From an uncultured Slackia sp. (GTDB taxonomy: Bacteria; Actinomycetota; Coriobacteriia; Coriobacteriales; Eggerthellaceae), in the NCBI RefSeq assembly GCF_944321625.1, contig NZ_CALUMA010000047.1, positions 1-64,000 on the forward strand: 64,000 nucleotides of DNA, given 5' to 3'. The notes under the pieces were generated by a model. The model was not told where the DNA came from. It saw only the letters and a program-made list of their open reading frames with translations, and made no database searches. Shown piece after piece: positions 1 to 64,000 of this stretch. Each line of letters begins with the position of its first letter. The stretch's first letter is position 1. The position numbers and the translations under genes are program-made.

Positions 1-409
1 TCTGCAGAATGTCCCACTTCTTCAGGAAGTCGTCGAAGGAGGACGAGCCCAGAAGCACGTCGAGGAACGTGATCTGGCCGTCGCGGTACATGCCGCGGGC
101 GCGGCCGCCCAGGCTCTCCTGGAGCTCGGAAATCTTGGCGTTATTGTCGTCGATCTTGGCCTGCGCCTCGTCCATCTTGGTCGTGGCGGTGTCGTGCTCC
201 TTGAGGGCGGTGTAGTAATCGTCAGATGCCTGGTTCAGGCGCTTCTGCATATCGTCCAGTTTGACGCGGGCGGCATCGGCCTGGGCCTGCACGTCAGCGG
301 AGGTGGGCTCAGCCAAAGCAACGCGCGGCACCGCAATCGACACGGCACCAAACGCCGCCGCGCCTCCGATAAATGCACGCCTCGTCAGATTCGTTTTGTT
401 TGCAGCCAT
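1..409 (-). CDS. Secreted coiled-coil protein, N-terminal part (probable NlpC/P60 or PcsB-like peptidoglycan hydrolase)
   Basis: Only the first 136 codons lie in the window; the frame is open at base 1. The start ATG at 409 follows a GGAGGG ribosome-binding site about 8 nt upstream. Residues 9-34 form a Tat-type signal (TRRAFIGG, then an Ala-rich core ending ALA-EP). Residues about 36-105 are a charged, Gln/Asp-rich coiled coil, followed by a segment containing RARGMYRDGQ and LDVLLGSSSFDDFL. This pattern is typical of the N-terminal coiled-coil half of PcsB/CwlO/RipA-like cell-wall hydrolases, whose NlpC/P60 domain would lie beyond the window. The catalytic domain is not visible, so the enzymatic assignment is an inference. 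Confidence 0.7.
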   Translation of the reverse strand, partial: MAANKTNLTRRAFIGGAAAFGAVSIAVPRVALAEPTSADVQAQADAARVKLDDMQKRLNQASDDYYTALKEHDTATTKMDEAQAKIDDNNAKISELQESLGGRARGMYRDGQITFLDVLLGSSSFDDFLKKWDILQ

Positions 410-569
410 AAGCGCAAGCCCTCCGTGCGATCCTTCAAATGCAAAAAACATGCATACCTTAACAAAATTCGGCGAATGGCGTGCCGCAGGCGGCATCTTC
501 GCCATGCGCACGCCATAAACCGTTCACATGACGCGAGGTAATTGTCCCTCCCTCGCGACTGCCCTTCCC

Positions 570-1319
570 TTACGAGAACGCGGCGCAAAACGCGTCGAGC
601 AGCGTGATGGCGTCGTGGTGCGCCACCTGATCCTGGCGCGCCTCGTCGGCACCTTCGGCGGCCCCTGCGACCTCAATCACGATGCGCAGCGGACGCCCCT
701 CCTGAGCAGTCTCTCGCGCGCGATCGATAGCGCTCGAAATGCGCAGCGGGAGCGAAGCGGCATCGTCGCACACCACGCGCGGGGTGCCCTGATCGATTGC
801 CGTGCCCTCGCACACGATGTGCGCGAGAAGCATATCCGCGTCAGGCGGCACGAGCAGCGTCTCGGCGCTCACCATCTTGGAGCGCGGGTTGGTGGCGAGT
901 GCCAGGTTGGACATGTACGAAGCCACCTTGCGAGAGAAGGCATCCGTGCCGAACAGGCACACGGCGTGGTGTTCGAGCACGCCCGCCGCGCGCGCGAAGC
1001 CCATGTAGGCGTGGTCTTCGATCTGGGGCTTGTCCATCCACGCGTTGTGCAGGTTCTTGAGAATGGCGTAGGTCTCAACGCCGGCGATGCCGTCGGCCTC
1101 AAGGCCCATGTTCACCTGGAACTTGCGCAGCGCGCCCTCGGTGTAGGCGCCGAACGTGCCACTAATGCCGCCCGTGGCAAAGCCCAGCGCGCCCAGCGCC
1201 GTCTGCAGCGCCTCCACGTCGCGCCCGCGGAAATTGGGCGTACGCAGGTACAGCAGGCGTTCGCCCAGCTCGAAATCTTCCCCTTCGGAATCTTGGCGAT
1301 AGATGGTCTGCTCGGTCAT
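570..1319 (-). CDS. Peptidoglycan-binding domain protein
   Basis: 249 residues. Residues about 27-88 match a PG_binding_1 (PF01471-type) fold: LRTPNFRGRDVEALQ, then GTFGAYTEGALRKFQ and GLEADGIAG, the usual VxxLQ...T..A...FQ...GL..DGIxG signature. Residues about 105-220 look like a degenerate N-acetylmuramoyl-L-alanine amidase (Amidase_3) or related alpha/beta domain, but I cannot see a complete zinc triad, so no catalysis is claimed. No signal peptide is visible. An AAGG ribosome-binding site lies 7 nt before the start, and the gene begins 9 bases after the stop of the polyprenyl synthase, so the two are probably co-transcribed. Function beyond wall binding is unknown. Confidence 0.7.
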   Translation of the reverse strand: MTEQTIYRQDSEGEDFELGERLLYLRTPNFRGRDVEALQTALGALGFATGGISGTFGAYTEGALRKFQVNMGLEADGIAGVETYAILKNLHNAWMDKPQIEDHAYMGFARAAGVLEHHAVCLFGTDAFSRKVASYMSNLALATNPRSKMVSAETLLVPPDADMLLAHIVCEGTAIDQGTPRVVCDDAASLPLRISSAIDRARETAQEGRPLRIVIEVAGAAEGADEARQDQVAHHDAITLLDAFCAAFS

Positions 1320-1328
1320 GGATGTGCC

Positions 1329-2399
1329 TTACTTCAAACGGTTAACGAAATAATCCGCCATGGAAATCAGCAGGTCGCGCGCGGGGCTCTCGTCCAGCAT
1401 GTCGACCAGGCGATTCTTGGCGATGCTTGTCAGGTTTTCGGCGTAGTTGCGCGCGTACTCGATCGAGCCGCTCTCGCGCATGATCGAAACCGCCTCGGCC
1501 AGCACGGTCAGGTCAGTGGTCTTGCTGGAGAGGATCTCGATCAGACGGTCGCGCTGCGCGGAGTTCTGCAGGGCGTGCACCACCATGAGCGTGCGCTTGC
1601 CCTCGGTGATATCGCTGCAGAAATCCTTGCCCACGGTCTCGGGGTCGCCTTCGATGTTGAGGAGGTCGTCCTGGATCTGGAACGCCAGGCCCGTGTCCAG
1701 GCCGTAGTTGCGCAGGGCCTCGATCTGGGCCTCGGTGCCGCCGCCGATGATGGCGCCGATGGCCAGCGGTACGGCTCCCGAATAGTGAGCCGTCTTGTGC
1801 GTGGCCATGACCAGGTAATCCTCGGGCGTGATGTCATAGCGCTTGTCGCGTGCCCAACCCAGGTCGAGCGCCTGGCCCTCGATGGTGCGACGCGTCATCT
1901 CGATGAGCTCGGTGACCACGCGCACCTTGATGGCGTCAGACAGGTTGGGGTCTTTCACCACGCTGCCGTTGACCAGGGAAAGCGCGAGGTCGCCCGCGTT
2001 GATGGCAAGGCCGATTCCCTCGGTCAGATGCAGGCAGGGCTCGCCACGGCGCAGCGTGGCCTCGTCGGCGATATCGTCGTGGATGAGCGCCGCCGTGTGG
2101 AAGTGCTCGATGGCAGACGCGGCAGAAGCAGCCTTGCGAACGTCGCCGCCCACCGCCACGCACGCCGCGAAGCAGATCAGGGGGCGATGGCGCTTGCCGC
2201 CGTTTTGGCTGTACTTCAACAGGGGGTCGTACAGATACGCATCCATGTCAGGATGGGTGCCGCGAGGGATGAACGTATTGACCAGGTCTCCCACGGTTTC
2301 CGCATAGGAGTCCAAATACTCCTCGAACGTTGCAGGCGGATTGGCGACCGCCTCCAGAAGCTCTTCCATGCTTGCTTTTCTCATTTCAGCTGCCGTCAT
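1329..2399 (-). CDS. Polyprenyl diphosphate synthase (trans-isoprenyl synthase family)
   Basis: 356 residues. It condenses isopentenyl diphosphate units onto an allylic primer to make the polyprenyl chain used for menaquinone or undecaprenyl-type lipids. GGKRHRP (about 67-73) binds substrate. The first aspartate-rich motif is DDIAD (108-112), followed by TLRRG. The second appears as QDDLLN (243-248), where the usual final Asp is Asn. KTAHYSG is also typical. The length fits medium/long-chain synthases. Several in-frame ATGs exist near the 5' end (2399, 2384, 2369) and none has a strong ribosome-binding site, so the start is uncertain. Chain length cannot be read from the sequence. Confidence 0.88.
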   Translation of the reverse strand: MTAAEMRKASMEELLEAVANPPATFEEYLDSYAETVGDLVNTFIPRGTHPDMDAYLYDPLLKYSQNGGKRHRPLICFAACVAVGGDVRKAASAASAIEHFHTAALIHDDIADEATLRRGEPCLHLTEGIGLAINAGDLALSLVNGSVVKDPNLSDAIKVRVVTELIEMTRRTIEGQALDLGWARDKRYDITPEDYLVMATHKTAHYSGAVPLAIGAIIGGGTEAQIEALRNYGLDTGLAFQIQDDLLNIEGDPETVGKDFCSDITEGKRTLMVVHALQNSAQRDRLIEILSSKTTDLTVLAEAVSIMRESGSIEYARNYAENLTSIAKNRLVDMLDESPARDLLISMADYFVNRLK

Positions 2400-2437
2400 G
2401 CCTCGGGCTTTCTACTTCCGCCTACTCGTTATATATG

Positions 2438-2507
2438 CCTCTCCTGGTAGGGGCGGTGGAAGAACGCGTCGTTCCACTACCTCTCCTGGTAGGGGCGGTG
2501 GGACTCG
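2438..2507 (-). repeat. Tandem copies of the tRNA-Leu 3' end
   Basis: A 22-nt block at 2438-2459 recurs 42 nt later at 2480-2501. Both equal the acceptor/CCA end of the tRNA-Leu gene at 2666-2750 plus its immediate downstream flank. A 42-nt stretch at 2466-2507 is identical to 2645-2686, which overlaps the tRNA 3' end itself. The unit spacing of 42 nt between the first two copies equals the length of the larger repeat, as expected of a tandem duplication. This resembles nested attachment-site remnants or slippage; no integrase is present in the window. Confidence 0.85.
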
Positions 2508-2562
2508 CGTGCCGCCGATGGCGGCGCGCACCCCTCGGGCTAAAGCCCTCGGGCGATTTCCT

Positions 2563-2587
2563 GAAAACTGCCCACTGGGCAGTTTTC
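2563..2587 (-). terminator. Perfect hairpin downstream of tRNA-Leu
   Basis: GAAAACTGCCC and its exact reverse complement are separated by 3 nt (11-bp stem). It lies downstream of tRNA-Leu on the tRNA strand, before the polyprenyl synthase gene. The stem ends in a T run inside the arm, consistent with an intrinsic terminator. Confidence 0.6.
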
Positions 2588-2608
2588 TTAACGGAAATCC
2601 ACCTCATC

Positions 2609-2626
2609 GGTTCGAGTCCCACCGCC
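2609..2626 (+). repeat. Inverted copy of the tRNA-Leu T-arm
   Basis: These 18 bases are the exact reverse complement of 2673-2690, the T-arm/acceptor part of the tRNA-Leu gene, placed 47 nt downstream and in opposite orientation. The surrounding bases do not complete a second tRNA. Confidence 0.8.
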
Positions 2627-2665
2627 GGGTCCCGAATCGATGCGGCGTCGTTCCACTACCTCTCC

Positions 2666-2750
2666 TGGTAGGGGCGGTGGGACTCGAACCCACAAGCCTT
2701 GCGGCGGCGGATTTTAAGTCCGCTGCGTATGCCAATTCCGCCACGCCCCC
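2666..2750 (-). tRNA. tRNA-Leu (anticodon UAA)
   Basis: 85-nt gene read on the minus strand. The 7-bp acceptor stem begins GGGGGCG and closes against the 3' strand with one G-U pair. The anticodon stem-loop reads GCGGA-CTTAAAA-TCCGC, giving anticodon TAA. There is a long variable arm as expected for a class II tRNA, a T-arm containing GGTTCGAGTCC, and an encoded CCA at 2666-2668. Confidence 0.95.
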
Positions 2751-2836
2751 ACGTTTCGAGCGTACGCCTTTTGGGCGCAATTAATCATAATAGCAAAAAG
2801 TGACCAAGACCTGGCCTCGGTCACGAAACGCACCCA

Positions 2837-3814
2837 TTAGAGCGATGAATCCGATTCCTCTCCCGATGCGCTGCGGGCCGCGTCGAGCACGATTCCCTTA
2901 AGGATGTCGCTTTCGCTTGCCGTGAAGCTATCGACGCCCGCAAGTTCCATGACCGCCCCCATGATCACAACGCCTGCTGGGAACACGCCCGCGCGTTTGG
3001 GCTGTATACCGGGCACGCGCATACGGTCCGCAAGGGGCAGCGCGCACATGCGGCGCGCCACACGGTCGAATTCCGCACGCGTCACTTGAGCGCCATGAAC
3101 TTTCTCCGAATCGTAGGGCACCAGCGCATCGCGCACCGCCACCACGCTTGTGGGAGTGCCCGCGACGGCAACAAGGCGGTCGCACGCAAAACGCCCTCCT
3201 TCAAAGAACGGTTGAAGCACCTCGATGGCCCAGTTGCGCGCGTCGGACAGCTCGGCAATCGAAGGCGGATCGCTTTTGAGGAAGCGCTCGGTCATGCGGC
3301 GGCATCCGATGTTGAACGAATGGCTCGCTCGCAGATCGACCTCAGGCACCAAGGGATCGCCCCCCGTAGACGCGCGCCCGAACGCCAGCTCCGTCGAGCC
3401 GCCCCCTATGTCAGCGAACAGCAGATTCTCGTCGCGGAAATCACTGGATGCCCCCAGAAACGAGAGATACGCCTCGCGCTCGCCCGGAATGACCGTTAAT
3501 TCCACGCCCACATCCCGCAGGCGGCGCACGAATTCGTCGGAATTGCCCGCGTCACGGCTTGCACTAGTCGCAAGCGCCACTACACGGTCGACAGCAACGT
3601 CGGCAGAGCATTCGTCTATCGTGCGCTTATAGCCAGCGACTGTTTCCACCGTACGCTCGATGGCTTCAGGAGAAAGCATGCCCGCCGCATCCACGCCCTC
3701 GCCCAGATTGGTGATGACGCTTCGCCTGACCACCGTCCGCAGGCCGGACTCAGTCACGTCCGCCACGAAAAGCCTGCTTGTTACGGTGCCGATGTCGATA
3801 GCTGCAACGCGCAT
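2837..3814 (-). CDS. Ppx/GppA family phosphatase (exopolyphosphatase / pppGpp phosphohydrolase)
   Basis: 325 residues, the usual length for the short actinobacterial form. The N-terminal actin-like ATPase-fold motif is VAAIDIGTVTSRL (residues 3-15), with the conserved DIG-T-S phosphate loop. The second motif is LFADIGGGSTELAFG (about 132-146). A third glycine-rich segment, VAVAGTPTSV, lies near 216. A GGGGGAG ribosome-binding site precedes the start. It lies 24 bases downstream of the DivIC/FtsB-like gene; the FtsB-Ppx neighbourhood is common in actinobacteria, often with enolase, which is also nearby here. Whether polyphosphate or pppGpp is the main substrate cannot be told. Confidence 0.88.
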   Translation of the reverse strand: MRVAAIDIGTVTSRLFVADVTESGLRTVVRRSVITNLGEGVDAAGMLSPEAIERTVETVAGYKRTIDECSADVAVDRVVALATSASRDAGNSDEFVRRLRDVGVELTVIPGEREAYLSFLGASSDFRDENLLFADIGGGSTELAFGRASTGGDPLVPEVDLRASHSFNIGCRRMTERFLKSDPPSIAELSDARNWAIEVLQPFFEGGRFACDRLVAVAGTPTSVVAVRDALVPYDSEKVHGAQVTRAEFDRVARRMCALPLADRMRVPGIQPKRAGVFPAGVVIMGAVMELAGVDSFTASESDILKGIVLDAARSASGEESDSSL

Positions 3815-3837
3815 GCCACTCCCCCGTTTCGAATTCG

Positions 3838-5031
3838 CTACTGTTGGCCGGCCCCCGACGATTCGCCCTGGGCGCCATCGTTTTCACCGGACTCGGCGCC
3901 TTGCGCCTGGTCGCTCTGGGCAGATGCGCCCTGCGTCTTTTGCACAGACGCAGGATCGGAATAGCCGAATATCACATCGAGCACCGGCGAATACCAAGTC
4001 TGCGGAGCAGGAATGCTTCCGCTGACGATCTGGATATTCACGTCGGAAGCAGCGTCGGAGGAATCCTCCGACAGGCCCTCAACCACGACGGCCTTCTCGC
4101 CTTCCTTCACCCAGCCAAGCTGCTGGCGCGCGGCATCCTGGATGCCCTCGTCGGTCTTGAGGTAATCGATGCGATCCTGCATGGCGTCGTTACGCGCCAT
4201 GAGGGCATCGTATTCGGCCTGCAGGCGGTCTTCCTCGCGCGATTCGAGATAGACCTGCTGCGCCGTGGGATACAGGAACAGCAGAACGGCCGCAACGCAC
4301 ACCAGGCATCCGACCGCCACCGCGATGCGCGATGCCGTGACCGAACGCATCTTCTTCGCCTTGCCCGCATCGGACCGTGCGGAAGAACGGGCGCCGCGCT
4401 GCGTTCCGCCCATCTCGGCGAAGGCGCGTTTATGGCTCTTACCCATTTCGCCCTTGTAGACAGCGGCACGCGGGCCGGAATCCGCCGCAGCATCAGAGCC
4501 GCCGAACTGATGGGCGAACATCTTCTCGGCTTTTTCCTTGAGGCGCTGCTTCTTTTTGCTCTGTCGGGAATTGCGGGCGGGAAGATCGTTTTCCTCGGCG
4601 AATTCGTCATAGGACTCGACCGCAGGACGCGACGCAATTTGGCGTTCTTCGGCGGAAGAGCCTCGCATCGAGGAGCGAGAGGCGCGAGAAGGGCGTGAAT
4701 CCGCGGCGTCATCGGCGTCATACCAGCTAGGGGTCGGGCGCGAGATGCGTCCCGAACGGGAGACGGTGGAAAATTCGCTACCCGATGCCCGCAAGGACCG
4801 AGCGGAATAGGACGAGCGAGAAGACGCCTGTCTGCGACCGCTGCCCGCAGCGGAGAACGGGCTTTCGAAAGGAGTGATATCGTCAAAAGCATCCAAAGGC
4901 GCAAACGCACCCGAATCGGATGAACCAGAAGCGCGCGAATATGCGATAGAACGGTACGTTTCCGCAGATGAACGAGACGAAGCGTAGCGTTTTGCGTCGT
5001 CAAAAGAAATGATGTTGCCTTGACGGGCCAT
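3838..5031 (-). CDS. Septum formation initiator (DivIC/FtsB-like) protein with long disordered N-terminus
   Basis: 397 residues from the ATG at 5031, chosen because it follows AAGGAG and opens a plausible sequence (MARQGNIISFDDAKRY); a longer frame reaches 5148 without support. Residues 1-230 are Ser/Arg/Asp-rich and probably disordered and cytoplasmic. One transmembrane helix lies at about 236-254 and is followed by a coiled coil (about 258-292) and the DivIC signature ARQQLGWVKEGE. The C-terminus is Ser/Gly/Gln-rich. DivIC/FtsB proteins bridge divisome components. The cytoplasmic tail is several times longer than the usual family member. Confidence 0.82.
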   Translation of the reverse strand: MARQGNIISFDDAKRYASSRSSAETYRSIAYSRASGSSDSGAFAPLDAFDDITPFESPFSAAGSGRRQASSRSSYSARSLRASGSEFSTVSRSGRISRPTPSWYDADDAADSRPSRASRSSMRGSSAEERQIASRPAVESYDEFAEENDLPARNSRQSKKKQRLKEKAEKMFAHQFGGSDAAADSGPRAAVYKGEMGKSHKRAFAEMGGTQRGARSSARSDAGKAKKMRSVTASRIAVAVGCLVCVAAVLLFLYPTAQQVYLESREEDRLQAEYDALMARNDAMQDRIDYLKTDEGIQDAARQQLGWVKEGEKAVVVEGLSEDSSDAASDVNIQIVSGSIPAPQTWYSPVLDVIFGYSDPASVQKTQGASAQSDQAQGAESGENDGAQGESSGAGQQ

Positions 5032-5177
5032 AAGAACAGAGCGCTCCTTGATGCATCGTGGTGTGTTTATGGTTCGGGTAATGCCTTGAGCTGTCCAATT
5101 ATGGTACCACAAAAGCAAGGACCCGCACCAAAGTGCGAGCCCCTTCAAAACTAATTCGTCGTTTTCATGCGACGGAA

Positions 5178-6647
5178 CTAAATCACCGCAATCTGACCCG
5201 TGGCGATCAAGTAGATGCTGACCACGAAGAACACCACGATGGCTGCAGCCACAATCTTGTCGATGGCCTTCGGAAGCACCGGCTCGCCATGCTGCTTCTC
5301 GCCCACCGCATACAGGATGATGCCAGGGGCAAACAGGATTGTGGTGATCATGAGGCCCTGCATGCCGCCCGCGTACACCAGGAACACGCTATACAGAAAG
5401 CCGACAAGACCCGCCACGCGATAGAAGGTCACAGTCGAGCCGCTCGCATTCGCGAAGCCATCCTTCTTCATGGCACACACCAGCGCGAACAGCGTGCCGA
5501 AGAAATACGGCACCAGAATCATGGATACGCTCACGCTGTAGAAGAACTGGTAGGTCTGCTCGGAGAAAAGCTGCACCACGAGGAACAGCTCAACCACGGC
5601 GCAGCTCACCGTGCAGGTGACGATGGGGCCGCCCGCCTTGCCGATCTTCGCGAACGCTTTGGGGAACACCCCCTGCTCAGCCGCCTCGAACGGCACCTCG
5701 GAAGAGAGGATGGTGTAGCCCAGCATGGACCCCAAAAGCGACAGCGCCACACCCAGGCTGATCAGTGCGCCGCCCCACGGGCCCACGCACGCCTCGAGCA
5801 CTCCCGCCATAGACGGATTGGCCAGCTCGGCCAGCTCTGCGCGCGGCATGATGCCCATGGAAAGGATGGACACCAGCAGGTACGTGGCCAGAATACCGCA
5901 GAACGCGATGATGGTGGCGCGGCCTACGTCCTTGCTGTATTTAGCGCGACCCGAGATAGCAATGGCGCCCTCGATGCCCAGGAAAATCCAGATGCTCACG
6001 CCCACAACGCCCAGAATCTGGTCCCACAGCGGCAGCCCGTCGGGCTCGCCCCAGAAGTTATCCATGAACACAGCGGGATCGAAGTGCATGGACAGGATGA
6101 TGGCCACAATCGCCACAAACAGCGGCACTACCTTGGAGATGGTGGTGAGGATATTCACCGTAGCGGCAACCTTCACGCCGCGAGCCACCAGCGCCCAGCA
6201 AATCCAGGTGATGATGGAAGCGCCAATGACAGACGGCAGGTTGTTGCCCTCGCCGAACACCGGAAAGAAGTATGCCAGGCTGGAAAACATCAGTGCGGTG
6301 TAGGAAACCGTGGCAAGCAGGCAGCTAACCCAATAGCCGTAGACCGAGGTGAAACCAAGGAACTTGCCAAAGCCTGCACGCGCATAGGCAAAGATGCCGC
6401 CCGTGAGCTCTGATTTATAGCGACTCAAGCCGAAGAAGCACATCATCAGGCAGAACACGCCGATGCCGCACAAAAGCCAACCGATGAGCACGGCTCCGGT
6501 GTTGGCGCCCGCAGCCGCCATATCGCCCGCCATCGTGAATACGCCGCCGCCCACAACGGCAGCGATAACGGCAGCGATAAGATGCGGAAGCGAAAGACCA
6601 TTGGGGTCGTTAATCTTGTTTCCGCCGCCTTGCGCGAGGTTTGCCAT
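5178..6647 (-). CDS. APC-superfamily basic amino acid / polyamine antiporter
   Basis: 489 residues with about 12-13 hydrophobic helices. The start at 6647 (MANLAQGG) is preferred to the longer frame because helix 1 begins about 22 residues later, as in ArcD/CadB/AdiC relatives. The helix-1 signature GGGVFTMAGDMAAAG and the helix-6 segment FLGIEGAIAISGRA are typical of APA-family arginine-ornithine, lysine-cadaverine or related exchangers. No decarboxylase or deiminase gene is adjacent, so the substrate is not fixed. The product is an inner-membrane protein. The upstream region holds a dyad at 6854-6870. Confidence 0.85.
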   Translation of the reverse strand: MANLAQGGGNKINDPNGLSLPHLIAAVIAAVVGGGVFTMAGDMAAAGANTGAVLIGWLLCGIGVFCLMMCFFGLSRYKSELTGGIFAYARAGFGKFLGFTSVYGYWVSCLLATVSYTALMFSSLAYFFPVFGEGNNLPSVIGASIITWICWALVARGVKVAATVNILTTISKVVPLFVAIVAIILSMHFDPAVFMDNFWGEPDGLPLWDQILGVVGVSIWIFLGIEGAIAISGRAKYSKDVGRATIIAFCGILATYLLVSILSMGIMPRAELAELANPSMAGVLEACVGPWGGALISLGVALSLLGSMLGYTILSSEVPFEAAEQGVFPKAFAKIGKAGGPIVTCTVSCAVVELFLVVQLFSEQTYQFFYSVSVSMILVPYFFGTLFALVCAMKKDGFANASGSTVTFYRVAGLVGFLYSVFLVYAGGMQGLMITTILFAPGIILYAVGEKQHGEPVLPKAIDKIVAAAIVVFFVVSIYLIATGQIAVI

Positions 6648-6853
6648 GATGCCCTGCTTTCCTCTCAACCCGCCTTCCGTCTGGCATGACCGCCAGATGC
6701 GCCCTCCGAGCACCGCGTGAGATTTGCCCGCATGCGCGCCGCATGCAACGACGTCACGCAATTGGCCGCACGTTAAGAATCGCCTAACGTCGCGTATCGG
6801 AGGTATACCGCACAGAATACTCCTCGCTTTGCTCAATTCATAGGGAAAATTGC

Positions 6854-6870
6854 ATATTATTCAGTAATAT
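6854..6870. promoter_or_regulatory. AT-rich dyad upstream of the APC antiporter
   Basis: ATATTA-TTCAG-TAATAT, a perfect 6-bp dyad in an AT-rich island about 210 bp upstream of the antiporter start. It could be an operator. It does not match an ArgR box well enough to name. Confidence 0.35.
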
Positions 6871-7077
6871 TGCACTTTAAGGCATTTTTATGCATTTAGG
6901 ATTCACGGGTACTTTTGAAACCGCCCCCGAAGGATTCCTCCAGCATAGGAATACCGACTCCAAAGCGTAATGACCGACAAAACCGCGAGCAAAAGAACCG
7001 CACAGGGATGGGGCAGGATGTTCCCCTATCAGGGTCCGACCCAAGGATGCCCCCATCAAAGCCCGACCCAAGAAACA

Positions 7078-7211
7078 AAACGCGATACGGTGCGGTTTTC
7101 TAATACCCCGTTAAATAGCTGCCTAATCCCACACGCATCGACCCAGTTCAAAAAGCCCACTAATTTCAAGCTGCTTGAGCACTTTGAAGAAAACTGCACC
7201 GTATCGCGTTT
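7078..7211. repeat. 134-bp intergenic element bounded by 24-nt inverted repeats
   Basis: 7078-7101 and 7188-7211 are inverted copies differing at one base (7094). The 86-nt interior has no convincing ORF. It lies between the antiporter promoter region and the flavoprotein terminator. Three other elements in the window share this architecture but not the arm sequence. The rest of the gap 6648-7376 holds only the dyad and the terminator. Confidence 0.75.
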
Positions 7212-7264
7212 GATTTGTCTTTCGACGCTCGCTTCCGTTGCCGAAAAGCACCGAAACGCAAAAA

Positions 7265-7295
7265 GCGGCCGACCCGGGAGGGGTGAGTCGGCCGC
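7265..7295 (-). terminator. Intrinsic terminator of the flavoprotein gene
   Basis: GCGGCCGAC pairs with GTCGGCCGC (9 bp) and on the minus strand is followed by TTTTT. It lies 80 bases past the stop of the flavoprotein gene. Its 5' flank and stem closely match the terminator at 11793-11822. Confidence 0.85.
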
Positions 7296-7376
7296 CATAA
7301 GGGATTCGGCGATTGGGAGGGTGCGCTCATTCGAGCAAATCGCCTATCGGGTAGTTACGAGCACGCGATCTAATCG

Positions 7377-9077
7377 TTATTCGAATTCAATCTCGGTCAG
7401 AACGCTGTCCTTCGCCAGAGCCTCGCCGACCAGCTGGCCGAACGTAACGCAACGGCTGTGGCTGATGCCGGGGCAATGCACAGGATAGTTCAGACCGAAG
7501 AAGTCGCCCTGAACGTTGCCGATAGCGAACAGGCCAGGAATGGGTTCGTCGTCCTCGGTGCACACCTGGGAGTTGTCGTCCACATGCAGACCCATCGGGA
7601 TGGTCAGCACAGAGCACACAACCGGAGTGGCATAGAACGGAGCAGTCTTAATCTCGGAGAGGAACTGCGCAGGCACATCGAAGCGCACGTCCTTGCCATT
7701 GGCGTAAGCAGTGTTGTACTCGTCGACAGATGCCTGAAGCTTGTCGGCGGGAACGCCCAGCTTCTCGGCCAGCTCTTCGATGGTGTCAGCCTGAATCAGG
7801 CTACCATCCTCAAGGCGCTTCGCCATTTCCTCATCGAGGCCTTCAAGCTGCACATCGTAGTTGGTGGGCCACTGCTGCTTGACATACTTCTCGTAGTCAG
7901 AATCGAAGATAGACCATGCCATATTGCCCGGAGTGTTCATGCGGGCGCTAGTCAGATACGGCTCGAACGGGAGCTCGGCGCCATAGCGCTCGCCATTGCG
8001 GTTAACGGCCAGCCAACTCATCACGAATGCGGTGAGGTTGAAGCTCTTCGAGTCGGGGGTGTACTGATGAACCATAGGAGCAGCGGGGCTCTTGGACAGA
8101 GCGGCACCTGCCCAGCAACCCATCAGAATACCGTCACCCTTGTTACCGTTCTCAGGAGTGTACACATTGCCGTCGGCGCGATTGCAGATGGGAGCCCAGC
8201 AATCGATCATTTCCTGGTTGCCTCCGATGTCGCCGGTGGCCAGAATGACACCCTTCGCAGCGTTGTACTGCACGTGGTTGCCATCAGCGTCGGTCACGAT
8301 GACGCCGGTGATTCCGCTCTCGGCATCGCCCACAAGCTGCTCCGCATGAGTGTTGAAGAAGTATTCGGCGCCATTATCGGTGGCGTTCTTATAAAGAGCC
8401 TCAACAAGATTCCAGTTGCAGGTCTTGCTGTCAGCACGAGTCGAGCCGGGATCGGCGTCGGTCACGAACGACACAGCATCGGGATACACGCGCCAACGCT
8501 CGGGCAGCTCTTCCCATCCATACTTCGCAGTCTTGGACAGAGCGGTCACGGTGTGGACGCCTTGAGCCTCGCACATCTCCTCGATGTAGTCCATAACAGG
8601 GCCGGTCTGCTCCGCCCAGGTGCGAATCAGGTTGTAATTGGTGGTCTGCTGCGACCACAGGAACAGAAGCTTGCAGGCCTCATCGATGTCGATATCGACG
8701 CCGTTGTCCAACTTCCACTTGCTGCCAATAGCGGCAACGTCGATGCCGTGACACTGGATGCCGTCACTCTGCTCGATAACGGCGACCGTAGCGCCATTGC
8801 GAGCAGCAGCCTCAGCTGCAGAGTTGCCGGCAAAGCCGCCACCCACGATTACGATGTCGTAATCCTTGGTCTCAGCCACATCGGAAATGGCCTCAGGCTT
8901 GATTTCCCAGGTGTGGAGCTGCTCACCAGTCTGCGCGGTGGAGGCAGAAGCCGTGGTGCTGCCGCCGTCAGAAGACGTGGAGCCCGACGGGCTGCAACCT
9001 GCCAGAGCAGCACCGGCGGCCACAACGGCACCAGCGGTCAGCGAGCCCTTGAGAAAATTCCTGCGAGAAACGTCCAT
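7377..9077 (-). CDS. Tat-exported FAD-dependent fumarate/urocanate-reductase-like flavoprotein
   Basis: 566 residues. The N-terminus carries a Tat motif (SRRNFLKG) and a lipobox (LAGC, Cys28), so it is probably exported folded and lipid-anchored. The FAD dinucleotide-binding motif is VGGGFAG (about 78-84), with ATVAVIEQ after it. The C-terminal PGISHSRCVTFGQLVGEA segment is typical of the FAD_binding_2 reductase family. There is no FMN-binding or cytochrome domain, so electrons must come from a separate partner not seen here. Family members reduce fumarate, urocanate or other alkenes; the substrate is unknown. The gene lies directly downstream of, and on the same strand as, a LuxR-type membrane regulator, the usual arrangement for inducible respiratory reductases in Eggerthellaceae. 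Confidence 0.85.
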   Translation of the reverse strand: MDVSRRNFLKGSLTAGAVVAAGAALAGCSPSGSTSSDGGSTTASASTAQTGEQLHTWEIKPEAISDVAETKDYDIVIVGGGFAGNSAAEAAARNGATVAVIEQSDGIQCHGIDVAAIGSKWKLDNGVDIDIDEACKLLFLWSQQTTNYNLIRTWAEQTGPVMDYIEEMCEAQGVHTVTALSKTAKYGWEELPERWRVYPDAVSFVTDADPGSTRADSKTCNWNLVEALYKNATDNGAEYFFNTHAEQLVGDAESGITGVIVTDADGNHVQYNAAKGVILATGDIGGNQEMIDCWAPICNRADGNVYTPENGNKGDGILMGCWAGAALSKSPAAPMVHQYTPDSKSFNLTAFVMSWLAVNRNGERYGAELPFEPYLTSARMNTPGNMAWSIFDSDYEKYVKQQWPTNYDVQLEGLDEEMAKRLEDGSLIQADTIEELAEKLGVPADKLQASVDEYNTAYANGKDVRFDVPAQFLSEIKTAPFYATPVVCSVLTIPMGLHVDDNSQVCTEDDEPIPGLFAIGNVQGDFFGLNYPVHCPGISHSRCVTFGQLVGEALAKDSVLTEIEFE

Positions 9078-9214
9078 GATTCCCTCCTTGTTCCCTCATT
9101 CAGAACGGCATGGCGCCTTTCTTTTCTTCGCCATGCGGCACCTTTTGGCGCTGAAGAAACTTTCGAACAAGGAGCGTTGCGTGCGCAACGTGCGAATTAC
9201 CGGATTTTCACAAA

Positions 9215-10696
9215 TCAGGTGTTTCTGCCAATGGCATCAAGCCCATCGTGTGAATCACATGATGGGATGCTGACCAGGCAATCTAATAACTCTTGCCTTC
9301 CATGCACGTCTGCCTTCTGATAGATATGGCGCACATGGGTTCCCACGGTGCTCTCGGAGATACTGAGGTTCTCGGCGATCCACGGCTGAGTCCTGCCCGC
9401 CGCAAGACACTCCAGCACATCGGTTTCCCGCTGAGTAAGGCCCCACCGCTGAGCCCATACTTCAACAGCATTACCCTGAGCGCCCTCTTCGACATCCATT
9501 CCCACCCTGCCGCGACCAAACCTAAACAGGCTCCAGATATCTTCACTTCCCAGCAGCAGCACGATAGCGATCACCATGGCATACCCCACCACCATGGTTT
9601 CTTGCGCGGAATATGCATGACCCGCAGGATTCGCGTTGAGTGCCAGACCGACGCCCAAACCGAGCGCGAGAAATACCGCATCAGCAAGACGCATGACCGC
9701 AATGGTCTTGATTGGCATCTTAGATTGCGAAAATGCTATTTGCGAGAACGCCACCCATTTCAACACGTCGAACACCGTGTAGCCGCCAATGAAAATCGCC
9801 CCGGGAATCCAGAAGACATCCGTACCGTAAAGGAACGCCATAATCATGAATCCCGCAATAATGGCGAGCAGGCCAATACGATACGCAATGCTTGAGCGCA
9901 AAGGATTCATGGCAATAAAACCAAACAAAACGATACCGACAATGCCACGCACCACCTGGATAATCACTCCGCCATTCATAACGCTCTCGGAGAACGATAC
10001 GATGTGCTGGATATATCCGAATCCGAACATAACCAGACAAAGCGCGCAGAGAATGGAAAGCTGCACGCCAAGGTAATTGCGCAGAATACTGTGAACGCCC
10101 CCGGACGAAGGAGGTAATTCAGGGCGTTTTACGTACGCACGACTATCTTTGCCCAATGATGCAAAACACAGCGCCGAAGCAAGCGGCAACAACGCAAAAG
10201 AAAAAGCACGTCCCTCGGGAATCATGAGCAGCAGCGGAATGTCGATGACAATGGCAACCGCGAAACCTCCCGCGAGATACGCCATAGCTGAGACAGCGCC
10301 CTCTTTGCTGTAGATACCGCCCCAAGCAAGTGTGAGAAATCCCATGAACGCCCCACTGAGCAGCGAGCCAAACACGAGTAAAGGAGGACTCATCAGCATA
10401 CCCGAAGCGATACAGAGAAGAGCGCCGCATGTCCCCGCCACGCCCAATCCAACAATGAATCGATTATGGGAGATCGCGCGCATGACCAGAGAACCGCGCG
10501 CTAAAACAAGAATGTACGGAATGATGCTGAGGGAAAACACAAGCATTGTGCACGCTTCCGGCATGATGCCCTTTTGCCCCGGAAAAAATGCACCCATGAA
10601 AAGCGCGTCAAACCAAGCCCAAAACAGCCCCGACCCTAAAAACGCACGAAACCCCGGGCCGCACTTCAGCTGACGAATCACCATATCGTTTTTCAT
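9215..10696 (-). CDS. LuxR-family regulator with polytopic membrane sensor domain
   Basis: 493 residues. Residues about 15-400 contain roughly 12 hydrophobic helices with short loops, and the last 75 residues are a GerE/LuxR helix-turn-helix (LTQRETDVLECLAAG, then STVGTHVRHIYQKA). Such 12-TM LuxR proteins are characteristic of Coriobacteriia and usually adjoin the reductase they control. This one is 137 bp upstream of the flavoprotein gene, so control of that gene is the natural inference. The ligand cannot be predicted. Several ATGs are possible at the 5' end; 10696 is kept because the sequence upstream is GC-poor and non-coding. Confidence 0.86.
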   Translation of the reverse strand: MKNDMVIRQLKCGPGFRAFLGSGLFWAWFDALFMGAFFPGQKGIMPEACTMLVFSLSIIPYILVLARGSLVMRAISHNRFIVGLGVAGTCGALLCIASGMLMSPPLLVFGSLLSGAFMGFLTLAWGGIYSKEGAVSAMAYLAGGFAVAIVIDIPLLLMIPEGRAFSFALLPLASALCFASLGKDSRAYVKRPELPPSSGGVHSILRNYLGVQLSILCALCLVMFGFGYIQHIVSFSESVMNGGVIIQVVRGIVGIVLFGFIAMNPLRSSIAYRIGLLAIIAGFMIMAFLYGTDVFWIPGAIFIGGYTVFDVLKWVAFSQIAFSQSKMPIKTIAVMRLADAVFLALGLGVGLALNANPAGHAYSAQETMVVGYAMVIAIVLLLGSEDIWSLFRFGRGRVGMDVEEGAQGNAVEVWAQRWGLTQRETDVLECLAAGRTQPWIAENLSISESTVGTHVRHIYQKADVHGRQELLDCLVSIPSCDSHDGLDAIGRNT

Positions 10697-10965
10697 GCCG
10701 AGCTTTATTCCCTCCCAAATGCCTCAGCAGACCAGCTTGCTGCACTACGATCCGCCGAACGTAATTCTCTCCCTCTGTGCCTCATATTGTAATTGAAACG
10801 CCATTCGGGATGACCTAGTTAGCACTCCCTTAAACTCGTGTTCCGTGCATTTTGCCCCAAAGCGCACGAAACGCTGCTCGTCCGCCGCGTCCGCGTCGCC
10901 TCAATAGTTTATGCTGACACCGTGACAATGCTCGCATGCTAAGTCAAACAGGCTAAGGAGTAAGC

Positions 10966-11736
10966 ATGGTAGAAGGAAAATGCCCTCTGTGCGGCAAATC
11001 GATTCCCGTCGACCCTCAGACCGATGCGGGAATTTGTCCCTATTGCAGCAATGCGTACGTGACGGCAAAGGCCTTACAGGGACAAAGCTCTACTCCTTCG
11101 CCCAACTCAATCGCAGCGCTTTCGGACAGATGCACAAAGCTTTGCCAAGCGGAGATGTTCAATCAGGCTGCGGAGGCCGCCGAAACCGCAACTCGACTCT
11201 TTCCCGACGATTATCGCTCGTGGGTTCTTCGCATATTCGTGTTCTCTTCTACACCCGACTTCAAAACGCCCTATCCCCAGGATTGGGTGGACAACGCAGC
11301 GAAGCTCTATCGCCTAAGCGACAAGAAAAATCCCCGATTCGAAAAATGGTATGCAGACTATCAACGCTGGCTTCAGCAAGCACAGCGAGCCGTAGATCTT
11401 TGCAACAAGCTCGATGCCAGCCATGCCTTGAGACTCATTGGGTGTTCGCACCTGGAATACGGCCACGCCTCCAGAGAAACCATTCCATGCGGCAATGCAT
11501 TGGACGGCTATCAATCCAAAGAGTACGTTGCCAAGACGCGGTACGGGAGATGGATAGACAGCACGAGGTTCCGCCTCGCACCCTATTGCGGCATTGTGCT
11601 TGATGTGACCTATGGCGAACACGACGGCAGATTCCATAACTTCCAGGAGTGCTTTCAGCGCAAAGCCTATATCGTCGCATTGGAAGGCAATCTGGTTGAC
11701 GCCCTGCCCGAGCTAGAAAGAGCAGCCGGGCGCTAG
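10966..11736 (+). CDS. Zinc-ribbon protein of unknown function
   Basis: 256 residues, one of few plus-strand genes. An AAGGAG ribosome-binding site precedes the ATG. Residues 5-27 form a zinc ribbon (CPLC...CPYC). Residues about 55-90 (QAAEAAETATRLFPDDYRSW) look like a single TPR-type helical hairpin. The remainder, rich in Tyr/Arg, is not recognised. There is no signal peptide or membrane segment. It ends 57 bases before a bidirectional hairpin shared with enolase. I do not know its function. Confidence 0.6.
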   Translation: MVEGKCPLCGKSIPVDPQTDAGICPYCSNAYVTAKALQGQSSTPSPNSIAALSDRCTKLCQAEMFNQAAEAAETATRLFPDDYRSWVLRIFVFSSTPDFKTPYPQDWVDNAAKLYRLSDKKNPRFEKWYADYQRWLQQAQRAVDLCNKLDASHALRLIGCSHLEYGHASRETIPCGNALDGYQSKEYVAKTRYGRWIDSTRFRLAPYCGIVLDVTYGEHDGRFHNFQECFQRKAYIVALEGNLVDALPELERAAGR

Positions 11737-11792
11737 CAACTTACTTGGTTCCCGACGACTCGTCTCCATCGCGAAAAGCACGCAACGCAAAA

Positions 11793-11822
11793 GGCGGCCG
11801 ACCCGAAAGTGGGTCGGCCGCC
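11793..11822. terminator. Bidirectional terminator between enolase and the zinc-ribbon gene
   Basis: GGCGGCCGACCC and its exact complement flank a 6-nt loop (12-bp stem). The minus-strand side runs into TTTTGCG, so it fits best as the enolase terminator. It also lies just past the convergent zinc-ribbon gene. Confidence 0.85.
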
Positions 11823-11934
11823 CTCTTGATGCGCCTCTAGCATAAAGCCCCGCTGCGAGAATCACTGCCGCGACGCTCTGGCTTTATTCCCGAGCCCGCA
11901 CGCCATGCCTCGCGTCCAAGGCCACAGCTCGCAT

Positions 11935-13290
<1,356 letters not shown>

Positions 13291-13337
13291 TCAACGCCTT
13301 TTGCGCGCCCATCCATGCCAAGCGCACGGATAATGCG

Positions 13338-13345
13338 ATTGTATA
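13338..13345 (-). promoter_or_regulatory. Candidate -10 element of enolase
   Basis: Minus strand TATACAAT preceded by TGTGG, a good -10 with partial extended -10. It would give a leader of roughly 105 nt before the enolase start. Confidence 0.5.
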
Positions 13346-13439
13346 CCACACTCCCGGCAGCCGCGCACGCGTGTAGGCGGGCGGACACCACAAGGCGCAT
13401 GATTGGCACATTCGAGTTGACCATTCACCCTAGCTGACG

Positions 13440-13900
13440 GCCGGACATCGTGCCCCATAAGATCAATGCGGATGAATTTTGCCTTAAATGCACATGCGGG
13501 GCGCGGTCCTGCTGAAAAATGCCTTATCTGTACTGCATCAATTCACTTAGTATCTTTCGCCTTGCTCGCCAATATCAGCCTCTTCTGCATAATCCCAGTT
13601 CACGCGTTTGGAATCTATTCATCTCAATACGCTCTGCAACCAATCCGGCGTTTTCACGAGTACATATAAGTGATTTTTCAGCATCCACCCCGCAAAAGCA
13701 TGCACATAAGCTCTTTTTCAACATCTCGTTTCGTATGATTCCTCACCCCGGTGCTCATCAAAACGCTCCACCCGCCTCCGATGCTCGTCAGTGCTCGCCA
13801 ACGTGCCCCAGCCGCCCTTGACGCTCACCAGTGCGCTCCAATCGCTCAGCGCTCACGCATTATTGACCATTCCCATGCTCGCCAAGTAAGCCCCATACTG
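13440..13900. other. Non-coding gap with clustered GAGC motifs
   Basis: No credible gene between the enolase promoter and the end of the nuclease-like gene. On the minus strand, about 13750-13880 contains nine GAGC tetranucleotides in contexts like TGGCGAGCA and GGTGAGCG, spaced irregularly (7-30 nt). Base composition is poorer in GC than in the flanking housekeeping genes. Confidence 0.5.
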
Positions 13901-14986
13901 TCATCGACTACACATCGCTCTGTCTTTGATCCTGACGGACTGGAGATAATCACCTTTCAGCAAGTTTCTCAGCCTTTCGTTTCTCTTCTTGAAATCGCTC
14001 ACTCCTGGCTGAAGCCTGAACTTAAGTTCTTGCCGAAGACCATTAACTAGATCCCAGAATTTCAGCGATGAAGACATCGTCACACGCGTCGCAACGTGAA
14101 CCGAATATCCCGACGCAGCCAATATCCTCGCCTTTCTTGCATCCTTCTCGACACCCTCACGAGTGAAATGAGTTTCGTCTCCGTGATACTCAAGAATGAC
14201 CTTTCCAGCATCTCCCCAAACCAAGTCACATTCAAAGTAAGGCAGTCCGCGCGCATCCCAGCGCACTCCACCGCCAGATGGAACAAGAGACGGATCAATG
14301 AAAATCGGACAATTGAGAGCGGGCTTAGGCATTGAGCAGCCTCCCAATCGATACGGCAAGGTGAGCGCCATCGTCAAAGACGATTCCATCGGGGAGCGGC
14401 TTCTCTCGATAATATAGGGGAGGGCTCTCGTGGCTACTTTGATGCCTTTCAATGCGCGAACATGTTTGAAGTCTTGAAGCTGTTCGATATACGTCGACAG
14501 GTTTGCGACAGTGGTCAGAGGCGAACGGCGCGCCAAGTTCCTCTTTTCACCTCGCAATGTCGGACTGTTTTCGCCCAAGGATGCATCAAGGGCAAGTGGC
14601 TCACGCGAAAATATGCCACAGAGCATCATTCCGAAGTGAATCAGCTGTTCGACCGTGAGATGTCGTGCCATTTCTACATAGCTCAATTCAGGAGACACGA
14701 CGAATGTATCGTCTGCAATTTGGAATAATGAACCAGGCGGAAGCTCCCCCGAATGAACGTGGCACACCCCCTCCTTAAGCGTACGCCTCAACTCAGGTTT
14801 CGTAACAAGCACATGAAGCCTATCGAATGCGCACTTCGGCAGAAATCTTTTCATTCTCTCGATATCACGCTCGCAAAGGGGCGAGTCGAGACATGTCGAC
14901 AAACCCCGTCGAGCATTCGGGTACGACGCGGAATGATACGACTCCCAGAAAAGCGCAGCGGATATGTCTGAAAGAATGATCGCCAT
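13901..14986 (-). CDS. Orphan PD-(D/E)xK-nuclease-like protein, copy 1
   Basis: 361 residues from the ATG at 14986, chosen by alignment with the paralogue at 38934-39962 (both begin with a short stretch then FW near residue 13). The two share SPELS.-EM, LCG, RSRSPME, LPY..GG..-P.P.LN and FECDLVW. The last block, with Asp254 in ECDLVW and Glu266 in VILEYHGDETH, resembles the D...ExH/Q core of Vsr/DUF559-type restriction-endonuclease folds; a conserved DARK follows. No methylase, toxin or transposase is adjacent. The gene is less GC-rich than its neighbours, suggesting transfer. An 11-nt repeat array lies upstream. No strong ribosome-binding site is visible. Nuclease activity is an inference from motif spacing. 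Confidence 0.65.
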   Translation of the reverse strand: MAIILSDISAALFWESYHSASYPNARRGLSTCLDSPLCERDIERMKRFLPKCAFDRLHVLVTKPELRRTLKEGVCHVHSGELPPGSLFQIADDTFVVSPELSYVEMARHLTVEQLIHFGMMLCGIFSREPLALDASLGENSPTLRGEKRNLARRSPLTTVANLSTYIEQLQDFKHVRALKGIKVATRALPYIIERSRSPMESSLTMALTLPYRLGGCSMPKPALNCPIFIDPSLVPSGGGVRWDARGLPYFECDLVWGDAGKVILEYHGDETHFTREGVEKDARKARILAASGYSVHVATRVTMSSSLKFWDLVNGLRQELKFRLQPGVSDFKKRNERLRNLLKGDYLQSVRIKDRAMCSR

Positions 14987-15079
14987 ACATGGAAGGCTAG
15001 TCCCTCGACGTTTTTCTCTCGCACAGCACCGACATTCTCCATAGTTGCCCACAGATTTGTTACCGTCACGTTTTACCTG

Positions 15080-15165
15080 GTCAGAAACGGGTCAGAAATA
15101 GGCAAGAAAACCGCAAGGTTGTGAGGGAATACTGGCAAGTTAGGAGCACGAACCGCAAGGTCACA
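15080..15165 (-). repeat. Degenerate 11-nt tandem array upstream of nuclease-like gene 1
   Basis: Eight consecutive units, seven of 11 nt and one of 9 nt. On the plus strand they read GTCAGAAACGG, GTCAGAAATAG, GCAAGAAAACC, GCAAGGTTGTG, AGGGAATACTG, GCAAGTTAGGA, GCACGAACC, GCAAGGTCACA. In the sense of the gene the units end in CTTGC or CTGAC. The array ends 94 bp before the proposed start codon. Confidence 0.65.
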
Positions 15166-15186
15166 CCACTCTGACGGGTCGAACCA

Positions 15187-16032
15187 TCAGAGCGCTATTC
15201 CCAACATAACGATTACTGCGCAAGCGAAAACCGTAGCGACAACATCGCCTGCACCGAGGCGCTCGTCGCCGTGCAGGCTGGTGCGGCGAGCGGCGCTTCC
15301 GTAACAGCGCGCCTCCATTGCCTGGGCGAGCGCGCCGGCGCGGCGAAACAAACCCACCAGCATGGGCACCAGAACGTTGCCCCATAACCGCACGCGGGCA
15401 ATTGCGCCGCCTTCGTCAAGCTGGGCGCCTCGGCTGCGCTGGGCGTTGGCAACGCGCTTGAATTCCTCCATGCCCGCCGGAATGAATCGCAGCGCAATGG
15501 AGAACATGGTGGCTATGTCGTCGACGGGCACGTGCAGAGCGCGCAGCGGACGACCAAACGAAGAGAACGCGCGCACGAACTGCGAGTCGTCATAGGAGAA
15601 CGCCACGGCAAGCGTGGCAAGCGCCAGCAAAAGAATGCGAAGGGCGTAGAAAAAGCCCTCATCGATGCCCTGGGGAATATGCGCGACCACGGTAAACGCC
15701 AATATGAATAGAAGTGGAATGATGCTCTTGAGGATTTGCCCGATATGCACCCCCATGGCGCCGAGCACCGCAGCAACTATAAGGGCGAATGTCGCCATGC
15801 CCACCCACGTATCCACCAAGAACACCGCTATGCAATACGCGAGGGTGGCAACGATGGAAATCCGCGGGTCAGGACGTAGCCCACGCCGGCGACCCTGGTA
15901 GCCCTGAGGAGCATCGGACGTATCGGGGTCGCGCGACAAGTCACATCCGACGGCAGAGGCATCATCAAGAGAAATGGCGCTTTGCGCGTTAAGCGAACGG
16001 TGCGAAACGATATGTTCTTTCGAAATCGGCAT
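15187..16032 (-). CDS. ECF transporter T component (EcfT/CbiQ family)
   Basis: 281 residues from ATG 16032; the longer frame to 16173 lies in a structured leader. EcfT is the membrane coupling subunit linking ATPases to substrate-binding S components for vitamin or metal uptake. About five to six hydrophobic helices lie after residue 50. The two diagnostic coupling-helix motifs are present as ANAQRSRGA and AMEARCYG (the Ala-Arg-Gly X-R-X motifs). Unusually, no EcfA or S gene adjoins it, so the solute cannot be inferred. The N-terminal 45 residues are hydrophilic and poorly conserved in style. No ribosome-binding site is clear. Confidence 0.82.
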   Translation of the reverse strand: MPISKEHIVSHRSLNAQSAISLDDASAVGCDLSRDPDTSDAPQGYQGRRRGLRPDPRISIVATLAYCIAVFLVDTWVGMATFALIVAAVLGAMGVHIGQILKSIIPLLFILAFTVVAHIPQGIDEGFFYALRILLLALATLAVAFSYDDSQFVRAFSSFGRPLRALHVPVDDIATMFSIALRFIPAGMEEFKRVANAQRSRGAQLDEGGAIARVRLWGNVLVPMLVGLFRRAGALAQAMEARCYGSAARRTSLHGDERLGAGDVVATVFACAVIVMLGIAL

Positions 16033-16047
16033 TCGCCCAGTATAAAA

Positions 16048-16069
16048 GAAGGAGACCGAAGCCTCCTTC
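16048..16069 (-). promoter_or_regulatory. UUCG hairpin with U tract in the ecfT leader (possible attenuator)
   Basis: Minus strand GAAGGAGGC-TTCG-GTCTCCTTC, 9 bp with one G-U pair, followed by TTTTATA and then the ATG at 16032. A second stem, CCCGT/ACGGG, spans 16078-16101 just upstream. This is an intrinsic-terminator shape inside a 5' leader. No known riboswitch class is recognisable. Confidence 0.5.
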
Positions 16070-16255
16070 CGAAATGACCCCGTCATAGGTTCTACCACGG
16101 GTTTTCTATGGTGCAAACATCCAACAATTCGTTCACGCAACCCATCGTTCATCGGCCCACATCGCACAACCACGAATTAATGTGAAACCGACAATACGAG
16201 ACAGCTGTCAAAGCACCCATCGTTTGGCAACGTGTCAGACAAAGGGCGAAACGCG

Positions 16256-16630
16256 CTATTTCTCTTCGTCCTTCTTGGTGATGCGCTCGACGGTAGCCTT
16301 GGTGGCATCAGCCGCACGATCGGCCACTTCCTTGGTGGCGTCGACCGTTTTCTCGGCAACGCTCGAGGTCACGTCCATGACCTTTTCGGCGGCCGACTTG
16401 GTAGCGTCCATCGCCTTCTCAGCTGCAGCCTTCGCATCGTCCATGACCTCGGGGAAGTTTTTCTGAGCCTGGTCAAGAAGCTCCTCGGTCTTCGCCTTCG
16501 CGCTTTCCATGACAACGGGAGCCTGCTCCTGAACAGCGTCGATGACCTTGTCGCCGGCGGCTTTCATCTCGCCCGCGAACTCCTGCGCCTTGTCGATGGC
16601 ATCGTTGATAAGCTTACCCATCTCAGACAT
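16256..16630 (-). CDS. Small amphipathic-helix repeat protein (LEA/apolipoprotein-like)
   Basis: 124 residues, almost entirely Ala/Lys/Glu/Asp with no Trp. From about residue 45 it is an 11-residue-type repeat (KAAAEKAMDATKSAAEK, then VMDVTSSVAEKTVDATKEVAD), giving a long amphipathic helix like LEA group 3 or YtxH-type proteins. There is no signal peptide or membrane segment. An AAGGAGG ribosome-binding site lies before the ATG. It is probably a stress or envelope-associated scaffold; the exact role is unknown. It is separated from rplQ by a terminator, so it is transcribed on its own. Confidence 0.7.
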   Translation of the reverse strand: MSEMGKLINDAIDKAQEFAGEMKAAGDKVIDAVQEQAPVVMESAKAKTEELLDQAQKNFPEVMDDAKAAAEKAMDATKSAAEKVMDVTSSVAEKTVDATKEVADRAADATKATVERITKKDEEK

Positions 16631-16943
16631 GATGCCCTCCTTATGATAGTGCGGGCGAAAACCAATGAACCTCGCTCGCGTTGATCCCGATTTCGGGCTT
16701 TCCCTTATCCTACCACGTCGGCGGACGCAAACGGAGTGCAGGACTGCACCGCATCAATCGGTTGCCATGACGTTGCCGATACGTGCTTTATCCGCACCTG
16801 CAACAGCAGAAGGCCGCCAGCACCCCAGGCAGACGCGAAGAGCAAGCGTAGCGTGTTTTAGATACGTAGGCTTGACCAACGCGGCTAGATGGGGCACATG
16901 GCGGCCTTGCAACGGCACAAGCGCCTTCGAGGCGCGACATACA

Positions 16944-16972
16944 AAAACGCCGCCCCAAACGGACGGCGTTTT
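16944..16972 (-). terminator. Terminator of the rplQ operon
   Basis: AAAACGCCG pairs exactly with CGGCGTTTT around an 11-nt loop; A/T ends make it bidirectional in shape. It lies 20 bases beyond the rplQ stop. The remaining gap to the LEA-like gene (16631-16943) holds no gene, only a small stem GCGCC-TTCGA-GGCGC near 16921. Confidence 0.85.
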
Positions 16973-16991
16973 GCAAGTAAAAGAGTTCAGG

Positions 16992-17555
16992 CTATTCGGC
17001 CTTCTTCTCCTCCTCGGCGGGAGCCTCAGCAGCCTCGGTCTCGGCGGCTTCCTCAGCCTTGGCCTCGTCAGCGGCCTCGACCTCTTCCACCTTCTCCTCA
17101 GCAGCCTCTTCGACCTTTTCCTCCTCGGCCTTGGCGACCTTCTTGGGAGCGGCCTTCTTGGCGGGAGCCTCGGTCTTCTCAGCCTTCTTGGCCACGGGCT
17201 CGGTCACGAGCTCCATGATGACCATAGGGGCGTTGTCGCCCTTGCGGGGACCGAGCTTCATGATGCGGGTGTAACCGCCCTGGCGGTCGGCCCACATGCC
17301 CTGCTCGACCTTGGCGAACACCTCACGCACCAGTTCCTTGTCGCCCAGCTTGGCGATGGCCAGACGGCGAGAGTGCAGGTCGCCACGCTTGGCCCAGGTG
17401 ATGATGCGGTCCACGTCGGGACGGATTTCCTTGGCGCGCGACTCAATGGTCTTGATACGGTCATTGAGGAACAGCGCCTGAACCAAGGACTTCTTCATGG
17501 CCTTGGTGTGGGCGGCATCGGTGCCCAGCTTGCGGCCCTTCTTGTAATGCCTCAT
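16992..17555 (-). CDS. rplQ: 50S ribosomal protein L17 with acidic C-terminal extension
   Basis: 187 residues. The first about 118 residues are standard bacterial L17 (MRHYKKGRKLGTD, then TIESRAKEIRPDVDRIITWAKRGDLHSRR in pieces). The last about 65 residues are a low-complexity Ala/Glu/Lys tail, making the protein about half again longer than the E. coli form. GAGGAG precedes the start. It is the last gene of the alpha operon, 19 bases after rpoA. Confidence 0.96.
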   Translation of the reverse strand: MRHYKKGRKLGTDAAHTKAMKKSLVQALFLNDRIKTIESRAKEIRPDVDRIITWAKRGDLHSRRLAIAKLGDKELVREVFAKVEQGMWADRQGGYTRIMKLGPRKGDNAPMVIMELVTEPVAKKAEKTEAPAKKAAPKKVAKAEEEKVEEAAEEKVEEVEAADEAKAEEAAETEAAEAPAEEEKKAE

Positions 17556-17573
17556 CGGTAAATCTCCTCGTAG

Positions 17574-18524
17574 CTATTGCTTCAGGTTCAGGTCCATGGA
17601 GATCAGCTTGTCCTTGACCTCCTCGATGGACTTGGCACCGAAGTTGCGGATGTTGAGCAGGTCGTTCTCGGAGAACTCGACCAGCTGACGCACGGAGTGG
17701 ATACCCGCGCGCTTCAGGCAGTTGTAGGAACGGACGGAAAGGTCCAGGTCCTCAATCTGCTTATCGAGCTCGGCGTTGGCCTCCTGGCCCTCCGGCGCGA
17801 AGATGGACGGAATCTCGCCCTCTTCCTCGTCGACGATGTCGGCCAGGCCGAGGAACGCGCCCATGTACTGGTTGATGATGTTGGCCGCACGGCACACCGC
17901 CTCGTTAGGGGCGATGGAGCCGTCGGTCTCCACCTCGAGCACCAGCTTGTCGAAGTCGGTGCGCTGGCCCACACGCGTGTCGCTGACCGCGAGGGTGCAG
18001 CGGCGCACGGGCGAGAACAGGCTGTCCACCGGAATGATGCCGATGGGATCCTCGGTGCGCTTGTTGCGCTCAGCCGAAACGTAACCGCGACCCACGCCGA
18101 TGCGGATGGACATGTTCAGCGTACCGCCGTCGGCGACGGTAGCGATCACATGCTCGGGGTTGATCAGCGTGAACTCAGCGGGAACATGCACGTCGGCACC
18201 GGTCACCGTGCAGGGACCTTCGGCCGAAATGGTAGCCGTGGCCTCAGTGTAATCCTCGGACAGGGCCGAGAACACCAGGCCCTTCACGTTGAGGACGATG
18301 TTGGTGACGTCCTCAATGACGCCTTCGGCGGTGGTGAACTCGTGCTGCACGCCCTCGATCTGGATGGCGGTAGCCTTCGCACCGTCCAAGGAGGACAGCA
18401 AAACGCGACGCATGCAGTTGCCAAGCGTGTAGCCGAAGCCACGCTCCAGCGGCTCAACGATGAAGCGCGCGACGGTGTCGTTCACTTCTTCGGTTGTGAC
18501 GGTTGGCCTCATGAACTCTGCCAT
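17574..18524 (-). CDS. rpoA: DNA-directed RNA polymerase subunit alpha
   Basis: 316 residues, normal for actinobacteria. The N-terminal dimerisation domain contains EPLERGFGYTLGNCMRR and the LSSLDGAKATAI region. The C-terminal domain (about 250-316) has SVRSYNCLKRAGIHSVRQLV and ENDLLNIRNFGAKSIEEV, the helix-hairpin-helix surface that contacts UP elements and activators. It starts after AGGAGG and is co-transcribed with rpsD and rplQ. Confidence 0.98.
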   Translation of the reverse strand: MAEFMRPTVTTEEVNDTVARFIVEPLERGFGYTLGNCMRRVLLSSLDGAKATAIQIEGVQHEFTTAEGVIEDVTNIVLNVKGLVFSALSEDYTEATATISAEGPCTVTGADVHVPAEFTLINPEHVIATVADGGTLNMSIRIGVGRGYVSAERNKRTEDPIGIIPVDSLFSPVRRCTLAVSDTRVGQRTDFDKLVLEVETDGSIAPNEAVCRAANIINQYMGAFLGLADIVDEEEGEIPSIFAPEGQEANAELDKQIEDLDLSVRSYNCLKRAGIHSVRQLVEFSENDLLNIRNFGAKSIEEVKDKLISMDLNLKQ

Positions 18525-18556
18525 AGTTTGTAAGCCTCCTAATCAGCCGCGGGTCA

Positions 18557-19153
18557 TTACTTGGAGTAGAGCTCGACAATAAGCTGTTCGCGGATGTCCA
18601 AATCGATCTGATCGCGGTTGGGAAGAGAGAGCACGCTGCCCTGAAGCTTCTCGATGTCGACCTCGAGCCAGGCGGGAACCTGAACGCTCGCGTTGGCAAC
18701 GATAGCATTCTTGGTGACCAGCATGTCCTTGGCCTTGGGAGCCACGGCCACCAGGTCGCCGGGGCGCACGCGGAAGGACGGGATGTCCACGCGACGGCCG
18801 TTCACCAGGATGTGGCCATGGGACACAGCCTGACGAGCCTCTTTGCGGGTCTTGGCGAAGCCCAGACGGAACACGACGTTGTCCAGACGAGACTCGAGAA
18901 TCTGCATCAGGTTGTCGCCGGTGATGCCGGGCATACGCTTGGCCTTGTTGAAGTAGCCGCGGAACTGCTTCTCCAGAACGCCATAGATGAACTTGGCCTT
19001 CTGCTTCTCGCGCAGCTGCATGCCGTACTCGGATTCCTTACGGCGACGCTTGGGCTGGCGAATGGATTCTTTCTTGCTGCTGTAGCCTAGCACGACGGGA
19101 TCGATCCCGAGCTGGCGGCAGCGCTTAAGAACCGGGGTCCTATTGATTGCCAT
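18557..19153 (-). CDS. rpsD: 30S ribosomal protein S4
   Basis: 198 residues. It nucleates 16S rRNA folding. The S4 RNA-binding domain is visible around residues 88-150 (SRLDNVVFRLGFAKTRKEARQ, HGHILVNGRRVDIPS in part). The N-terminus MAINRTPVLKRCRQLG has only one cysteine in the region where zinc-type S4 has a CxxC knuckle, so this is the zinc-independent form. It lies between rpsK and rpoA. Confidence 0.97.
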   Translation of the reverse strand: MAINRTPVLKRCRQLGIDPVVLGYSSKKESIRQPKRRRKESEYGMQLREKQKAKFIYGVLEKQFRGYFNKAKRMPGITGDNLMQILESRLDNVVFRLGFAKTRKEARQAVSHGHILVNGRRVDIPSFRVRPGDLVAVAPKAKDMLVTKNAIVANASVQVPAWLEVDIEKLQGSVLSLPNRDQIDLDIREQLIVELYSK

Positions 19154-19174
19154 AGTGATTCGATCCTTTCTGAA

Positions 19175-19573
19175 CTACACGCGACGACGCTTGCACGGAC
19201 GGCAACCATTGTGCGGGATGGGGGTGCAATCCTGGATGGAGGCCACTTCGAGGCCGGCAGCCTGCAGCGAGCGGATAGCGGTCTCGCGACCCGAGCCGGG
19301 GCCCTTCACGAAGACGGCGACCTTCTTGAGGCCGTGCTCCATGGCGGTCTTGGCGGCCTGCTCGGCAGCCATCTGCGCAGCGAACGGGGTGGACTTACGG
19401 GAGCCCTTGAAGCCCACGGTGCCGGCAGAATTCCAGGAAATCACGTTACCCTGAGGATCGGTGATGGAAACGATGGTGTTGTTGAAAGTGCTCTTGATGT
19501 GAGCCTGCCCCACCGCGATGTTCTTGCGCTCGGAGCGCTTGATGCGGGTGGTGCGAACGTTCTTCTTAGCCAT
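19175..19573 (-). CDS. rpsK: 30S ribosomal protein S11
   Basis: 132 residues, normal length. Motifs include [31 protein letters not shown] and the C-terminal [16 protein letters not shown], characteristic of S11, a platform protein of the 30S subunit. It is spaced 13 bases from rpsM and 21 from rpsD in the alpha operon. Confidence 0.98.
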
Positions 19574-19586
19574 GTGTCAAATACCC

Positions 19587-19955
19587 CTACTTCTTCTTGC
19601 CGCCGATTTGCTTGCGCGGACCCTTGCGGGTGCGGGCATTGGTGTGCGCGCGCTGGCCGCGGACGGGAAGACCCTTGCGGTGACGCAGGCCACGGTAGCA
19701 GCCGATCTCCATAAGGCGCTTGACGTTCTGAGAAACCTCACGGTGCAGGTCGCCCTCGACGGTGAGGTTCTTGTCGATGTATTCGCGAATCTTGCCGAGA
19801 TCTTCCTCAGAGATGTCCTTCACGCGGACGTCCGGATCAACGCCGGTCTCTGCAATGATCTTCTTGGCGGTGGTGTTGCCGATGCCGTAGATATAGGTCA
19901 AGCCGATCTCGATGCGCTTCTCGCGAGGGAGGTCGACACCAAAAAGACGTGCCAT
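19587..19955 (-). CDS. rpsM: 30S ribosomal protein S13
   Basis: 122 residues, normal length. It starts [19 protein letters not shown], has the helix-hairpin-helix [13 protein letters not shown], and ends in the basic tail [15 protein letters not shown] that contacts tRNA and 16S rRNA. It is 21 bases downstream of rpmJ. Confidence 0.98.
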
Positions 19956-19976
19956 AGTAGTACTAGCCTTCCTCTC

Positions 19977-20090
19977 TTAGCCCTGACGCTGCTTGTGACG
20001 GGGGTTCTCGCAGATCACGAGCACCTTGCCGTGGCGTCGGATAATTTTGCACTTGTCGCACATTTTCTTGACCGAAGGACGGACCTTCAT
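19977..20090 (-). CDS. rpmJ: 50S ribosomal protein L36
   Basis: 37 residues, too short for most ORF callers: begins [15 protein letters not shown] and ends NPRHKQRQG. Zinc ligands Cys11, Cys14, Cys27 and His32 are intact, so this is the zinc-binding form. The start has AAAGGAGAC just upstream. Its position between infA and rpsM is canonical. Confidence 0.97.
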
Positions 20091-20312
20091 GTTTGTCTCC
20101 TTTGAATGTGCGGCTTCCCTTCGGCGACGGTTAAGCCTCTAGGGGAACCATGTTTTCCTTTACTCTATGCAACACGCCCAGCCGCAGGCGATGGTTGTCA
20201 TATGGATGCTTTCGGGCTCCCGCCCGGCGGTTTTGAGGGGTTCCGCTCCCCTGCTTCAGAGCGCAATAAGGCGCCCCCTTGCCCCGACGTGGCGCCGGCG
20301 CGAGGAAGCGCG

Positions 20313-20531
20313 TTACTTGAAGCGATACGTGATGCGTCCGCGCGACAGGTCGTACACGGACAGCTCAACGGTCACTTTATCGCCCGGCAGGATCTTGATG
20401 TAATGCATGCGCATCTTGCCGGAGATATGGGCCAGAATCTGATGACCGTTCTCAAGCTCCACCTTGAACATAGCGTTGGGCAGTGCTTCGAGAACCGTGC
20501 CTTCGAGTTCGATAACGTCTTGCTTCGCCAA
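20313..20531 (-). CDS. infA: Translation initiation factor IF-1
   Basis: 72 residues when started at the TTG codon at 20531, exactly the usual IF-1 length; AAGGGAAG lies just upstream. ATG codons further upstream would add about 30 residues with no homology. The OB-fold reads [18 protein letters not shown], then [14 protein letters not shown] and [16 protein letters not shown] 220-bp gap containing several G+C hairpins separates it from rpmJ, longer than in most genomes, and secY/adk/map do not precede it. Confidence 0.93.
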
Positions 20532-20811
20532 GTATCTTCCCTTTTCCCTTATCCTGATAAAGCGGCAGCCGAGTATTATACCCAACATCCCTTGGATGCG
20601 CACGAATTTCATGGGGAAATTCACGACGGCATCACAAAAGATGGCGCTAACGCGCCTGCGTTTGGCATTCTAGCACGACACGGCGCGTTTTACGCTTGCT
20701 CACCTGCGCATATTCGCAATTTCTCAACCCTTTACAGAAGGTGTTAAGCACCCCTACAGAAGGTTGGTTTCTTTTTGAAAGTAAGTATGTGTAGACGTGT
20801 TCCTGCAATCG

Positions 20812-21390
20812 TTAGTCAATTGTCTTGATAACGTGAGCCGGAACGCCGCCTACGATGGTGCGCGGCGGCACATCGCGCGTCACAACCGCACCTGCAGCAA
20901 CCACCGCGCCATCGCCGATGGTCACGCCCTTGGCGATGGTCGCGTTCGCACCGATCCATACATCGTCGCCGATAACGATAGGTGCACAATGAAGCACAGC
21001 GCGCTTGGCGGGGTCAAGATCGTGGTCGAGCGTCGCCATGACCACGTTATGACCTACGAGCACGTTGTCCCCAATCGTGATGCCTCCCTGGTCCTGCAGA
21101 CGGCAGCCACTATTGAAGAAAACATTGCGCCCCACCGTAATGTTCTTGCCGAAGTCAGACGTGAACGGCGGGAAGATGCGGAAATCCTCTGGCGCGGGCT
21201 TGCCGATGAGCTTGGAAAACAGCTCTCTGATTTCCTCGGGCGTGCGGTATGCGCCGTTAATCTGCGCAGCGATGGCCAGCGCCTCCTGAGCGCCCTCATG
21301 CATCACCTCGGCATCAGGCGTGCCGGGCATAATCGATTCACGGCGCATGCGGTTGTCGATGAAGGTATCAATCTGTTCCTTGGTGAGCAT
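20812..21390 (-). CDS. Sugar O-acetyltransferase (maltose/galactoside acetyltransferase, NodL/LacA family)
   Basis: 192 residues. It would transfer acetyl from acetyl-CoA to a sugar hydroxyl. The N-terminal Mac domain ([14 protein letters not shown]) is followed by a left-handed beta helix of hexapeptide repeats ([33 protein letters not shown]). His in ATLDHDLDP is at the position of the catalytic histidine. The C-terminal [17 protein letters not shown] is a family hallmark. AAAGGAGCTCC precedes the start. The actual acceptor sugar is unknown. Confidence 0.88.
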
Positions 21391-21437
21391 AGGAGCTCCT
21401 TTCTTGTACGACGGTTGGCATTGTAGCAGTGCACAAG

Positions 21438-21476
21438 AAACCCCGATTGTCTAGGGAGGGATGGCAACCGGGGTTT
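21438..21476 (-). terminator. Probable terminator of the dms-like operon
   Basis: AAACCCCG pairs exactly with CGGGGTTT around a 23-nt loop, 75 bases past the dmsC stop and ahead of the acetyltransferase promoter. The long loop lowers confidence. Confidence 0.5.
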
Positions 21477-21551
21477 ATGAGGAAGAAGAGGGCAATTAGA
21501 TGCTTTGGCGGGCACCTCACGCTTCTGCAGGGCACCCGCCACATGGAACTG

Positions 21552-22325
21552 CTAGAGAATACTCGCCGCGTAGAAGAAGTAGCGCGCGATGACCACGCCC
21601 ACCAGCACCAGCACGAGGCCGAGCAGAGCGGCGACCTTGGGCGCGAGTTTGCCCGTCATTCCCAGCGCATACACGACAATGCCCGCTACCGGGCCAACGA
21701 TCAGGCCCGCAATGAACGGCACCACGTCGAAGCCGTAGCCTGCGAACTGGGCCGCGATGGCGGCGATGGACGCAGCGCACAGCACCAAGATAACGATGAC
21801 GACGGCCGCGAACGTCTTCTGCGATACCAGCTCAGAGCGGAAGCATGCCACCATCGCAGCGCCCATAGCGAAATCGCCCACCACGAACAGTGCGAGCGTC
21901 GCGGGGCTCGTCCACACGGGGTTACCATGCATGGTGAAGTAGGCGTTTGCGGTCACGCACATGAGGCCGATGGCGGCAAGGGCGCCAAGCACACGCACCG
22001 CAGCAGGGGCCGCACCTTTCATCTTGCACAGCACCGCGTCAATTACCATAAGCACACCGAAAGCGATAGACCAATAGGCCTCCTCGGCAATCATGGACGC
22101 AGGATTGGCGAGCGCATTAAGGAATCGCTCGGGATGACCCAGGTGAGCGAGCGTGCCGCACAGACCCAGGCCCAAAAGCACGATGCACACGAGCGGGAAC
22201 AGCCACGCCATCTTGGAATCGGCCTTCTGGCCGCGAAATACCGCACCCACGGCATAGCCGCCGGCCGCCAAGCCGGAAAGCGTCGTGAACGCGAACAGAG
22301 GAAATTCGGAAATCATGTCAACCAT
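21552..22325 (-). CDS. DmsC-like membrane anchor subunit of a molybdopterin reductase
   Basis: About 257 residues, eight hydrophobic helices. It would anchor the DmsA/DmsB-like pair to the membrane and pass electrons from menaquinol. The N-terminal FPLFAFTTLSGLAAGGYAVG and the HLGHPERFLNALAN segment are typical of DmsC. Start is uncertain: ATG 22325 is chosen, but GTG 22346 (overlapping the stop of torD) and ATG 22316 are possible and none has a strong ribosome-binding site. It is the last gene of the operon. Confidence 0.82.
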   Translation of the reverse strand: MVDMISEFPLFAFTTLSGLAAGGYAVGAVFRGQKADSKMAWLFPLVCIVLLGLGLCGTLAHLGHPERFLNALANPASMIAEEAYWSIAFGVLMVIDAVLCKMKGAAPAAVRVLGALAAIGLMCVTANAYFTMHGNPVWTSPATLALFVVGDFAMGAAMVACFRSELVSQKTFAAVVIVILVLCAASIAAIAAQFAGYGFDVVPFIAGLIVGPVAGIVVYALGMTGKLAPKVAALLGLVLVLVGVVIARYFFYAASIL

Positions 22326-22338
22326 CCATTCTTGGGGT

Positions 22339-23301
22339 CTATGCACATGCCGTCGCGGCAGGCGCGTGGGTGACGAAGCTGTTGCCCGGCACCTGGTCGG
22401 CGGGCGCGAGCTCGTTGTCTTCCAGGCCGAAGAGGCGCAGGGCGCGAAGCCGCTCGCAGGCCCGTTTCACCCGATTGAACGCTTCGGGCTCATCCGCATC
22501 GGCGCCAAGCTGACGCACCTCGTCGCCAAGCCATTCGAGTGCATTGACGGCGAAATCGGCATCAAGCTTTACGAAGGCGGCAAGCGCTTCTACAAGCTGC
22601 GGATACAGCACCGCCGTCTTGGAGCGGCGCAGACCGCGGGCGTATTCGAACAGCCAGGTGGTCATGTGCCCCGCGACGAACGCTTGCTGTTCGACCAACT
22701 GCCGAGCAAAAGCATCCGCATCCGCCGCCTCGAACGATGCCAAAGCGTCATCCGCGAGGCGCGCCATGAAATCGCACATGAGCGCTACGTGATCGTCAGG
22801 CAGCTTCAGGTACCGCTTGGGCAGAAGCCCATGGGCGCGATACTGCTCGCGAACGGCAAGCGTGTTCTCCTGGAACACCGCTGCGTCATGCGTCACATAA
22901 GGCGACTCCAGCGGCAGAGCCGGCAGCATCGCGGGGCCTACAAACGTGCGCGTGTACTCGTCACGAGCAGCATCAACCGTCTGGTTCCTATCCGTCTCGC
23001 CCAGCGTGCACAAAAACGCCTGCAGCCCGCGCATGGTTTCGTCCTGCGCATACTCATCCGTCACGTTCAGCGTCACGTCGCTGGTCAGATGTGCGATAAG
23101 CTCCGAAGTAGGCTCGCCGCCGAGCGCTTTATGGAACAGCGTGTACATATAGGTGCGCGCGATCAGGAGCGCATGCACGGCGAGAGCATCGGCACGAGCG
23201 TCCTGCGCCTCGGATGCCGCCTCTTGAACAGGAGCCTCGCTGCCCGCCGGAGCGGTCAGGGCCTCGGCATCAGCCGAGAAACCCTGACCTTTGCCAATCA
23301 C
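22339..23301 (-). CDS. TorD/DmsD-family maturation chaperone
   Basis: 320 residues from a GTG codon overlapping the dmsB stop (GTGA). All-helical. TorD-family signatures are EYTRTFVGP, PLESPYVTHDAAVFQ and PDDHVALMCDFMARL. The first 45 residues are Ala/Glu-rich and extend beyond the usual family length of about 200. These chaperones bind the Tat signal and apo-form of the molybdoenzyme until the cofactor is inserted. Its place between dmsB and dmsC marks it as specific to this enzyme. Confidence 0.86.
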   Translation of the reverse strand: MIGKGQGFSADAEALTAPAGSEAPVQEAASEAQDARADALAVHALLIARTYMYTLFHKALGGEPTSELIAHLTSDVTLNVTDEYAQDETMRGLQAFLCTLGETDRNQTVDAARDEYTRTFVGPAMLPALPLESPYVTHDAAVFQENTLAVREQYRAHGLLPKRYLKLPDDHVALMCDFMARLADDALASFEAADADAFARQLVEQQAFVAGHMTTWLFEYARGLRRSKTAVLYPQLVEALAAFVKLDADFAVNALEWLGDEVRQLGADADEPEAFNRVKRACERLRALRLFGLEDNELAPADQVPGNSFVTHAPAATACA

Positions 23302-23873
23302 AGGACCACCTCGTGGAAATCGTCGCGCAAGGCCGCATCGGACGCTCGCAGCAGCACGTTGGGGCCGGTGATGGAGGCGTCGGGCATGCAGGGCAGCTCG
23401 TTCACCGCGTCAGGATGAGCGGCTCGCAGTTCGTCCATATCGCCGAACTCGATGGCGCGCATGGGGCACGCATCCACGCACACGGGATTGTGCCCCGCAT
23501 CGCGCAGCGCCTTGCACGCGTCGCACTTGGCGATGGCGTTGTTCTCCTCGTCATGCTGCGGCGCGCCGTAGGGGCACATCAGCATGCAGTTGCGACACAT
23601 CACGCACTTGTCGGAGTCGTAGACCACCGTGCCGTCGTCGGTCTTGTGCATGGCGCCCGTGGGGCATCCCTCTACGCAGGCGGGGTTCTCGCAGTGGTTG
23701 CACGAAAGGGTCAGATGGAACAAGCCCACCTCGGGATAGGTTCCGCATTCGTAGGTGTCGACGCGGCGCGGGCGCGGGCCTGCCTGCTGCAGGTCGCGGC
23801 GATCTTTGCATGCCACCTGGCAGGTGCGGCAGCCGATGCAGCGCGCCAGGTCAACGTAGAATCCAAGGCTCAT
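23298..23873 (-). CDS. DmsB-like 4x[4Fe-4S] ferredoxin subunit
   Basis: 191 residues. Four cysteine clusters are visible: CIGCRTCQVACKD, CNHCENPACVEGCP, CVMCRNCMLMCPYG, and CDACK...CVDACP. This is the standard electron-transfer subunit of DMSO-reductase-type complexes, without its own signal sequence, so it would be exported with DmsA. GGAGG lies before the start. It follows dmsA by 4 bases and overlaps torD, so translation is coupled. Confidence 0.93.
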   Translation of the reverse strand: MSLGFYVDLARCIGCRTCQVACKDRRDLQQAGPRPRRVDTYECGTYPEVGLFHLTLSCNHCENPACVEGCPTGAMHKTDDGTVVYDSDKCVMCRNCMLMCPYGAPQHDEENNAIAKCDACKALRDAGHNPVCVDACPMRAIEFGDMDELRAAHPDAVNELPCMPDASITGPNVLLRASDAALRDDFHEVVL

Positions 23874-23876
23874 GGT

Positions 23877-26774
23877 TTAAGCCTCCTTGCCTTCGTAAAT
23901 GCCTTCGGTGGTATAGGCGGGGGTGTCAGGGTCATCGATGCCGGCAGCCAGGAACGGCCCACGCTCGCAATCGAGAACCAGAGGCTCGCCGTCGTATTTC
24001 TCGATCTCGATCAGCAGGCTGTTGTAGCCGTCCACCTGGTTGAAGTAGTTGGACTGCTGGCCGTCGGAGAGCATCTGCTCGCTGCCGCCGCGATCGATGA
24101 TATTGTCGGGGTCGGACTCGTCGAGCACACTGTGCGGCCCATGCGGAATGGCGACGGTGCCCGGCATCATGCCCTCCATGGGCTGAGCGATGCGCAGCAT
24201 GCGACCGAAGTCGTTGTAGCACATGACCGTATCGCCCGCCTGAATGCCGCGGTCGGCCGCATCCTGGGCGTTCATGAACACGGGATTGGCGAAAGCTTCC
24301 TGCGTCCAGGCCATATTGTCGTAGCAAGTGTGGGCGCGGCGCATGTAGTGCGGCGTGTAGGCCTGCAGCGGATACTTGCCCATGACCTTGTTGCCCCAGT
24401 CGTCGAACATGGTCTGGTAGCCGCGATTGGGCACGAAGTAGTTCGCGTAAGGCTTGATGGGCTCAGGGTTCAGGCCAATGCGGTTGACGTTATCGGCCTT
24501 GTACTGGCAGTAGATTTCCAGCTTGCCCGAAAGCGAGGGACGCGGCCACGCGGTGTCGGATACCACGACCTCTCCGTTGGGGCCGATGCCCAGCTTGTCG
24601 TCGCGATAGCCCACGTAGTTGCGGCGATCCTCGGGCGAACGCTGGCACACATAGGCGCCATCGGCCATGAACTGGTCGAGCGTGACCTTGCCCTGCTGCT
24701 CGGGGTAGTTCGCGTGATAGCGCACGTTATCCTCGGCCGTCCAGGTGATGATGGGGTCCCAACGCGTGAGGTCTTCGGAGAGCTCGCGCATGCCCAGGAA
24801 GTATCCCAGCCATTGGTCGTAGTTGCTCTTGGGATACGCCAGATCAGGATCCACGCCCATGCGTTCCATAATCTCGCGCGCGATTGCCTTCTCCTCACGC
24901 GCCTCATACATGGGCTTGATCAGCGGTTTCCAAGCCAAGAGCGCATCCTTGCGCTGCTTCTGGCCGTTGCCATCGCCGAAGGGGCTCGGCCAGCACAGCT
25001 CGCCCCAGCTCTCGTCGTCGTTGCCCTCCCAATGGGTGGCAACGGGCAGAATGATGTCGGCGAACGACGCGGTGAGCGAGTACTTGATCTCGAGCGAAAC
25101 GCACATGTCAGCCTGGCGCATGACGCGGATGGCCGTGGGCAGATTGCCGCGCGTCTGCATGAAGTTGGAGCAGGAGGCGAACATGATGCGCGGGTTCACT
25201 GGCATCTCGCGCGCCTCGTGATACACGGGCGTGTTCGCGCGCAGCTTGGTGGGCGCGATGGTGCCGTCGGGGTCGTCGATGTATTTGGAAACCTCGCTGG
25301 AAGAACCGGCGTCGTAGGCGCCTTCCGAGGTGGAGATATAGGTGCCCTCTTCGAGCGAGCTCCACCAGGAATTGCCCTCAACACAGCGGTTGGCGCCCTG
25401 CGCGGGCACGGCGATCAGGTTGTCGATGTAGGCATAATCGCCACCGGCATGCTGAATCAGGCGGTAGCCCGAATCGCCCGCATCCCAGGTGTAAATGGCG
25501 GCGCTGCCGTTGCCGGACTTACCGAAGTGGCCGCCCAATGCGCTTACGGTCATGAACGCCTGCGACAGGTTCTCGGCGCCCAGGTAGCGTGACGCGGCAT
25601 AGCTGTGCAGGAAGATGTCGTTGTTGTTCTTGCCCGCCATCTCGGCGTACCAGGTGATGTCCTCCACGGGCGTGCCGCAGATCTCGCTCGCCCATTCCGG
25701 CGTCTTGGGAGTGCCGTCGTATTCGCCCAGGATGTAGTCGCGGAAGTTCTCGTCGGTCGTGGCCTCATCGGGCATGGTCTCGGGCGTGAAGCCCACGGTG
25801 CGCTCGTTGATGAAATCCCAATCGATGATGTCGCCCTGCTCCTCGTCCAGACGAATCATCTCGTAGACGACGGCCAGGAGGAACGCGGTGTCGGTACCGG
25901 GGCGCACGCGGATCCAGCGAGCGCCCAACTGCGAGGCGGTCACGTTGTAGCTGGGACCCACGTAGACGAAGTTCACGCCGGCCTCTTTGGCGTTGTTGAG
26001 CCAGTACATGCTCGAATGTTGTGCCCAGGCGGGGTTGCAGCCATAGAGGATGATGTTGTCGGCATTGGGCAGGTCGTACTTGTCGGGCGCCATCATGATG
26101 TCGGGATGGTCGCCGTTGGAGAACATGCCCAGCGCCTCAGTCTGGAAGGCCCAGCAGCCAAACGATTCGGTCTCGGTGTTGTACACGGCGCCGCCGATGT
26201 GCGGGAACATGGCCGAGACGGGTGCCCAACGCCAGCCGTTCACCACCACGCCGTCCTGGCCGTATTCGGCGTAAACGCGCTTCAGCTCGTCAGTGATGTA
26301 GGCGAGCGCCTCATCCCACGTGATGCGCTCCCATTCGTCTTTGCCGCGCAGTTCGCCATGCGCGTTCTCGCCGCCGCCGGGCTGCCAGTTCTTACGCTTC
26401 ATGGGGTATTTGATGCGGTCGGCGTTATACACCTGCTGGCGCAGACTGCGACCGCGCAGGCATCCGCGCTGCTGAGGATGATCGAAGCTATCCTCAATGG
26501 AATCATGCGTCTTCTGGCGAATGCACACGCCATCGACCACGTAGCCCATGTTCAGGCACATCTGGTTGCAGTTCTGATGGCAATGGATGGGCAGCCACTC
26601 GCCCGCCTCGGCCAGGATTTTCTCGTCGGAATCGATGCGCTGCACGCCATCCGCCGCCGTGGGCTCCTGCTCGCCCGCAGCGCAGCCCGAAAGCCCGAGC
26701 GCGCCCAGCGCCGCTACGCCTGCGGTGGCTCGGAGAAAATCGCGGCGCTTGAGGTTCTTGTCAAACAATGACAT
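23877..26774 (-). CDS. Molybdopterin-dependent oxidoreductase catalytic subunit (DmsA-like)
   Basis: 965 residues from ATG 26774, which has GAAGAGG just before it; the frame extends to 26894 without homology. The Tat motif is KRRDFLRA (9-16) and a lipobox LSGC ends at Cys31. A [4Fe-4S] site is formed by Cys65, Cys69, Cys73 and Cys105. ITWDEALAYI and the C-terminal molydop_binding region (YTPHYMRRAHT, AQDAADRGIQAGD) are typical of the family. It sits in an operon with DmsB, TorD and DmsC subunits and opposite a LysR regulator. Substrate is unknown: DMSO/TMAO-type S- or N-oxides and catechol-type dehydroxylation are both within the family. Confidence 0.9.
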   Translation of the reverse strand: MSLFDKNLKRRDFLRATAGVAALGALGLSGCAAGEQEPTAADGVQRIDSDEKILAEAGEWLPIHCHQNCNQMCLNMGYVVDGVCIRQKTHDSIEDSFDHPQQRGCLRGRSLRQQVYNADRIKYPMKRKNWQPGGGENAHGELRGKDEWERITWDEALAYITDELKRVYAEYGQDGVVVNGWRWAPVSAMFPHIGGAVYNTETESFGCWAFQTEALGMFSNGDHPDIMMAPDKYDLPNADNIILYGCNPAWAQHSSMYWLNNAKEAGVNFVYVGPSYNVTASQLGARWIRVRPGTDTAFLLAVVYEMIRLDEEQGDIIDWDFINERTVGFTPETMPDEATTDENFRDYILGEYDGTPKTPEWASEICGTPVEDITWYAEMAGKNNNDIFLHSYAASRYLGAENLSQAFMTVSALGGHFGKSGNGSAAIYTWDAGDSGYRLIQHAGGDYAYIDNLIAVPAQGANRCVEGNSWWSSLEEGTYISTSEGAYDAGSSSEVSKYIDDPDGTIAPTKLRANTPVYHEAREMPVNPRIMFASCSNFMQTRGNLPTAIRVMRQADMCVSLEIKYSLTASFADIILPVATHWEGNDDESWGELCWPSPFGDGNGQKQRKDALLAWKPLIKPMYEAREEKAIAREIMERMGVDPDLAYPKSNYDQWLGYFLGMRELSEDLTRWDPIITWTAEDNVRYHANYPEQQGKVTLDQFMADGAYVCQRSPEDRRNYVGYRDDKLGIGPNGEVVVSDTAWPRPSLSGKLEIYCQYKADNVNRIGLNPEPIKPYANYFVPNRGYQTMFDDWGNKVMGKYPLQAYTPHYMRRAHTCYDNMAWTQEAFANPVFMNAQDAADRGIQAGDTVMCYNDFGRMLRIAQPMEGMMPGTVAIPHGPHSVLDESDPDNIIDRGGSEQMLSDGQQSNYFNQVDGYNSLLIEIEKYDGEPLVLDCERGPFLAAGIDDPDTPAYTTEGIYEGKEA

Positions 26775-26976
26775 ATCCTCTTCCCCCTTCTTATTGTCTT
26801 CCCACGCGCGAGGCAAAACTGAGCAGATGTGGCACACCGTACGAAACGCGATACGAATCACAGGTTCCGGCTTTCGCGCTTCCCCCTTTTTCATGCTCTG
26901 ACCTCGTGCGAATTGGCCTGAATTGATAATAAGAAGTGGGTATTAAAAACGATATTGCCTATAATGTAATTCGTAC

Positions 26977-26993
26977 TATGCCTAATAAGCATA
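26977..26993 (+). promoter_or_regulatory. Candidate LysR-type operator
   Basis: TATGC-CTAATAA-GCATA, a perfect 5-bp dyad containing the T-N11-A core recognised by LysR regulators. It sits in the divergent region between dmsA and the lysR gene. A TATAAT sequence lies at 26960-26965 beside it. Confidence 0.55.
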
Positions 26994-27069
26994 GATTGTG
27001 GTTGATTGGCTGCTGCATCTGCCTCACCATCCGCAGTGATCGGCGCATGCACGCATGAGAGGGGTGCCT

Positions 27070-28092
27070 GTGGAAATCCGCGTTCTGAATTACTTTCTCA
27101 CCGTTGCCCGCGAAGGGAGCTTCTCCAATGCCGCCAAGGCGCTCCACGTGACGCAGCCCACGCTTTCGCGCCAGCTGGCCGCTCTTGAAGATGAGCTGGG
27201 GCGCCAGCTGTTCACGCGCGGCAAGAACGGCGTGATGCTTACCGAGCAAGGCGTCATGCTGCGTCGGTATGCCGAATCCATCGTTGGCCTTGCGGAGAAA
27301 GCCGAGGAGGAGATTGCCCTGCCCGCGAAATCCGTTGCTGGCAGTGTGCATATAGCTGCGGGCGAGACAAAAGCGATGAGCGTCCTCGCCCGAGCGATGG
27401 CGCTCACCCTAGAGGAATATCCGGATATCCAGTTCAAGCTCTACAGCGGCACAACGTCCGACCTGATGGACGGCCTGGTCAAGGGGCAATACGATCTCAT
27501 GCTGGAATGCGAGATCCAGGCGCATGTCAACATGAACGTGATGCGCCTGCCCGTACGCGACCGTTGGGGCGTGATTACGCGCGCCGATAACCCACTCGCC
27601 AGGCTGGACGTCATTCGCCCGCACGATTTGGAAGGTGTACCGCTCATCACGTCGCGTCAAGGCATGAAGGCGGCGGGGCTGCGCGAATGGGCGGGGTCCT
27701 CACTTGAAAAATACCGCGCCGTTGCAGAGTATGGCCTTGGATTGAACTGCCGGTATCTGGTGGCACAAGGTATCGCAAGCGCCATTGCGTATGAGGGGCT
27801 CATTGAGGATGTGGCGTTGCCCGAATCCTTTGACAGCTCGCTTTTCGACCTACCTGAAGGATTACCCACGACCAGCTCATCCATCACCACGCAACCCGAT
27901 CGCGCACCTCGTACCCAATGCAATATCAATTCCAAAGCAGCCCTCGTATTCAGACCTCTTGACCCGGCCATCGAATCGCACCATGGCGTGGTGTGGCGCA
28001 AAGCGTTGCCCACCAAGCAGACGCAGGTATTCTTGGATAAGCTCGGCATTGTGTGCGAACAGATAGAGCGCGCCGAAATAAATACGTTCTAG
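27070..28092 (+). CDS. LysR-family transcriptional regulator
   Basis: 340 residues from GTG 27070, preferred over ATG 27055 because GAGGGG lies 6 nt before it and the protein then starts MEIRVLNYFLTVAREG. The winged HTH is residues 1-60 (SFSNAAKALHVTQPTLSRQ). The substrate-binding domain covers about 90-295. It is divergent from the dmsA-like operon, so that operon is the likely target. The C-terminal 40 residues are longer than usual. Confidence 0.9.
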   Translation: MEIRVLNYFLTVAREGSFSNAAKALHVTQPTLSRQLAALEDELGRQLFTRGKNGVMLTEQGVMLRRYAESIVGLAEKAEEEIALPAKSVAGSVHIAAGETKAMSVLARAMALTLEEYPDIQFKLYSGTTSDLMDGLVKGQYDLMLECEIQAHVNMNVMRLPVRDRWGVITRADNPLARLDVIRPHDLEGVPLITSRQGMKAAGLREWAGSSLEKYRAVAEYGLGLNCRYLVAQGIASAIAYEGLIEDVALPESFDSSLFDLPEGLPTTSSSITTQPDRAPRTQCNINSKAALVFRPLDPAIESHHGVVWRKALPTKQTQVFLDKLGIVCEQIERAEINTF

Positions 28093-28188
28093 ATACACCG
28101 GCATGGCGGAGGGCTGAGCAAGAAAAGCCAACTCCATGACGAAATGGCGAAGAAGCGACTGCAAGCTCGTGTAACCCGCAAAAGATGC

Positions 28189-28194
28189 TACAAT
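28189..28194 (+). promoter_or_regulatory. Extended -10 promoter of the small convergent RNA
   Basis: TGCTACAAT (28186-28194): a TACAAT hexamer with the TG extension, no good -35. The identical nonamer precedes the universal stress gene at 30016-30024. It predicts a transcript start near 28201. Confidence 0.55.
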
Positions 28195-28200
28195 GCAATC

Positions 28201-28300
28201 AGACGGCAGCGCCCGCCAGAACTAACGACTTTCCAAGGGGTTAGCTACGGGTGATGCGTGTCAGTTTCTAGAAGGCCGGGTCCCCACCCGGCCATTCTAT
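28201..28300 (+). ncRNA. Predicted small antisense-type RNA converging on a tiny ORF
   Basis: About 100 nt from the predicted start to a strong terminator (GGCCGGGT-CCCC-ACCCGGCC, 28274-28293, then ATTCTATTT). A stem CTAAC/GTTAG (28222-28244) presents a loop containing TTCCAAGGGG. Bases 28231-28246 repeat 28405-28420 directly at 13 of 16 positions; because the transcripts converge, this makes the RNA complementary to the ribosome-binding site and start codon of the facing 37-residue ORF. Expression is predicted, not shown. Confidence 0.5.
28274..28293. terminator. Shared hairpin terminator
   Basis: Perfect 8-bp stem with a CCCC loop, followed on the plus strand by ATTCTATTT. It lies within the 3' ends of both convergent transcripts. 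Confidence 0.75.
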
Positions 28301-28410
28301 TTCCTGGGCTTCATCTTCTTTCCTCGCTTTCTGCGTCGGAATCTGTCTATGCAACTCAGAACAAACGTCAGAATCGTGCAGCAAGCTGCAAGGGCCATAA
28401 GCAGTTCCAT
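28297..28410 (-). CDS. 37-residue hydrophobic-basic peptide, candidate type I toxin
   Basis: ATG at 28410 with an ideal ribosome-binding site (AAAGGAG, 8 nt spacing), stop at 28297-28299. Residues 2-21 are one hydrophobic helix (MELLMALAACC..., FVLSCI) and residues 22-37 are strongly basic (DRFRRRKRGKKMKPRK). This single-TM plus positively charged tail layout resembles Fst/TxpA/holin-like toxins of type I toxin-antitoxin modules. A convergent small RNA with complementarity to its start region supports that reading. It is too short to assign by homology here; other possibilities are a regulatory membrane peptide or a chance ORF. Confidence 0.5.
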   Translation of the reverse strand: MELLMALAACCTILTFVLSCIDRFRRRKRGKKMKPRK

Positions 28411-28730
28411 AGGTTTAGCTCCTTTCGAATCGATTGGAGCATCACCCGCAGAGTCGGCGAGCACTGCCGTGAGCGCATCTTAACGCGGCCCGCTCTAGCG
28501 CAGTCTTCCTTCGATTAATTACATGAATGCTTCACTGTGGGCTGTCGCCCAACACCTTTTTGAACTGGGATTATGGTGGATTTGAAGTCCACAGAGGTCA
28601 CGCAATCAATTCTGTTCCGCCCAGATTGCCATTCGCCAACAAAGCTAGCTAAAAAACCGAGCAAACCTATAATGGTTCGTGGACATAAATGGCGAGCCAC
28701 CGCGTTGGCTCCTTGGCAGAAAGGCTCATC

Positions 28731-29858
28731 ATGCACAGCTTTCGCAATGATTATATGGAGGGCGCGCATCCGCGCGTGATGGACGCGCTCGTGCGCACCA
28801 ACGCCGAGCAACAAATCGGCTACACCGAAGACCCCTGGTGCATGAAGGCGCGCACCGCCATTCGCCGCGCCATCGTGGACAGCGACTCCAAGGGTGCGCT
28901 GCGTGCGGCGAACATCGCCGGCGCATCGCTGCAGGTCGAGTTCGTGAGCGGCGGCACCATGGCGAATCTGCTGTGCATCGGCGCCGCGTTGCGCCCCTGG
29001 GAATGCGTAATCGCCACGCCTGACGGGCACGTAAACGTGCATGAGACGGGCGCCATCGAGGGCACGGGGCACAAGGTGCTCACCACCGATGACGTGGACG
29101 GCGTGCTCACCGTTGAGGGCGTGGACGCCGTGATGCGCGCGCACGAAATGGGTCGCAATCACCACATGGTGAAGCCGCGTATGCTGTACCTGTCGCTTGC
29201 CACCGAGTTCGGTGCCGTGTTCACCGCCAAGCAGCTTGCCGACCTGCGCTCCTATGCAAACAAGAACGACCTGCTCATCTTCATCGACGGCGCTCGCCTT
29301 GCCTGCGGCCTGGCCTCCGAGAAGTGCGACCTCACGCTTGCTGACGTGTGCGCGGCCGCCGACGTGTTCACTATCGGTGGCACCAAGAACGGCGCACTGT
29401 TCGGCGAGGCCATCGTCATTCGCAACCCTGCTATCCAGCGCTATTTCAAGTATTACATGAAGCAGCGCGGCGCCATCCTGGCCAAGGGGCGCCTGCTGGG
29501 CGTGCAGTTCGCTACGCTGTTCGAGACCACCGGCACCGCCGCCGGCATCGAGGAGGCCCAAGGCGACGAGGCCATGTACTTCTCCATGGGGCGTCACTCC
29601 GTTGAAGCGGCCGCACGTCTGAAGGACGTGCTCGTGCGCCACGGCTACGACTCGTTTGCCAGCGATTCGAGCACCAACCAGCTGTTCCTCACGCTGGATA
29701 ACGACACCGCGGACGATTTCATCCGCGCGTTCGACGCCGATCTGAGCGCCCGCCCCGACGCGTCGCACACCATCGTGCGCATGACCTGTTCGTGGGCAAC
29801 CACCCAGAATGACATCGATGAAGTCGAGCGCATGCTGGCGGGAGCGGAGCAGGAATAG
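28731..29858 (+). CDS. Threonine aldolase / beta-eliminating lyase family protein
   Basis: 375 residues from ATG 28731 (MHSFRNDYMEGAHPRV), preceded by GAAAGG. It is a PLP enzyme of fold type I. The Schiff-base lysine is in TIGGTKNG (Lys219), and the PLP-ring aspartate is in FIDGARLA (Asp186). SGGTMANL binds phosphate. The family cleaves L-threonine or allo-threonine to glycine and acetaldehyde; related beta-hydroxy amino acids are possible substrates. The upstream gap 28411-28730 contains only the leader of the tiny ORF and this gene's promoter region. It appears monocistronic. Confidence 0.86.
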   Translation: MHSFRNDYMEGAHPRVMDALVRTNAEQQIGYTEDPWCMKARTAIRRAIVDSDSKGALRAANIAGASLQVEFVSGGTMANLLCIGAALRPWECVIATPDGHVNVHETGAIEGTGHKVLTTDDVDGVLTVEGVDAVMRAHEMGRNHHMVKPRMLYLSLATEFGAVFTAKQLADLRSYANKNDLLIFIDGARLACGLASEKCDLTLADVCAAADVFTIGGTKNGALFGEAIVIRNPAIQRYFKYYMKQRGAILAKGRLLGVQFATLFETTGTAAGIEEAQGDEAMYFSMGRHSVEAAARLKDVLVRHGYDSFASDSSTNQLFLTLDNDTADDFIRAFDADLSARPDASHTIVRMTCSWATTQNDIDEVERMLAGAEQE

Positions 29859-30015
29859 GGCCGAACGAACGTCGGCGCGCAAACCGATGCCATGATTCGT
29901 GCGCCAGACCCTCGCAGCTGAACGCAATAACACGCAATCAAAGGTTTCGTACGTAAACAATCGGATAACGCTCGCGCCCCTGCGCCCCTGCCCCGGCGCG
30001 AGACGATTCTCCGAG

Positions 30016-30024
30016 TGCTACAAT
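30016..30024 (+). promoter_or_regulatory. Extended -10 promoter of the universal stress gene
   Basis: TGCTACAAT, 53 bases before the ATG at 30077 and without a recognisable -35. It is identical to the nonamer at 28186-28194. Confidence 0.55.
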
Positions 30025-30076
30025 AAAAAACGTCCCGTCGAAGGATGGCGGGCGCATCCGAAGTTAGGAGTTTCCC

Positions 30077-30517
30077 ATGTCTCAGTACAAGCGTATCTTC
30101 GCCGCGTTGGACGGCGGCAAAACCCAGGACATGGTGGCAGAGCGTGCAATCGAGCTGGCCGCGAACGAGCATGCCGAGCTGCTGTTCGGCCACGTGGTCG
30201 ATTCCGTCCCCTATGAGGCAGCCGGCACCGACTTCGCCGCGCTGGCAGCCGACGTGAAGGAAAAGCTGGAGGAGAGCATCGCCGACCAGCTTGAAGCCGC
30301 TCGCAACAACCCGGACATCCCCCACGTCGAAGTGGTGGTCAAGGCCGGCCGCATCACCGAGACGTTGAGCGAGCAGATCATCGAGCCCTTCGAGCCCGAT
30401 CTGGTCATCTGCGGCGAGCGCGGCCTGTCCAACATCAAGTACGTGTTCGTGGGCAGCGTTTCCACCTACCTGATTCGCAACCTCCGCTGCGACGTCCTGG
30501 TGGTCAAGCAGGATTAA
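30077..30517 (+). CDS. Universal stress protein (UspA family)
   Basis: 146 residues, one Usp domain. The ATP-binding loop G-2x-G-9x-G(S) is visible in GERGLSN...FVGSVST. The start MSQYKRIFAALDGG and the end DVLVVKQD are typical. AGGAG precedes the ATG. It is a soluble nucleotide-binding stress protein; no partner is adjacent. Confidence 0.9.
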   Translation: MSQYKRIFAALDGGKTQDMVAERAIELAANEHAELLFGHVVDSVPYEAAGTDFAALAADVKEKLEESIADQLEAARNNPDIPHVEVVVKAGRITETLSEQIIEPFEPDLVICGERGLSNIKYVFVGSVSTYLIRNLRCDVLVVKQD

Positions 30518-30561
30518 TGCCATTGTGCCGTTCTTCCGAACGACACTCTCTTGACGCTTAT

Positions 30562-30585
30562 GAGGGGCTCCATGCGGAGTCCCTC
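30562..30585 (+). terminator. Terminator of the universal stress gene
   Basis: GAGGGGCTCC-ATGC-GGAGTCCCTC, a 10-bp stem with one G-T pair, followed by TTTGCTTTT. Confidence 0.88.
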
Positions 30586-30589
30586 TTTG

Positions 30590-30896
30590 CTTTTCGGAGA
30601 CGATATATCCAGCGGTATAAAAATGACCTTATTGGCTAACTTTTGGACCTCTCGGTATAAAAAGAGCGTTATATGCGTGGGAGGAAATCCACTCGAATGG
30701 CTCATTGCCATTGGCATTAAAAATTGACCAGGCATTTTAATATTATTCCGCATTCCTCGGATTTCCAAAAGGGCGTAGAAAGCTGCTTCGAAGCACGCAA
30801 ATAATGCGATTTTAGGAAATCACCCCCCGATTTCATGCACTTAACGCATTTTTCGGAATGGGATGTCGCGGATCCCGCATAGAGAGCAGCAACAAA
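30590..30896. other. AT-rich gap without a supported gene
   Basis: This stretch is much more AT-rich than the surroundings. CGGTATAAAAA occurs twice in direct orientation about 40 nt apart (near 30614 and 30654). Short ORFs are present but lack ribosome-binding sites or family signals. It may be decayed foreign DNA. Confidence 0.5.
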
Positions 30897-30926
30897 GAGG
30901 GCGGCAACCTCTCGGTCACCGCCCTC
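30897..30926 (-). terminator. Terminator downstream of the MFS-CBS gene
   Basis: GAGGGCGG pairs with CCGCCCTC (8 bp, 14-nt loop), followed on the minus strand by TTTGTTG. Two direct copies of CTCTCAATGAAAT lie between it and the gene (30925 and about 30972). Confidence 0.65.
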
Positions 30927-31018
30927 TCTCAATGAAATGGAAATGCACTTTAAATGAGATAAAGATGCTCTCTCTCAATGAAATAACAATGCTCTCAAAC
31001 CCAAAGAGAAATCACGCT

Positions 31019-31303
31019 CTAGTGCGAAAGGCGCGCTTTTTCTTCTTCTGTCAGCATGTTGGCTACGAACTTCATCAGGCTGCGGCGGCGCACCACGCCC
31101 ACCAGTTTGCCGTCGTCGAGCACCGGCAGCTCTTTGAGGCGCTTCTCAGCAATCATGCGGCACGCATCTTCAAACGAGGCATCGGGGGCAATGCCCACCA
31201 CCTGCTTGGTGGCAATCGACGCCACGTCGGTATCGGCCATACGCAGCGCGCGATCGCGCACGTTCTCGTCATCGGGCATGCGCAACGCCATGAAGCCCGA
31301 GGC
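31019..31303 (-). pseudogene. Second CBS domain displaced from the MFS transporter by a frameshift
   Basis: This frame encodes ASGFMALRMPDDEN followed by a complete CBS motif (VASIATKQVVGI, KELPVLDDGKLVGVVRR), but has no ribosome-binding site of its own. It should continue the preceding transporter gene. The tandem GCCT-GCCT at 31304-31311 is a 4-nt duplication; removing one copy joins the frames into one 669-codon gene with a normal CBS pair. Confidence 0.8.
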
Positions 31304-33032
31304 GCCTGCCTGTCACAGTTTGCATCTCATCGCCAAACGTGCGCAGGATATCGCTGTTGGACACGTAGCCCTTCGCCATACCCTGGTCGTCCACGACAAC
31401 CGCGCCGCTCGCATCGGCCTCGATAAGGGCGCGCGCGGCAAACGCCATGCTCGCTCCCTCGGAGATGGTCACGGGGCTTGCATCCATAACGTCGGCGACG
31501 CTGTGGCGCCCGGGCTTGACCTCGACGCGCGCAGCGGACGGCGCAACGTCGGTCTTCTTATTGCGCACGAACACCGCGATTATGACCAGCGCGACGATCG
31601 AAATCACCAGCACCGCGATGTAGGACAGGTGGTATCCGGCGAACACGCGCTCGACCTCGGACCCCTGCGCGACGCTTGCGGAGCCCACGGCGCTGAACGA
31701 CATGATGAACGCCGTGCCCAGCGATGCGCCCACCTGGTTCATCGTATTGGTGACCGAGGTGGCATGCTGCACCAAATCGTTGCTCAGAGAGTTCACGCCC
31801 CAGGTGTTGATGGGCGTGAACAGCAGCTGAATGGCCAGGCAGGTTGCCACATTCGCCACGATGACGTAAGGAACCACGCTATCCATGCCGTAGAACGCCA
31901 TGCCCACGCAGCCAACCACGAGCATCACGACGCCGATGAGCGAGATGGCGCGCACGCCCGAACGGTCGAACATGCGGCCGGCGAAGAGGCTGCCGAAAGC
32001 GCCCAGAACCGCGCCCGGCAGCGTGATGAGGCCGCTCACGGTGGCAGAGTGGCCCAGCACGTTCTGGATGTAGAGCGGCATGAGCACGCTCAGACCGATG
32101 AGGATGGCCTGCAGAACGGCACACGTACAGGCGGCCACGCGATAACGGCGGCTCTTGAACACCTCGAGGCGCAGCATGGGCTCGTCAAGCTTGAACTGGC
32201 GCCATGCGAACAGTCCGAGCAGAACCACGCCCACAACCATAAGCACCACGCACACCACGGGCGCGGGCGACGAGGCGAACGACGAGATGCCATAGAGCAG
32301 CGATACCAGACCCAGCGACGAGAGCACGATGGATAGCGCATCGGCAGACGTACGAGGGAAGCCCTCGCGATTGGCGAGTACCTTGGCGGCGAACACCAGA
32401 ACGATTGCCGTGCACACAACGACCACGCAGAAGAGCGCACGCCAACCCACCATATCGACCAGCAAACCGCCGAGCGACGGGCCCACGGCAGGAGCAAATG
32501 CAATGACCAGGCTCACCAAGCCCATGGCCTGACCACGGCTTTCACGCGGGAACGACAGCAGGATGAGCGACATCACCATGACCATCAGCACGCCGGTGGA
32601 CGCGGCCTGCATGACGCGGCCCAGCAGCAGCACGGCAAACACCGGAGCGATGGCCGCCACCAGACTGCCGGCGCCGAACAGAATCATGCCGCCGATGAAC
32701 AGCTGGCGCGTGCTGAAGCGGCCCATGAACCACGCCGCTAGCGGGATGACCACGGCTTCAACCAGAGCGTAAGCCGAGGTCAACCACTGCACCGTAGTGG
32801 CATCCACATTCATGTGCACCATGATGGACGGCAGTGCCGGCGAAAGCAGCGTCTGGTTGAGCACCACCAGAACCGCGCCTGCCAGCAGCACGATTACCAT
32901 GCGCTTGGCTTCCTTCGTAAGACCTAGAGATCCCATGTTCCACACTTTCTGTCGCGAATCGGGGTGCGCCATCGAATACGGCCAGGCGGGCTCGGACTCG
33001 GGGCCAAGCGAACTTTGTGTGCCTTTCGGCAT
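31269..33032 (-). CDS. MFS drug-efflux transporter (DHA2/EmrB type) with one in-frame CBS domain; 3' frameshift
   Basis: 587 residues from ATG 33032, preceded by AGGAGG with 8-nt spacing. About 14 hydrophobic helices; the start of the membrane domain is LLSPALPSIMVHM, with WLTSAYALVEAV and GRFSTRQLF characteristic of EmrB/QacA-type proton antiporters. After the last helix comes a cytoplasmic CBS domain (VADVMDASPVTISEG, GYVSNSDIL), unusual for this family. The frame then ends in an unrelated tail (GRRLGLHGVAHAR) because of the 4-nt duplication at 31304-31311. The transporter part is intact and may work. It is divergent from a marR gene with shared operators. Confidence 0.85.
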   Translation of the reverse strand: MPKGTQSSLGPESEPAWPYSMAHPDSRQKVWNMGSLGLTKEAKRMVIVLLAGAVLVVLNQTLLSPALPSIMVHMNVDATTVQWLTSAYALVEAVVIPLAAWFMGRFSTRQLFIGGMILFGAGSLVAAIAPVFAVLLLGRVMQAASTGVLMVMVMSLILLSFPRESRGQAMGLVSLVIAFAPAVGPSLGGLLVDMVGWRALFCVVVVCTAIVLVFAAKVLANREGFPRTSADALSIVLSSLGLVSLLYGISSFASSPAPVVCVVLMVVGVVLLGLFAWRQFKLDEPMLRLEVFKSRRYRVAACTCAVLQAILIGLSVLMPLYIQNVLGHSATVSGLITLPGAVLGAFGSLFAGRMFDRSGVRAISLIGVVMLVVGCVGMAFYGMDSVVPYVIVANVATCLAIQLLFTPINTWGVNSLSNDLVQHATSVTNTMNQVGASLGTAFIMSFSAVGSASVAQGSEVERVFAGYHLSYIAVLVISIVALVIIAVFVRNKKTDVAPSAARVEVKPGRHSVADVMDASPVTISEGASMAFAARALIEADASGAVVVDDQGMAKGYVSNSDILRTFGDEMQTVTGRRLGLHGVAHAR

Positions 33033-33121
33033 ACCGCACGCCTCCTGAGCCATCTCCCAGAGATAGGAAAGCCGCCCTGCGGCGGCGATTCGATTGCACA
33101 TCACGATTGCTTGTTTTACAC

Positions 33122-33135
33122 TTGACGAGCGTCAA
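33122..33135. promoter_or_regulatory. MarR-type operator 1
   Basis: TTGAC-GAGC-GTCAA, a perfect 5-bp dyad in the divergent region between the MFS and marR genes. The TTGAC half could also serve as a -35. Confidence 0.65.
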
Positions 33136-33148
33136 TTGTATGATTCAC

Positions 33149-33162
33149 TTGACTAATGTCAA
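33149..33162. promoter_or_regulatory. MarR-type operator 2
   Basis: TTGAC-TAAT-GTCAA, with the same half-sites as the dyad 27 bp away (centre to centre). It lies 32 bases before the marR start. Confidence 0.65.
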
Positions 33163-33193
33163 TGGATTTTCGTCAATTCTTCGGAGGATGCTC

Positions 33194-33667
33194 ATGATTG
33201 AGGAACGCGATATTGACAGCATGATCAAAGCGTCGCTGTACTTCCACGAGCTGTTCAAGAAAACCATCCTCGCCACGCCACCCGCCGAGGTTGTTACAAA
33301 AACCCAGATGGACATCCTTCTCACGCTGTACGCCGATGGACCCATGAGCATGTCAGCTCTGAGCTCGCACGTGAATATCGCGCCCGAACAGGCCACGCGC
33401 GCCATCAAGAACCTGCGCGAGCGCGGGCTGGTGGAAAGCGACCGCGACGAGGAAAACCGACGCGTGGTAATCGCCCGACTCTCCGAGAAAGGCACGCTGC
33501 TGCTTGACGACCACACGCGCGAACTCCACGCAAACCTACAGGCTAGTCTCGAAGGGTTGACCGATGAAGAGGTAGCCCAGCTTGCCGAAACCGCCCGTGT
33601 TGCCACCCGCCTGCTGGAAAAGACAGGATTCAGACACGTGGTGACCGACCCGAAGATTCGCAAATAA
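33194..33667 (+). CDS. MarR-family transcriptional regulator
   Basis: 157 residues from ATG 33194 (GGAGG 6 nt before it). Winged HTH signatures: TKTQMDILLTLYADG, SMSALSSHVNIAPEQATRAI and the wing VESDRDEENRRVVIARLSE. It probably represses the divergent MFS gene and itself through the two TTGAC-N4-GTCAA dyads. The ligand is unknown. Confidence 0.9.
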   Translation: MIEERDIDSMIKASLYFHELFKKTILATPPAEVVTKTQMDILLTLYADGPMSMSALSSHVNIAPEQATRAIKNLRERGLVESDRDEENRRVVIARLSEKGTLLLDDHTRELHANLQASLEGLTDEEVAQLAETARVATRLLEKTGFRHVVTDPKIRK

Positions 33668-33724
33668 CCAAAGGGCGCCAAATTGTCTTCGACGCCCTTC
33701 TAGCCGTATATGTATGCGCAGTCC

Positions 33725-35308
33725 TTAGCGCTTGCGCGTGCCGAACAGGCCTCGCATGATCTGCTTGGAGGCATCGCGGCCGATTTGTCCCAGGATGGAC
33801 GTCGCGGCCTTGGTCACGTCTTTGAACAGCTCCTGCTTCTGCTTCTCGGCGGCCTTGACGGCACGTTCCGCCTCTTTCTCGGCTTCTTTCTGCGCCTTGG
33901 CGGCAGCTTTCTCGGCCTCCTTGGCAGCCTTCGCCTCGGCCTCGGCCTTCTGCTTTTCCAGCTCGGCCTTCTCTGCCTCAAGCGCGGCACGCTCTTCCTC
34001 GAGCTTTTCCTCCTCGGCTTCCTTCTGCGCCTCGCCGGAAATGATCTCGAACGCCGACTCGCGGTCCACGGCGGTGCCGTACTTCTCCATGAGCGACGCC
34101 TGGTCGGCCAACGCCTTGTCCATGCATTCCTGAGACGCGGCTGCCATCAGGCACTGCGGAGGCAGAATCTTGGCGTTCTCGACCACGCACGGCTGGCCCT
34201 CCTCGTTGAGGAAGCGCGCCAGCGCCTCGCCCGTGCCCAGCTCAAGAATGACATCCTCGCTCTTGAACTTCGGGTTGGCGCGGAACGAACTCGCCGCCGC
34301 ACGCACCGCCTTCTGCTCGGCCGGCGTGTAGGCGCGCAGGCCGTGCTGGATGCGGTTGGACAGCTGCGCCAGCACCTCGTCGGGGATGTCGGAGGGGCTT
34401 TGCGTGATGAAGTACACGCCCACGCCCTTGGAGCGGATGAGCTTGACCACCTGGATGATCTTGTCCAGAAGCTCGCCCGGCATGTTGTTGAACAGCAGGT
34501 GCGCCTCGTCGAAGAAGAACACGAACTTGGGCTTGTCGAGGTCGCCCGCCTCGGGCAGCGTGTCGAAGAGCTCGGAGAGCATCCACAACAGGAACATGGC
34601 GTAGATCTGCGGGCTTTGGATGAGCTTGGCGGCGTTGAGAATGTTCACGTAGCCCTGGCCGTTGGGCGCGCACTGGAACCAGTCGGAAAGATCGAGCGCC
34701 GGTTCGCCGAAGAACACGTCGCCGCCCTGATCTTCGATGGCGATGAGCTCACGCAGGATGGCGCCCACCGACTGCGAGCTCACCTTGCCGTACACGGTCT
34801 CGTATTCCTTGGCGTGCTCGGATGCGTAGTTGAGCATGGCACGCAGGTCTTTGAGGTCGATGAGCAGCATCTGCTTGTCGTCGGCGATGCGGAAGATGAT
34901 GTTGAGCACGCCTTCCTGAGCCTCGGTCAGGCCCAGCAGACGCGACAGCAGCGTGGGGCCCATGTCAGACACGGTGATGCGCACGGGGATGCCCTGGCCA
35001 CCCAGCATATCCCAGAAGCGGCACGGGCAGCCCTCAAGGGTGAAGCCCTCCAGACCGAACTTCTCCACGCGCTTCTTGATGTTGTCGGAATCCTCGCCCG
35101 CCTGGGCCATGCCGGTCACGTCGCCCTTGACGTCGGCCATGAACACCGGCACGCCGGCCTTGGAGAAGCCCTCAGCCATCACCTTGAGCGTGACGGTTTT
35201 GCCGGTGCCCGATGCGCCGGCGATAAGACCGTGACGGTTCGCCTGGTTGAGCAGCAGATCGACGTGGACGTCGCCGACGCCCATCCAAATCCTATCGCCC
35301 TGGAACAT
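33725..35308 (-). CDS. HerA-like ATPase (DUF853/YjgR family)
   Basis: 527 residues from ATG 35308, with GGAGGAAACC before it. Walker A is GASGTGKT (31-38) and Walker B FVFFFDEAHLLF. The remaining FtsK/HerA-type core contains RSKGVGVYFITQSP and LSNRIQHGLRAYTP. From about residue 435 there is a long Glu/Ala/Lys coiled coil, then a C-terminal ATSILGQIGRDASKQIMRG. The family consists of hexameric P-loop ATPases of uncertain function. No NurA or SIR2 partner is adjacent, so a repair or defence role is not supported by context. Confidence 0.88.
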   Translation of the reverse strand: MFQGDRIWMGVGDVHVDLLLNQANRHGLIAGASGTGKTVTLKVMAEGFSKAGVPVFMADVKGDVTGMAQAGEDSDNIKKRVEKFGLEGFTLEGCPCRFWDMLGGQGIPVRITVSDMGPTLLSRLLGLTEAQEGVLNIIFRIADDKQMLLIDLKDLRAMLNYASEHAKEYETVYGKVSSQSVGAILRELIAIEDQGGDVFFGEPALDLSDWFQCAPNGQGYVNILNAAKLIQSPQIYAMFLLWMLSELFDTLPEAGDLDKPKFVFFFDEAHLLFNNMPGELLDKIIQVVKLIRSKGVGVYFITQSPSDIPDEVLAQLSNRIQHGLRAYTPAEQKAVRAAASSFRANPKFKSEDVILELGTGEALARFLNEEGQPCVVENAKILPPQCLMAAASQECMDKALADQASLMEKYGTAVDRESAFEIISGEAQKEAEEEKLEEERAALEAEKAELEKQKAEAEAKAAKEAEKAAAKAQKEAEKEAERAVKAAEKQKQELFKDVTKAATSILGQIGRDASKQIMRGLFGTRKR

Positions 35309-35504
35309 ATGGTTTCCTCCTTGGGCGCCATGCGCGACGATTCTTTGCGCGAGAGGCTTTTCGCACGAAGGTCGCGAACAGCGGCAATGTTGCATTGGCC
35401 CATGGCCCTCTGCCATGGAGCCGCGTTGTTCCTAAACATGTGAACGATAGCAAACGACCACGTCGCATGGGAGAAATGAGCGACGCTCAAGAAGAAATTG
35501 AAGG

Positions 35505-35960
35505 CTAGGCCGTAGCCGCCGCAACAAGCGCTTCGCCGCGCTCGGTTGCGGAGGCGGCGACGATGGTGCGCGTGCCGTCGAGCGCCACGGCGAAGTCGAG
35601 CGTCAGGCACGCCTCGTCGGCCGCCTCGGGGAACTTGTCACCCCATTCCACCAGGCTTACGCCGTCGCCTTCGGTGATTCCCCAATAGTCGATATCGTCT
35701 AGCTGCGAGGCGTCTTCGAGGCGATAAAGATCGAAATGGTACAGCGGAAGGCGTCCGCCCTGGTATTCGCACACCAGGTTGAACGTGGGGCTTGTGGGAA
35801 CGTCAGGAGTGTGAAGACCGGAGGCGAACCCCTGCGTGAAGTGGGTCTTGCCCGCCCCAAGGTCGCCCACAAGCAGAATCACATCGCCCGGTTGCGCCGC
35901 TTGCGCCATGCGATGTGCCAGCTCCTGAGTATCTTCGACGCTGTGGCTCACAAATTGCAT
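35505..35960 (-). CDS. tsaE: tRNA threonylcarbamoyladenosine biosynthesis ATPase TsaE
   Basis: 151 residues. The P-loop is GDLGAGKT (32-39), preceded by the ELAHRMA helix and followed by the SPTFNLVCEYQGGRLPLYHFDLYRL pattern seen in short pieces (SPTFNLV, YHFDLYRL). LVEWGDKFPE is a family hallmark. It works with TsaB, TsaD and TsaC in t6A modification of ANN-decoding tRNAs; those genes are not in the window. AGGAGC lies before the start. Confidence 0.93.
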   Translation of the reverse strand: MQFVSHSVEDTQELAHRMAQAAQPGDVILLVGDLGAGKTHFTQGFASGLHTPDVPTSPTFNLVCEYQGGRLPLYHFDLYRLEDASQLDDIDYWGITEGDGVSLVEWGDKFPEAADEACLTLDFAVALDGTRTIVAASATERGEALVAAATA

Positions 35961-36001
35961 ACTCGTGCTCCTGACAACCTTGTGATGAGTATTGATAAAC
36001 T

Positions 36002-36040
36002 ATTAGAGAGTTAGTATGTAATAGATACTAACTCTCTAAT
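36002..36040. promoter_or_regulatory. Perfect 16-bp inverted repeat between formamidase and tsaE
   Basis: ATTAGAGAGTTAGTAT, a 7-nt loop, then its exact complement, in a very AT-rich intergenic stretch. It is 29 bases past the formamidase stop and about 40 upstream of tsaE. It may act as a terminator or operator, although no T run follows on the minus strand. Confidence 0.6.
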
Positions 36041-36068
36041 TCGTTGTTAGTTTACTATTAATGTCTAC

Positions 36069-36971
36069 TTACAGTTCGAATCCATAAGCCTCAAGCACCT
36101 TCTTGGGAACCATGAAGCGTACAGTCTTCTCGGGGTCGACCATCTGGCACACTTCCACGTTGCCGCACAGGCTGAACAGCATCACCAGGTCGGCAGGATC
36201 TTCGCCCGTGCGGTCGGCCACCAGGTCAACCATGCGATGCACGGCCCCATCGGCAGCCGCATCCAGCGATTCGGCGGAGTAGATGACGCCGAACTCCTCG
36301 AAGTTTTCGATGAGTGGCGTGTCGATAGAAAGCTCGGGCAGCGCCGTCAGCTTCACCGTCGCATGGCCTGCAGCCTCAGCACCGGAGACGCTCACCTCGC
36401 CATCGCCCATCACAGCATGCATATCGCCGCAGCCGAACAAGGCACCGTCGACCGCCACCGGGAAATACAGCGTGGCACCGGGAGCGACCTTGGTGTTGTC
36501 CATGTTGCCGCCGTGTGCGCCGGGCGTGCCGCAGTTCACAGGATCGCCCGCCGGGGCAACGCCGATGACGCCGATCATGGGGCGCAGGGGCAGCTGCACC
36601 TTGTCATCCCACGTCAGCATGCAGTTCTCGATGGAGCACACACGCTTGCTCCATCCGTCCAGGCGGTCGCCGTACACGCCCTCGTCCTTACCGGTGCAGC
36701 ATATGACCGTGCCGTCGAACGCAAGAGATTCGATCTCGACCTTGAGCGCGCCGCCTGCCTTGGCGCCTTCCACATAAATCGGGCCGGTAGCAGGATTGAT
36801 GGCGTCCCAATCGATGTTGTCGATCTCGTCATCCGGCATCTGAATCTGGTTGCCGAAGCAGTCCTTTGTACGGATGGTCACCGTTTCGCCGGACGGCACG
36901 GTAAGCGCCGGCTCAAGATCTTTGCTGAACGCGTAGAACACTTTCGAATCCGACAGGTACGGGAAATCCAT
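36069..36971 (-). CDS. Acetamidase/formamidase family protein
   Basis: 300 residues from ATG 36971, preceded by GGAGG with 6-nt spacing. It would hydrolyse formamide or short amides to ammonia and the acid. Family features include TVRTKDCFGNQI-like IRTKDCFGNQI, IGVIGVAPAGDPVNCGTPGAHGG (seen in pieces IGVIGVAPAG, PGAHGGNMD) and FGCGDMHAVMGDGE, the last near the metal site. The enzyme would be cytoplasmic and release ammonia, fitting the nitrogen genes elsewhere in the window, but the substrate is not certain. Confidence 0.88.
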   Translation of the reverse strand: MDFPYLSDSKVFYAFSKDLEPALTVPSGETVTIRTKDCFGNQIQMPDDEIDNIDWDAINPATGPIYVEGAKAGGALKVEIESLAFDGTVICCTGKDEGVYGDRLDGWSKRVCSIENCMLTWDDKVQLPLRPMIGVIGVAPAGDPVNCGTPGAHGGNMDNTKVAPGATLYFPVAVDGALFGCGDMHAVMGDGEVSVSGAEAAGHATVKLTALPELSIDTPLIENFEEFGVIYSAESLDAAADGAVHRMVDLVADRTGEDPADLVMLFSLCGNVEVCQMVDPEKTVRFMVPKKVLEAYGFEL

Positions 36972-37068
36972 GGGCGCCTCCAATCGATTGGGGATGATTG
37001 GCACCATGATACCGCGCCCACCGCCTGTACGCGACCGAACCGCGGCAATTCCACTCCCCAAAATGCAA

Positions 37069-37357
37069 CGATGCCGCCCCGAAGGACGGCATCGGCACAG
37101 AGCAAAATTATATCAACATTGGGTGCATGCAAAAACAGCGAGCGGCGGCCCGGTGCCCCAGATAGCCCCGCCGCAGCACCAGCAAACATGCCTGTGGCAT
37201 GTTTGGTCCCTCTCTATGCGACCGAGAGGGAGCGCGATGCATAGCATCGCGGTACGCGCCGAGTGCTGTACAAGGGGCTAGATGGGATGCCCGGCCGCCG
37301 CACAGCGTCGTAGCGACTCATCGAGTAATTACGCTGGCTGGTAAGCCAGCGTAATTA
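37069..37357 (-). other. Gap between aldolase and formamidase filled with consecutive stem-loops
   Basis: Five separate perfect stems occur in 290 bases: 37069-37094 (CGATGCCG/CGGCATCG), 37142-37174 (GCGGCGG/CCGCCGC), 37184-37204 (AAACATGCC/GGCATGTTT), 37208-37230 (CCCTCTC/GAGAGGG) and 37233-37251 (CGCGATGC/GCATCGCG). A sixth, 37326-37357 (TAATTACGCTGGCT and complement, GGTA loop), includes the aldolase stop codon. The outer ones look like terminators. The rest could be a structured RNA. Confidence 0.6.
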
Positions 37358-38293
37358 AATAGCGAAATCCTCTTCGCCGTTGAACACCTTGAGGGCGTCT
37401 TCCACGGAGTAGTCGGCCAGGGTGATGGCGCTGATGGCCTTGGTCAGGCGCACGGCCTCATCCAGGCTGCGCTGATGGATGTTGCGGCCAGTGGCGTTGC
37501 CGCATGCGCCGCCCACGTGAATCTGGTCGTGCAGCTGCGTGAGGAACGTCTGAGCGTCCACGGTGGAACCACCCGCGCACACCAGGCCGGTGCGACCGGC
37601 GGCCTTGGAGGCAATCGACAGGTTCTCGGCGGAGGTGGAATCCGCGCAAGCTTTGGGCGGGTTCACCTTCACGAAGTCGGCGCCCAGGCACAGAGCCACG
37701 CCGGCGGCGCCCGCGATCAGCTCGGGGGCCTTCTCGTCGGTGACAGCCTTGCCGCGGGGGTAAATCCACAGCACGACAATCAAGCCGTTCTCGTGGGCTT
37801 CGGCGATGAGCTGGCCGGCCTCGGACACCATGGCCGCCTCGTACTCGCTGCCCAGATAGATGGTGTAGCCCAGACCCACCACGTTCACGCCGTTCTCGCG
37901 CATGGCGAGCACGGCCTCGAGGTCATGCAGCTGCGGGCTGTAGGGGTCGCTCTGGGCGGTTTTGACCAGGTTGGTCTTGGAGTTCATCTTGACCAGATAG
38001 TTGATTTCAGGGTAATCGGCGGCATAGCGCGCGATAAGGCCGCGCTGGCCGGCGAGCACGCCGCACACGCCCTGGGAGCCAATCTGGAACAGATGCTCGG
38101 GATTGAGGTCGGCGATGTCAATGCCCTCGCCGTAGAAGTCGCCGTTCATGTGCTCGATCTTCTGGTCGCAAGCGAAGAGCATCAGGCGACCGGTGCCGCG
38201 CGTGGCGGCCATGTAGTTGTCGATGTACGTTTCGCGGGCGTCTGCCGCGACGTCGACGGGCACCTTCACCTGATCACGGGTGATCTTGGGCAT
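37355..38293 (-). CDS. Class I fructose-bisphosphate aldolase (DeoC/FbaB/LacD superfamily)
   Basis: 312 residues; GGAGGAAAGCC precedes the ATG at 38293. It would cleave fructose-1,6-bisphosphate by a Schiff-base mechanism: the lysine is in ADFVKVNPP (Lys209), and CDQKIEH (42-48) and CAGGSTVDA (phosphate-binding) match archaeal-type class I aldolases. No zinc site is seen, which rules out class II. It is glycolytic, like the enolase in this window. The stop codon lies inside a hairpin that probably ends the transcript. Confidence 0.88.
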   Translation of the reverse strand: MPKITRDQVKVPVDVAADARETYIDNYMAATRGTGRLMLFACDQKIEHMNGDFYGEGIDIADLNPEHLFQIGSQGVCGVLAGQRGLIARYAADYPEINYLVKMNSKTNLVKTAQSDPYSPQLHDLEAVLAMRENGVNVVGLGYTIYLGSEYEAAMVSEAGQLIAEAHENGLIVVLWIYPRGKAVTDEKAPELIAGAAGVALCLGADFVKVNPPKACADSTSAENLSIASKAAGRTGLVCAGGSTVDAQTFLTQLHDQIHVGGACGNATGRNIHQRSLDEAVRLTKAISAITLADYSVEDALKVFNGEEDFAI

Positions 38294-38464
38294 GGCTTTC
38301 CTCCTAAGAGACGATTAACTCTGGCACGCTTCGCGAAGGACTGCCCCGCGCGCTGCGTGCACGCATGCTGCGTGCCCATGAGAACACGCACGCAGTAAGT
38401 GTAACGCCAATAAAGCGAGCAACAAGTCGCGCATAGAAAAATGGCTAAGAACATCAGGCGTAAG

Positions 38465-38500
38465 GCTGGGCGCTGGGCGCTGGGCGCTGGGCGCTGGGCG
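38465..38500. repeat. 7-bp perfect tandem repeat (GGCGCTG, five copies)
   Basis: Five consecutive GGCGCTG units in the non-coding region upstream of the aldolase gene. It could vary in copy number between strains. Confidence 0.85.
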
Positions 38501-38569
38501 CTGAATTATCTTGCAGCCACGCTGCCGCCAAAGGACAATCACGCCTTCTCCATATGATGAAAATTCACC

Positions 38570-38689
38570 TCGTCAAATCCTTGCCGAAACCTTGCGCAAT
38601 CCCAATCAAACACTGCTGCAACCTTGCGGGATTCTTGCGGAACTCTTACCGCATTCTTGCCGGATTCTGGCCAATTCCTCGCCGAAACC
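38570..38689 (+). repeat. Degenerate 11-nt tandem array upstream of nuclease-like gene 2
   Basis: Eleven consecutive units, ten of 11 nt and one of 10 nt: TCGTCAAATCC, TTGCCGAAACC, TTGCGCAATCC, CAATCAAACAC, TGCTGCAACC, TTGCGGGATTC, TTGCGGAACTC, TTACCGCATTC, TTGCCGGATTC, TGGCCAATTCC, TCGCCGAAACC. A C run follows. The period is not a multiple of three. The consensus resembles the array upstream of the paralogous gene (15080-15165) in the same gene-relative orientation. The rest of 38294-38933 has no gene. Confidence 0.7.
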
Positions 38690-38933
38690 ACCCCCCCCCA
38701 CCAACCATGCGAAACGCCCACGAAGCGCATTCGCCCTCATGAAACGCACATCGGATTAGGAGACAACCCAGAACATCCACCATACACCGCTCTAAAGCCG
38801 TTTTTTGCCCGACAATCCACACAGGATTCCACTCACGATCCGCACGACATTTCGAGCAATATTCCACATTTCCCCAGATAGCAGACATATTTTATTCTCA
38901 GAATCGCAGCGAAATCTGTGATAGGATGCCGCC

Positions 38934-39962
38934 ATGTATCCACCGCTTTGCAACATATCAGCCGTCAAATTCTGGACCGCCTACGGCGCCCCCGACATGC
39001 CCACTGCATACCCAATCCCAACGCCCACGCATTTCGATCCGCCCGACAGCGAACTCATGCAACGGCTGCAATCGATTCCCGCCCTGCAGCTCGGGGAGCC
39101 GCTTCATTTTCTCTGCCGCGATTTAAAACAGCGCCGACATGCAGCAAACGTGATTTGCCATGCGCGTGAAGTCCTGCCTCCGAGACATTCCGTTTTCTCA
39201 TTTGGAAACGAATTATCCGTCGTCTCCCCTGAACTGAGCTTTTTGGAAATGGGGGCCGTCTATCCCGTTGAACGCCTTTCCCAATACGGCACTATGCTCT
39301 GTGGCAAATACGGAATTAAAACTGCAACTCAAGATGCCTCGTCGGTCAAGTCGACACGTTTCGACACCGACCTCTTCAAACGCACTCCCGTTACATCACG
39401 GGAGCTAGTCGAAAGCTACCTTGCCTCGTGCCACTCACTCCACGGAAGAACAATCGCACGCCGCGCGTTCCCCTACGTGTTCGACAGGAGCCGGTCACCC
39501 ATGGAAACGGCAACCGTCCTTTTGCTTTCGATGCCTTACCATTATGGCGGGCGAAACCTTCCTCAGCCGCAGCTGAATATCCCTGTTGCAATCAAGCAGC
39601 CCATGCAGGTTCGAAATTGGAATGGGTCGATTTCCGCGCTCGATGCTTTTGAATGCGATTTAGTGTGGCACTCAAAACGCGGCATTGTTGTGGTCGAATA
39701 CCAGGGCGAACTTGGTCATTCAGGTGAATCAAACATACATCGCGATGCCAGAAAACATAATGCGCTAGAAAACTCAGGCAGCAAAGTTCGAGCCTTAACC
39801 AAAGAAGCGCTCTTGGATTATGAGCTATTCACCGGGTTCGCGAACGACCTGGCCAAATTGCTTCGATGCTATCGGAAATCAAAACTATCCGACATAGACA
39901 AGCGGCAAAAGGCTCTACATCGATTACTTCTGGGTAAATACCTGACCATGCGGGTCTTTTAG
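38934..39962 (+). CDS. Orphan PD-(D/E)xK-nuclease-like protein, copy 2
   Basis: 342 residues, paralogue of 13901-14986. Shared blocks in order: VVSPELSFLEMG (96-107), YGTMLCGKYG, DRSRSPMETA (184-193), MPYHYGGRNLPQPQLNIP (200-217), FECDLVW (239-245) and VVVEYQGELGH (252-262), then HRDARKHNALENSGSKV. Asp242 and Glu255 with Gln257 give a D-x12-E-x-Q pattern compatible with a Vsr/DUF559-type restriction fold. AGGATG lies before the ATG. It is AT-richer than neighbouring housekeeping genes. An 11-nt array lies upstream and a cluster of TATTGAAC repeats downstream. The biological role is unknown. Confidence 0.65.
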   Translation: MYPPLCNISAVKFWTAYGAPDMPTAYPIPTPTHFDPPDSELMQRLQSIPALQLGEPLHFLCRDLKQRRHAANVICHAREVLPPRHSVFSFGNELSVVSPELSFLEMGAVYPVERLSQYGTMLCGKYGIKTATQDASSVKSTRFDTDLFKRTPVTSRELVESYLASCHSLHGRTIARRAFPYVFDRSRSPMETATVLLLSMPYHYGGRNLPQPQLNIPVAIKQPMQVRNWNGSISALDAFECDLVWHSKRGIVVVEYQGELGHSGESNIHRDARKHNALENSGSKVRALTKEALLDYELFTGFANDLAKLLRCYRKSKLSDIDKRQKALHRLLLGKYLTMRVF

Positions 39963-40085
39963 AAATCGAACCCAACCTCTCGGGCAGACGGAATTCGACC
40001 GCCACGCCATGGTTTAACTACCATACTCAAGGCGAGAACCGAAAAACGTTTTTTACTCTCTTATGCCTCCGAATCAGGATGAGGT

Positions 40086-40365
40086 GAAGAGTTCAACACT
40101 CAAGCCAGATGCAGCTCATTGTCGAATGACGCAAGTATTGAACTCTTGAAGACGCGTTACGGGGAGCATTTCGTTATCCCCCGAATCACGACCAGGCATT
40201 ATGACATCAAAGAAAAGCCGTAAGAGCACATACATTGAGAATCAGAGTTCAATACTTGCGTCATTCGATAATCGACTGCACTTGAAGCAAGTATTGAACT
40301 CTGATCTGCATTTAGGTTGAGTATTGAACTCGTAGTTGCGTTTTGAATTTAGCATTGAACCGACA
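40086..40365. repeat. Cluster of TATTGAACTC repeats with a 25-nt perfect inverted pair
   Basis: 40122-40146 and 40244-40268 are exact inverted 25-mers around a 97-nt spacer. The core AGTATTGAACTC recurs in direct orientation at about 40288 and 40320, degenerately in inverted orientation at about 40089 and in direct orientation at about 40351. There is no gene in the whole gap 39963-40444. Confidence 0.75.
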
Positions 40366-40444
40366 CTCAAGCAAAGTCAATAGAAGAGCAGGCAACCGCG
40401 ATAGCCACAGACCGCCAACCGCACGCGCGCCCGACGCCATAGCC

Positions 40445-41266
40445 TTACGCGTAGGGAATCTCGGGGAAAGAGGGTTCGAGGGCTCGCTTGAATGCATAGG
40501 ACGCGACGCGCTTGGTCACGCGCTCGACCTCGGCAGCATCGTAGCCGGCGGCGACGAGCGCGGCGGCGTCCATGCCACGTTCGACATGGTCAATCAGCAA
40601 ACGATCCAGCTCATCGTATGACCCCAACGTTGCCTCGTCGGTCTGACCGGGAGCGAGTTCGGCACTCGGCGGCTTGACCAGCACATGCTGCGGAATAGGC
40701 GGAAGGTCACCCTTGGCGCACGCCGCGAGGTTCACCCAGCGCGACACGGCGAATACGTCGGTCTTGTACAGGCCGCCGATGGGAGCGTATGCGCCGGCCG
40801 TATCGCCATAGAGCGTGGAATAGCCCATCATGGCCTCGCTTTTGTTGCCCGTGTTTACCATCATCCAGCCGTGCGCGTTGGAAAGCGCCATGAGGACCAC
40901 CATGCGGCAGCGCGCCTGCGTATTCTCGGCGGCCAGCCCGGTGAACGACGCGCAATCGGCGGCACAATGGGGACCGAGCACATGGGCGAACGCCTCATAG
41001 GGCTCCACGATAGAGATGCGTTCCACATGCAGGCCCAGATTGCGGCCGAGCTCCTGCGCATCCACAAGCGAATGCTCGCTGGAATACGGGCCGGGCAGCA
41101 TGTAGCCATGCACGTGGTCGGCGCCGAACGCGTCAACGCACATGTAGGCAACAAGGCTCGAGTCGATTCCGCCAGAAAGCCCCAGCACCACATCGGTCGC
41201 GCCGGTGCCCGCCGCGAATTCACGCAGTCCATTCACGCATGTATGGTATTGCTCTTCAGGGGTCAT
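40445..41266 (-). CDS. nadE: Ammonia-dependent NAD(+) synthetase
   Basis: 273 residues, the short ammonia-using form without a glutaminase domain. The PP-loop is GLSGGIDSSLVA (29-40). NTGNKSEAMMGYSTLYGD is the NaAD-binding signature. It completes NAD synthesis in the cytoplasm. GGAGG precedes the ATG. It begins 4 bases after the hypB stop, so hypA-hypB-nadE form one transcript. Confidence 0.94.
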   Translation of the reverse strand: MTPEEQYHTCVNGLREFAAGTGATDVVLGLSGGIDSSLVAYMCVDAFGADHVHGYMLPGPYSSEHSLVDAQELGRNLGLHVERISIVEPYEAFAHVLGPHCAADCASFTGLAAENTQARCRMVVLMALSNAHGWMMVNTGNKSEAMMGYSTLYGDTAGAYAPIGGLYKTDVFAVSRWVNLAACAKGDLPPIPQHVLVKPPSAELAPGQTDEATLGSYDELDRLLIDHVERGMDAAALVAAGYDAAEVERVTKRVASYAFKRALEPSFPEIPYA

Positions 41267-41269
41267 GCC

Positions 41270-41929
41270 CTACGCCTCCTGCATGGCGCGAATCTTGGCA
41301 CGCAGCCATTCGGCCCAAGCCTCAACGCCCTCGCCCTTGGTGGCGGCAATCGGGAAGATGGGCGCCTGCGGATTCAGCTGCGTCACGGCATCGCGGAACG
41401 CCTGCTCGTTGAAGTTGAACACGCTCATGGTGTCAACCTTGTTCAAAATGATGGCCTCGGCCACCTGGAACACGCCAGGATACTTGAGCGGCTTATCGTC
41501 GCCTTCGGGCACCGACAGAATCATAACCTTAGCGCCCTCGCCCAGGTCAAAGTCGGTGGGGCACACCAGGTTGCCCACGTTCTCCACGATAATAAGGTCG
41601 AGGTTGTCCAAATCAAGCGCATTCACGGCGCGGCGAATCATGTCGCTTTCCAAGTGGCACGCGCCACCGGTGTTAATCTGAACCGCAGCGATGCCCTGTG
41701 CGCTGATGCGCTCGGCGTCAACGTTGCTGGCGATATCGCCCTCGATGACAGCGATATTGAATTCGTCGCGCAGCGCCTCGATGGTGGCGAGGATAGTGGA
41801 CGTCTTGCCGCTGCCGGGGCTTGCCAGGAGGTCCAGCACGAACACGCGCTTCTCCTTGAACAGGTCGCGATTCTCGCTGGCGATGCGGTCGTTCTTGTCA
41901 AGAATAGGCTGATGCAGATCTATCTTCAT
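41270..41929 (-). CDS. hypB: Hydrogenase nickel-incorporation GTPase HypB
   Basis: 219 residues. The P-loop is ASPGSGKTS (36-44), with GDIASNVDAERI and the guanine-specificity NKVD near 163. It delivers nickel to hydrogenase (or other nickel enzymes) together with HypA. The histidine-rich nickel-storage N-terminus found in some HypB proteins is missing. Its ATG overlaps the hypA stop (ATGA). No hydrogenase structural gene is in the window. Confidence 0.93.
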   Translation of the reverse strand: MKIDLHQPILDKNDRIASENRDLFKEKRVFVLDLLASPGSGKTSTILATIEALRDEFNIAVIEGDIASNVDAERISAQGIAAVQINTGGACHLESDMIRRAVNALDLDNLDLIIVENVGNLVCPTDFDLGEGAKVMILSVPEGDDKPLKYPGVFQVAEAIILNKVDTMSVFNFNEQAFRDAVTQLNPQAPIFPIAATKGEGVEAWAEWLRAKIRAMQEA

Positions 41930-42306
41930 GACGACTTCCTTTCGGTTTCTTCTTCCTCGTCGGGAATATCCACCTCGATGCTGTCGATGCGCAATTCCTT
42001 ACCCTGCAGAAGTTCGGCGAATCCCCCGCATTCAGGGCAAATCACATGATAGCGGTCATGGTCGAACACGAGGCCGCACTCGGTGCAGCGGCTCTTCGGA
42101 TGCACCATGGTGATATCGAGCTGCGCGCCCTCGAACAGGGGATCCTGCTCGCACAGCGCCTCGAAGGCGAACTGAAGCGCGTCTTCGATCGCCTCGGTCA
42201 TCACGCCCACGGAGAGCGACACCTTGAGCACCTTGTCAGCGCCCGCGTTACGCGCAGCCGCGCCCACGCTCTCGACGACGCCGGTCATAATTCCAAGTTC
42301 GTGCAT
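41926..42306 (-). CDS. hypA: Hydrogenase nickel-incorporation protein HypA
   Basis: 126 residues from ATG 42306, with GGAGG upstream. The N-terminal MHE carries the nickel-binding His2. The zinc site is Cys74, Cys77, Cys90 and Cys93 (CTECGLVF...CPECGG). The reading frame stays open upstream, and an in-frame ATG at 42465 would add 53 residues with eight cysteines; see findings. The C-terminus is acidic (DIPDEEEETERKSS). Confidence 0.92.
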   Translation of the reverse strand: MHELGIMTGVVESVGAAARNAGADKVLKVSLSVGVMTEAIEDALQFAFEALCEQDPLFEGAQLDITMVHPKSRCTECGLVFDHDRYHVICPECGGFAELLQGKELRIDSIEVDIPDEEEETERKSS

Positions 42307-42536
42307 GGGGCGCATTCCTCCTTTGTTGCTCAATCGCGTATTACACGACGAACATTCGATGCAGCCAACAGCGGCCTCCAACAACACGCTCTTGCTGCAG
42401 GACAAACACCTGGCTTCATTCGCCGTAGTTGCACACGACTTACGGCAAATGTAACACTTTCGCATGGTATAACAGAATCGCGGACGCAAAACCCACCTAT
42501 CCCCTATTCGGCCCGAAAACTCCGCAGAGAACCAAA

Positions 42537-42564
42537 AAGGCGCCCGACTTGTGTCGGACGCCTT
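42537..42564 (-). terminator. Terminator of the tat operon
   Basis: AAGGCGCCCGAC and GTCGGACGCCTT pair with one mismatch around TTGT; TTTTT follows on the minus strand. It lies 41 bases past the tatC stop. Confidence 0.88.
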
Positions 42565-42604
42565 GCGCAATTAATGGGTTTCGGCAGACAAACGGCCGCT
42601 ATGA

Positions 42605-43459
42605 CTAGTCTTCGTCGCTATCGAGGCGCTTCTTGATCTTGTCCTTCGTGGCGGCCCATTCTTCCTGCCATTCGGCCTCTTCGCGCGCCTCGCGCTCGGC
42701 CTCTTCCTTCTGCTGCTTCACGCGCTTGCCCAGCACCAGACGAGCAATCAAGAGGCTGGCCTCATACAGCACCACCATAGCAGCGAACATCAACAGCATG
42801 GTGATCGGCGAAGCGTCCAGCGTGACCATAGCGGAAATGACCATGAGCACGATGTACACGGTGCGCCAGGATTCGCGCAGCTTGGCGTACGGAATGATCT
42901 CGAAGATGACCAGATAGAACACGATCAGCGGCAGCTCGAACGCAAAGCCGAAGGCGATCTCGAAGTTGATGAATACGTCGATCCACGCCTTGGCGTCGGG
43001 GAACACCTGGGCAAAGCCAGCGCCCTGCTCGGTGAGCCACTGAACCGCAGGGTTCAGGATGAACAGGTAGCAGAACACGGTGCCCGCAATGAACAGCGTC
43101 ACGCCCGCGGCAAACGTGGGGATGAACCACTTGCGCTCGTTGGGCTTAAGGGCGGGCAGGAAAAATGCCAGAACCTGCCACAAAATGATGGGAGCAGTGG
43201 CAACAACGGCCGACCACAGCGCCACCTTGAAGCGCACCGTGAAGAAGCCGAACACGTCGAAGATGTTCAGCGCGATGAGGCCCGCGTCATCGTGGGGCAG
43301 GTACTCCGCCGCAGGCTGCAGCAAGAACTGGATGATAGTAGGCGTAGCGGGATAGAAAACACACATGGCGATGAACAGCGCCGCCACGATGCGCACCAAG
43401 CGCATACGGAGTTCGCCCAGATGGTCGAACAAAGGCATACGTGCCGGACCGATAGGCAT
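42605..43459 (-). CDS. tatC: Sec-independent protein translocase TatC
   Basis: 284 residues, six predicted transmembrane helices. The N-terminal cytoplasmic signature is FDHLGELRMRLVRI, and the conserved periplasmic FEIAFGFAFELPL segment is present. TatC recognises the twin-arginine signals seen on several proteins in this window. The ATG overlaps the tatB stop (TAATG). The C-terminal 45 residues are a charged tail. Confidence 0.94.
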   Translation of the reverse strand: MPIGPARMPLFDHLGELRMRLVRIVAALFIAMCVFYPATPTIIQFLLQPAAEYLPHDDAGLIALNIFDVFGFFTVRFKVALWSAVVATAPIILWQVLAFFLPALKPNERKWFIPTFAAGVTLFIAGTVFCYLFILNPAVQWLTEQGAGFAQVFPDAKAWIDVFINFEIAFGFAFELPLIVFYLVIFEIIPYAKLRESWRTVYIVLMVISAMVTLDASPITMLLMFAAMVVLYEASLLIARLVLGKRVKQQKEEAEREAREEAEWQEEWAATKDKIKKRLDSDED

Positions 43460-44124
43460 TAGTTCTCCTCCTTCTGGGCAGAGGCGGACGCATCCGCGGA
43501 GGTTGCAGATTCAGCGGGAGCCGCAGAGGACTCGGCAGACGAGGCGGCATCGGCCTTCTTCGCAGCCTTCTTCACGGGCCTTTTGGCACCCAGAAGCTCA
43601 TCGGCAAGATCGCGCTCGGCAGCCTGCTTCGCTTCCTCCTCGGCGGCGACCTTAGCGGTGGCTTCCTTCCGGGCCTCCATCACCTTTTCGTGCACCTTGG
43701 TAGGCGAAGGCTTGGCGGCAGCAGTCCCAGCGGCACCGGCAGCAGCGGCGGCGGCAGCTTCCTTTTCCTTTTCTGCCGTAGCGGCAGCACGCGCCTCTTT
43801 GGCAGCCTCGTTTGCAGCCTCGCGCTTCTTTTTGTCTTGACGCTCTTTATCGTACTTGGCCTTGCGAGCGGCGAAGGATTCCTTCTTCTCCACCTTCTGC
43901 TTGTTTTCCTTGTCGATGGCGTCGAGCGGGTTTTTCACCGGATCTTTGCTCAGCGGGTCGTAAATCTCGGTTTTGACGACCTTGTTCATCTCGTCCTGCG
44001 CGCTGCGGAACTTCTGCACGGCCGCTCCGATGGTCTTGGCAAGCTGCGGCAGCTTATCAGGGCCAAAGATGAGAAAGCCAAAGAGCAGGATGAGGAAAAG
44101 TTCGAATCCACCTATACCGAACAC
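43459..44124 (-). CDS. tatB: Sec-independent translocase TatB/TatA-type protein
   Basis: 221 residues from a GTG codon with AGAGGTAG just before it. One N-terminal helix, MFGIGGFELFLILLFGF, is followed by FGPDKLPQLAKTIG, the TatA/B hinge and amphipathic helix. The long Ala/Lys/Glu C-terminal tail favours TatB over TatA. It is translationally coupled to tatC. No separate TatA is in the window. Confidence 0.88.
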   Translation of the reverse strand: MFGIGGFELFLILLFGFLIFGPDKLPQLAKTIGAAVQKFRSAQDEMNKVVKTEIYDPLSKDPVKNPLDAIDKENKQKVEKKESFAARKAKYDKERQDKKKREAANEAAKEARAAATAEKEKEAAAAAAAGAAGTAAAKPSPTKVHEKVMEARKEATAKVAAEEEAKQAAERDLADELLGAKRPVKKAAKKADAASSAESSAAPAESATSADASASAQKEEN

Positions 44125-44386
44125 GTTCTACCTCTCACGTCATACTGCGGTTTGCATTACGGTTTGCGGTTGCCATGGCGCCAAAGGACGCACTGCTCCC
44201 CTAGCGCATAACTGCGCTATCTTACCACAGCGTTTCGCGGTGAGACCGCCCAATTACGCTCCGTTGCGCATCGCCAGCAATTCCGTACATTCGCGTAAAA
44301 GCGGCCGCACCGATCATCCGACGCAGCCGCCCTACCGCTTATTGCTCAAGCCATAGGCTCGAACGGATTGCGAGACCCCCAGAATC

Positions 44387-44725
44387 CTACAGCGCTTCCA
44401 CGCCGCGCGCACCGGTGCGGATGCGGATGCATTCCTCGACGGGCGATACGAAAATCTTGCCGTCACCCACCTCGCCGGTGCGCGCTGTGGCACAGATGAG
44501 TTCCACCACTTCATCCACCTTGGCGTCTTCCACCACCATCTCGATCTTCACCTTGGGAAGCATGTTCACGATGACCTCGCTACCGCGGTAGTACTCCTTC
44601 CATCCGTGGCTGTTCCCGCAACCCTGCACCTGCGAGAGCGTCATGCCCTTCATGCCCTGTTCGAGCAACGCCTCCTTGAGCGCCTCGAGCTTGGCGGGAC
44701 GGATGATTGCTTCAATCTTTTTCAT
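44387..44725 (-). CDS. glnB: Nitrogen regulatory PII protein
   Basis: 112 residues from ATG 44725 (AAGGAG before it), normal PII length. The T-loop region reads [19 protein letters not shown]; by residue count position 51 is Val, not the Tyr that is uridylylated or adenylylated in many bacteria. The C-terminal [19 protein letters not shown] is standard. It lies 90 bases downstream of amtB and probably forms a GlnK-AmtB pair that senses 2-oxoglutarate and ATP/ADP. Confidence 0.93.
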
Positions 44726-44814
44726 GATATGGCTCCTTACTTTTGAGCGTACTGCGCGAATAGCGGAACGTCGGATGGCTCGCCCGCACATCCACGCTTC
44801 ATTTGCGCGGCAAA

Positions 44815-46086
44815 TCAATCCAAACCGTTGAACGACGGGTAGGCGCTCTCGCCGTGCTGACGGGCGTCCAGGCCTTCGGCTTCCTCCTCGACCGACACGC
44901 GCAGACCGCCGAACAGCACTTTCACGACAAGACCGATGACGGCGGACGCCGCGGCAACGAAAACGACCGTCAGAGCAATACCTTCGACCTGAGCCAGAAG
45001 CAGCGCGGGGTCACCCGTGTACAGCAGGCCGCCGAAATCGGTCCACGACAGCTCGGGCACGCAGAACACGCCCGTGAGAACGCCGCCCACGATGCCACCC
45101 ACGCAGTGGCAGCCGAATGCGTCAAGCGCGTCGTCGTAGCCTATGCGCGGCTTGAGGAAAGCGATCGCTGCATAGCATATGGGCGACACGATGAGGCCCA
45201 TGACCACGGCGGCCCACATATCCACGAAGCCCGCAGCAGGCGTGATAACCACAAGACCTGCAACGATGCCCGTGCAGGCGCCGACGAGCGTCACCTTGCC
45301 GGTGCGCACACGCTCCACCAGCATCCAAGAAAGCATGGCAGCAGCCGGAGCCGCCATGGTATTGAGGAACGCAAGGGCGGCGATGCCATCGGCCGCGAAG
45401 GCAGATCCGCCGTTGAACCCGAACCATCCGAACCACAGTAGCCCTGCGCCCAGCACCACAAATGGCACATTATGCGGACGATACGACATGAGTCCGAATC
45501 CGCGGCGTTTGCCCAGAAGCAGACACAGCACCAGGCCAGTGAGGCCGGAGGAAATGTGAACCACGTCGCCTCCGGCGAAGTCCAGCGCGCCGATTGTGTC
45601 GCCAATCAGGCTGCCCTCGCCTCCCCACACCATGTGCGCAAGCGGAGCGTATACCACCAGGCACCACACGGCGACGAACGCCAACAGCGCGCCGAACTTC
45701 ATACGGCCCGCTACAGCGCCCGTGATAATGGCGGCCGTAATCATGGCAAATGCCATCTGGAACGCCACGTCGACAAGCGCGGGATACGTGTCGTGCGAAA
45801 GCGCCGCATCGGCCCCATTCAAAAGGTTGGCCAGCACTCCTTGGCAAAGAAGCTGGTCAAATCCTCCGAACACGGGATTCGACCCGTCTCCTCCGTACGC
45901 GAGCGACCATCCCGCCACTGCCCAAAGCACGCCAACGACGCCCAGAACGCCTACTGACATGATCATCGTATTGACCACGTTTTTGCGACGCGTGAGGCCG
46001 CCATAGAAAAACGCCAGTGCCGGCGTCATGAGGAACACCAGCATGGCGCATACCATCATGAAGCCCGTCGTACCTGAATCGAACAT
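44815..46086 (-). CDS. amtB: Ammonium transporter
   Basis: 423 residues, eleven predicted transmembrane helices. Signatures: [34 protein letters not shown], and the Amt stretch [18 protein letters not shown] containing the second pore histidine. It imports ammonium, with glnB downstream on the same transcript. GGGAG precedes the ATG. Confidence 0.95.
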
Positions 46087-46189
46087 TACCGCTCCCTTCT
46101 TCTACATTGATACTGGTTCCCCGCATAGGAGCGTAGGATTGCGTTGCAACGCATCGAATTATGGGGCGGGTCTTGGAGCAGAAACTCAA

Positions 46190-46217
46190 GAATCGCTTTA
46201 GTTAACTAAAGCGATTC
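46190..46217. promoter_or_regulatory. Perfect 28-bp palindrome upstream of amtB
   Basis: GAATCGCTTTAGTT followed immediately by its exact complement, centred on GTTAAC, about 104 bp upstream of the amtB start. It is a candidate operator for the nitrogen regulator encoded next door, or a cruciform. No T run supports a terminator. Confidence 0.55.
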
Positions 46218-46290
46218 ACGTACGAAATAGGAAGGAAATGCTAGGTTACGTGCGCGAAACAAGGCGTTTAGGGAGTGCAGAGCGGAAAGT

Positions 46291-46420
46291 GTCGTTCATG
46301 CTGCAGTTTTCGCACGCCATGAGAAATAGAGCAGAATACTGCACCCTTTTGACCAGCCATTATGCAAAAAGTCCGGCGAGAATACTCGCCGGACCCATGA
46401 AAAACTGCAGCATGAACGAC
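46291..46420. repeat. 130-bp intergenic element with perfect 20-nt inverted ends
   Basis: 46291-46310 and 46401-46420 are exact inverted 20-mers flanking 90 nt. The interior holds the response-regulator terminator at 46371-46394. The inner end of the arms (GCAGTTTT) also occurs in the element at 7078-7211 as GCRGTTTTC. Confidence 0.7.
46371..46394 (-). terminator. Terminator of the GlnR-like regulator gene
   Basis: GTCCGGCGAG-AATA-CTCGCCGGAC, a perfect 10-bp stem, followed on the minus strand by TTTTTGC. It lies 100 bases past the regulator stop. Confidence 0.9.
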
Positions 46421-46496
46421 TGCCTTGCCTCCGAAAACGCTGGGCGACAGAAACCAACCCTGATCTCGATGCAAGACATCTCGCAGGAGGCACTTA

Positions 46497-47168
46497 CTAG
46501 TTCACCCAGAGGTATCCTGCGCCGCGCACGGTTTCCAAATGCTGCGCCATCTCGGGGCCCAGCTTGGCACGCAAGCGTCGCACGTGAACATCCACCGTGC
46601 GGCTGCCGCCATAATAGTCAAAGCCCCACACCTGCGACAGAAGCACCTCGCGCGAATAGATGCGTCCGGGATGCGTGGCCAAAAACGACAGCAACGCGTA
46701 TTCCATAAACGTGAGGTCGATGGGCTCCCCCGCCACTTTCACCTGGTAGGTGGCAAGATTGATGGTCATCGAACCCACATGCACGAAATCGGCGTCGGCC
46801 GTGGCCTCGCCCGGCCACAGAAGCCTGCGGCAACGCAGCTTCATCTCTTCATCCGATGCCCCTGACGACGCAAAGTCGAGCGACACCTGCATGGGAAGAC
46901 GCAGCGTCTCGATATCGCCTTCGTCGACGACCAGGAACAGCGCGGCCGGTCCGCCCGTCAATGCCTGGGCGAGACGCGCCACGTCGCACGACCCGTCGGT
47001 GTCGTCGACCACCAGCAAGTCGGCGTCGAGGTTGCGTCCCATGGAAATCACCTGGCTGATGGGCGCCTTGAGCACGCGCACCTCAGCGTCCATCGAGGCA
47101 AACAGGGTGGCAGCGTGCTCGGGGGTTATCGTGCGTCCGCAAGAAACAAGTATGGTTTTCGAATGCAT
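46497..47168 (-). CDS. OmpR-family winged-helix regulator with atypical receiver (GlnR-like)
   Basis: 223 residues. The C-terminal DNA-binding domain (about 125-223) is clear: LTFMEYALLSFLATHPGRIYSREVL in pieces, then VWGFDYYGGSRTVDVHVRRLR and ETVRGAGYLW. The N-terminal domain has a receiver fold but lacks the usual paired acidic residues near the first strand (ILVSCGRT), as in phosphorylation-independent GlnR-type regulators. It lies just downstream of glnA and upstream of amtB-glnB, which supports a role in nitrogen control. No histidine kinase adjoins it. Confidence 0.82.
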   Translation of the reverse strand: MHSKTILVSCGRTITPEHAATLFASMDAEVRVLKAPISQVISMGRNLDADLLVVDDTDGSCDVARLAQALTGGPAALFLVVDEGDIETLRLPMQVSLDFASSGASDEEMKLRCRRLLWPGEATADADFVHVGSMTINLATYQVKVAGEPIDLTFMEYALLSFLATHPGRIYSREVLLSQVWGFDYYGGSRTVDVHVRRLRAKLGPEMAQHLETVRGAGYLWVN

Positions 47169-47186
47169 GAACTCAACGCCCCCTTT

Positions 47187-48518
47187 CTACAGCGTGGCCA
47201 AGTATCGATCGAGTTCCCATTGTGTCACGTGCGAGCGGAATTTCTCCCACTCCGCGCGCTTGTTCTCCACAAGCCAAGCGTGGGCGGCGTCCCCCAGCAC
47301 CTCGCGCATGAAATCCGACTTCTCGAACGCGTCCACGGCACGCGAGAGATCGGTGGGCAGCGCGGCGATTCCCAGCTCCTCGCGCTGCGCGGCGGAAAGC
47401 TCGAACGCGTTTTCCGTGAGCGGTGCCGGCAGCTGAAGGTTCTCTTCGATACCGCGCAGACCGGCGGCGATGAGAGCCGAAAGCGCCAGATAGGGGTTTG
47501 CAGCCGAATCGACGCTGCGCACGGCCACGCGCGTGGAGTTGCCCTTGGCGGGCTTGTAACGCGGCACGCGTACCATGGCCGAGCGGTTGGAATTGCCCCA
47601 GCAGATATGCGTAGGACAGCAGAAGCCCGAGACGATGCGCTTGTAGGAATTCACGTACTGGTTGGTGACCAGGGAATACTCCGGAGCATACTTCAAAAGG
47701 CCGGCGATATAGCGCTTTGCCACCGACGAAAGGCCAAAACCCTCGGGGTCATCGGCATCGAAGAAGGCGTTGCCGGTGCCGTCGAACAGCGACATATGCA
47801 TATGCATGCCGCTGCCCTGCTCATGTTCGAGCGGCTTGGGCATGAACGTGGCATACAGGCCGCGCTCGCATGCCGTTTCCTTGATTACCAGACGCGAGGT
47901 CATCACGGCGTCCGCCGCGGCAAGGGCATCGCTGTAGCGCAGGTCGATCTCCTGCTGCGCAGGCGCCGATTCGTGGTGCGAATACTCGACGGGGATGCCC
48001 ATCTGCTCAAGGGTGAGCACGGTGTCGCGACGCAGATCGGCCGCGTTGTCGAGCGGGGCAAGGTCGAAGTAGCCGCCTCGGTCGATGGGCTCGGGCGCCT
48101 CGTCGCTCTTGAAGCAGAAGTACTCGATGGCAGTGCCCACATTGACCGAATAGCCCATGTCGGAAGCCTTATCCAGCACGCGCATGAGGATCTGGCGAGA
48201 ATCGCCCGCCGCAGGAGCCCCGTCGGGCGTGCGGATATCGCAGAACATGCGTGCCACGCCATTGTTGGCGGGACGCCACGGAAGCATCTGGAAGGTGGAG
48301 GGGTCGGGGTGCGCCAGCATGTCGCTTTCCTGCAGCGGAGCCAGGCCGTTTACGCTCGCGCCATCAAAACCCACGCCCTCTTCGAAGGCGGATTCCACAT
48401 CGGAGGGCGTAATGGCAACGTTTTTCAGGCCGCCTAGAAGATCGGTGAACCACAGGCGAAGAAAACGGATGTCACGCTCTTCGATCTGCTTGATGACGTA
48501 TGCCTTCGTATCGATCAT
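47187..48518 (-). CDS. glnA: Glutamine synthetase type I
   Basis: 443 residues, GSI-alpha length, without the 25-residue insertion and adenylylation loop of GSI-beta. Signatures: GVGFDGASVNG, the ATP-binding KRIVSGFCCPTH region, NRSAMVRVPRY, and the latch helix at the C-terminus (EKFRSHVTQWELDRYLATL in pieces). It makes glutamine from glutamate and ammonia. GGAGGAACA precedes the ATG. A near-palindrome CCTCACGTCAGG lies at 48571-48582 in the promoter region. Confidence 0.95.
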   Translation of the reverse strand: MIDTKAYVIKQIEERDIRFLRLWFTDLLGGLKNVAITPSDVESAFEEGVGFDGASVNGLAPLQESDMLAHPDPSTFQMLPWRPANNGVARMFCDIRTPDGAPAAGDSRQILMRVLDKASDMGYSVNVGTAIEYFCFKSDEAPEPIDRGGYFDLAPLDNAADLRRDTVLTLEQMGIPVEYSHHESAPAQQEIDLRYSDALAAADAVMTSRLVIKETACERGLYATFMPKPLEHEQGSGMHMHMSLFDGTGNAFFDADDPEGFGLSSVAKRYIAGLLKYAPEYSLVTNQYVNSYKRIVSGFCCPTHICWGNSNRSAMVRVPRYKPAKGNSTRVAVRSVDSAANPYLALSALIAAGLRGIEENLQLPAPLTENAFELSAAQREELGIAALPTDLSRAVDAFEKSDFMREVLGDAAHAWLVENKRAEWEKFRSHVTQWELDRYLATL

Positions 48519-48608
48519 TGTTCCTCCAACATGCCGGCAGCACTTTATCCGGGTATAGTATCACCTGACGTGAGGTCATCCGTTTCAGACGCGTTAAGTA
48601 TCGCCTTC

Positions 48609-49343
48609 TTATGCCACTCCCAGGCGGCGAGCCATGACCTGGTTGGCAGCAAGCTCCTCGGCGTCGTCGAGCGGCTCGAGCTCAATCGCATTGCCGCGAC
48701 GCTCGTATGCGCGCGCAATAAGCCAGTCAGCCACCTGGGGGTTCTTAGGCAAAAGCGGGCCGTGCAGATAGGTTCCAATCAGGTTGCCCTGGTGCACGCC
48801 CTCGAAGCCGTCTTGACCGTTGTTGCCGAACGTCTTGCCCAACACGCGGCCGAGCGGATTCACGCCCGAGCCCAATGTGGTGCGCCCGCCGTGGTTCTCA
48901 AACCCCACGATGGGCATGTCGCAGATATCGCTCTGGATGACCGCGTTACCGATCAGGCGCCCCTCACCTCGCACCGTTTCCATGTCGATGATGCCCAAGC
49001 CCTCTACCACCACGTCGTCCATCGCATAGCTGTGCCCCAGGAACTGATAGCCGCCGCACACGGCAAGGAGTGCACCGCCATCAGCAACATACGCCGAAAG
49101 CTCGGCTTTGCGCTCCATCATGGCGTCTTTCACGATCATCTGCTCGCGATCGGCACCGCCGCCAATGAACACGATGTCGGCACGGGAAAAATCCATCGCG
49201 TCACCCATGCCCACTTCCTGCACTTCCACAGGCAGGCCGCGCCATTCCAACCGGCGGCGCAGGCAAATCACGTTGCCACCATCGCCATACAAGTTCAAAA
49301 GTTCGGGGAACAGATGCACGATTGTCAGAGGCTTTACCGTCAT
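48609..49343 (-). CDS. gatD: Lipid II isoglutaminyl synthase, glutaminase subunit GatD
   Basis: 244 residues from ATG 49343, preceded by AGAGGGG. It is a class I glutamine amidotransferase-like domain: the nucleophile is in ALLAVCGGYQFLG and the histidine in GTYLHGPLLPKN. With MurT it amidates the alpha-carboxyl of D-Glu in lipid II. It starts 1 base after the murT stop, so the two are coupled. Confidence 0.92.
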   Translation of the reverse strand: MTVKPLTIVHLFPELLNLYGDGGNVICLRRRLEWRGLPVEVQEVGMGDAMDFSRADIVFIGGGADREQMIVKDAMMERKAELSAYVADGGALLAVCGGYQFLGHSYAMDDVVVEGLGIIDMETVRGEGRLIGNAVIQSDICDMPIVGFENHGGRTTLGSGVNPLGRVLGKTFGNNGQDGFEGVHQGNLIGTYLHGPLLPKNPQVADWLIARAYERRGNAIELEPLDDAEELAANQVMARRLGVA

Positions 49344-49344
49344 A

Positions 49345-50886
49345 TTAGTTCCCCTCTTTGGATACTTGGTTTCCTTTAGAAACTTCATTTATATTTGAGT
49401 CTTGTACTATATTTTGCGCTTTATCACTTTGAGAATCTTGAACGGAATTCGAAACTTGTTCACTCCAGGGAATATTTCCTGTAGATTCCCATTCAGCATG
49501 CAGCTTTTCAAGCTCTCGACGCACTTCGGGCAACGCCGTGTAGTTGGCAATGATGTAAGCGCGTCCATCCTCGGCGCAAGTCGCTTCCATAACCTGAGCG
49601 ACGTTATCCACAATCTGGGCCTTGATGCCGGCATACTTCAAGCGCACCTGCATGTCGTTCGCGCGGCTGCCGCCCACGAACGCCTTGAGGCCTTCGATAT
49701 GCGCCCAGTTCTCGAAGTCGATGTCCCAGAACCACGAGACATCGTGCCCGTCGGGGTCGTTGTCGTTGACGAACAAGGCCAGTACGCGCCCCTGCTCCTG
49801 CAGCACGATGCGGATGTTCTGGTTGAAGCCAGTGGGGTTTTTGGCCAGATTGGTCATCACGCTGCGCTCGCCGAAATCGAACACCTGCAAGCGTCCGTTC
49901 GTAGGCCGGTACGCCAATACACTCTTTTGGAAACCATCGTATTCCACCAGGAAGGACATCTTGGATGCCGCATAGGCCGCCAGCACGTTGTACACCATGT
50001 ACACGCCCGTTTGCCCCGTGCGCACCTCGTGCCCATCAATGTCGAACACGAAGCCTTCGTCGGTCGCGCGCACGTTCTCGGCGGCGAACTTCAGCTCGGG
50101 CCTGCCCCATCCGCACTCCTTGCAGCGGTATGCGCCCAGCTTGTCATAGTGCACGTATTCGTATTCCAGCACGCCGCCGCACTTCTGGCAGAAGCGGCTG
50201 TCGCTCACGCGGTCGGCGGAAAGCCCCAGGTCGCCCTTGATGCCGAACGCAAACGACCTGTTGGACACGCGGTCGGCGATGGCCGCGCACAAGGGGTCGT
50301 CGCCGTTGTAGATAAAGATGGTTTCGGGTGTCTTGAGCAGAGCCTCAGCGATCACATCCTGGATGCGGTCGATTTCGCCGAAGCGATCCAGCTGGTCGCG
50401 GAACAGGTTAAGCAGCATGAAATAGCGCGGCTTCACGCGCGGCAAGACGAACTTGGTGTAAAGCTCGTCGCACTCGAAACATACGATGGGCTTGGCGGAG
50501 ACTGCGGCGCCCACAGCGGTCTGGGAATCCGGCGAAGCCTTTGGCGTCGATGACGCGCCCGCCTCTCGCACGTTCCCCTTTTCCGGCCCCACCAACAGCG
50601 CCGTGACCACGCCGGACTGCAAGTTATTGCCCTCGCGGTTGCACACAAGCGGCCTGCCGGAGGTGGCCAGGCAGTCGGCGATAAGATTCGTTGTGGTTGT
50701 TTTGCCATTAGTTCCCGAAACCACAATCACGGGATCCACCTGGCGCGCCAGATCCGTCAAAACGAGCGGGTCAATCTTGAGCGCGATCGCGCCCGGGATG
50801 TTGCCCGCTGCGCGATGCATGAACGTCTCGCCGCCCCAGCGAGCCGCACGGCCCGCGAACGCCGCAAGTTTAGAACGAAATCCCAT
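49345..50886 (-). CDS. murT: Lipid II isoglutaminyl synthase, Mur-ligase subunit MurT
   Basis: 513 residues. The Mur ligase ATP loop is VSGTNGKTTTTNL (about 57-69). A zinc ribbon CQKCGG...CKECGW follows near 240-265, as in characterised MurT. The DUF1727-type C-terminus is present. An extra tail of about 40 residues rich in Ser/Asn/Gln follows the domain. It pairs with GatD immediately downstream. A structured leader precedes the ATG. Confidence 0.93.
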   Translation of the reverse strand: MGFRSKLAAFAGRAARWGGETFMHRAAGNIPGAIALKIDPLVLTDLARQVDPVIVVSGTNGKTTTTNLIADCLATSGRPLVCNREGNNLQSGVVTALLVGPEKGNVREAGASSTPKASPDSQTAVGAAVSAKPIVCFECDELYTKFVLPRVKPRYFMLLNLFRDQLDRFGEIDRIQDVIAEALLKTPETIFIYNGDDPLCAAIADRVSNRSFAFGIKGDLGLSADRVSDSRFCQKCGGVLEYEYVHYDKLGAYRCKECGWGRPELKFAAENVRATDEGFVFDIDGHEVRTGQTGVYMVYNVLAAYAASKMSFLVEYDGFQKSVLAYRPTNGRLQVFDFGERSVMTNLAKNPTGFNQNIRIVLQEQGRVLALFVNDNDPDGHDVSWFWDIDFENWAHIEGLKAFVGGSRANDMQVRLKYAGIKAQIVDNVAQVMEATCAEDGRAYIIANYTALPEVRRELEKLHAEWESTGNIPWSEQVSNSVQDSQSDKAQNIVQDSNINEVSKGNQVSKEGN

Positions 50887-50893
50887 ATTTCAC

Positions 50894-50962
50894 CTCGTGT
50901 ATCGGCGATTACTCGCAAGCGCGCCGAGGCGCGCATCATTTCCAAATATTGCATCATACACG
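50894..50962 (-). promoter_or_regulatory. Nested stems in the murT leader
   Basis: An outer stem TCGTGTAT/ATACACGA (50894-50901, 50955-50962) encloses an inner hairpin GCGCGCC-GA-GGCGCGC (50918-50933). It begins 8 bases before the murT start codon and would sit at the ribosome-binding region. Confidence 0.4.
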
Positions 50963-51115
50963 AAGGCACCCCGCACATCCTCATGGAGCACAGGGCTTCA
51001 ACAAACGGGCAGCTCGATTCAAACCAGACACAAAGCAGGCTGAGTAAGATTAGAGTTCCTCCGTCGCAAAGCATGAGCGCATTCGACCAACTCGCCGGCC
51101 AAGAAACTGACAGTT

Positions 51116-51302
51116 CGTGGACGTTTTTGCGACTTTCCCGGATTATGCATCCCTATAAAAAAGTTAGCGATAGCTATTTCCAGGCGTTTCTGAAGGACGT
51201 TGAGAACGGCTCGCTTCGTTCGATACGAAAAAGAGGACGAAACACCCAAAATCAACCCATGACAGCCAAATCCATCCCGGTAAACTCGCAAAAACGTCCA
51301 CG
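51116..51302. repeat. 187-bp intergenic element with 26-nt inverted ends
   Basis: 51116-51141 and 51277-51302 are inverted copies matching at 24 of 26 positions. The interior of 135 nt is AT-richer than the neighbouring genes. No gene between 50963 and 51369 is convincing. Confidence 0.75.
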
Positions 51303-51369
51303 GAATACGAAAGAACTGGCAGAAGAGAATGCTACCGTCGATCGAGAGAGCGCTACCCCGACGCATTAG

Positions 51370-51501
51370 AGGTGAGGGGAATTGCGACTGCCTCGCAGCA
51401 CAGCTGCCTCGCAGCGCGATAGCATCGCGGCCATGCCCTCCTTCGTAGAGCTCGGCGGCGCGACGTCCCAGATCGATGCCGTACAAAGGCCTTCCCGTCA
51501 T
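51370..51501 (-). pseudogene. Possible remnant of a helix-turn-helix (transposase-type) gene
   Basis: An ATG at 51501 has a strong ribosome-binding site (GGGAGG, 7 nt). The first about 30 residues (GIDLGRRAAELYEGG, GRDAIALR) look like the first helices of an HTH_23/IS3-type domain, but the similarity stops abruptly and the frame runs on into the inverted-repeat element. This suggests a truncated and frameshifted gene. It could also be a short unknown ORF. Confidence 0.3.
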
Positions 51502-51594
51502 AAGGAAACCTCCCACTTCTCATGTCCAAGAAATGGGAGGCGGTTCAAAATGGGCGGCGCAACTTGCGAACAGCGCCACATCCGTTCACCACAG

Positions 51595-51616
51595 GCGCCG
51601 GCCAGAAGACCGGCGC
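51595..51616 (-). terminator. Hairpin just past the GSIII gene
   Basis: GCGCCGG pairs with CCGGCGC around an 8-nt loop, 8 bases past the stop codon. There is no T run, so it may be a weak terminator. Confidence 0.5.
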
Positions 51617-51623
51617 GACATTT

Positions 51624-53717
51624 TTACGCGTAGAACAGGATGTCGTCGTAGGTGGGCACGGGCCAGTACTCGCGCGCCACGATGGGCTCCATCGCGTCGA
51701 CGGCGGCACGCAGGCGCTCCATCGCAGGATTCACCTCATGCGCATAGACGTTGGCCTTCTCCTGCGAATCGGAGCACGTCTCAGCCTTCTCGTGCAGGCG
51801 AGCCAGCTCGTCCAAATCCTCGTAAATCGCGCTCACGCCGTCGGTCAGCGTGGCAAGCTCGGCGCGCTCGTGCGCCATGCTGGCGGTGGGCATGGCCTCG
51901 GTAATCGTGGTGATGCCCTTGGCGATCTTGGTGGCATACGCGCTGATCACGGGCAGATACGTGCGGCGAGCCATGCGGCGCATGGTGGTGCACTCGATGT
52001 TCATGAGCTTGTTGTACTTCTCAAGCTTGACCTCGTAGCGGCTGCGCGCCTCGGTCTCGGAGAGCACGCCCATCTCCTCGAAAAGCGCCAGATTCTTGGG
52101 TGCCACGAAGCTCGGCAGCGCGTCGGCGGTAGTGGGGAAATCGCACAGGCCGCGACGGCGCGCCTCTTCGTGCCACTCCTCCGAGTAGCCATCGCCCGAG
52201 AACAGGATGCGCTTGTGCTCGGACAGCACGCGCTTGATGTACGACACGGCAGCGGTGCGGAAGTCCTCCTCGCCGCGTGTCTCCATGGCGTCGGCGAAAT
52301 TCTTGAGCGACTTGGCAACGGCGGTGTCCAGCATGGTATTGGCATCGGACACGTTCACCGAAGAGCCCGGCATGCGGAACTCAAACTTGTTGCCCGTGAC
52401 GGCGAAGGGGCTGGTGCGGTTGCGGTCGGTAGTATCGCGCTCCAGGTTGGGCAGCACGTCCACACCGAAGTCGAGCGAGGCACGCGAGGCGTGACTAGCC
52501 TCATGGCCTTCGGCAAGCGCGTCGATAATCGCGGAAAGCTCGTCGCCCAGGAAGATGGACACGATGGCCGGCGGAGCCTCATTGGCACCCAGTCGGTGAT
52601 CGTTGCTGCAGCTTGCCACGCTCATGCGCAGCAGGTCCTGGTAGTCGTCCACCGCTTCGATGATGCAGGTGAGGAACACCAGGAACTGCAGGTTGTCCTC
52701 GGGGGTGTCGCCGGGGTCAAGCAGATTCTCGTCCTCGGTGCCAATGGACCAGTTGTTGTGCTTGCCGGATCCGTTGATGCCCTCGAACGGCTTCTCGTGC
52801 TGCAGGCACACCAGGCCGTGATGGCTGGCCAGCAGCTTCATCTCTTCCATGGTGAGCAGGTTCTCGTCGATGGCGCGGTTCACGTTGGAAAACACCGGAG
52901 CCAGCTCGTGCTGGGCGGGTGCCACCTCGTTGTGCTTGGTCTTCGCCGCAACGGCGAAGCCCCACAGTACGTCATCGAGCTCTTTCATGAAGGCGTTCAC
53001 CGTAGGACGGATGGCGCCGAAGTAGTGCTCGTCAAGCTCCTGGCCCTTGCACGGCGGCGCGCCGAACAGCGTGCGGCCGGTCATGACCAGATCCTGACGC
53101 TTCTCGTAATCCTTCTCGGAAATCAGGAAGTATTCCTGCTCGGTGCCCACGTTCACCACCACGCGCGAAGGGTGCTTGCCAAACAGCGCCAGCACGCGCT
53201 TGGTCTGCGTGTCGATCGCAGAGATGGAACGCAGAAGCGGCGTCTTCTTGTCCAGCGCCTCGCCGGTGTACGAGCAGAACGCCGTGGGGATGCACAGCAC
53301 CTCGTCCTTGATGAACGCGTAGCTCGTGGGGTCCCACGCGGAATAGCCACGAGCCTCGAAAGTGGCACGCAGACCGCCGTTGGGGAAGCTCGACGCGTCG
53401 GGTTCACCCTGCACCAGCTCCTTGCCGGAGAACTTGGTGATGGCGGTGCCGTCGCCCACGGGCTCGATGAACGAGTCGTGCTTCTCGGACGTGATGCCCG
53501 TCAGCGGCTGGAACCAATGCGCGAAGTGGGTGGCGCCGTGCTCGATGGCCCACGTCTTCATCGCGTGCGCCACGGTGTTGGCCACATCCAAGTCGAGCGG
53601 TTTGCCCTCTTTGATGGTGCGCGAGAGCATCTTGTACGTGTCAGAAGGCAGGTACTGCTTCATCACGTGGTCGGAAAACACCATGGTGCCGTAACGAGAG
53701 GTGAGGTTATTGGACAT
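51624..53717 (-). CDS. glnN: Glutamine synthetase type III
   Basis: 697 residues, the large GSIII form found in some anaerobes. Signatures: HFAHWFQPLTGITSEKHD, the FNPGDTP-like LLDPGDTPEDNLQFL, GSGKHNNWS and RLGANEAPPAI. GGAGC precedes the start. It appears monocistronic. A second glutamine synthetase (type I) lies 3 kb away, so the two may serve different ammonia or growth conditions. Confidence 0.95.
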   Translation of the reverse strand: MSNNLTSRYGTMVFSDHVMKQYLPSDTYKMLSRTIKEGKPLDLDVANTVAHAMKTWAIEHGATHFAHWFQPLTGITSEKHDSFIEPVGDGTAITKFSGKELVQGEPDASSFPNGGLRATFEARGYSAWDPTSYAFIKDEVLCIPTAFCSYTGEALDKKTPLLRSISAIDTQTKRVLALFGKHPSRVVVNVGTEQEYFLISEKDYEKRQDLVMTGRTLFGAPPCKGQELDEHYFGAIRPTVNAFMKELDDVLWGFAVAAKTKHNEVAPAQHELAPVFSNVNRAIDENLLTMEEMKLLASHHGLVCLQHEKPFEGINGSGKHNNWSIGTEDENLLDPGDTPEDNLQFLVFLTCIIEAVDDYQDLLRMSVASCSNDHRLGANEAPPAIVSIFLGDELSAIIDALAEGHEASHASRASLDFGVDVLPNLERDTTDRNRTSPFAVTGNKFEFRMPGSSVNVSDANTMLDTAVAKSLKNFADAMETRGEEDFRTAAVSYIKRVLSEHKRILFSGDGYSEEWHEEARRRGLCDFPTTADALPSFVAPKNLALFEEMGVLSETEARSRYEVKLEKYNKLMNIECTTMRRMARRTYLPVISAYATKIAKGITTITEAMPTASMAHERAELATLTDGVSAIYEDLDELARLHEKAETCSDSQEKANVYAHEVNPAMERLRAAVDAMEPIVAREYWPVPTYDDILFYA

Positions 53718-53826
53718 GCGGCAGGCTCCTATCGATTATTGCGATACGCGTAATACGCACAAGCTGTTATTTTACTACGACACGCTGGAGTGCAAGACGA
53801 AACCTCTGTCGTTTACGCACAGTTCA

Positions 53827-54876
53827 TCAACGCGGCAGGAGCAGCATGCGAAGACGTTCGATGTGGGAGTCGGTCAGGCGCAGGCCGTCGCGCACATAGC
53901 CCTCGAACGAGCCGTAGACGCGCGCTGCCTCGTCGAAGAATGCCTCCAGATACGAAGGCCGCGCCTCCAGAAACGACATGAGGATGGAGCGTTCGCGCTG
54001 CGTCATGCCGACGCCCAGGCGTTCCGCTTCGGAGGCGATCAAATCGGCATGGTCGTCGTTAACGCGCAGATAATCTTCCATTACGGCATCGTCGTCGAAC
54101 CGCGCCGCCTTAAGCAGCACAGCAGCAAGCACGCCCGTTCGGTCCTTGCCGTTCGCGCAGTGCACCAGCGCCGGCGTTCCCTCGGCCGCCATAGAGCGCA
54201 GCGCCTGCCCGATGAGCGGGTATTCGCGCACGTAACGCCGGTAGTTCTCGCGCATGCGCTCCTCGGGTTCGCCGTATGCGCCGATCACGCCCGCCACCAG
54301 GCGCTTGTCGGCGTCTTTCTTGCGACGTTCCTCGGCGGGTTCCAGCGCGATGGTCTTGGTGCCCACCAGATACGGCTCAGGATGCGCCGCCACCTCGCGG
54401 CGCGTGCGCATGTCATAGATGGTGGCGATGCCCAGCGAACGCGCCAGGAACACCGCATCGTCGGGCGTGATGTCAACCAGCTCACGCGAGCGGAACAGGC
54501 AGCCGCCGCCCAACGTGCCGCCTCCGATTGCGCGCACGCGGGCGCTTCCAAACATGGTCATGGCAGGAAGCACTTCGAAGGCGAAGCCGGTCACAAGCGA
54601 CGACGAAGGCGTGCCGTCCGAGCGAACCGCGCGCGCCTTCAGCAAATACCGCCCCGGCTTCTGCGGTGTGTATACAAAGCGCCATCGCACGCCGCGCTCC
54701 TTGTCCACAGCCTCGGTGGCATACGGCGTCCAACTGTCTCCGCCGTCCAGCGAAAACTCGATACCCGCGATGGCGCGCTCGAAATCGTCCACGTACCCTG
54801 TGAATTCGATAGGCCGCCCCACAAAATACGGTGGTTTCTTGCTGGGCGTTATAAGCGTGTGCGAATTGCCGGACAT
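53827..54876 (-). CDS. Fusion of an Ig-like (sulfite-oxidase-dimerisation-type) domain with a tyrosine phosphatase
   Basis: 349 residues from ATG 54876; the longer frame overlaps the preceding gene. Residues about 15-85 (FVGRPIEFTGYVDDF, AGIEFSLDGGDSWTPY, RWRFVYTPQKPGRY) resemble the immunoglobulin-like dimerisation domain of Mo-containing sulfite oxidases. Residues about 115-349 are a Y_phosphatase3-type protein tyrosine/serine phosphatase: the P-loop is HCANGKDRTG (239-248) with Cys240 and Arg246. There is no signal peptide. It starts 15 bases after the M20 gene stop. The substrate is unknown. Confidence 0.8.
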   Translation of the reverse strand: MSGNSHTLITPSKKPPYFVGRPIEFTGYVDDFERAIAGIEFSLDGGDSWTPYATEAVDKERGVRWRFVYTPQKPGRYLLKARAVRSDGTPSSSLVTGFAFEVLPAMTMFGSARVRAIGGGTLGGGCLFRSRELVDITPDDAVFLARSLGIATIYDMRTRREVAAHPEPYLVGTKTIALEPAEERRKKDADKRLVAGVIGAYGEPEERMRENYRRYVREYPLIGQALRSMAAEGTPALVHCANGKDRTGVLAAVLLKAARFDDDAVMEDYLRVNDDHADLIASEAERLGVGMTQRERSILMSFLEARPSYLEAFFDEAARVYGSFEGYVRDGLRLTDSHIERLRMLLLPR

Positions 54877-54890
54877 GGTGGGAGCCGCCT

Positions 54891-56342
54891 CTATTCCGCC
54901 AGGAAATCTACGGCGTATTGCGCTGCGAACTCCGAGCCGCGCACAAGGGCGCTTTCGTCCACGCGGTAGAAGCAGCTGTGCTGCGGATGCTCCGCCCCCA
55001 CCTTGGGATTGCGGCACCCGACGAACGCGAACACGCCGGGCACAATCTTGAGGTATTCGGCGAAATCCTCGCCCGCCAGCGTGCCCTGGTAATCGGACAG
55101 CGCATCTTCGCCGAACAGCTTGACCACGGCCTGCTCTGCGCGGGCGGCGCTCGCAGCGTCGTTCACCAAGCCGGCGTTGCCCTCTTCATACGTGAGCTTC
55201 GCCCTGGCTCCCAGCGCCTTTGCGGTACGTTTGACCAGGTGCTCCAAGTGTTCCGGAATGGATTTGCGCGTCTTTTCGGTCCAGGTACGCACCGTGCCCG
55301 TGAGATAAGCCGATCCCGCCATGATGTTGCGCGCCTCGCCGCCGTGAATCTCGCCTACGGTCACCACCAGCGGTTCGAACGGCGAAATATCGCGGCTCAC
55401 CAATGTCTGAATGACGTTCACCAGCTCTGCGGCGACCACGATAGCATCCACGCCCTTGTGCGGCATGGACCCGTGCGCGCTCACGCCCGCCACATCGATG
55501 CGAAACCAGTCGGTATTCGCCATGCGCTGACCAGGTGCGCATGAAATCTTGCCCGCTTCCACATCGCTCCAGATATGCATGCCGAACAAGCCGTCCACGC
55601 CCTCAAGGGCGCCCGCGCGAATCATCATGCGCGAACCGATAGAAATCTCCTCTGCCGGTTGGAAGATGATGCGCACCTCGCCATGGAGCTGCGAACGCAT
55701 ATCGTTCAGGATGCGAGCGGCGCCCAGCATCATAGCGATATGGCAGTCGTGGCCGCAGGCGTGCATGACGCCCGTGTTCTGCGACTCGTACGGCAGTCCC
55801 GTCTCCTCGGTTACGGGCAGCGCGTCGATATCGGCGCGCAGGGCAATACGGCGACGCGGATTGCCCTGGTCATCGTAGGCATCGGGCGCTTCGCCTTTGA
55901 TGGTGGCAATAATGCCCGTTTTCGCAACGCGTTCATACGGAATGCCCATGCGCGTGAGGCGCACGCAAATGCTGTTGGACGTAGCGACCTCTTTGGTGGA
56001 GAGTTCAGGATGCGCGTGGAAGTAGCGACGCATGGCGATGATGGAGTCCTCGATGGCGCCGCCAGCTTCAAGGATGTGCGCTGTCAGCTCGTCGGGCGTC
56101 ATGACAGGCACCGTCATGGGCGCGATGGGCGCGGGGGCGACGGCATCGGAAGCCTCTGCGATCCCTGCGGCGTCAGTGGCTTCCGCAGCGTCAGCAACCA
56201 CTGCGACCTCTGCAGCATCAGCAGCCACGAGCGGCTCCGCTCCCTCCACCTGCTCATCGCCCAGAACGACCACGTTCGTGCTTTCCGGACTTTTCGCCTG
56301 CGTTTTTTCTACCGGCTTCGTCGCCTTTTTCTTCTTACCCAT
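54891..56342 (-). CDS. M20 family amidohydrolase (M20D, N-acyl-amino-acid hydrolase-like)
   Basis: 483 residues from ATG 56342; a GTG three codons upstream is possible. After a 75-residue Lys- then Ala-rich, probably disordered N-terminal extension comes the peptidase core: RRYFHAHPELSTKE, RADIDALPVTEETG, HACGHDCHIAMML, FQPAEE and a dimerisation domain with GVSAHGSMPHKG. The metal-binding Cys/His in ACGHDCH are intact. The family hydrolyses N-acyl amino acids, hippurate or similar amides. It is coupled to the phosphatase fusion gene downstream. Confidence 0.88.
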   Translation of the reverse strand: MGKKKKATKPVEKTQAKSPESTNVVVLGDEQVEGAEPLVAADAAEVAVVADAAEATDAAGIAEASDAVAPAPIAPMTVPVMTPDELTAHILEAGGAIEDSIIAMRRYFHAHPELSTKEVATSNSICVRLTRMGIPYERVAKTGIIATIKGEAPDAYDDQGNPRRRIALRADIDALPVTEETGLPYESQNTGVMHACGHDCHIAMMLGAARILNDMRSQLHGEVRIIFQPAEEISIGSRMMIRAGALEGVDGLFGMHIWSDVEAGKISCAPGQRMANTDWFRIDVAGVSAHGSMPHKGVDAIVVAAELVNVIQTLVSRDISPFEPLVVTVGEIHGGEARNIMAGSAYLTGTVRTWTEKTRKSIPEHLEHLVKRTAKALGARAKLTYEEGNAGLVNDAASAARAEQAVVKLFGEDALSDYQGTLAGEDFAEYLKIVPGVFAFVGCRNPKVGAEHPQHSCFYRVDESALVRGSEFAAQYAVDFLAE

Positions 56343-56391
56343 GCTGCTCACCTATCGCGTACTTCGTTTGCGTTGCCGCACCTTGCCTGCG

Positions 56392-56979
56392 TTAATCAAC
56401 TTGGGCCGACTCAATGTTAGCCAGAGCCTCGGACATAATAGCATCAGCGTCGTTGGTGACAATGTCCAAGCCTTCCGCGCGGAAGCATTCCGCCGTCTCG
56501 AACCCGAAGAACAGCGTGAAGAGCACCTTGATCTGCTGATAGCCGAAATCGAGTTCGCCCACATATCCACCCGACGTGGTGACGTAATACAGGCGCTTGC
56601 CGCGGCATAGGCTCACCGGCACGCCGGCCTCGGAGTATCTGAAGGTCACGCCCTGCGCGCACAGATGCTCTACGTACACCTTAAGCTTGGACGGGAACGA
56701 CAAATCCCAATACGGGGCCGCTATGACCACTGTATCGGCCTGGCTCATTTGCTTTGCCGCGTCGAACAACACGTCGTCGAAAGCGCCCGCGCGAGCGAGT
56801 TGCGTGCGCCGATTCACATCGTCGCCCGTCAAGGGGCGCATGTCGGCATCTTCCAGCACAAGCGTCGAAACGTGCGCCTCTCGCCCATCTGTCAACTTAG
56901 CGAGCAACGCCTGCGCCAAGCGCTCGGTGCGCGACGTCTCACGGTTCACGCACGCATCCACATACAGAATGGTTTCCAT
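56392..56979 (-). CDS. FMN-dependent NAD(P)H oxidoreductase (azoreductase/flavodoxin-like fold)
   Basis: 195 residues. Flavodoxin_2-type signatures: VIAAPYWDLSFPSKLKVYVEHL (seen in pieces), GVTFRYSEAGVPVSLCRGKRLYYVTTSGG. The family reduces quinones, azo dyes or nitro compounds with NAD(P)H. GGGGAGG precedes the ATG. It is cytoplasmic and sits between rpoC's terminator and the M20 gene. Confidence 0.86.
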   Translation of the reverse strand: METILYVDACVNRETSRTERLAQALLAKLTDGREAHVSTLVLEDADMRPLTGDDVNRRTQLARAGAFDDVLFDAAKQMSQADTVVIAAPYWDLSFPSKLKVYVEHLCAQGVTFRYSEAGVPVSLCRGKRLYYVTTSGGYVGELDFGYQQIKVLFTLFFGFETAECFRAEGLDIVTNDADAIMSEALANIESAQVD

Positions 56980-57020
56980 TGCATTCCTCCCCTTTTCTGA
57001 CTGCTCGCCACCCTAACACA

Positions 57021-57046
57021 AAAGGCGACCCCGAAGGGTCGCCTTT
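57021..57046 (-). terminator. Terminator of the rpoBC operon
   Basis: AAAGGCGACCC-CGAA-GGGTCGCCTTT, a perfect 11-bp stem with T-rich ends on both strands. It is 41 bases past the rpoC stop. Confidence 0.9.
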
Positions 57047-57086
57047 GATGCATCAATCCGCAGATGGAAGAGCCTTTGCGCGAAGA

Positions 57087-64000
<6,914 letters not shown>

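Follow-up and report, generated by a model that had tools for sequence, protein, structure and literature searches.

The closest described counterparts of the transporter studied here are the DHA2 drug:H+ antiporters EmrB, QacA and EfpA, which have the same 14-helix-type MFS core by both profile and fold. EmrB and QacA are without a C-terminal pair of CBS domains, and sequence profile matches stop before the CBS region. Nucleotide-gated transport by means of cytosolic CBS modules, the likeness of interest here, is described for OpuA, MgtE and CorB/MpfA in the available part of a 2023 review (PMC10710835); these systems have other transporter folds, and their ligands have been measured, whereas the ligands considered below are only predicted from sequence. 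The same part of the review mentions MFS-CBS fusions without a tested example, and the survey of Willson et al. (2019), as cited there, likewise describes CBS domains fused to MFS transporters. Among the titles and abstract openings of the open-licence literature, this review was the sole mention, and a study of an MFS-CBS exporter was not recognised.

A transporter gene divided between two reading frames

The locus lies in the window, the 64,000-nucleotide stretch of DNA analyzed here, which comes from an uncultured Slackia sp. with a genome of 2,396,312 bases in 124 contigs. Frame A (31269–32936, minus strand; 555 aa from the ATG at 32936) encodes a DHA2/EmrB-type MFS transporter, a first CBS domain and a foreign tail. 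Pfam identifies MFS_1 and one CBS domain in this frame (CBS1, PF00571, 31338–31499, minus strand, with the S-x-x-D motif SNSD) and one CBS domain in a second frame, frame B, that continues to a stop at 31019 (CBS2, PF00571, 31061–31225, minus strand). CBS2 scores as an entire domain (48 bits), and within the window the two CBS domains are thus carried one per frame and not in a single polypeptide. The original prediction, made from the letters of the window, had placed the end of the transporter frame after the first CBS domain, in a foreign tail, with the second CBS domain in another frame, and both the frames and the Pfam matches agree with it.

The two frames part at a tandem GCCT-GCCT (31304–31311; AGGC-AGGC on the coding strand), as had been proposed. 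By inspection of the sequence, the first copy occupies 31304–31307 and the second 31308–31311, and the repeat sits in no homopolymer. In frame A, DEMQTVTG is followed by RRLGLHGVAHAR, an out-of-frame tail of 12 residues (31272–31307, minus strand), and by the stop (31271–31269); frame B reads GASGFMALRMPDDEN and runs through to the stop at 31019. Sequence comparison finds the orthologue of S. equolifaciens to be without the extra four bases, and it reads TVTGASGFMALRMP across the junction in a single frame. Taken as the sole evidence, a tandem 4-mer is no more than expected by chance, as 230 exact doubled 4-mers occur across the 64-kb window; the GCCT doublet becomes meaningful because of the comparison with relatives, not through the repeat alone.

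Removal of one GCCT had been predicted to restore a frame of 669 codons. The continuity is borne out by S. equolifaciens, but the length is not: the ATG at 33032 is probably too early as a start, and the ATG at 32936 is preferred. As the S. equolifaciens frame is closed a few codons upstream of the start equivalent to 32936, the natural protein would comprise about 640 aa. The assignment to the DHA2 type holds, with a match to NCBIfam TIGR00711 of 287.5 bits against a cut-off of 230.2. A structure model of the intact orthologue (mean pLDDT 88.8) matches the folds of EmrB, QacA and EfpA in Foldseek, with EmrB and QacA on top and EmrB (8zal) as the best match (TM 0.83 by target length); the 14-helix MFS fold like that of EmrB and QacA is therefore seen on the model of the intact orthologue, not on the window protein. 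The core is thus of DHA2/EmrB type and is predicted to perform proton-driven drug efflux.

The MFS-CBS-CBS architecture among relatives

The nearest orthologue, from S. equolifaciens (NZ_QIBX01000013.1; loci L009/L047), is about 90% identical and resembles the window locus in its MarR and Usp neighbors as well, but differs in being a continuous protein of 641 residues. We scanned named genomes with search words lying within the transporter part and kept the best 80 of 431 loci. A continuous MFS-CBS-CBS protein was present at 76 of these 80, which answers the original call for a comparison with orthologues; two loci are cut by contig ends (L057 and L090) and two are without CBS domains (L102 and L121). 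A split between the CBS domains was found in none of the best 80 of 431 loci, nor do any of them end at the same point with the second CBS domain as a separate gene, the pattern that had been named as grounds for refuting a broken fusion. We also aligned the window with 27 selected relatives, and both CBS domains are continuous in 27/27; this set omits L024, which meets a contig end, L027, which lies at a contig start, L028, whose frame has no CBS domain, and the distant paralogues L003–L008. Of the genomes compared, this one alone has the four extra bases. One locus in the collection (L049, 3944–7914) carries two MFS-CBS-CBS genes in tandem, directly adjacent on the same strand.

The fusion itself had been called unusual. 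This view is not upheld, as the MFS-CBS-CBS fusion is common in Eggerthellaceae (76 of the best 80 of 431 loci) and the available part of PMC10710835 mentions MFS-CBS fusions. We scanned 198 genomes from the phylum at E-values no higher than 1e-60, scoring six candidates or fewer in each, and obtained matches that reach the second CBS domain in 7/7 genomes of the same family, this one included. Matches in the remaining 30 genomes that had one stop by profile position 504 of 661, a scan in which weaker fusions could escape.

Control region and predicted nucleotide sensing

Upstream of the transporter, a divergent gene (33194–33667, plus strand) encodes a MarR-family regulator (Pfam MarR, 51.4 bits, scanned from 33197), and downstream a universal stress protein (Usp) gene is convergent with the transporter. 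Both neighbors have close counterparts beside the S. equolifaciens gene, and a MarR homologue adjoins the transporter in 10 of the best 80 of 431 named loci. Between the convergent Usp and transporter genes, at 30924–30996, a 24-base repeat occurs in roughly three imperfect copies.

A sigma-70-like promoter of the transporter (33135–33162, minus strand; TTGACA-16-TACAAT, 11/12) is accompanied by two perfect palindromes TTGAC-N4-GTCAA, at 33122–33135 and, over the -35 hexamer, at 33149–33162. These are the only two in the window, against 0.06 expected, and both lie between the MarR and transporter genes. Comparable sites occupy the same place in S. equolifaciens, and partial ones occur in three more relatives. 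The palindromes are probably MarR operators, to which the regulator would bind.

An S/T-x-x-D ribose-binding motif is the usual mark of nucleotide sites in CBS domains. The CBS1 motif ends in D in 77/77 full-length frames (SDGD in 62, TDGD in 10, SNSD in 4 and SNGD in 1). At the equivalent position CBS2 mostly has SRRN, and RRRS in S. equolifaciens and the window; the CBS2 pattern missed 3/77 frames. As the motif is kept in CBS1 and deviates in CBS2, this suggests CBS1 as the main predicted nucleotide site, and nucleotide gating of the pump is a plausible prediction. A match to the c-di-AMP cyclase domain DAC (PF02457) was not found in this genome, which is rated 100% complete, whereas 11/14 control genomes were positive. 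The missing match weakens c-di-AMP as a ligand and makes it unlikely; adenine nucleotides are the likelier predicted ligands of the CBS pair.

Origin and consequences of the break

Compared with S. equolifaciens, dN/dS is 0.074 for the MFS and CBS1 part (543 codons) and 0.079 for CBS2 (94 codons), and in each piece the differences fall mostly at codon position 3. Neither piece is visibly decayed by these values, although ratios this low are set mostly by the period before the break and give no date for it. When 413,088 bases of this genome were set against 1,677,297 bases from S. equolifaciens, 169 frames proved orthologous and nine raw splits appeared. Of these nine, this gene alone has the codon-position-3 pattern in both pieces; most of the others resemble 5' extensions or shadow frames, and one frame change relative to S. 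equolifaciens, on contig C7 of the same genome (L177, 9769–10274), is ambiguous. Within the window alone, the gene is the sole split among 40 frames kept, some of them shadow frames. A poor genome riddled with frameshifts is not supported by one clear and one ambiguous split in 169 orthologous frames. Being the only clear split among the frames compared, the break appears isolated, which fits a young mutation and also a single assembly error.

We consider it probable that the break is a real, young 4-base slippage duplication that truncates the Bateman module of an otherwise intact pump. The main rival is a sequencing or assembly error, in which case the strain has one GCCT copy and an ordinary continuous gene. 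It would suit a single lesion in an assembly fragmented into 124 contigs, with the sequence on both sides still constrained and no split between the CBS domains in relatives (0/80; best 80 of 431). Yet errors in base calling do not usually double a mixed 4-mer, a point of general knowledge that leans us towards mutation, and an error-prone assembly sits poorly with one clear and one ambiguous split in 169 orthologous frames, so that we regard this explanation as possible but rather doubtful. Since the pump type is widespread in the family, the break has the look of an ordinary, isolated event, either a mutation or a slip in assembly.

The split could also be functional, with a CBS2 peptide of about 86 residues made by coupled restart at the ATG at 31279 and pairing with CBS1 in trans. 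This candidate start in frame B (31277–31279, minus strand) lies 8 nt upstream of the frame-A TGA (31271–31269), with ATG and TGA within 11 nt, and CBS2 is a whole domain (48 bits) under constraint. The closeness of the ATG and TGA may, however, be due to chance, a ribosome-binding site for this ATG is not evident, and the arrangement occurs in 0/80 relatives (best 80 of 431), which renders a functional split decidedly improbable. We give very little credence to the broader proposal that these drug exporters are gated by the adenine nucleotide level atop MarR induction and that here the sensor is in two pieces, with CBS2 supplied in trans by coupled restart. Programmed ribosomal frameshifting could join frames A and B where they overlap, between the stop of frame B, a short way upstream of the repeat, and that of frame A, but a +1 shift would be needed, a known slippery motif was not recognised by eye, and the relatives are continuous and need no shift; we hold this to be exceedingly improbable.

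Under the preferred explanation of a slippage duplication, a single tandem 4-base duplication of the replication-slippage type in this Slackia strain would have put the Bateman module (the CBS pair) out of frame partway through, in a DHA2-type pump under MarR control. One frame still holds the pump core and CBS1 intact, and another holds an intact CBS2. The cell would make a 555-residue pump that keeps its transport capacity, or the product would be unstable; such a pump would have lost the paired CBS module and hence its presumed nucleotide control. In relatives with a whole gene, control would have two tiers: release of MarR would induce transcription of the pump gene, and an adenine nucleotide bound to CBS1 would tune the protein. 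An intact MFS-CBS-CBS paralogue of 640 aa is encoded elsewhere in the same genome (L002), and it may make the loss of the broken pump bearable. As a genome finding alone, the break is ordinary; if real, this natural truncation would be a ready comparison for the role of the CBS pair in MFS exporters. Eggerthellaceae, in which pumps of this family are abundant, live in the gut and encounter many compounds from plants and drugs.

A related MFS-CBS-CBS copy in another Slackia (genome G010, locus L127, 1272–3183) changes frame at residue 82/83 and meets an in-frame stop ahead of the CBS pair. These lesions suggest that pumps of this kind are lost in the genus Slackia; the copy comes from another branch of the transporter family, and its lesions may be an artefact of assembly. 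Towards the end of the window, 57078–63998 belongs to a very long frame that corresponds, in S. equolifaciens, to an open frame of 2,951 residues.

Follow-up and report, generated by a model that had tools for sequence, protein, structure and literature searches.

The window analysed here is a 64,000-nucleotide stretch of contig from an uncultured Slackia sp. It carries a nuclease-like gene (P0001) at positions 38,934 to 39,962 of the forward strand. The product is 342 amino acids in length and has a PD-(D/E)XK-like C-terminal half, in which residues D242, E255, H262, and D271 are conserved. The gene is one of nine copies in the 2.4-Mb genome, P0001 included, and the paralogs are 23 to 35% identical; compared with P0001 itself, the other members range from 23 to 33%. 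Relatives are present in 93 of the 119 Eggerthellaceae genomes at 1 to 16 copies apiece.

P0001 shares the D, E, and H residues and the strand-helix pattern of its C-terminal half with MTES_1575/DUF559-type PD-(D/E)XK proteins and AbiEi-like antitoxins, as well as an LSHxSALEYW-like N-terminus. It differs from them in that it passes no Pfam or NCBIfam model and shows weak structural matches only. The best profile match is the MTES_1575 REase (E of 0.05, 14.1 bits against a cut-off of 38.2), and assignment to the MTES_1575/DUF559-type nucleases was rejected on this basis. The predicted structure has pLDDT values mostly of 63 to 89 over residues 190 to 330 in the C-terminal half; it was built from three sequences only, which makes the N-terminal half uninformative. 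The best Foldseek matches of this model (R2 protein, cap-snatching endonucleases, and Can2) have E values of 3e-3 to 1e-2. Judged by the model, the label "nuclease-like" is fair, and the fold resemblance to PD-(D/E)XK-type endonucleases is weak.

Upstream of the gene, at positions 38,570 to 38,689, lies an array of approximately 11 operator-like units of 11 nucleotides with the consensus GGCAAGATTTC. The unit is read on the minus strand, so the array points away from the P0001 gene and is reverse-oriented relative to it. A single 1-nucleotide register slip occurs within the array. The lag-11 score, defined here as the matches of each base with the base 11 further on in 110-nucleotide windows, is 61 out of 99 at position 38,574. 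This is the top score in the 64 kb, where the background has a mean of 25.1 and a standard deviation of 4.4 and the runner-up score is 42. Among lags 5 to 29 apart from 11, the array scores at most 37, except for 48 at lag 22. TRF calls a repeat of period 11 inside the array, at 38,623 to 38,672. The array described in the initial annotation is confirmed, and 2000 shuffles of the intergenic region before the gene never exceeded a lag-11 score of 46.

A putative −10 element, TAGGAT, was read from the sequence at positions 38,922 to 38,927 of the forward strand, 6 nucleotides before the ATG, with a TG upstream at 38,917 to 38,918. TGRTAnnnT boxes resembling it stand just 5’ of the ATG in other family members. 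The transcript of the P0001 gene is probably leaderless or near-leaderless.

Two further repeats flank the region. A perfect 7-nucleotide tandem repeat (GCTGGGC, 5.6 copies) at 38,465 to 38,503, which lies between the array and the promoter region of the aldolase gene, may be prone to slippage. Downstream of the gene, two 29-nucleotide inverted repeat arms (40,118 to 40,146 and 40,244 to 40,272) are approximately 100 nucleotides apart, with an ACCAGG motif between them.

A paralog, gene 1, is located 24 kb away on the minus strand at 13,901 to 14,986 and encodes 361 amino acids. The products of the two genes are 35% identical (E of 4e-47). A weaker 11-nucleotide array lies upstream of gene 1 at 15,078 to 15,165 on the plus strand, likewise reverse-oriented relative to its gene. 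Its lag-11 score is 42 out of 99 at position 15,009, one of the runner-up scores of the window, and a 33-nucleotide sequence model of the array (R1) matches at 15,091 to 15,120 of the plus strand with an E value of 0.017. The paralogy, period, consensus, and gene-relative orientation that had been noted as common to both loci are thus confirmed. The start codon distances that had been compared (94 and 245 bp) are unsafe, because the likelier start codon of gene 1 is the ATG at 14,986, where the N-terminus aligns with the family, and not the GTG at 15,052.

Arrays Across the Slackia Genome

The 11-nucleotide array is not confined to these two genes. A two-unit pattern with up to three mismatches has 81 matches in the Slackia genome, compared to one for a reversed control, and model R1 finds arrays at approximately 22 loci with E values below 0.02. 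A shared motif stands before most of the DNA-uptake and recombination genes of this one genome: comEA-comEC, comFC, yraN-comM-dprA, a prepilin peptidase gene, cpaB of the Flp pilus, recA, and rpsF-ssb. In the two Slackia genomes, dprA follows downstream in the operon of comM. Arrays are also present before genes for a RadC-like JAB protein and a SpaA-domain surface protein, before another AbiEi/DUF559-like gene, and before toxin-antitoxin-like genes (DUF4160, BrnT, an XRE protein, and two pairs of a short and a larger protein). Profile searches identified ComEA, ComF, YifB/ComM, UPF0102/YraN, the type IV prepilin peptidase, and RcpC/CpaB, while RecA, rpsF-SSB, and the RadC-like JAB protein were named by reading the sequence.

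Several members have no proven link to competence. The toxin-antitoxin-like or adhesin genes behind several arrays count against reading the arrays as a competence operator, as does an array of approximately four units (G000:C44:4610-4662, L016) that stands beside two tRNA genes and is followed by no obvious protein gene. In Slackia, the toxin-antitoxin-like genes with forward arrays are at L017, L018, L026, L034, L036, L037, and L085, and such modules may be co-induced with competence. Forward arrays also precede secreted surface proteins (L247:3034-5136, L253, L096, and L108) in Slackia and two other genera; L247 and L108 contain SpaA prealbumin-like domains by profile, and the regulon may therefore extend to the cell surface or to aggregation.

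Within the nuclease-like family, four copies (L001, L002, L004, and L005) carry arrays, and L003 has partial units by reading. The remaining four of the nine (L006 to L009) have no array.

The initial annotation had proposed that gene and array form a functional or mobile two-part unit, a proposal that independent occurrence of the two would undermine. Such independent occurrence was found, since most of the approximately 22 arrays lie before unrelated genes and L006 to L009 lack an array. A mobile or selfish unit would account for the likeness of family, period, consensus, and orientation at the two loci and for the multicopy, patchy distribution of the family. It would also fit what is seen in five other Slackia genomes, in which neither the array nor the nuclease-like gene precedes the aldolase. 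At this locus gene and array are jointly present or absent, which does not imply mobility, and alignment with the five genomes yielded no clean empty site. Approximately 20 arrays at other genes and the family copies without one speak against such a unit, and orthologous arrays stay put at orthologous com genes between genera. The gene and its intergenic DNA have no match in 50,697 phage records, and the plasmid collection gave one distant match (24%, Collinsella). A mobile unit is highly improbable on these grounds. The functional part of the proposal fared better, as family arrays occur across genera with the reverse orientation kept. An operator of the aldolase gene was also considered and rejected, because the aldolase upstream regions of the same five genomes carry no array.

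Promoter Anatomy, Orientation, and Conservation

Eighteen forward promoters from two Slackia genomes share a proximal module, GGGAAAGGGTTTG-GCAAGGTTTGCAAGC-TAGNCT, with constant spacing. The GCAAG of the last unit is exactly 15 nucleotides from the TAnnnT −10 box in all 18, which were picked by this spacing; 15 of the 33 examined loci gave no module of the exact form, and at some of these the −10 box reads CAnnnT. The forward promoters have 11-nucleotide direct repeats whose distance to the −10 box is constant, as is characteristic of PHO-box-like operators of the OmpR/PhoB type. For the P0001 gene, the view that the array is more than a core promoter is correct; at the competence genes, the promoter-proximal unit does lie in the −35 region.

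Further units continue upstream in the same register. Strong units located 22 to 186 bp from the proximal unit were sorted by position modulo 11, giving counts of 23, 10, 0, 1, 0, 0, 0, 0, 0, 5, and 25 for registers 0 to 10 (14 promoters, orthologous pairs among them). Of these 64 units, 58 fall within one base of the register, five are at register 9, and one is elsewhere. One 11-nucleotide register is kept over about 170 bp. Unit clusters at approximately 77 bp and at 143 to 165 bp upstream correspond to multiples of 11 and not of 10.5, which suggests more than a placing of sites along the same helix face and argues for a row of protein with an 11-bp step.

The arrays could also be non-regulatory tandem repeats or sites resembling DNA uptake sequences, as they sit in a genome with competence genes. 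Known uptake sequences are present in hundreds to thousands of scattered copies. The arrays occur at only approximately 22 places, before genes, with fixed promoter spacing and register, and their motif drifts while period and place stay, so this reading is scarcely plausible.

Array orientation differs between gene classes. Counting core motifs exactly 11 nucleotides apart within 350 nucleotides upstream, the forward and reverse pairs number 29 and 0 for recA, 15 and 1 for comEA, and 1 and 40 for the nuclease-like family. The family count is the sum of two samplings (20 and 20 reverse, 0 and 1 forward) in which five regions were sampled twice, so that some pairs are counted double. One family gene in G003 has approximately ten consecutive ATCCAGC/ATCAAGC units upstream. 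In the Slackia genome studied here, L004 and L005 have forward, competence-type promoters instead.

With duplicates removed, 52 family upstream regions contain 13 reverse arrays and two forward arrays, and 37 have none. Long inverted repeats are found in 12 of the 52, in four cases alongside a reverse array. At 29 of the 52, a detectable array and a long inverted repeat are both missing, which counts against the competence-operator reading. The link of the family to the array regulon is real but partial. These long inverted repeats resemble the one downstream of the P0001 gene but differ in sequence from case to case, and they stand upstream of about one quarter of the sampled family genes in other genomes (for example L183, L188, L190, L191, L205, L221, and L223). 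Because the array of the P0001 gene is well upstream of the putative −10 element and not over it, we lean slightly toward activation from upstream, rather than repression, at this gene.

Arrays are found before the same genes in Slackia equolifaciens (G109) as in the present genome, and before comEA, cpaB, recA, ssb, or yraN in genera g13, g17, g21, and g42. The upstream regions of 30 recA and 29 comEA genes from Eggerthellaceae show self-similarity peaks at 11, 22, and 33 nucleotides only, with z values of 8 to 13. A control region further upstream shows the 3-nucleotide rhythm of coding DNA. Individually, 17 of the 30 recA and 16 of the 29 comEA regions have a lag-11 z above 2.5, compared to none of the 29 controls. 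A second, less similar batch has the array in four of 16 recA promoters. Outside Eggerthellaceae, at the level of the order, a clear lag-11 rhythm is present in four of 20 comEA promoters. Conservation at orthologous genes is thus strong in Eggerthellaceae and weak outside, and there is no more than a hint that the array is older than the family.

From genus to genus the motif drifts (GCAAGRTTY, GCTGGATTC/GCTTGA, GACGGTTTG, and others), with period and place unchanged. The motif types are GCAAGRTT/GCTGGATT/GACGGTTT. An exact three-unit pattern searched in 84,980 species returned three S. equolifaciens sites, one Methanosarcinaceae site, and one Streptomyces site, and the last two look like chance matches.

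A LexA-type box, GAACATNTGTTCG, lies by the core promoter of Eggerthellaceae recA genes (L111 to L140), separate from the array further upstream. In genus g3, a single lineage without comEA and dprA, the recA LexA box is kept and the recA array is absent. These observations bear on the alternative that the arrays mark not competence but a general regulon of DNA damage or stress. The recA, ssb, RadC-like, and toxin-antitoxin-like members would suit such a regulon. The comEA-comEC, comFC, comM-dprA, prepilin peptidase, and Flp pilus members are genes of uptake and transformation, and the LexA box that recA has downstream of its array persists without the array where com genes are missing. A damage or stress regulon is unlikely.

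A second alternative is that the nuclease-like proteins bind the arrays themselves, in the manner of AbiEi antitoxin autoregulation, and control the competence genes secondarily. It draws on the many family genes across genera that are marked by reverse arrays and on the very weak likeness of the family to actinobacterial MTES_1575/DUF559-type proteins. Against it, comEA arrays are present in genomes where the family was not detected (G033, z of 3.5, 86% complete; G084, z of 2.0), and diverged paralogs of one genome have one unit in common. Autoregulation by the family appears quite unlikely.

A Candidate Competence Operator and Its Relation to Known Systems

We consider it probable that the arrays are the operator through which a cooperatively binding regulator governs a regulon of natural transformation (competence) in Slackia and other Eggerthellaceae. 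The array, the regulon membership as judged by sequence, and the register, spacing, conservation, and orientation of the units are established. The row of 11-bp head-to-tail sites would be bound by one DNA-binding regulator. A forward array would enter a sigma-70-type promoter and take the place of the −35 region. As sites continue upstream in the same register for approximately 170 bp, binding may be cooperative and filament-like, and it would recruit RNA polymerase to comEA-comEC, comFC, yraN-comM-dprA, the prepilin peptidase and Flp-pilus genes, recA, ssb, and the accessory genes. The P0001 gene would be joined to the regulon by a reverse array that lies upstream of the promoter of the gene, from which a leaderless transcript putatively starts. 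From the DNA sequence, a single protein is expected to bind the arrays and to activate at the forward ones. The cells are predicted to be transformable, competence as a phenotype being read from gene content.

A more elaborate version of the competence operator is doubtful. In it, a polymerising regulator of a type new to Coriobacteriia, with an 11-bp pitch over approximately 180 bp, would read orientation. Forward arrays would switch on uptake and recombination, while reverse arrays would silence or re-time the large family of nuclease-like genes and so spare the incoming DNA. The motif would drift between genera together with its reader, with period and targets fixed.

Candidate regulators were sought by comparing OmpR-family proteins in eight genomes. 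Two groups occur in every com-bearing genome of this comparison and are absent from g3. They look like PhoB, next to phoU/pst, and a CoaX-linked regulator, next to coaX in other genera. Neither is a good candidate for the array reader, because the recognition helices stay conserved between genomes whose DNA motifs differ. A LytTR (ComE-like) operator was also rejected, as the only shared LytTR gene is found in com-less genomes too and does not co-occur with the arrays.

The literature searched contained no paper that joins Coriobacteri- with comEC, which is not proof of absence elsewhere. Papers retrieved for Eggerthella and natural transformation have other subjects according to their titles and abstracts. 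Genetics in E. lenta relies on electroporation, and the paper describing it does not mention competence (PMC9734109). An array-linked natural-transformation regulon looks undescribed in the literature searched.

With a target list, promoter spacing, and natural variants in hand, the regulator is directly catchable by DNA pull-down with an array of 30 to 180 bp. The operator also provides reporters with which transformability can be followed in gut Eggerthellaceae. That competence genes and the nuclease-like family differ in array orientation is a specific, testable oddity.

The closest likeness in architecture is to the PHO boxes of Streptomyces PhoP, which consist of 11-nucleotide direct repeat units (PMC7866108). 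As in PHO boxes of the OmpR/PhoB family, the Slackia arrays have 11-nucleotide head-to-tail units that stand in for the −35 region, with constant spacing to the −10 box. They differ in being far longer (up to 11 units, with a register of approximately 170 bp), in their consensus, and in standing at competence rather than phosphate genes; no OmpR-type regulator was assignable among the eight genomes compared.

In gene content, the regulon resembles the Bacillota competence regulons (ComK, ComX/SigX, and ComE), with which it shares comEA-EC, comF, dprA, recA, ssb, a radC-like gene, a pilus peptidase, and accessory genes. Bacillota competence operators are AT-boxes, the cin-box, and LytTR sites of 21 to 22 nucleotides, and the Slackia array architecture is unlike these. 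Slackia also differs in belonging to the class Coriobacteriia and in having a Flp pilus.

Flp-pilus-dependent transformation is described in Micrococcus luteus (PMC4322843), another member of Actinomycetota, in which comEA/EC are likewise found with Flp (tad) pilus genes. A 2026 paper on M. luteus states that the upstream competence signals and the regulatory cascade remain to be identified (PMC12849477). The control of competence in Actinomycetota is thus an open question on which the array operator bears. While no operator or regulator is known in M. luteus, the Slackia operator links uptake, pilus, and recombination genes.
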